This document shows, one piece after another, positions 1 through 21,810 of a DNA stretch of 21,810 bases. Within the stretch, counting starts at the first letter, position 1. Each line of letters begins with the position of its first letter. The stretch is from a virus. Made by a program: the position numbers and the translations under genes. Location of the stretch: positions 1 to 21,810 of the IMG/VR virus record IMGVR_UViG_3300046517_002942, one strand, 5' to 3'. The notes beneath the pieces are model-generated. The model ran no database searches. It had not been told where the DNA came from and saw only the letters and a list, made by a program, of their open reading frames with translations.

Positions 1-295
1 CGGCGCATGCCGATATCGTGAAGGGTCCGTTTGTCGCACCACCCGTACTTAGTGAAAATCCATTCGTAAAAGTGTCGTCTAGATATCCTGTAAAAACAAT
101 ATCGGAAGTTACCCACGCGCTAGAAAAAACCAAAGCTCCGGGCGTTAAACTGCCGCGTGTTTGTTGTCCTGGTGGCAACGTGGGGTCTTCCAAATTGTTA
201 CAGGAAATGTTTTGTGATACCACACCTCCGACAGACATACTCACTGGCAAGCGAAATAGTCCGTCTCTAAAAATTATATTGCTTGTTCCTATCAT
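1..295 (-). CDS. Unidentified protein at the distal end of the tail operon, cut by the window edge
   Basis: Reading the minus strand from ATG at 293-295 gives 98 codons without a stop up to the window edge, so the C-terminus is missing. An AGGAG Shine-Dalgarno at 303-307 sits 7 bases before the start, inside the end of the fibre gene, and only 2 bases separate the two genes. The visible part begins MIGTSNIIFRDGLF and is rich in Gly, Ser, Thr and Asn, without a signal peptide, membrane helix or catalytic motif. The composition suits a beta-rich virion or receptor-binding protein. Its place after the tail fibre suggests a second tail-tip or fibre-associated protein, or the first gene of a later cassette. 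No family was recognised and the role is inferred only from position. Confidence 0.7.
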   Translation of the reverse strand, partial: MIGTSNIIFRDGLFRLPVSMSVGGVVSQNISCNNLEDPTLPPGQQTRGSLTPGALVFSSAWVTSDIVFTGYLDDTFTNGFSLSTGGATNGPFTISACA

Positions 296-297
296 CT

Positions 298-1293
298 TTA
301 AGCTCCTAAATATTCAATTTGGCCTGTAAAAGCGGTTAAACCGGTCGAAATTACAGTAAAAGTTCCGAAGAAAGACACCGCTTGAGATGCAGTTAAAAAA
401 GCTGTTATGGAGCCATTCAAAACAGTGTCAGCAGTGCTGGCTTGAGTGCTATTTAGATAAGTCTGAACGAGCCTGTTTTGGATAACATTATTCAAAGCCC
501 AGGTTAATATAAAATTACAATTCGATATAAAAGCACCAGACATGATTAAAGTTGGGATTACAGTTATTCGATAAAATCCTGAAAATGGAATGATAAACTG
601 CGAATTTGCCAAATCTACAATTGAAAAAGGATCATAGTTAACAGTTGTAAATGGGATTTTTGTTGTAATACCCGCCGGGATATTTGTAGGACCGCGTGAA
701 ACAGAAGCGCCAATAAAATTCGTTGTTCTTAAGGTGGGATTTTGTATTATCCATCGCACCCCATCAAATATTAGGCTATAAATTCCCGCCGCAGTTATTT
801 CACGAGCTCTTAATGCTTGAAATCCACTGATTGTTTGTAAGACAACATCTTGTGCAAGACCACCATCTATTTGAATTGTAACAGGCCCGGTGTTCGTCGC
901 ATTTGCAGTTACTTGGAGTTCAGTGCCTGCAATTAGTGTGGGATATAAAGGGGATGTTGTTATTACCAGATTATTTCCAGTTCCAGTCGAGGTGAAATTT
1001 ATAGCGATATTTTGTCGACGAAAATTCGATAAGGCATAAACCGTGGCCGTGTTCATATCAGCAGTTAAAAGAGTGTCAGACACATCCACAGGCTGATTAT
1101 CAGCGATAAACTGTGCAAAGCCGCTGGCCACTGCCGCTGATTGTTTAACACTTTTGTTAACGAGTTTGCTTTGTGCGATGGTGAACGCTGTATTGCCCTG
1201 CGTACGATCTGTAGTCGCTAAATATTCGGCATCGGTTAATAGGTTCGTGCCAGTATTCGTTTCACAAAAATTTAAGATCGTATTTGCGGCCAT
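298..1293 (-). CDS. Tail fibre protein with C1q/TNF-like C-terminal domain
   Basis: This is a 331-aa tail fibre or receptor-binding protein. Residues 1-75 match the N-terminal pattern of phage fibres that attach to the baseplate (LLTDAEYL, then SKLVNKSVKQ and AQFIADN). Residues about 105-188 look like the usual fibre mid-domain, with NTGPVTIQIDGG and FDGVRWIIQNP. Residues about 190-331 read as a C1q/TNF-like beta sandwich: an IPAGITTKIPF strand, FIIPFSGFYRITV, alternating hydrophobic strands, and a hydrophobic end. Such domains trimerise and bind surface ligands. A Shine-Dalgarno AGGAAC precedes the ATG by 5 bases. The gene lies 8 bases downstream of the DUF2612 gene, the normal place for a fibre. 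The fibre role is well supported; the C1q-like assignment rests on pattern reading only. Confidence 0.8.
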   Translation of the reverse strand: MAANTILNFCETNTGTNLLTDAEYLATTDRTQGNTAFTIAQSKLVNKSVKQSAAVASGFAQFIADNQPVDVSDTLLTADMNTATVYALSNFRRQNIAINFTSTGTGNNLVITTSPLYPTLIAGTELQVTANATNTGPVTIQIDGGLAQDVVLQTISGFQALRAREITAAGIYSLIFDGVRWIIQNPTLRTTNFIGASVSRGPTNIPAGITTKIPFTTVNYDPFSIVDLANSQFIIPFSGFYRITVIPTLIMSGAFISNCNFILTWALNNVIQNRLVQTYLNSTQASTADTVLNGSITAFLTASQAVSFFGTFTVISTGLTAFTGQIEYLGA

Positions 1294-1301
1294 TTTAGTT
1301 C

Positions 1302-1958
1302 CTATGGACTTGCTAGTAGAAGAATATCATTCTCTGACACAAGATCAATGTCGTTTTCTGACACAAGCTGTGGAGAAGGTGGTATGGGAATAACATCGTA
1401 ATTAATGCGCACTCCCGCCGGTTTCACCAAAATTAAACCTGAAGTAATTATTTTCAGGTCAAGCACGCCCATGCTTCCTTCCATGAGTTGCACGGTCATC
1501 GACATGTCCTGATTATCCAAGACGTAAATCGGGGTTGTTGGGGTGACAAAAGCATCAAAAATCGCATAGATGCTAGCCATATCTCCCTTCCAAATATTTG
1601 ATAGCACTTTTGACTTTAAAAGTCTTCGATAAGTGTCATCATCGAGAATGACCTGTTCATTATCTGGGTCCCCAATTCCTCTCCAAACGCCATTATCCCA
1701 CCCTTTGGGGACGCTTAGGTCCCAAGTGAAGTAAATCTGTTCAACAAGAATCGACACCGCTCTCGACTGGCCGATCCATTCTCCGACAGTATCGAGCTGC
1801 TTTCCTATAGCAAAATCGAGATCAAATTCCGTTATCAAAGAGAATAACACGCTTTGAATGTCAACGCATGCGGAAGCATATAAATCAACAAATGCCGTGA
1901 ATTTGGGCTTATCTATATGTTGACTAGCTATCCGAGAAAGATATCTTTCCGTCGTCAT
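1302..1958 (-). CDS. DUF2612 family baseplate/tail protein
   Basis: This 218-aa protein matches DUF2612, found directly after baseplate J in many small myophages. It occupies the position of P2 gpI or Mu gp48 and probably links the baseplate wedge to the fibre. Recognisable parts are LDTVGEWIGQSR at residues 55-66, the aromatic stretch YFTWD...GWDNGVWRGIGDP at 76-98, and DDDTYRRLLKSKVLSNIWKG at 106-125. The start overlaps the stop of the baseplate J gene as ATGA (1955-1958), so translation is probably coupled. The C-terminal tail is odd: after a proline-rich linker (PIPPSP) it contains two back-to-back copies of an 8-residue unit, LVSENDI plus one residue, at residues 198-213. The molecular role is inferred from position. 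Confidence 0.85.
   Translation of the reverse strand: MTTERYLSRIASQHIDKPKFTAFVDLYASACVDIQSVLFSLITEFDLDFAIGKQLDTVGEWIGQSRAVSILVEQIYFTWDLSVPKGWDNGVWRGIGDPDNEQVILDDDTYRRLLKSKVLSNIWKGDMASIYAIFDAFVTPTTPIYVLDNQDMSMTVQLMEGSMGVLDLKIITSGLILVKPAGVRINYDVIPIPPSPQLVSENDIDLVSENDILLLASP
1320..1367 (-). repeat. Two tandem 24-bp coding repeats at the end of the DUF2612 gene
   Basis: Two adjacent 24-base units each encode LVSENDI followed by D or L. On the minus strand both start CTTGTGTCAGA and then diverge at several positions, including synonymous third positions (GAC/GAT, AAC/AAT). The protein repeat therefore seems to have been kept while the DNA drifted. Confidence 0.8.
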
Positions 1959-3130
1959 GTGACAATCACCTGCACATTTGCCGGGTCACAAGTGGCGCTT
2001 TGCTTGAAACTTAAGAGAATATCCGCAGTGCTAAAAGGATTAGGTGGAATTCTCGCCAAAATGGAAGTGCTATTATATGTTGTCCCCTCTAGATCATTAT
2101 AAAGATTTGCCGGCGCGCACAATTTTGAATTGTAAACAGATTCGCCAATATCCAAACCGTTTATATAGGCGGCGACCGCATTCTGTATAGATGTGGTCGT
2201 AGAAGCTAAAAAACCCGGGAGTGCTGTGATATTTACTTGCACATCAATCTCAACCAACTCAGGCTCAAAAAAGTTCACGATCGTGATTACACCGCGAGAA
2301 TCGGTCGTCGTGACAGGGATATCTCCATATGTAGAAACTCCTGGCGATTTCTTCTGCGCGATCGTATCTCCAATCTGCTGTGTATCTCCACCATCAACAA
2401 CACATGAAATCGAGTGAGGGGGTAATCCTAAAGAATCCGTTACATTCGTATCATTTTGATAAACTTTAACCCTCTTCACGGAATCTAAAGATGCTAAGCC
2501 TCCAGCTATTCCATCCAAAACGGTTAAGTTAGGAATCATCGTAGATATTGTTTGACGAGCACGTAAATGTGCATCCGATTCGACATTGTTTCCCGGTATC
2601 GAGTCGAGAACATTATTTACAGATTGCCACCCATTTGTGGGTGTCGCAATCTTAGTGATCGTTCCGGCCGCCGATCTTATATCACCTTCTACTTGAGCAA
2701 AAGCTGTGGCTACAATGTCTCCGGTGATAGGGATGGTAACGATGGCCGGCAGAAGCCATTTTTGTCCCAAAATATCTTGGGCGATACCATTGATGATAGT
2801 AGTGCCTGCACCACCTATAATCGTTAGATTTACTTGTGAAAAATTACCACTATGCCTTTTAATTCCATTAATTTTTACATTTCTATCGAGAGCATCTGAT
2901 AATGCAAACTGCGAAGAATATGCGTTATAAGTCATGACGGCCACTTGCATGGTGTCATAAATCGCGGAAGTTATTATCGCTGTACTTTCACCATCCTGAG
3001 AATCTGCATCTAAATTAATGTCATTTCCAAAGATGTCCCTCAATTGACTTTGTATCTGAGCTAAAAGAGTAGGGTAATCGGGATAATTTATTCCGGTGGA
3101 ATCAATAAAAAAAAGATTTGATATTGACAT
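1955..3130 (-). CDS. Baseplate J-like protein (baseplate wedge)
   Basis: This 391-aa protein is the gpJ-type wedge subunit that surrounds the hub and changes shape when the tail contracts. The N-terminus (TGINYPDYPTLLAQIQSQLRD at about residues 13-33, then DADSQDGESTAI) is the typical start of the family. The central section contains GNNVESDAHLRARQ at about 180-193, which corresponds to the conserved E(S/T)D..LR.R motif of baseplate J proteins. The C-terminal part carries the usual alternating strands and the INGLDIGESVYNSKLCA segment. Length is normal for the Mu/Pam3-type family. The start overlaps the stop of the gp25-like gene by one base (TAATG), and its own stop overlaps the DUF2612 start (ATGA). 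Confidence 0.93.
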   Translation of the reverse strand: MSISNLFFIDSTGINYPDYPTLLAQIQSQLRDIFGNDINLDADSQDGESTAIITSAIYDTMQVAVMTYNAYSSQFALSDALDRNVKINGIKRHSGNFSQVNLTIIGGAGTTIINGIAQDILGQKWLLPAIVTIPITGDIVATAFAQVEGDIRSAAGTITKIATPTNGWQSVNNVLDSIPGNNVESDAHLRARQTISTMIPNLTVLDGIAGGLASLDSVKRVKVYQNDTNVTDSLGLPPHSISCVVDGGDTQQIGDTIAQKKSPGVSTYGDIPVTTTDSRGVITIVNFFEPELVEIDVQVNITALPGFLASTTTSIQNAVAAYINGLDIGESVYNSKLCAPANLYNDLEGTTYNSTSILARIPPNPFSTADILLSFKQSATCDPANVQVIVT

Positions 3131-3483
3131 TAGATTATACCCGTTAACGTTGATGTTCCAAAAATTGTATCTACTTCACCGATTATGTTTGCTGTTCTGC
3201 GATTTTCATCAATTATTACTTCCAAAGAAATAATTTCTGTGACACCGGGGGTTGCAATTATTCTTGTCCTGATTGCAGGCTCTATGGTCGCTCTTTTTCC
3301 CACACCCAGAACAGCTTGTGAGTAAGGTGTTCCTTCTGTCTCATCAAGGAACCACTCCCCCACCCATAATCTTAACCGTGTCAAAATCGATTGCGCAACC
3401 GCCTCTGGCGTGTCTATGTAGAAATCGATCAAACCATTTCCAAAAGACATATCGCCATCTTCGTCTAGCTTTCGATATCGCAT
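3130..3483 (-). CDS. gp25/gpW-like baseplate wedge protein
   Basis: This 117-aa protein is a small wedge protein of the T4 gp25 / P2 gpW / Mu gp46 group, which connects the sheath to the baseplate. Signature regions are MRYRKLDEDGDMSFGNG at the N-terminus, AVAQSILTRLRLWVGEWFLD at residues 29-48, and GTPYSQAVLG, followed by the R.RI..TPGV segment. The family contains an EPR-like core motif; here IEPAIRTRI at about 68-76 occupies that place. The ribosome site is weak (GAGA a few bases before the ATG), and the gene starts 8 bases after the spike gene stop. Size and position between spike and baseplate J match the family. Confidence 0.9.
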   Translation of the reverse strand: MRYRKLDEDGDMSFGNGLIDFYIDTPEAVAQSILTRLRLWVGEWFLDETEGTPYSQAVLGVGKRATIEPAIRTRIIATPGVTEIISLEVIIDENRRTANIIGEVDTIFGTSTLTGII

Positions 3484-3491
3484 AAGTGTCT

Positions 3492-4148
3492 CTAGGAGGG
3501 TGGAAGTGTGAAACCTGAGCCTGGAACTATACCACCATGCACGTGGTTTGCAAAAATTATCCCGTCGATTTTTAAACCTCCGGTGACCGAGGTGGGGCCT
3601 TGCAACAAAATCTCAGGAGAATTAATTTCAACCGAAGATGTTGAAATAAGTCTTATTTTTCCTGTTGAATCTATTTCTATAAAAGAATCGCCCGACTCAT
3701 TTCTAATCTGAACAGAATCGGAACTCACACCGGTTAGCTTTTTTGGCTGACTGGTGGGCGCTAAAATTGCAAAGCCGTCAGAAAGATCGTGCAAGCGCTG
3801 TTCAACTTGAACACCCACCCCACCAGACTGCCACCATGAATCAATGCAGCGTGATGAAAAGACAATCAAGACTTCATCATCAGCTTGTACAGGCAATGTT
3901 AATGCAAATCCGCCACCGCGTGGGAAGATAATCGGCACGTTGATTAAAATCGGCAGAGTGATATTTGATGTGTTGTTGTCCTTATCCCTAACGACAGCTT
4001 GGATGGCAGGCTGTGCCGAAAGCGTCTGCGCATCTAGATCAACGTCTACAACAAGGGCTGGCAGTGCCGTCCACATCTTCGCTTGCTGGGTCTCTAGAGC
4101 CTCCCTAAGACCCAACTCTTGATCATCCAATCGTTCTTCTCTTCTCAT
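3492..4148 (-). CDS. Baseplate central spike protein (gp138/gpV-like) with HxH tip
   Basis: This 218-aa protein is the membrane-piercing spike. Residues about 25-130 form the OB-fold domain that sits on the hub, including LPILINVPIIFPRGGGFALT and VQADDEVLIVFSSRCIDSWW. Residues about 145-195 are a short beta-helix with repeated strands (SDSVQIRN, SFIEIDSTGKIRLIS, SSVEINSPEILLQGP). The end, FANHVHGGIVPGSGFTLPP, contains H202-V-H204. In P2 gpV and phi92 gp138 an HxH motif at this place binds an iron ion at the tip apex. No lysozyme domain is present. The start overlaps the hub gene stop as ATGA (4145-4148). Confidence 0.92.
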   Translation of the reverse strand: MRREERLDDQELGLREALETQQAKMWTALPALVVDVDLDAQTLSAQPAIQAVVRDKDNNTSNITLPILINVPIIFPRGGGFALTLPVQADDEVLIVFSSRCIDSWWQSGGVGVQVEQRLHDLSDGFAILAPTSQPKKLTGVSSDSVQIRNESGDSFIEIDSTGKIRLISTSSVEINSPEILLQGPTSVTGGLKIDGIIFANHVHGGIVPGSGFTLPPS

Positions 4149-5053
4149 GAGCTCGACACCTTTTCCCCATCTTTTGCACTTTCATCTACAGCGAGACAAA
4201 CCATCTTTGTGTACCACTCCAGCCCAAAAGTGTCTCCCACATACGATAGCGAGATTATTCTGTATATTCCATCTGAAGCTAGTGGCAATGGTTGTTTGTC
4301 AGGATCCTCAGATGTAGATCCTGAAATCAAACCCTCATCAAGTGATATTTTTGCATTGATTATTAGTAGAGGGTTTAACAAAGATGTTGCTTCTACCCCC
4401 GCATTAGTTTGTATTGGCAATCCAATCAATCCCGTTCGACTATTTAAAACCACCGCTTGCGATGGAAGTAAAGATGTCCTTTTTAGAAACTGCACTTTTT
4501 TATCTTGCACGCTCCATGTAGATTCACTCGTCAACGCACTCTGTCTCAAATAATCTCGGCTCATGCCAAATAAAACTTTTCCCCGTGGAAGTGATACATC
4601 TACTGGATCTTCAATGTATCCGGGCTCAACACCTAATCCTGTCATAGAGGAAATTGTCGTATTGATTTGATCTCTTATGGTCGAACCACTCGAAAGTGTC
4701 TTATTTACCACAGCGAAATTATATGCCTCATCTCCATCACCCGCAAAAATTTCTATGTATTTATCTGTGGCATTTTCTTTTCCGAATTTTATATCCTTGA
4801 TGTTGCCACTAAAAATCACACCAAAATTGCTTTTATATCCACCTTGTAACACAATCGATGTAAATTCGTTTTGGATTTGCTTTTGTGTTGCATCGCTTAG
4901 ATTGTAAACGCGAGTGATTAATGAATTCGGCGTTTGATCACTGGTTTTTTTGACATTAAAAACTACCCGTAATGCAGACAGATCAAGGCCATTTCCTTCG
5001 GAATTCTGAACAATCAAACTGCAATATCTCAAATATTGTGAATCGTTGGACAT
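4145..5053 (-). CDS. Baseplate hub protein (gpD/gp44-like)
   Basis: This 302-aa protein probably forms the trimeric hub joining the tail tube to the spike. It begins QYLRYCSLIVQNSEGNGLDLS and continues with LRVVFNVKKTSDQTPN and LITRVYNLSD at residues about 28-53, the usual opening beta barrel of hub proteins in small myophages. It then has a GDGDEAYNFAVVNKTLSSG segment at about 104-122. Hubs have four beta-rich domains and no catalytic residues, which agrees with what can be read here. The gene lies between the plug gene (3-base gap) and the spike gene (ATGA overlap), exactly where Mu gp44-type hubs sit. The C-terminus is polar and probably flexible (ESAKDGEKVSSS). Confidence 0.85.
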   Translation of the reverse strand: MSNDSQYLRYCSLIVQNSEGNGLDLSALRVVFNVKKTSDQTPNSLITRVYNLSDATQKQIQNEFTSIVLQGGYKSNFGVIFSGNIKDIKFGKENATDKYIEIFAGDGDEAYNFAVVNKTLSSGSTIRDQINTTISSMTGLGVEPGYIEDPVDVSLPRGKVLFGMSRDYLRQSALTSESTWSVQDKKVQFLKRTSLLPSQAVVLNSRTGLIGLPIQTNAGVEATSLLNPLLIINAKISLDEGLISGSTSEDPDKQPLPLASDGIYRIISLSYVGDTFGLEWYTKMVCLAVDESAKDGEKVSSS

Positions 5054-5056
5054 ATT

Positions 5057-5380
5057 TTAAGTTTCCGTCACATAATAAAGATTTGAGTTTGTGCCTAGAT
5101 TGTCTTGTGTTGGGATATCATCAGCATTTCCATCTGTGAAACACAATAAAGATCCTGGCAAAATATTATTGTATTTGAACTGAGAAATTAGATCTGTACC
5201 TGTTACTAAAGGAACAAAGGTATAAACCGACTGTTGAGTACTTGGATCTTGAAACCCTAACTCCCATGCTGGCATAAACTGGTTCCACCGAGTGATAAAT
5301 GTCAACGATTTACCGCTCAATGAAATGTTGAATTTTTGAGAAGTGTTTGTTAGTGGTATTCTAAAAACTTGAGTCGCCAT
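5057..5380 (-). CDS. Baseplate plug-like protein (Pam3 gp18 type)
   Basis: This is a 107-aa beta-rich protein. It resembles the small baseplate plug of cyanophage Pam3: it opens FRIPLTNTSQKFNISLSGKS, has paired aromatic strands (FITRWNQ, AWELGFQD), then LVTGTDLISQFKYNN and LPGSLLCFTDGN. Such proteins fill the hub channel below the tail tube. A Shine-Dalgarno AAGGTG precedes the ATG, and the gene starts 8 bases after the preceding gene. The family assignment rests on pattern and on the order Dit-like, plug, hub, spike. If it is wrong, it would still be a small baseplate component. Confidence 0.75.
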   Translation of the reverse strand: MATQVFRIPLTNTSQKFNISLSGKSLTFITRWNQFMPAWELGFQDPSTQQSVYTFVPLVTGTDLISQFKYNNILPGSLLCFTDGNADDIPTQDNLGTNSNLYYVTET

Positions 5381-5388
5381 TCTACACC

Positions 5389-5934
5389 TTATCTAATTGA
5401 AGTTAAGATCCCTAGGGTTGTTTTTTTCTGCTCTTGAGTTGCCGGCAACGCTGATTTTTGCCCCGCGTTATCAATCGACCCCGTCTCATTAGGATTTTTT
5501 TGCTGACTCTTTGGTGCCACTGATGTCGTTGTGACTTCCAGCTGCACCAATCTGATTTGTCTTAGCCGCACGCTTATACTTAAGACATTTTCTGTTTTTT
5601 TATCTGTGTCGACTTTTAAGGATTGCATTAGCATATTGCTATATGAACGTTTCCCCGTTGTTACAGCAAACGGTTGTCGACTCGCTTGTAAATCCAATAA
5701 ATTTTGATAAATTTCATCCAAACTGCTTGTAAAATCGGGCGCGAAAGATGCTTGTATTAAAAGTTCCGGGGGCCTAACAAAACAATGATCCGTTATTGAA
5801 GCACCTTCTTGCACGGGGTGATCCGTAATTTCTAAATCGTCTGTCGACACTTCCTCAACGGTCAACTGGGCAGTAAAAGACCCTATAGATCTTTTAGGTG
5901 TAAAAGTTACGTAAGGGAGGTTGAATATGCTCAT
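5389..5934 (-). CDS. Dit-like tail/baseplate protein
   Basis: This is a 181-aa protein directly after the tape measure, where myophages place the protein that caps the tail tube and starts the baseplate. Residues about 10-130 read as the Dit-like N-terminal domain: GSFTAQLTVEE, the charged EITDHPVQEGASITDHCF at about 35-52, then PPELLIQASFAPDF and the helix LDEIYQNLLDLQASRQPF leading to a strand pair, SYSNMLMQSLKVDTD. The C-terminal 45 residues are polar and low in structure (KSQQKNPNETGS, then TQEQKKTT). The start overlaps the tape-measure stop as ATGA (5931-5934). It may act like a LysM/gp53-type adaptor, although no LysM motif is visible. Confidence 0.8.
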   Translation of the reverse strand: MSIFNLPYVTFTPKRSIGSFTAQLTVEEVSTDDLEITDHPVQEGASITDHCFVRPPELLIQASFAPDFTSSLDEIYQNLLDLQASRQPFAVTTGKRSYSNMLMQSLKVDTDKKTENVLSISVRLRQIRLVQLEVTTTSVAPKSQQKNPNETGSIDNAGQKSALPATQEQKKTTLGILTSIR

Positions 5935-7565
5935 CTAACAGCTCCCGCAAAATTCCTTGTCAAATCTGCATTTAATCTGCTTTGTTCTTTGTAAATGGCC
6001 TTCGCTGTCTCTTGGGGCGAATTAGAACCGTTAACAGTTATTTTTACATCTTGATTCACAGATTGATTTACAGAGGATGAAGATCCACCTTGCAGCAAAG
6101 GTGTGCTTCCGAAGCTAGTCAATCTTCTTGTTGATCCGGCAAAAGCATCCCTGGAAATCTTTGCTGCACCTGTGTCATCTACATCGAATTTTATCTTTAC
6201 ATTGTCTACAACCCTACTTATTACATCACCCAATTTTTGAAAACCTGCAGTCATCCATGTAAAAAATGGTGCGAACCAATCTTTTACTTTTTGCCAATTT
6301 TTTATAAGAAAATAAGCTGCGGTTGATAAGGCGGCAACGGCTGCTACCCAAAGACCAATTGGATTTGCAAGTAACATCACTATGCGAAAAGCTGCCATTG
6401 CTCTGGTTGCTAAAACAATGGCTGATTTAAATGTGGCAACCGCCGCTGCTGCCGCGAGAATTCCAACACGAAATGCGACAATAGAAATTCCCAACGCTAA
6501 CAAAACCTTATTAAAACCCCAACCCCAGTTGATTGCGGATTTCAACCCTTCATTGTAACCTTGAAAATCATCGATCAATAGCGCTAGTACTAACCCAAGT
6601 AAGATTAAACGACCTACGGGTGATGCAAGAAAAACTGCGTTCAGGATTTTCCATGCAGCAACGGCCGCAAGAATATACCCAGCCCATCCACTTGTTGCCT
6701 CATTAATTTTTTGAAAAATGTCAATTAAATTTTTTGACCACTCAATAACTCTTTTTGCTAATGTGAAAAAAGCTTCCGTCAAAGTAAGCAATATTTTTAA
6801 AATAGGAGTTATTGTTTGAATTATTTTTTTTGAATTTTCGATCATCAATTTTCGCAGTGTCTCTATTCCTTCCTTCAATTCAGGAATAAATTGTAGTGCG
6901 ATAGATTGTTTTAATGTGTTAAAAACAAATGACAATTTGTGGATTGAATCAATAAACTCTGCTGAAGATTTACCGGCAGCTTCCGAATTTAACCCAACAT
7001 CAGAATATAACCGATTAAATTCGTTTCGTATTTCGCTCACGTCATGAGTTAATGATGCTGCCAAACTAGAATCAATCCCTAGTCGTGAAAGTATGGCGTT
7101 TTTTTCGCTGGCAGAAACATTTTTTATTCTTTTACCAATTTCCCCCAAAATTTCTTCTGTTGTTTTCAAGTCTCCATTCTGTTTCTTTGCACTTAGACCT
7201 AAGGCTTTGAAAGTTGCCGCTCCCCGTCCAAGACCTACGGACGCTTCACCAAGGATTCGACTTAAATTGTGTAAAGATGAATTTGCTGCATCAACACTAC
7301 TTCCTGTCAGAGATGCAATATATCCAAATTCTTGAATAGTTTTTATGGGTACATTGATTTGTTTTGATAGATCATGAAGTCTGTTGAAATTGCTTGCGAC
7401 ACTGGCTACAAATCCTGTTGTGATCGCTTTGACAGCAACTAAAGCTGCACCAATTTTCAGAACAGCTTTAGTTGCATTTTGAATATCGGATTTAAATTTG
7501 TTTAGACCTGCCGCGTCTGTTCTAAACCCAAGGGAGACTAGAAATTCTTTTATTGTTTCAGCCAT
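5931..7565 (-). CDS. Tail tape measure protein
   Basis: This 544-aa protein sets tail length and probably helps DNA leave the virion. Residues 1-60 are the Mu-type start (FLVSLGFRTDAAGLNKFKSD then a hydrophobic helix). Residues about 75-240 are largely helical. Residues about 294-335 and 354-421 contain long hydrophobic stretches (YILAAVAAWKILNAVFLAS, VAAVAALSTAAYFLI) that could cross the host inner membrane. The C-terminus (about 497-544) has the family's end, VKITVNGSNSPQETAKAIYK. It is short for a tape measure. At about 1.5 angstroms per residue, the general rule, the tail would be roughly 80 nm. A GAGGTG Shine-Dalgarno lies just before the ATG, inside the frameshift extension of the chaperone gene. 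Confidence 0.93.
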   Translation of the reverse strand: MAETIKEFLVSLGFRTDAAGLNKFKSDIQNATKAVLKIGAALVAVKAITTGFVASVASNFNRLHDLSKQINVPIKTIQEFGYIASLTGSSVDAANSSLHNLSRILGEASVGLGRGAATFKALGLSAKKQNGDLKTTEEILGEIGKRIKNVSASEKNAILSRLGIDSSLAASLTHDVSEIRNEFNRLYSDVGLNSEAAGKSSAEFIDSIHKLSFVFNTLKQSIALQFIPELKEGIETLRKLMIENSKKIIQTITPILKILLTLTEAFFTLAKRVIEWSKNLIDIFQKINEATSGWAGYILAAVAAWKILNAVFLASPVGRLILLGLVLALLIDDFQGYNEGLKSAINWGWGFNKVLLALGISIVAFRVGILAAAAAVATFKSAIVLATRAMAAFRIVMLLANPIGLWVAAVAALSTAAYFLIKNWQKVKDWFAPFFTWMTAGFQKLGDVISRVVDNVKIKFDVDDTGAAKISRDAFAGSTRRLTSFGSTPLLQGGSSSSVNQSVNQDVKITVNGSNSPQETAKAIYKEQSRLNADLTRNFAGAVR

Positions 7566-7782
7566 TTTTCACCTCGGAATATCTTCGCTCGTTCTCCTCC
7601 ATAACATCAAGCGCGTCATTCATCAAAGCAAAATCAGCGAGTGATAGTTTTCCATCGATCAAACTTTCATAGCGACATAGACCCTTTATTATAGGCCTCA
7701 TCAACCAGTCTTCATCATTAGGTAAAGAAACCAGCTTTATATTTGTCGTTATTTCTTTTCGGGAAAATTCGACTGGAGATCT
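7558..7782 (-). CDS. Minus-one frameshift extension of the tail assembly chaperone (E'-like)
   Basis: In the -1 frame relative to the chaperone gene, 74 codons are open from 7782 to the TGA at 7558-7560. They have no plausible ribosome site of their own near the 5' end. The encoded segment contains WLMRPIIKGLCRYESLIDG, then LSLADFALMNDALDV and EENE, the pattern of the C-terminal domain of frameshifted tail chaperones in related myophages. The stop overlaps the first codons of the tape-measure gene by 8 bases. The complete long form would run 8159-7782, slip, and continue 7782-7558, giving 200 aa. As in P2 E/E' and lambda G/GT, the long form should be the minor product and should bring the tape measure to the tube subunits. 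Confidence 0.85.
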   Translation of the reverse strand, partial: RSPVEFSRKEITTNIKLVSLPNDEDWLMRPIIKGLCRYESLIDGKLSLADFALMNDALDVMEENERRYSEVKNG

Positions 7783-8159
7783 AAAAAAAAATCTTTGAAA
7801 TTAAATTTTAAAGACTCGAAAGCTAATTTCATCATGTCTAATAACTTTATGTCTTGATGATGCATTACACAGCTATCTTTCGATGCGATAGGACTAAAAC
7901 CAAGCCCGTTCTTTTCTTTTTTACTAATACATCGCAAAAGAGAAAAAAGACAATAGTCCGAATCTGATTCGGACATGGAGGAAATTATGTTTGCGAATGG
8001 TGAGAGCGCATCAAATTCGGAATTTAATAAATCATCGCTATTCTGAAAAAGTGGGATGATTGCTGTAGCTGCAGGTGTTAATTTTCTCATCAAATGAAAT
8101 TGATCTCGAACTGAGATCATCTCAATTTTATAAGTTGTGTCTTTTATTTTGATTTCCAT
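7749..8159 (-). CDS. Tail assembly chaperone, short form (E-like)
   Basis: This 136-aa protein lies between the tube gene (2-base gap) and the tape measure, the invariable place of the tail assembly chaperone. Residues 1-60 open with strands IKIKDTTYKIEMISV and a helix DQFHLMRKLTPAATAIIPLF, as in chaperones of DUF3277-tube phages. The rest is helical and ends with KFNFKDFFLDLQSNFPEKK. Near its end, codons TTT TTT TTA provide a slippery site, so some ribosomes make a longer form. A GAGAT Shine-Dalgarno precedes the ATG. It acts in the cytoplasm during tail assembly and should be absent from the virion. Confidence 0.87.
   Translation of the reverse strand: MEIKIKDTTYKIEMISVRDQFHLMRKLTPAATAIIPLFQNSDDLLNSEFDALSPFANIISSMSESDSDYCLFSLLRCISKKEKNGLGFSPIASKDSCVMHHQDIKLLDMMKLAFESLKFNFKDFFLDLQSNFPEKK
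7782..7788 (-). promoter_or_regulatory. Slippery heptamer T TTT TTA for programmed -1 frameshifting
   Basis: In the chaperone reading frame the codons read GAT TTT TTT TTA, so T TTT TTA fits X XXY YYZ exactly. It lies within a run of nine T (7783-7791), 11 codons before the frame-0 stop. The -1 frame is open on the far side. No strong downstream hairpin was found by eye; only weak pairings such as GTCG with CGAC are visible. Confidence 0.83.
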
Positions 8160-8161
8160 TT

Positions 8162-8614
8162 TTATATCTCAGGATCGCCCTGACCAAGAACCTGTATTTT
8201 TTCACCACAATGGAAAATCCATTCATTACTTCCTGCTTCCTTCGCGTACGTTATGGGACATTCTTTGGCAAAAGCTACTTTAGTTAGAATGATAAAGTCA
8301 CCACGTGCAGTGTCTCTTCCAGTAATTACATTTTTACCATGCGTTAGTGCAGATGCAGTTTGCAAGTTATACATTTGTTGAAGCGTGGCGTTAACTGGTG
8401 ATGTCTTCAAAATTCTCACTGTTATCGTTGCAGCCCGACTTGCTACTAGCGAGTGTTGTGTGAAACCATCAGCACCGATAGTCATGACGTTTTTATCTTC
8501 AACACTCTCGATCGTTATACCTTCTTCAGCAGAACCAGAACCAGAACCCAAACTTATTGAGCCGCCAAAACCTGTGATCGTAAAAGATGTATCTTGAAAA
8601 GAATACGTTGCCAT
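8162..8614 (-). CDS. Tail tube protein (DUF3277 family)
   Basis: This 150-aa protein forms the inner tube of the contractile tail. It opens ATYSFQDTSFTITGFGG and continues with GITIESVEDKNVMTIGADG at residues about 32-50 and SLVASRAATITVRILKTSPVN at about 55-75. It then has an LQQMYNLQT helix and a late strand region (DFIILTKVAFAKECP, NEWIFHCG). This order is that of DUF3277 tube proteins. A Gly/Ser stretch (GSGSGS, about 23-28) is probably a loop. An AAGGAG Shine-Dalgarno precedes the ATG. It follows the sheath gene by 14 bases, which agrees with the tube role. Confidence 0.9.
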   Translation of the reverse strand: MATYSFQDTSFTITGFGGSISLGSGSGSAEEGITIESVEDKNVMTIGADGFTQHSLVASRAATITVRILKTSPVNATLQQMYNLQTASALTHGKNVITGRDTARGDFIILTKVAFAKECPITYAKEAGSNEWIFHCGEKIQVLGQGDPEI

Positions 8615-8628
8615 TTTTTAATCTCCTT

Positions 8629-10122
8629 TTATCGATTTACATTTACGATAACATCTACTTCATGGATAGCGCCGGCTAATTTTATCGCGATTTGTATTGT
8701 CTGAGAAATTCTCTGTTCTCTAATCGCTTGTGCTTGAGTCGCCATGGGGGGTGAGAAAATGTAAAAACCGATTGGTAAATAATCGCCCGTTGAAAGTTGT
8801 CCAAAACCGTCGCCGTTCCACGTACCTGCAGCGATCAACCCGTTGTTAACCCCTTCATCACATACTGAAGAACACGCATTCACCAAAATGTTTTGGCCAG
8901 CATCAGTCTGAGGAATTTTTGTGTTGGAAGTGTAGAGAGCATTATAGCATGCATTCTGTACAGCATCTTGAAACCAATCTAACCCAATAATTTCATCAGC
9001 ATACACATCACCCGACATCGTGCCATACTGTATGATAGCGGTGCCATTATCATATGCTGCAAAAACGTTTACTCTTTTCGCTTGCAGCACATCAGCTTCC
9101 GATGAAGTTAAAATGGCTGGAACAGCTGTAGGCTCTTGCTTATACATCAAAGTGATTGTGGAATTGTTCGCGGTAAAGTTTGTTGTAATTAAACGAGCCA
9201 TCGCCGAAAAACAATCCATCAAATTTGCAGCTGGTGTTAAAGGATCGCTATATTGTAAAAAGGTTCTGCGATATCCACCTGCTTTTAATGTTGATCCAAT
9301 GTCTGAGGTGGACGAGGCTAGTTTCACGGTTGGATCTTGTGTACCAACCCAATATGTTCTGCTAATTGTTAAAGCTTCGATGTACGCGGCAACTGCCAAA
9401 ACATCTACATCTGCAAGGGCTGTGAAGACCGCAAAGCCCATCGAATACCAGCTAGACGAAATATCTGCCAAAGCTATAACTGCATCTAGCGGGGATTCCG
9501 CCGCGATTCCAGCGACTTGCGAACTTGCTGTCGCTGCCGTTAATCGCAGCATGAGAGATATGTCTGTACCTATTCCTGCAGTCGTTAAAAAACCAACAGT
9601 GGAAGTAATACCTGTAGATGCGCTAGTCAATGTGAACTTTGAACCATCCCACGCAATGACAGCGCCAACCATCACCAGATTGATTGCTGCGGCAACCGCA
9701 TTTAAATTGGTTGTACCAGTGAAATCAACAGCTAGAACATCCGTGGGCACACCATCAAGATCAAAAGAAAAAGAAGCGTCTGTAATGGAGTTCCACAATA
9801 AAATATCTTGTTGTGCTGGAGTTAACGGCGATCCTATTAAAAGACCACTAGTAGCAGTCTCAGCCCATCTACCAATATAAAATGTTCCTGGTTGAGGGGT
9901 TTGACTAAAATATTTTATGGCAGCTGCATATTCAGGCGTGGAATTGTTAAAATCTTGAGCCACCCCCTCTATGCTTGCGTATGACCTATATCTTTCCAAG
10001 ACATTGATTATGTTAGAAGATCCAATAGCCAAACCAATCCCAAAACTTCTTCTGGCGGCCGCTTGAGCTGATAAAATCACTTGAACTCTTACTAATCTAG
10101 AAATATTTAGTCCTGTGGCCAT
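8629..10122 (-). CDS. Tail sheath protein (DUF3383 family)
   Basis: This 497-aa protein is the contractile sheath subunit. Residues 1-110 have the usual start (LNISRLVRVQVILSAQAAARR then FGIGLAIGSSNIIN, and later AIKYFSQTPQPGTFYIGRWAE). The middle contains a domain of alternating strands and helices with many Ala/Thr. The C-terminal part (DEIIGLDWFQDAVQNACYN, about 380-398) ends with a long strand, IKLAGAIHEVDVIVNVN. The sheath C-terminal arms exchange strands between neighbours, so this ending is expected. The presence of a sheath makes this a myovirus. A GAGGAA Shine-Dalgarno lies before the ATG, and 10 bases separate it from the neck gene. Confidence 0.92.
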   Translation of the reverse strand: MATGLNISRLVRVQVILSAQAAARRSFGIGLAIGSSNIINVLERYRSYASIEGVAQDFNNSTPEYAAAIKYFSQTPQPGTFYIGRWAETATSGLLIGSPLTPAQQDILLWNSITDASFSFDLDGVPTDVLAVDFTGTTNLNAVAAAINLVMVGAVIAWDGSKFTLTSASTGITSTVGFLTTAGIGTDISLMLRLTAATASSQVAGIAAESPLDAVIALADISSSWYSMGFAVFTALADVDVLAVAAYIEALTISRTYWVGTQDPTVKLASSTSDIGSTLKAGGYRRTFLQYSDPLTPAANLMDCFSAMARLITTNFTANNSTITLMYKQEPTAVPAILTSSEADVLQAKRVNVFAAYDNGTAIIQYGTMSGDVYADEIIGLDWFQDAVQNACYNALYTSNTKIPQTDAGQNILVNACSSVCDEGVNNGLIAAGTWNGDGFGQLSTGDYLPIGFYIFSPPMATQAQAIREQRISQTIQIAIKLAGAIHEVDVIVNVNR

Positions 10123-10132
10123 TTTTTATTCC

Positions 10133-10714
10133 TCAATTCGTTGTGAAATCTCGTTCAATTATTGCACCATTGTCTGCCGAGATCGTCCCTTCTGCTTTTA
10201 AAAAAGTTAAGATTGGAAATTGCCTTTTCATCTCTCTTCGGATGACTATTGTGAGATCGTAGCGATTATAATACCGATCGTTAATAAGCTCAGGAGCATG
10301 TATAATATCGTTAACACCAACCAGTCCCATCCCCGCAAGTAAAAGTGGCTCACGGTTTTGACTCATATAAATTCCGTCCCGTAAAGCTGTAGAAAAATAT
10401 TGTGCATTATTCCCATAAAAAGTGCAAAGCAAATTGATTAATTCGTTCGTGCGCATTTCAGTTAGTAAATCCGAGATTTGAACCTGCGCAGGTTCATTGT
10501 CAGCTGTTTCTGTAGTGATTGAAAATGCACACCAATCCGTGTTGATTGGGGGAAGAGGCGGTGGATTCTGTTGCCATGCTGGACGAACTAGATCGTTTGA
10601 AAGATTTGTAATACCCACAATCACATCATGCAAAAAATGTTGAAGATCAGTGTCATTCAAAGGCAATGGTGGTTGTGGAGGCAAATATCCGCCCGTTGAA
10701 CTGTCATTAGCCAT
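10133..10714 (-). CDS. Neck/tail terminator protein (gp12-like)
   Basis: This 193-aa protein resembles the neck or tail terminator of Pam3-like phages. Its proline-rich beginning (GYLPPQPPLPLNDTDLQ, then PAWQQNPPPLPPINTDWCAF) is characteristic. It is followed by an alpha/beta core that includes LLTEMRTNELINLLCTFYGN, LRDGIYMSQNR and VNDIIHAPELINDRYYNRYD, and it finishes with a strand IVIRREMKRQFPIL. Such proteins cap the tube at the head end and join it to the connector. Its start overlaps the preceding stop by one base (TGATG), and the next gene encodes the sheath. The role is known for the family; the assignment here is from pattern and order. Confidence 0.82.
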   Translation of the reverse strand: MANDSSTGGYLPPQPPLPLNDTDLQHFLHDVIVGITNLSNDLVRPAWQQNPPPLPPINTDWCAFSITTETADNEPAQVQISDLLTEMRTNELINLLCTFYGNNAQYFSTALRDGIYMSQNREPLLLAGMGLVGVNDIIHAPELINDRYYNRYDLTIVIRREMKRQFPILTFLKAEGTISADNGAIIERDFTTN

Positions 10715-11094
10715 CAGATTTCAGTCCCTTCTAAAAAACAAATAGCTTTCGTAAATCCTCGCCCCCAATTTAAAAAAGTCTCTTCAACAAATTTTACCAG
10801 GAATCGATACCCTCTCCAAAAAATCACATCACAATAGCCTGTCGGTCCACTTTGGGTGAAAAGCTCCCCTTTATAATAAACTTGTATCGAATCGCTGATA
10901 TAAGACGCTTCTTTAAATCGTAGGAGAGAATTTGGCCCTTGATTTGTGCTTTGGACTACAGCGGTGATCTGGGATGGAAATTCTGTCAAGACCATTTCAC
11001 CAAAATTGTTAATTACTTGCGATCGACGAATTAAAGTAACCTCATCTGTGAAGTCAATATCTTCCATCAAAAAAGAAACGTCTATCAATGCCAT
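10714..11094 (-). CDS. Putative head closure / head-tail connector protein
   Basis: This is a 126-aa protein with few family signatures. It shows a charged helix-strand start (LMEDIDFTDEVTLIRRSQ), then ITAVVQSTNQGPNS and strands YISDSIQVYYKGELF and YRFLVKFVEETFLNWGRGF. Length, beta content and position between the gp10-like protein and the tail terminator fit the head closure ring found in most tailed phages. The ATG directly abuts the upstream TAA (11095-11097) and no independent strong ribosome site is seen, so coupled translation is likely. It could be another small connector subunit. Confidence 0.68.
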   Translation of the reverse strand: MALIDVSFLMEDIDFTDEVTLIRRSQVINNFGEMVLTEFPSQITAVVQSTNQGPNSLLRFKEASYISDSIQVYYKGELFTQSGPTGYCDVIFWRGYRFLVKFVEETFLNWGRGFTKAICFLEGTEI

Positions 11095-11604
11095 TTACTT
11101 TTTTCTCACGACATACGTTATCGAATTATAAAACTGACCCGTTCTTATTAATGCACTTTCTCCTTCAAACCCTTCGTTCCTTCTTTTTAAAATGGTATTT
11201 TCGCTGAGCGGTACGAAATTTTCTTGTGTGCGGATTATATTTTTAACTGAAGAAGCCGCTTTTGCACCAGCTTCTTCTAGTCCACTTTCCATCTGAGATT
11301 TACCTTCCAAAAATTTTTGTAAATGTTTTTTCAAAATTGTCGATAACTGCGCACTTATTTTTTTTACACCAGGAATTAAAGAAGGTCGTGGTGGAATGTG
11401 GCGCATTGGAGAACCAAATTCGTTAATAAAACCGATTTCTGAATTTGTTATTTCCTCTTTTATCTTAACTTTCTTTTCTTTTTTTCTTTTGTTTTTATTC
11501 CCTGGAATTCCGACAAGAACTTCTAATGTTTCGAACGAGTTTATTTTTTTTAAAACCTCTTTCAGTTTATCAACAGAAACTGTTGTGCTGACGGTTACCC
11601 CCAT
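11095..11604 (-). CDS. HK97 gp10-like neck/tail completion protein
   Basis: This 169-aa protein contains the segment NEFGSPMRHIPPRPSL at residues about 65-80, typical of gp10-like and Mu gpG-like virion morphogenesis proteins. The end LIRTGQFYNSITYVV is a second family signature. These proteins act at the head-tail joint or in tail completion. A lysine-rich stretch (GNKNKRKKEKKVKIKEE, about 35-51) separates the first strand-helix unit from that motif; related proteins usually have a shorter loop there, so it looks like an insertion. The start lies 35 bases inside the upstream gene, supported by a GGGAG Shine-Dalgarno 9 bases before the ATG. Confidence 0.8.
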   Translation of the reverse strand: MGVTVSTTVSVDKLKEVLKKINSFETLEVLVGIPGNKNKRKKEKKVKIKEEITNSEIGFINEFGSPMRHIPPRPSLIPGVKKISAQLSTILKKHLQKFLEGKSQMESGLEEAGAKAASSVKNIIRTQENFVPLSENTILKRRNEGFEGESALIRTGQFYNSITYVVRKK

Positions 11605-11977
11605 TTACCTGTCTCCCACCGGTTCCAAAAAGCCTGACTAACCGCAAATATTCTCTGCCGTAGCTTGTCTCATTCCAATAGCCACCACCCACTTCGGAAA
11701 CAGATTGTGTATCGTATGAAATACTTGCAGATCCCACAGCTTTGCTGGAAGTTAACCCCAAACCTTCACCAGGGGTTGGATTAATCAGATTTTTATACGC
11801 GATCGATAAAGTATGGGCTGTATAAAGATAAATGATATTGGTATACATGCAACCAAAAACTTGCTGGCTAGTTGCACATTCAGCGATCGATGACCAGTAC
11901 GTGATCATCGAATCGGTGAACTTAGCTGTGTCAGAAAATTCGGGAAAATTATTCCTAAAATCTGTGATGTCGATCAT
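11570..11977 (-). CDS. Head-tail adaptor (DUF4054 family)
   Basis: This 135-aa helical protein matches DUF4054, the gp6-like adaptor that binds under the portal. Signatures are FRNNFPEFSDTAKFTDSMI at residues about 7-25, the helix YLYTAHTLSIAYKN at about 51-64, SKAVGSASISYDT at about 78-90, and YWNETSYGREYLRLVRLFG at about 100-118. The family's YG..Y..L.R motif is intact. The start overlaps the upstream gene's stop as ATGA (11974-11977). Its last 35 bases overlap the next gene in another frame, so its C-terminus (GGNRQHNSFC) is constrained by that neighbour's start. Confidence 0.87.
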   Translation of the reverse strand: MIDITDFRNNFPEFSDTAKFTDSMITYWSSIAECATSQQVFGCMYTNIIYLYTAHTLSIAYKNLINPTPGEGLGLTSSKAVGSASISYDTQSVSEVGGGYWNETSYGREYLRLVRLFGTGGRQVNGGNRQHNSFC

Positions 11978-12207
11978 TTAGTATCTTCATCTGTTGATAT
12001 ACTTAAAAGATCAGTTGGAATTTTTTCTGCAATTTTTTCTTTAACTTTGTCAATCGCGCCTAAGACAATTGCCTGTTCGCCAGCAACTAATGCATCAAAA
12101 AACCAATTGTCGGTCACATCTTTTTTAAGGACTTCATGCACTCCCTTCTTTAAGGAAGTGCCACCGAGAATCGTCGGAATGTTCAAGGAAATTTTAATTT
12201 TCTTCAT
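11974..12207 (-). CDS. Small hypothetical protein between capsid and adaptor
   Basis: This is a 77-aa protein of unknown function. It opens with a basic strand (KKIKISLNIPTI), then KKGVHEVLKKDVTDNWFFDAL at residues about 21-41 and a helical end rich in Lys and Glu (IDKVKEKIAEKI). Small proteins with a KG.....K..A.NW pattern often lie at this place after the major capsid gene of related phages, but no function is known to me. An AAAGG Shine-Dalgarno precedes the ATG. The stop overlaps the next start (ATGA), which supports it as a real gene. It may be a minor capsid or connector-associated protein. Confidence 0.72.
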   Translation of the reverse strand: MKKIKISLNIPTILGGTSLKKGVHEVLKKDVTDNWFFDALVAGEQAIVLGAIDKVKEKIAEKIPTDLLSISTDEDTK

Positions 12208-12218
12208 AATTTTACCTT

Positions 12219-13136
12219 TTAGATTCCATCACGATATTGAAGTGTCTCAGGAAATACAAACTCCACTTCACCGAAAGCCCAAACGTACGGTGCATGGAAA
12301 TTTATTCCTAAGTAGTAAGGCGTCTCACGACGCATTGGAACCATGGGGAAACGAACTCGCTGTTCCTCGTTCGTGTATGCAACCATCCTGTCGGTTCCAC
12401 CCACGCCGATCCCCGTCAACCATTTGCTTGGCTGTACTTCAAGTTCAACTCCATTAATCGCAAGCGTAATGGAACTGCGTTTGATGTACTCAAGTATAGA
12501 ATAATTACCGGACTCTACCGCAATTTTTTGACTAGCTAAAATTGCAAATTGCGGGTGCGGTACTAATATTTTTTGAGGGCATACTGCATATGCAGAAGCT
12601 TTGTATGTCGCATCTAAAAGTTCGTTTATCGAAAAAATTATTTGATCAGCCGATGCACTTGCCCATGGTGGGCTTCCTGCTGGTGCTGTTGTAACAAGTG
12701 GCGAGTTTACAAGACCTGTCACACCCAAATTCGCATCACCGATGTAAACCTGTTCATCAGTCCACATCTGCTGCATGATCGAAAGTGCATTGTATTTTTG
12801 CACATCGATAGGCTGTGTGAGTTTCACACTTTTTTCAAGCTCGATGGAAGAATAAACGAGTTCCTGCCCTAGGGGGCGAACTGGAGTAACAATACGCTCG
12901 CCGTCGATCGAAACGTTTGGCAACGTGTTCGAGTTTTGAGAAAGCCAAGGCTTACCGACCGCGGTTTGCGATCCTATCGCACCAAAGCTTGCACGTGTGA
13001 AAGAAGACGACTCGTTGAACATGCTGACGTCGGTGCGCAGCTTAATGTCTCGACCCCAGGTCACATTAAAGAGAGGCTCATGCAGACGTTGATCAAAAAT
13101 ATCTAACTGGTTTACAAAATATGCTAATGTACTCAT
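12219..13136 (-). CDS. Major capsid protein (DUF2184 family)
   Basis: This 305-aa protein matches the DUF2184 major capsid family, which has the HK97 fold. Residues about 20-60 include PLFNVTWGRDIKLRTDV, the usual opening. Further signatures are VRPLGQELVYSSIELEKSV at about 86-104, QKYNALSIMQQMWTDEQVYIG at about 113-133 (the long spine helix), and KILVPHPQFAILASQKI at about 188-204. The end has YTNEEQRVRFPMVPM and APYVWAFGEVEFVFPETLQ, also typical. It forms the icosahedral shell. No delta domain or long N-terminal scaffold arm is seen, consistent with a separate scaffold encoded nearby. A TAGGAG Shine-Dalgarno precedes the ATG. Confidence 0.92.
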   Translation of the reverse strand: MSTLAYFVNQLDIFDQRLHEPLFNVTWGRDIKLRTDVSMFNESSSFTRASFGAIGSQTAVGKPWLSQNSNTLPNVSIDGERIVTPVRPLGQELVYSSIELEKSVKLTQPIDVQKYNALSIMQQMWTDEQVYIGDANLGVTGLVNSPLVTTAPAGSPPWASASADQIIFSINELLDATYKASAYAVCPQKILVPHPQFAILASQKIAVESGNYSILEYIKRSSITLAINGVELEVQPSKWLTGIGVGGTDRMVAYTNEEQRVRFPMVPMRRETPYYLGINFHAPYVWAFGEVEFVFPETLQYRDGI

Positions 13137-13158
13137 TTTAAACTCCTAAATAAATTTA

Positions 13159-13689
13159 TCATTTGATGTAAATTTCAGTTACATTGTTCGAATCATAACC
13201 ATCAATCCCCCAAACAACACCTGGCAATTCTTCCGTCTCTCCCACAATAAAGGCTGGAGTTAAATCACCGATATTTTCTCCAGGGCCGCCCGTGACAAGC
13301 CTAATATTTACAGGTTCTCCTCGTAGGATGCTGAAAGTGGAAGGGTTTACAGTGACGTTAAAATATCCTTTGCGACCGATGCCTTGAGGATTATTTATGT
13401 TTGGTACGCCAGACCCAAAAGACTGATCCAGACTTCCTGCAGACGAAGGCGCCATTCTCACCAAAATTCCGTAAAAATCCGCTCCGGGAGTTGAAGCTGG
13501 CGATTGAGCGATCGCAAATTCCGTTTGGCCAGATAGGTTTTCATAAGCAAAAACTATTGCACCAAACTTTGTTGGTACAGGTGTATCTAGCAAAGGGGCA
13601 TATAAAAAACCCGTTTCGATTGTGGACTGCGATGGTCTTGTGCAGTCGCCTGGGGTTCCAGCGCCCGCACGAAATAAAAATGCTGTCAT
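13159..13689 (-). CDS. Capsid cement/decoration protein
   Basis: This 176-aa beta-rich protein lies directly before the major capsid gene. It carries segments seen in phage structural cement proteins: GDCTRPSQSTIETGFL at residues about 14-29, PVPTKFGAIVFAYEN at about 37-51, FYGILVRMAP at about 72-81, and GYFNVTV in a strand-rich centre, ending GVVWGIDGYDSNNVTEIYI. Such proteins bind the shell from outside and stabilise it after expansion. A GAGGAGAG Shine-Dalgarno just before the ATG predicts high expression, as expected for a protein needed in hundreds of copies. The assignment is from composition, pattern and location. Confidence 0.78.
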   Translation of the reverse strand: MTAFLFRAGAGTPGDCTRPSQSTIETGFLYAPLLDTPVPTKFGAIVFAYENLSGQTEFAIAQSPASTPGADFYGILVRMAPSSAGSLDQSFGSGVPNINNPQGIGRKGYFNVTVNPSTFSILRGEPVNIRLVTGGPGENIGDLTPAFIVGETEELPGVVWGIDGYDSNNVTEIYIK

Positions 13690-13712
13690 GTTTCTCTCCT
13701 CATTAAATTAAG

Positions 13713-14669
13713 TTATTTCGATTCCCATCTCTTTGCATTCAACTCGTTTAGATCTTGTGGGGTCATTGCGTTGCGATTTACAGCGGGTGACGAAAATCTG
13801 GTTGCATTAACTGTATCTCTACGCTGACTTTTTAAAACTTCCGCGGCCGCATTAAAAAGAAGCGACGTATCAGCTGAATCAAAAGTTTTTCCATCCAAAA
13901 CCGAATTAATCGCTTTGCGACCTTCTTCTGTCTTATATGCATGCTGCAAAGCTTTTCTCTTTATATCTTTAGACTGATGGATGCCTGGCGCTAAAATTTC
14001 CGCTTTCGAAAGTGTATTGGCATCAACGGTCAAGCCTGTTTCACCTTCTTTTTTTTCATCATAGCAACCTTCCTCTCCTTCTTTATCTTCGAACTCTTCC
14101 TCTCCATGAACTTTTTTTAAAAGATGCATAATGGCATCTTCCATTGTCTCTAAACGCTCAAGAATTTCATCCCCACCTTCAGAATCATCACGCATTCTTC
14201 TGCTATCTTTCATGCGATAGGAATCGCGTGTTCTTCTGCTATCTCTCGTTCGGCGAGAGTCCCGACTCCTTCGACGATCTTGCACAGGCATATCTTCTTC
14301 TTGCTCATCTTCCATCATCTCATGAAGATCTGTGTCTCTATATTCTTCATCACCTTCCTCATTTCGGCGATCACGTCTAGCTCTTTCATCATCTTCCTCA
14401 CGATCTTCATCCCGATGACGCCTATCACGGTGTCGACGATCTTCATACTCATAATCTTCATTTTCATCACGGTGGCGCTTGTCACGATGTCTACGATCTT
14501 CGTAGTCAAAGTCATCGTCTTCCTCACGCTCGAGTTTGTCGATACGCGCGTTTATCCGCACAAGCATCTTCATAATCTCGTCATCTTTTTTATCATCTTC
14601 CTTTTCGAACTCCGGCATCTCGTCAAAGGTCCGACCTAAAATTTTGATAAATTTCCGCTTTAAATTCAT
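13713..14669 (-). CDS. Nested in-frame scaffold protein (internal start within the DUF2213 gene)
   Basis: An ATG at 14667-14669 is in frame with the protease gene and would start a 318-aa product beginning MNLKRKFIKILGRTFDEMP. It is preceded by GAGGTAACAAA, a strong Shine-Dalgarno with 8 bases between GAGG and the ATG, much better than the site of the full-length protein. The start falls exactly between the protease domain and the charged coiled-coil region. Lambda C/Nu3 uses the same arrangement, where a scaffold is produced from an internal start and shares its C-terminus with the protease. This form should be more abundant and should fill the prohead. The product is inferred; the ribosome site and frame are seen directly. 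Confidence 0.7.
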   Translation of the reverse strand: MNLKRKFIKILGRTFDEMPEFEKEDDKKDDEIMKMLVRINARIDKLEREEDDDFDYEDRRHRDKRHRDENEDYEYEDRRHRDRRHRDEDREEDDERARRDRRNEEGDEEYRDTDLHEMMEDEQEEDMPVQDRRRSRDSRRTRDSRRTRDSYRMKDSRRMRDDSEGGDEILERLETMEDAIMHLLKKVHGEEEFEDKEGEEGCYDEKKEGETGLTVDANTLSKAEILAPGIHQSKDIKRKALQHAYKTEEGRKAINSVLDGKTFDSADTSLLFNAAAEVLKSQRRDTVNATRFSSPAVNRNAMTPQDLNELNAKRWESK

Positions 14670-15254
14670 TTTGTTACCTCGGTTTGGTTTTATTGCTTGG
14701 TCAAAGATCGCGCATTCAATCCCGTTTCGACCGGACTCTACTAGCGCAGTGTGATTCCCCCGAAAATCTTTTTGTATTCCAAAACCTTTAGAAATCTGCA
14801 CGGTTTTACTGCTATATCCGCCTGATATTTCCCGCAACTCTTTCGAAATGATTTTGTCGATGGCTTCTCTATCCGTGATCAAAAAATCCGCAAGGATCTT
14901 TTGGGAATTTTCCCCTTTTCCTCGGCGGACGTTTTGTGTCGTCCCAACCGCAAAATCACTCCAGTTGTCTGGATTCACAAACACATTCTGCCCGTTTTCA
15001 TCGACAGGATGTCCAATGACCACCGGCTTTCCCTCAAAAGAAGCCAAAGCTTCTTTTGTCGACAGCTCTTCGATCGTCCTCGATAAAATTACTAGACCGC
15101 CTTCACCTGGCTCGATTTCCGTCTCATCTTCTGAATACAAAAGATCTCCGGCTCTCGCAATCGCAACATCGCAGCACAAAAGGAACCCTTCCGGCGTCTG
15201 CCTGAGATTATTTGATATCTTTTCCGGTGCAAAGAACTTATTCGAAGTGGCCAT
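13713..15254 (-). CDS. DUF2213 prohead protease with C-terminal scaffold region
   Basis: This is a 513-aa protein. Residues about 1-190 match DUF2213, the head maturation protease: FLLCCDVAIARAG, GKPVVIGHPVDENG with candidate catalytic H82, FLITDREAID, and ELREISGGYSS with candidate nucleophile S144. Residues about 196-513 look like a scaffold: coiled coils at about 226-250 and 363-388, a highly charged middle with two repeat blocks, and a helical end (PQDLNELNAKRW). The usual DUF2213 protein is shorter; the extra length is the low-complexity block at about 247-405. An internal in-frame ATG (codon 196) with its own strong ribosome site suggests that the scaffold is also made separately. The main start has only a weak AAGAA site. 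Confidence 0.87.
   Translation of the reverse strand: MATSNKFFAPEKISNNLRQTPEGFLLCCDVAIARAGDLLYSEDETEIEPGEGGLVILSRTIEELSTKEALASFEGKPVVIGHPVDENGQNVFVNPDNWSDFAVGTTQNVRRGKGENSQKILADFLITDREAIDKIISKELREISGGYSSKTVQISKGFGIQKDFRGNHTALVESGRNGIECAIFDQAIKPNRGNKMNLKRKFIKILGRTFDEMPEFEKEDDKKDDEIMKMLVRINARIDKLEREEDDDFDYEDRRHRDKRHRDENEDYEYEDRRHRDRRHRDEDREEDDERARRDRRNEEGDEEYRDTDLHEMMEDEQEEDMPVQDRRRSRDSRRTRDSRRTRDSYRMKDSRRMRDDSEGGDEILERLETMEDAIMHLLKKVHGEEEFEDKEGEEGCYDEKKEGETGLTVDANTLSKAEILAPGIHQSKDIKRKALQHAYKTEEGRKAINSVLDGKTFDSADTSLLFNAAAEVLKSQRRDTVNATRFSSPAVNRNAMTPQDLNELNAKRWESK
14190..14279 (-). repeat. 18-bp coding repeat giving five D-S-R-R-T-R units
   Basis: Five tandem 6-residue units (residues 326-355 of the DUF2213 protein) follow the pattern D-S/R-R/Y-R-T/M/S-R/K. 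Units 2 and 3 (residues 332-343) are identical at the protein level. The resulting stretch is rich in Arg-Ser-Asp and resembles an RS-type disordered segment. Confidence 0.85.
14406..14504 (-). repeat. 57-bp coding repeat giving two RRHRD-rich units
   Basis: Residues 251-264 and 270-283 of the DUF2213 protein are two 14-residue units, YEDRRHRDKRHRDE and the same with R in place of K, with a period of 19 residues. The DNA copies differ at scattered positions, so the duplication is not very recent. They lie in the charged scaffold middle. Confidence 0.87.
14677..14680 (-). promoter_or_regulatory. Internal Shine-Dalgarno GAGG for the nested scaffold
   Basis: On the minus strand the sequence reads GAGGTAACAAA followed by ATG (14669). 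The match to the anti-Shine-Dalgarno and the spacing are good, and the site lies inside coding sequence where no such motif is needed. Confidence 0.72.
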
Positions 15255-15294
15255 CTTTTGATTCTTACATATAAAAATGAAAAAGGATACAGTT

Positions 15295-16014
15295 TTAATC
15301 TATAAAAATTGGTTCGGCGTAGCAACGGCAATTCCATATGTCTCCAGGCAGATGAGCACCCTCTTCTGGCGATACAAACGGCGGTTTGTCATACTCAAAA
15401 ATTTTATTGGCTAAAGCCTTATGCGACGCTCTGACCGCTGCATCGTCAGCCGTTCGCCAGATGAAGCTCGTAGATCCGATTGCGGTTGCACGGGCTACGG
15501 TGAATGCTGTGTTGGCTTTGGCGGTTTCTGTTCTTGCGATTAAAGTTGCACGGCTAGTGGTGATATCTCCCAACTCAAGAATTTTTTTGGCTGATGTTTC
15601 TGCACGCGTTCCGTTGATCACGGCGTTACGAGATATGACTTGTGCTTTTTCTGCAGCTTCGATCGGAAGGCTTTTTATTAGTGCAACTTGCTCATTTTGA
15701 AGCTGTTTTGCAACTTCACCAACTCCCGGTCCTGTAAAAATGTCAAAAAGACTTCGGCTAATTTTTTTTGAGTTTTCCATAAAAGCGCGTTCGTTGTTCT
15801 TGGATATCGATGTAATAACTTTTTTCGTCACACTCTCCGCCCATGGCGTCAAAAGCTCTGAGTAGTATCGCAAAGCTTTGTCTAAACTTTTTTGATCAAT
15901 GAATTTTCCTTCCACCACGTGTGAATCGATAATGCCTTGGATAACACGCGCAACTTTTCGAAGCTGAATGGCAAAAGTTTTTTCGACCGATTTTGTTGCT
16001 GAGAATTTAGCCAC
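15295..16014 (-). CDS. Phage head morphogenesis protein (Mu gpF / SPP1 gp7-like)
   Basis: This is a 239-aa minor head protein, placed as usual after the portal gene. Residues about 155-190 contain ITTSRATLIARTETAKANT, the family's R..T(I/L)ARTE.....N motif. The end has WRTADDAAVRASHKALANK, then PPFVSPEEG and LPGDIWNCRCYAEPIF, the typical H...L.G and PG...NCRC pattern. Such proteins are packed with the portal and assist DNA ejection or head assembly. No ATG is available at the 5' end: GTG at 16012-16014 or TTG at 16015-16017 are the choices. GTG is preferred because AAGGAA lies 7 bases upstream. The gene begins within the last codons of the portal gene. Confidence 0.87.
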   Translation of the reverse strand: MAKFSATKSVEKTFAIQLRKVARVIQGIIDSHVVEGKFIDQKSLDKALRYYSELLTPWAESVTKKVITSISKNNERAFMENSKKISRSLFDIFTGPGVGEVAKQLQNEQVALIKSLPIEAAEKAQVISRNAVINGTRAETSAKKILELGDITTSRATLIARTETAKANTAFTVARATAIGSTSFIWRTADDAAVRASHKALANKIFEYDKPPFVSPEEGAHLPGDIWNCRCYAEPIFID

Positions 16015-17479
16015 CAAAAAATTCCTTGATTCTGTTTCCTAGAGAGACTCTCGGCGCACGCGCTTCTGGGATTCTTTGTTGAGGAGGCTCAGGTGTTACG
16101 GACTCACGCGGGCTGTAAGCAGGCGGCTCTGTGATTTGTGATTCTTGTATATCTTTCTCATCTATATTGGTGTATATACCCGTTTCATTTGATGATTGTT
16201 TGAGTTCTTTTAATGCTGTTTCGTGGCTAATGATTCCTTTCTCATATAACATCGCGATGTTCACGGCGATTAGTTCTGAAATCTGAGCCTTCTCTTTCGC
16301 TTCGGTCTGCCAAAGAGGTACAAACTCAAAATCCATACCTTTTGGTGCTTCTTCACCAAATTTTGACATGTGAAGAACTCTCAACACTTTTAGGATGCCT
16401 TCCGATAGACCGCAGCTCTCTTGCTTTGCCCGCACCTTGTCGTAGTACATCCGCAAGTCACTCTCACCAGAGGAAAATCCTGATGGCGACTGGCCGAAGA
16501 GACGTACCATGGTCGAGTCGAGTGATGCCGCGATCTGCTGCCCGAACTGCCACATCACATCGGAAATTCCCGCGAAAGAGTAGCTATGCGTCGTCAGTGT
16601 GTCTAAAGAGTCGATGAGAGACATGCCTACTGCACTTTGCATCATACCCATCGTCATAAAGGACTTGAGCAGGTTCTCCTCTGCAACCCCACCCGCAGCC
16701 AAAACCTCCCGCATGCCATTTACACTTACGGTCTGAAGGTGAGCTTTTTGGATTAAATTCGCTGTTCCAAAGGTCACCGTGTCATATGGCAAGATACGAT
16801 CGTAAATCCTTTCGATCACAGATTCTCCCCACAGCTGCTCTGTAATTGCTTGAAAATGTGGCAGTTTTATTCCGATAAATCTGATTACACGAGAATGGTG
16901 ATAGGTGATGGAGGCGCGGCGGCCGTTGCTCATGTCAGCAAGCACGGTGTAGAAAGCTGGAAGCCCCGCTTCTTTTCCCGTCTCGATGAGGAGTTGTATG
17001 TCGGTGTTTAATTGCCATCTATTAAAAACCAAAAGCCCTTTAAATTGATCCTTTCCAACTCTAGAAACGTCAAGCGGCGATGAAGGATCTTGTCCATCGA
17101 TGTCTATGACAGCTAGCGCGCCGCCATAAAGTCTTCCCCACTTTATGGCATTCTGAAGTTCCTGCCAAATCCCCATCCGATTGAAAGAGGATAAAATTTC
17201 TTGCTCTCTCAAAGGGTCTGAATCCGATTTTATAGTTATGCCTTCACGCACCATGTCTTCAGCATACGAATCGATTGCAGCACCCACTATCCAACTGCCG
17301 CGGTACATCCGTTCTAATTTCAATCTATCGCGGGTCACATAATTAAAATCATAATCCCCTGCGCTTAGGATATTTTTGGTTTCTCGGTTTACACCCAACT
17401 GCGCGGCAAAATTTGTGTAACCATCTGTGAAACGTGTCTCGGTAACTTTTGGTTTTTTGCTCTTTAAATTTTTTGTCAT
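16007..17479 (-). CDS. Portal protein (DUF1073 family)
   Basis: This is a 490-aa portal, the dodecameric ring through which DNA enters and leaves the head. Signatures are RDRLKLERMYRGSWIVGAAI at about residues 50-69, YAEDMVREGI just after, WGRLYGGALAVIDIDGQD at about 112-129, FNRWQLNTD, and HHSRVIRFIGIKLPH at about 195-209. The chosen ATG (17477-17479) overlaps the terminase stop as ATGA, the junction used repeatedly in this operon; an in-frame ATG at 17494 would add MGKYF but has no ribosome site. The C-terminal 60 residues are a proline-rich tail (EPPAYSPRESVTPEPPQQR) and carry no Acb1 anti-CBASS domain, although some DUF1073 proteins are fused to one. Confidence 0.9.
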   Translation of the reverse strand: MTKNLKSKKPKVTETRFTDGYTNFAAQLGVNRETKNILSAGDYDFNYVTRDRLKLERMYRGSWIVGAAIDSYAEDMVREGITIKSDSDPLREQEILSSFNRMGIWQELQNAIKWGRLYGGALAVIDIDGQDPSSPLDVSRVGKDQFKGLLVFNRWQLNTDIQLLIETGKEAGLPAFYTVLADMSNGRRASITYHHSRVIRFIGIKLPHFQAITEQLWGESVIERIYDRILPYDTVTFGTANLIQKAHLQTVSVNGMREVLAAGGVAEENLLKSFMTMGMMQSAVGMSLIDSLDTLTTHSYSFAGISDVMWQFGQQIAASLDSTMVRLFGQSPSGFSSGESDLRMYYDKVRAKQESCGLSEGILKVLRVLHMSKFGEEAPKGMDFEFVPLWQTEAKEKAQISELIAVNIAMLYEKGIISHETALKELKQSSNETGIYTNIDEKDIQESQITEPPAYSPRESVTPEPPQQRIPEARAPRVSLGNRIKEFFGG

Positions 17480-18924
17480 AAAATATTTTCCCATTGCAGC
17501 GTGACGTTTCTCGCCAACATATTTGATATGGCGTCTAGCATCGGGTCGATCTGGTCGTCATGCTTATGGCCACCATCAGGAGAAAATTCCTCACACTCAC
17601 GGATGAAGTCTGACACGAAAGGAGCATTTTTAGGTAGCATGACATATCCTGACTCTATGTACCCTAAGACGTCAAGCACTCTCGTGTACTTGTCGATATG
17701 TCTTTCGATGGGAAAGACTGGCATATGATGCTTTGTCCTTAGCTCTTGGATCAGGCCTGTACCTGAAGCTTTATCTTCGACGAAAGTTTTACGAAGCTGA
17801 CCTACATATGATCGATTCTGTTCCACATGCTTGTTCCAAAAATCAATTGCTCTCCGTTTTAGCTCAGGTGATTCCCATTTACCCCTAATTTGGTCAACCA
17901 AGTATACTTTCCCGTCTGTTCCGAGACCCCAAATTTGGAACACTGAGTAATCGTTACTTTCCTTAGTTTTTAGAGCTGTATCTGCGTAAATCTCTCTGTA
18001 TTTCAAAACAGGGAGAATATCATATCGCCCAAAGTACTCCCCACGGATCAGGTTGCCACCGACAGCTGTCGGTCTTCCTTGGTACAAAGATTCCCACTCG
18101 TGGGTAGGCATTATTTTTTTTCTCTCCAACAGAAAATCTATTGATTTCAGTTGGGGGAAAAGAGCGTCGCCTATGTCTCTGTGTTTTTCTTTTTGCTCTG
18201 ATATAGCGTCATATGAGATGATTTTTATATCATCACCAAAATTTTCAAACATCCTCCCTAGAGGATCATCGATATGCCATCGCGTCGCTATGGTGAGAAA
18301 AGCTGCGTTTTCACTAAAACGGGAAAAGAAGTCACTGGTAAACCACTCCCAGGTCGCGTCACGCGTCACCAGGGAGTTTGCATCCTTGCGTCCTTTGATT
18401 GGGTCGTCCAACACCCCGATGTCCAGCCCTTCCCCCGTTATTGACCCTCTCACGGTGGTATTCCTAAAGTATCCTGCGGTCGAATCGAACTCGATGATCT
18501 CGCGCGTCTTGGTTGGGGCGCTATCTCGTAAGTTCTTTCCAGTCTCGTTGACCACTAGATCGGGAAAAATTTTTTTATAGATCTTGCTGGTAAAGATTCT
18601 TTGGCAAGCCAGATTGGCGCGTGTACCTAGCTTCTTGCTGTAAGACGCATAGATGGTGCGTAGGGAAGGGTTTTTTCCTGATATCCATGTGATGAGCTCG
18701 ATCGCCATCGTCGACTTTCCGTGTTGGGGCGGTGCTGATATCGCTAGTTTCGGCCGTCTACCTTTCTCCATGTCTTCGTAAAAGCCTTGGAGTTCGTCTG
18801 ACATCTCCTTTTGCCACCAGCCTAGCAGCATGTCTTTCGTGATCGCTTGGCGGTATACCCAGAAGCTTTCTCGTGCTTTTTGGATCCAAAGTTGCTCGTA
18901 AAGGTCAAGATCATCAAGCGTCAT
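17476..18924 (-). CDS. terL: Terminase large subunit
   Basis: This 482-aa protein is the packaging motor and nuclease. The ATPase half has Walker A APPQHGKS at residues 64-71, a Walker B-like strand IGVLDDP at 169-175, and the ATRWHIDDPLG motif at 214-223. The RNase H-like nuclease half has acidic residues at D315 (EIYADTALK), E383/D384 (FVEDKASGTG) and D456/D457 (HKHDDQIDPM), so both activities look intact. It couples ATP hydrolysis to DNA entry through the portal encoded just downstream and cuts the DNA concatemer. An AAAGGAAAAG site precedes the ATG. The start lies 11 bases inside the small subunit gene. Length is normal for the family. Confidence 0.95.
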   Translation of the reverse strand: MTLDDLDLYEQLWIQKARESFWVYRQAITKDMLLGWWQKEMSDELQGFYEDMEKGRRPKLAISAPPQHGKSTMAIELITWISGKNPSLRTIYASYSKKLGTRANLACQRIFTSKIYKKIFPDLVVNETGKNLRDSAPTKTREIIEFDSTAGYFRNTTVRGSITGEGLDIGVLDDPIKGRKDANSLVTRDATWEWFTSDFFSRFSENAAFLTIATRWHIDDPLGRMFENFGDDIKIISYDAISEQKEKHRDIGDALFPQLKSIDFLLERKKIMPTHEWESLYQGRPTAVGGNLIRGEYFGRYDILPVLKYREIYADTALKTKESNDYSVFQIWGLGTDGKVYLVDQIRGKWESPELKRRAIDFWNKHVEQNRSYVGQLRKTFVEDKASGTGLIQELRTKHHMPVFPIERHIDKYTRVLDVLGYIESGYVMLPKNAPFVSDFIRECEEFSPDGGHKHDDQIDPMLDAISNMLARNVTLQWENIL

Positions 18925-19375
18925 CTTTTCCTTTCACCGTGAAAGTTTTTGGGAGTCCTCTTGCTTCTAACTCCTTTTCAAGCTCTTCGGTACTCAACTC
19001 TTTTTTTCTGTCAGTCACTTGAAGCGTGATGTGCGAGGGCTCCGCCGCGGCTTTTTTTGCAATCACATAATCCAAAAAATCACAATTTCCTTTGCTCATC
19101 AAATTCAATGCAAGTTTAAGCGCTCCTCTCTCTAAAACGGTGCTATTCGGGTTTGTCGCAAAGCTTTTTGCCTCTTCGATAGTCATCGAACATATCTTTG
19201 CGAAAAGTGTTTTTATGTCTTGCTTTTCATATCCTTCGATCCCTAGAGAATTTATAAGTTTTCGTGGCCTCCCTTTTGGATTTCCACTTTGCCCTTTCAC
19301 AAAGGGGTGAAGTGTGCCGCCGCGGCCTCCAGGAATTGACGGTCGATCTAGCGCAATTTTTCTTTCTTTTTTCAT
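18914..19375 (-). CDS. Putative terminase small subunit (DUF5681 domain)
   Basis: This is a 153-aa protein with the DUF5681 signature FVKGQSGNPKGRPRKL at residues 25-40, found in proteins encoded next to large terminases. The middle is helical (LGIEGYEKQDIKTLFAKICS and LERGALKLALNLM). The end is acidic-basic (KKELSTEELEKELEARG). It should recognise the packaging site and load the large subunit, whose gene overlaps it by 11 bases. Its start overlaps the upstream stop as ATGA (19372-19375). The basic N-terminal patch could bind DNA. Role is inferred from location plus the domain; direct terminase activity cannot be read from the sequence. Confidence 0.83.
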   Translation of the reverse strand: MKKERKIALDRPSIPGGRGGTLHPFVKGQSGNPKGRPRKLINSLGIEGYEKQDIKTLFAKICSMTIEEAKSFATNPNSTVLERGALKLALNLMSKGNCDFLDYVIAKKAAAEPSHITLQVTDRKKELSTEELEKELEARGLPKTFTVKGKDDA

Positions 19376-19590
19376 TTTATCTCTGTTTTTTTGAGTTGAT
19401 CGTTGAATTTTTCTGTGAATGACGCATTTTTTAACCGATTTTCGATAATTTTAGTTATCCAAGTTGTAAAAATCACTCCATCTTTCTTGCTAGCATCTTT
19501 CCACCGCGTTTTTTGATCGCATGTGATCCTCATGTGCAGGTAAGCCTCCTTTTTCTCTTTCCCTGATTTTTTTGGTTCATCATTTTGCAT
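19372..19590 (-). CDS. Ribbon-helix-helix DNA-binding protein, first gene of the structural operon
   Basis: This 72-aa basic protein reads as an Arc/MetJ-type ribbon-helix-helix: a strand LHMRITCD at residues 18-25, helix 1 about 25-36 (QKTRWKDASKKD), a turn, and helix 2 about 41-53 (FTTWITKIIENRL). Such proteins dimerise and insert the paired strands into the DNA major groove. It is the promoter-proximal gene of the packaging and virion operon and lies beside the control region with its many short repeats, so autoregulation or a role at the packaging or replication site is plausible. A GGTGGG ribosome site precedes the ATG. The fold is supported by pattern; the target is unknown. Confidence 0.75.
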   Translation of the reverse strand: MQNDEPKKSGKEKKEAYLHMRITCDQKTRWKDASKKDGVIFTTWITKIIENRLKNASFTEKFNDQLKKTEIK

Positions 19591-19616
19591 GTTCCCACCA
19601 CCAACCCCGTTTTTTG

Positions 19617-19645
19617 ATATTGCCTAATCTGGGTGATTTTGTCAA
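19617..19645 (-). promoter_or_regulatory. Candidate sigma70 promoter for the structural operon
   Basis: On the minus strand a perfect -35 TTGACA (19640-19645) is followed after 17 bases by CAATAT (19617-19622) as a weak -10. Transcription would start near 19610, about 20 bases before the ribbon-helix-helix ATG. This is the only such match seen before the 19.6-kb operon. The poor -10 suggests that an activator may be needed. Confidence 0.5.
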
Positions 19646-19801
19646 CACAAAACGTCTTGAAAATGTATAATCATATTTTAACAAGTTTGATCTTAAAAAT
19701 ATCATTTCGAGTTTATAATACTTTTCAAACCGTTTATTTTAACTTTATGATCTTTTTTGTAACTTTTGTCCCACCTTTTTTTGCCTTTGTACGGCCCTAG
19801 G

Positions 19802-19836
19802 ACGAAAAATCCCCTTTAAAATCAAAGTGCGTACTG
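19802..19836 (+). repeat. Left arm of composite inverted repeat
   Basis: A 24-base block (19802-19825), five unmatched bases, then GTACTG (19831-19836). The right arm at 19971-20005 repeats this layout in inverted order with the same 5-base spacer and one mismatch in the 24-base block, so 29 of 30 specified positions match. Confidence 0.9.
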
Positions 19837-19876
19837 GTTTCCTGGCTCGTACTGCGAATGGCAAGACTACATAACC

Positions 19877-19970
19877 TAAATGAATATATATAAATATAAT
19901 ATATACTAACCCCTATTATTATATATAATAATAATAATAATATTATAATATACAGTATAGATAGTATATA
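19877..19970. other. AT-rich core with 20-bp palindrome
   Basis: Almost pure A/T, including a run of TAA/ATA triplets at 19920-19950. Bases 19914-19933 form a perfect 20-bp palindrome (TATTATTATA and its complement), and 19940-19951 form a 12-bp one. The segment lies between the inverted-repeat arms and would melt easily, as in a DNA unwinding element. Confidence 0.75.
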
Positions 19971-20005
19971 CAGTACCGCTATTGATTTTAAAGGAGATTT
20001 TTCGT
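19971..20005 (-). repeat. Right arm of composite inverted repeat
   Basis: CAGTAC (19971-19976), five unmatched bases, then the 24-base block (19982-20005) with core GATTTTAAAGGAGATTTT. The AAAGGAG inside it looks like a ribosome site but no start codon follows at a useful distance. Confidence 0.9.
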
Positions 20006-20056
20006 ACTGAGTCTAAAAAAGCGGCCAGTACAGCCAGTACAGAGGCTAAAAAAAGC

Positions 20057-20084
20057 TTGATTTCTGATCCACTTGTGATAGAAT
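20057..20084 (+). promoter_or_regulatory. Candidate extended -10 promoter for the replication genes
   Basis: TTGATT (20057-20062), a 16-base spacer, then TAGAAT (20079-20084) preceded directly by TGA, giving an extended -10 TGATAGAAT. The start of transcription would be near 20091, leaving about 55 bases before the ATG at 20147. The tandem CAGTAC pair ends 14 bases before the -35. Confidence 0.55.
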
Positions 20085-20146
20085 ATTTCTGTCTCGAAAG
20101 AGGCGAAAAACACAACCACAAAACTAATCTAAAGAGGATCAAAAAA

Positions 20147-20566
20147 ATGAGCGACTTCCTATTGTCAGATGTTCGGTGCTACACGCAAAAATCTCCGGCC
20201 TATTTTTCAAACCTGTGCTTTTATTTCACGTTTGGATACAAAGTGGAGAGATTTTCGTTTATCACAAATCACCCCCCTCACAGCAAAAAATTTCGTTCGG
20301 AGCTGCTTACTTACCTTCGTGAGAAGATAGAAAAGTGCAAAGACCAAGAAATTTTCGAGGACACAGCACTTTCCTTGTATCTTGCGTACCTTGAAAGATG
20401 CGACGGTTATAGCGCTATCATGGACCAGCTCCCTATCAAAGGTCAGCCGCACTTCTCTGACCTGATGGACTATATCGAAAGACTCGAAAACTCACAAAAA
20501 AAAGCACTTCCTGAGATCCGGCTACTGTTTAGGATCCAGGAAAGCCTATCACAATCAGAAAGTTAA
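20147..20566 (+). CDS. Unrecognised 139-aa protein preceding the primase
   Basis: The ATG at 20147 has an AGAGG site 9 bases upstream and follows the promoter candidate. The frame is open back to a TTG at 19982, but that start has no ribosome site and would lie inside the inverted repeat, upstream of the predicted transcript. The protein begins MSDFLLSDVRCYTQKSP, has an aromatic strand region (FSNLCFYFTFGYKVERFSF), then helices (FRSELLTYLREKIEKCKD, TALSLYLAYLERCDGYSA, FSDLMDYIERLEN). No known family, membrane segment or metal-binding cluster was recognised. It sits 9 bases before the primase gene and is probably cotranscribed, so a replication accessory or regulator is a guess from context. 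Confidence 0.75.
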   Translation: MSDFLLSDVRCYTQKSPAYFSNLCFYFTFGYKVERFSFITNHPPHSKKFRSELLTYLREKIEKCKDQEIFEDTALSLYLAYLERCDGYSAIMDQLPIKGQPHFSDLMDYIERLENSQKKALPEIRLLFRIQESLSQSES

Positions 20567-20575
20567 GGAGATCAT

Positions 20576-21810
20576 ATGCTACAAAAAGCTTTGCATTATG
20601 CTGCCCGCGGTTGGGCAGTTTTCCCTGTGCACTCTATAGACCTAGACTTAGCGTGCACATGCGGCAAAATAGATTGCGGGGCGGCGGGGAAACATCCCGC
20701 TACCCGTTCGGGATTAAAAGACGCCACTAAAGATCCTGTGCAGATAGAAAAGTGGTTTACCGACAGCATCTACAATATCGCGATAGCGACTGGAGAGATC
20801 TCCGATCTTACGATCATCGACATCGACATAGCCGATGGCAAGAAGGGTGCCGAGACGTGGCAGAAGCTTATCGAGACGCATGGTGAGCCTACTACGCTCA
20901 TGTCGCGCACAGGCTCGGGAGGTATGCACCTCTTCTTCAAGTACAACTCTGCCCTAAAGACATCGGCGGGAGTGCTTGGTGAAGGGATAGACGTGCGTAA
21001 CGCCGGCGGTTTTATAGTAGCTCCTCCCTCTCGTCATAAGACGGGCGCTTTTTATGAGTGGATAGACCAGTCCGTACAGATATCTTCCCTTCCACACTAC
21101 CTCACCAAGAAAGTCAAAAAGACTACTCGCCGCAAGACCTCTCTCTTCTCTTCAAAGTACACGCTTAAGAATGTCGCCAGCATGCTTGATGTGATCGTGC
21201 CGGATTCCCGAGATTTTCGGCGTGCTGTGGGCATTATTTTGGGTCGAGAGTACGACAGAAGTGATGAAGCGTGGGAAGTCTACGTGTCTTGGTCTGAAAG
21301 AAGGCCGAGCAAGACATCCCGCGCTGCTCGTGAGATAGGTATGCGCGAAAGCTTCTATGAGATCTCGCAGCTAAAGTCTGACTCAGAGCTCACAGTGGCC
21401 ACGATCATAGCCGAGGCCGTCAAGATGGGGTGGGCACCGATTTTTGGGAGTGTTCCACGTGAAAACTTTGTCTTCTTCGCACCTAGCAATGTCTTTCTCT
21501 ACCGCCCTACCCTCTCGGAGTGGGGCGCCACTTCTGTAGACGCGGCCGTTTCCCCTATAAATGAGCAGGGAAAGATCATTAAAGCTACCGAATGGCTCAA
21601 GAAGAACCAGTTGTGCACGTCCATGACATGCGATCCACTTCTTGACGATGACTATATCCCTGGCTACGACTGCAGGGATGGGGAGATCGTGCGTATAGAG
21701 GGCGCTGCGCTTTTTAATGCATTCCGCCGCGCTACCATCGAGATGGGTGACCCTAACCTCGCGCAGCCCTTCTTGGAGCACGTCTATAACGTCTTCCCGC
21801 GCGCTGGCGA
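20576..21810 (+). CDS. Primase-polymerase with N-terminal part of a D5/VirE-like helicase, cut by the window edge
   Basis: The ATG at 20576 has an AAGGAG site 5 bases upstream and the frame stays open for 411 codons to the edge. Residues 1-165 are a bifunctional primase/polymerase domain: GWAVFPVHS at 12-20, the C.C....C...GKHP cluster (C27, C29, C34, H40), IDIDIADG with catalytic D82 and D84, SGGMHLFF with H118, and GIDVRNAGGFIVAPPS with D139. All three catalytic motifs are intact. Residues about 338-411 (ATEWLKKNQLC, MTCDP, AALFNAFR, FLEHVYNVFP) resemble the segment just before the SF3/D5 helicase of phage primase-helicases, so an ATPase should follow beyond the window. It would synthesise primers and unwind phage DNA. 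The gene is GC-richer than its neighbours. Confidence 0.92.
   Translation, partial: MLQKALHYAARGWAVFPVHSIDLDLACTCGKIDCGAAGKHPATRSGLKDATKDPVQIEKWFTDSIYNIAIATGEISDLTIIDIDIADGKKGAETWQKLIETHGEPTTLMSRTGSGGMHLFFKYNSALKTSAGVLGEGIDVRNAGGFIVAPPSRHKTGAFYEWIDQSVQISSLPHYLTKKVKKTTRRKTSLFSSKYTLKNVASMLDVIVPDSRDFRRAVGIILGREYDRSDEAWEVYVSWSERRPSKTSRAAREIGMRESFYEISQLKSDSELTVATIIAEAVKMGWAPIFGSVPRENFVFFAPSNVFLYRPTLSEWGATSVDAAVSPINEQGKIIKATEWLKKNQLCTSMTCDPLLDDDYIPGYDCRDGEIVRIEGAALFNAFRRATIEMGDPNLAQPFLEHVYNVFPRAG

What the first reader, a model, noticed from the sequence alone, without database searches (positions are those of the whole stretch)
19802..20005. Composite inverted repeat around an AT-rich core between divergent operons
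Two 35-base arms have the same layout in mirror image: a 24-base block with one mismatch, a 5-base unmatched spacer, then GTACTG. Matching spacer length without matching spacer sequence suggests two separate proteins, or two domains, bind each arm. The arms flank a nearly pure A/T segment with a 20-bp palindrome. The site lies between the replication module and the packaging genes, so it may be the replication origin, the terminase recognition site or a loop-forming operator. I know of no described element with this exact design.
Basis: partly seen in the sequence, partly recalled or inferred. Interest (0 to 1): 0.72.

Follow-up and report, generated by a model that had tools for sequence, protein, structure and literature searches.

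The report
Likely phage replication start site
A mirror-image DNA element next to the copying enzyme gene of an uncultured phage looks like the place where the virus starts copying its genome: short protein-docking repeats on both sides of the easiest-to-melt stretch of the sequence, a known kind of design in a new sequence.

Summary
In detail: arms 19802-19836 and 19971-20005 match at 29/35, with the 24 + 5 + 6 layout and the 20-bp palindrome as described, and this is the strongest inverted repeat in the window, beyond all shuffles. The element is larger than reported. It holds CAGTAC repeats at 9-bp or 18-bp spacing, facing each other across an A/T core, plus a second pair beside the rightward promoter. 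The core is the least stable 80 bp of the window. Two other contigs carry it. A 98.8%-identical one keeps the arms while the core diverges (81%). The rightward operon encodes a PrimPol replicase. Seven PrimPol-phage isolates have a long noncoding region upstream of PrimPol that holds the locus's lowest duplex stability (whole genome in five). A plasmid whose only recognisable replicase shares the DUF5906 domain has 9-bp inverted repeats around its least stable DNA. Best reading: an iteron-type replication origin. cos/pac or an operator remain possible. GC skew is uninformative, because it follows gene strand. Nothing is shown experimentally.

The parts
19802..19825 (+). left 24-bp outer block; conserved part is CTTTAAAATCAA (19814-19825)
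   Evidence: 23/24 match to 19982-20005; CTTTAAAATCAA identical in L006 and L007
19831..19836 (-). left iteron 1 (GTACTG on +), 5 nt from the outer block
   Evidence: identical in L006 and L007
19849..19854 (-). left iteron 2 (GTACTG), 18 bp from iteron 1, with a degenerate 9-bp step between
   Evidence: L007 has GTACTC at the same spacing
19855..19877 (+). asymmetric conserved block CGAATGGCAAGACTACATAACCT, no counterpart on the right
   Evidence: identical in L006; 21 of 23 columns identical in L007
19883..19952 (.). A/T core, proposed DNA unwinding element; 20-bp palindrome at 19914-19933
   Evidence: least stable 80 bp of the window starts at 19884, z -5.3; also the lowest in L006 and L007; 81% identical to L006 against 98-100% in flanking genes
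19953..19976 (+). three right iterons at 9-bp steps: CAGTAT 19953, TAGTAT 19962, CAGTAC 19971
   Evidence: L006 CAGTAT/CAGTAT/TAGTAC at the same 9-bp steps; L007 keeps the 18-bp pair
19982..20005 (-). right 24-bp outer block TTGATTTTAAAGGAGATTTTTCGT
   Evidence: TTGATTTTAAAG identical in L006 and L007
20004..20009 (-). GTACTG in TTTTTCGTACTG, overlapping the right arm end
   Evidence: TTTTTCGTACTG identical in L006 and L007
20026..20040 (+). promoter-proximal iteron pair CAGTACAGC-CAGTAC, 9-bp spacing
   Evidence: L007 has AGTACACTT-AGTAC at the same spacing
20057..20084 (+). predicted sigma-70-type promoter of the replication operon, TTGATT-16-TAGAAT with TG before the -10
   Evidence: consensus scan only; AAAAGCTTG..TT partly conserved in L007
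19617..19645 (-). possible leftward promoter TTGACA-17-CAATAT of the RHH/terS/terL operon
   Evidence: read from the sequence, not called by the scan; TTGACA also present upstream of the RHH gene in L007
20147..20566 (+). 139-aa protein of unknown function between element and PrimPol gene
   Evidence: no Pfam, PHROG or NCBIfam match; no relative found in viral contigs; fold model too poor to use, pLDDT 51
20576..21808 (+). PrimPol replicase, 3' end cut off by the contig end; proposed initiator and replicase
   Evidence: PF09250 E 2e-36; about 50% identical relatives L005, L144, L145 continue into PriCT_2 and the DUF5906 helicase domain
19372..19590 (-). 72-aa probable ribbon-helix-helix protein
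   Evidence: fold inferred by eye; weak hits to AcrIF25 and LmbU; 35% identical homologue in L007
18914..19375 (-). probable small terminase subunit (DUF5681)
   Evidence: gene position
17476..18924 (-). large terminase subunit
   Evidence: PF17289, PF03237, phrog_38

Best explanation
The element (about 19802-20040) is the origin of DNA replication of this tailed phage. Inferred mechanism: an initiator, most likely the C-terminal DUF5906-type helicase part of the PrimPol replicase encoded just to the right (the 139-aa protein being the alternative), binds the 9-bp-phased CAGTAC iterons. The two arrays face each other, so initiator complexes load in opposite orientation on either side of the A/T core. 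The core, the weakest duplex in the window, melts; the helicase moves outwards and the PrimPol domain makes the first DNA chains without a primer. The CTTTAAAATCAA blocks at fixed 5-nt distance would bind an accessory protein or a second domain of the initiator. The iteron pair at 20026/20035, just upstream of the operon's predicted promoter, would let the initiator control its own expression. Shown by computation: arms, iterons, phasing, A/T core, conservation, neighbouring genes. Inferred: protein binding, melting, origin function.
For: Inverted repeat and iterons far beyond chance. Core is the least stable duplex of the window and of both relatives. Arms and 9/18-bp iteron phase conserved in L006 and L007 while the core sequence diverges but stays A/T-rich, as expected for binding sites plus a melting segment. 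The next operon holds the 139-aa gene and a PrimPol replicase whose closest relatives carry DUF5906; one of these, L145, hits the solved NrS-1 helicase domain (E 4e-7). In seven isolated PrimPol phages (H40/1, C7, H188, 1.005.O, 1.030.O, VaS_L1, Sa179lw) a 460-1020-bp noncoding region upstream of the PrimPol gene or its operon holds the lowest 80-bp stability of the locus, 7/7; in the five complete or nearly complete genomes it is also the genome-wide minimum, 5/5. Short repeats in both orientations exceeded 60/60 shuffles in Sa179lw and VaS_L1 and 59/60 in C7. Plasmid pW47-1, whose only recognisable replication protein is a DUF5906 replicase, has, next to that gene, 9-bp iterons CGGTTACAA in both orientations around its least stable DNA. 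In SaPI and SCCmec, related D5-type helicases bind iterons beside their own gene (PMC7581432).
Against: No replication or binding data. Only three loci carry the element, and in L007 and L006 the replicase gene lies beyond the contig end, so linkage of element and PrimPol is seen in the window alone. The three ~50% PrimPol relatives (L005, L144, L145) do not share these iterons; L005 and L145 have no clear inverted iterons at the operon start. Repeat enrichment by the 8-mer test was not significant in H40/1, H188, 1.005.O and 1.030.O, nor for the window and L007 by that test, although the exact CAGTAC count in the window is. GC skew gives no independent support. SaPI and SCCmec origins lie downstream of the initiator gene, here upstream. 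A/T-rich stability minima can also be a promoter-region property. The isolates' PrimPols carry DUF3987 rather than DUF5906.
Confidence: 0.67

Rival explanations
1. It is the packaging start (cos or pac): the small terminase subunit or the RHH protein binds the arms and the large subunit cuts nearby.
For: It lies upstream of the RHH-terS-terL operon, where cos sites often lie, and the only relatives found (L006, L007) share precisely that operon.
Against: In related PrimPol phages the equivalent noncoding region stays beside the PrimPol operon while terminase genes are several genes away. The hypervariable A/T core and the iteron pair beside the PrimPol promoter have no obvious role in packaging. 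Terminase relatives at 30-41% identity showed no such element, with one possible analogue in L012.
Confidence: 0.14
2. It is a regulatory region between divergent operons: a repressor or activator (for example the RHH protein) binds the arms and loops the DNA, switching early and late transcription.
For: Divergent operons; a predicted promoter on the right; iteron pair just upstream of its -35; small probable DNA-binding protein encoded next door.
Against: The inter-arm distance is 167, 168 and 154 bp in the three loci, a change of 13-14 bp that does not keep helical phase. The likely DNA-contact residues of the RHH strand differ between window (YLHMRI) and L007 (WIQLRI), though CAGTAC does not. 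No CAGTAC site lies at the RHH gene's own likely promoter. A 70-bp meltable core is not needed for an operator. Dual origin/operator function is possible.
Confidence: 0.13
3. It is a phage attachment site (attP) with integrase arm-type sites around an A/T core.
For: Superficial layout: phased short sites flanking an A/T-rich core.
Against: The core, which must match the host site, is the most variable part between near-identical phages; no integrase was found among the window proteins examined.
Confidence: 0.02
4. The symmetry is incidental: remnants of duplicated promoter or terminator sequence with no common function.
For: Sequence is A/T-rich, where short palindromes are common.
Against: Beyond all shuffles and conserved across about 29% divergence.
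Confidence: 0.03

Closest known systems
SaPI and SCCmec replication origins (SaPI Rep; SCCmec Cch2), PMC7581432
   Same: Short direct repeats (iterons) in a noncoding region beside the gene of a self-loading D5-type initiator helicase, sometimes fused to a primase, bound specifically in vitro.
   Different: Origin lies downstream of the initiator gene there, upstream of the operon here; different repeat sequence; no binding shown here.
DUF5906-replicase plasmid pW47-1 (NZ_CP104987.1), noncoding region 6658-7727
   Same: 9-bp-period iterons in both orientations around the least stable DNA of the replicon, next to the gene of a replicase with the same DUF5906 domain.
   Different: Iteron CGGTTACAA instead of CAGTACnnn; Toprim-like rather than PrimPol primase part; region downstream of the gene; I know of no test of its origin.
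Nitratiruptor phage NrS-1 PrimPol and its priming site TTTGGTTA (PMC7102993, PMC8718748)
   Same: Self-priming PrimPol with a helicase ring; relative L145 hits the solved NrS-1 domain.
   Different: The NrS-1 site is an 8-nt priming site, two copies per genome, not an iteron array. TTTGGTTA was not seen in the element; the shorter core GGTTA occurs twice, but across related regions no oftener than I would estimate by chance.
Noncoding regions beside PrimPol in Pseudoalteromonas phages H40/1 and C7, Vibrio phages H188 and VaS_L1, Escherichia phage Sa179lw
   Same: Long noncoding region upstream of a PrimPol gene or its operon, divergent from the other operon, with the genome's lowest duplex stability and, in three, notable short repeats.
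   Different: Other repeat sequences; DUF3987 helicase domain; not proven origins.
PLE satellite origin with RepA_N iterons (PMC7145576)
   Same: Phage-related origin in a noncoding region with iterons and inverted sub-repeats, needed for replication.
   Different: RepA_N initiator not predicted to have helicase or primase activity; different layout.

Membership tests
Iteron-type replication origin | several copies of a short direct repeat at regular spacing | tested here: met
   six exact CAGTAC plus variants; same-strand neighbours within each array 9 or 18 bp apart in window, L006, L007
Iteron-type replication origin | adjacent A/T-rich DNA unwinding element | tested here: met
   least stable 80 bp of the window, z -5.3
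Iteron-type replication origin | cognate initiator gene close by | tested here: inconclusive
   PrimPol replicase gene begins 536 bp from the last iteron, but that it is the cognate binder is not shown
Iteron-type replication origin | iterons bound by the initiator; fragment replicates autonomously | not testable with these tools
   needs gel shift and replicon assay
Iteron-type replication origin | replication-driven GC-skew switch | tested here: inconclusive
   skew minimum lies in the equivalent region in 5/5 related genomes but its sign follows gene strand; the window is a fragment
DnaA-dependent origin | DnaA boxes TTATNCACA | tested here: not met
   none with up to one mismatch in 19591-20146
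SaPI/SCCmec-type origin | origin directly downstream of the D5-type initiator gene | tested here: not met
   element lies upstream of the operon; so it may work like one but is not filed as one
cos/pac site | virion DNA end or terminase cleavage at the site | not testable with these tools
   no reads available
cos/pac site | stays beside the terminase genes in relatives | tested here: inconclusive
   near terS in all three loci of the element, but in more distant PrimPol phages the equivalent region lies beside PrimPol and away from terS
tyrosine-integrase attP | invariant core shared with attB and an integrase gene | tested here: not met
   core is the most variable part; no integrase among the window proteins examined
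IHF-bent nucleoprotein site | WATCAANNNNTTR | tested here: not met
   no exact site in 19591-20146; two one-mismatch sites outside the arms

The most novel reading that the evidence does not exclude
Self-priming PrimPol replicases fused to DUF5906/DUF3987 helicases, in phages and small plasmids, share one origin architecture: facing arrays of short phased iterons (9 bp here and in pW47-1) read by the replicase itself and placed about its weakest DNA, so one protein would recognise, open, prime and copy. In this phage a second conserved 12-bp block sits at a fixed 5-nt distance on each arm.
Probability: 0.25. Interest if true: 0.6.

Novelty: new member of a known kind. Interest (0 to 1): 0.4.

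Why it matters
Where PrimPol phages begin replication is poorly known; for NrS-1 only an in-vitro priming site is proposed as origin. A defined, compact candidate origin with repeat sequence, phase and a probable initiator gives a direct test, and the comparison with related phages and a DUF5906 plasmid suggests a rule for finding such origins: look for phased facing repeats around the weakest DNA beside the PrimPol operon.

Tried and rejected
GC skew as origin evidence: rejected, sign follows gene strand. NrS-1-like GGTTA priming motif: two in the window, but not above what I estimate by chance across related regions. DnaA boxes and IHF sites: none. Rfam: no match. Pattern scans for the arm, the CTACATAACC block and the four-iteron layout found, beyond L006 and L007, only hits without the element; many look like coding sequence or tandem repeats. 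PrimPol searches gave L005, L144, L145: no shared iterons; L144 has TTTTAAG heptads facing each other but that may be low-complexity sequence. Inverted repeats upstream of other terminases: L012 and L019 high-scoring; L019 not followed up, L012 a possible analogue. 139-aa protein: no relatives, poor fold. Shewanella and Thermaerobacter PrimPol plasmids and the E. coli plasmid CP077066.1 were fetched but not analysed. attP and structured-RNA readings rejected.

Full report
OBSERVATION. The repeat is exactly as described: 29 of 35 positions match between 19802-19836 and the reverse complement of 19971-20005, split 23/24, 0/5, 6/6, with a perfect 20-bp palindrome at 19914-19933. It is the best inverted repeat of the whole window (score 25.5) against 15.5 elsewhere, 16.5 in the best of 15 whole-window shuffles and 15.0 in the best of 300 local shuffles.

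ANATOMY. GTACTG is one member of a repeat family. Six of the seven exact CAGTAC/GTACTG of the 21.8-kb window lie in 19831-20040; shuffles of 19780-20060 average 0.07. Same-strand neighbours within each array are 9 or 18 bp apart: 19831/19849 on the left, CAGTAT/TAGTAT/CAGTAC at 19953/19962/19971 on the right, 20026/20035 further right; one more, in the opposite orientation, is at 20004. Left and right arrays face each other. Between them lie an asymmetric conserved block (19855-19877) and the A/T core (19883-19952), the least stable 80 bp of the window by nearest-neighbour energy (z -5.3). The element lies between a possible leftward TTGACA promoter near 19617-19645 (read from sequence) and a predicted rightward promoter at 20057-20084.

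SURROUNDINGS. The window is a 21.8-kb IMG/VR record, a fragment. To the left run an RHH-like protein, a probable small and a large terminase subunit, portal and contractile-tail genes; to the right a 139-aa protein of unknown function and a PrimPol replicase cut by the contig end. PrimPol relatives at about 50% identity carry PriCT_2 and the DUF5906 helicase domain, and one hits the solved NrS-1 polymerase helicase domain (E 4e-7).

RELATIVES. Two contigs hold the element. L006 is 98.8% identical over 4.2 kb; genes are 97.7-100% identical, the left arm 100%, the right arm 90%, the A/T core only 81%. L007 is 71% identical; it keeps CCCTTTAAAATCAA-N5-GTACTGG, the asymmetric block, TTGATTTTAAAG, TTTTTCGTACTG and the AGTAC pair, and the 18- and 9-bp spacings. 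In L007 the spacers are TAGCT and CAGCT (4/5 matched), the symmetry extends inward (GGTATCT/AGATACC) and the outer half of the left arm is lost. The inter-arm distance is 167, 168 and 154 bp, a change not in whole helical turns, which speaks mildly against a looping operator. Three pattern scans of IMG/VR found no further copy (with 19, 28, 56).

COMPARISON ACROSS PRIMPOL PHAGES. The nearest isolates by PrimPol (22-33% identity) include Pseudoalteromonas phages H40/1 and C7, Vibrio phages H188, 1.005.O, 1.030.O, VaS_L1 and Escherichia phage Sa179lw. In these seven, a 460-1020-bp noncoding region lies upstream of the PrimPol gene or of the one or two small genes before it, divergent from the other operon. 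The lowest-stability 80 bp of the locus is in that region in 7/7, and of the whole genome in 5/5. Short repeats are beyond 60/60 shuffles in Sa179lw (CTATTTGC, facing) and VaS_L1 (TTGTGTGT), and 59/60 in C7 (GTGCAAAA); not significant in the others. Rhizobium and Micrococcus PrimPol phages do not show a divergent region at that place. In the phages with visible terminase genes these lie several genes from the region, so it goes with PrimPol rather than with packaging. Of the isolates scanned, the PrimPols carry DUF3987, not DUF5906.

PLASMID COMPARATOR. The 9-kb Proteus plasmid pW47-1 has one recognisable replication protein, with PriCT_2 and DUF5906 domains. The noncoding region next to it holds CGGTTACAA repeats at 9-bp spacing and their inverted copies around the least stable 80 bp of the plasmid (6792). 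This is the closest match to the design, from an element that must carry its own origin.

NEGATIVE RESULT. The cumulative GC-skew minimum (after detrending) lies in the PrimPol-side noncoding region in 5/5 related genomes, but genes running against their arm have the opposite skew (for example -0.14 against +0.11 in H40/1), so the skew reflects coding strand and is not evidence for an origin.

MECHANISM AND RIVALS. Best reading: a replication origin whose initiator is the PrimPol-helicase (or the 139-aa protein). Related D5-type helicases of SaPI and SCCmec bind iterons beside their genes (PMC7581432). Packaging site and operator remain possible; attP is unlikely, since the core varies most. 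The RHH protein is a poor candidate for the CAGTAC binder, since its likely contact strand differs between window and L007 while CAGTAC does not.

STATUS. Computation only. What is solid: the anatomy, its significance, its conservation and the stability minimum. What is inferred: binding partner, melting and origin function. Novelty: the architecture is known; the sequence, the conserved 12-bp block at fixed distance and the link to PrimPol are, as far as I could find, new. I file it as a new member of the iteron-type origins, pending a functional test.

Noticed in passing
L205 (pW47-1) 6719-6988: 9-bp CGGTTACAA iterons in both orientations around the plasmid's least stable DNA beside a DUF5906 replicase gene: a candidate plasmid origin that I have not seen described.
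   Followed up: partly
L197 (Escherichia phage Sa179lw) 4106-4767 and L196 (Vibrio phage VaS_L1) 3967-4985: Noncoding regions upstream of PrimPol rich in short repeats in both orientations (CTATTTGCC; TTGTGTGT), candidate origins of known isolates.
   Followed up: partly
window 19372-19590 (-): The 72-aa RHH-like protein matches the N-terminal part of the anti-CRISPR AcrIF25 (8jdh, E 3e-4).
   Followed up: no
L012 4162-4346: Perfect 17-bp inverted repeat around a stretch that includes the local A/T peak, upstream of a related terminase; possible analogue of the element.
   Followed up: no
L144 1832-1965: TTTTAAG heptad arrays facing each other upstream of a PrimPol operon; may be an origin or low-complexity sequence.
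   Followed up: no
L006 and L007: Both short contigs from different metagenomes end just right of the element (window about 20076 and about 20170) and at nearly the same place on the left; probably chance.
   Followed up: no
window 19855-19877: A 23-bp asymmetric block, CGAATnGCAAGnCTACATAACCT, is as well conserved in L007 as the arms and has no assigned role.
   Followed up: partly
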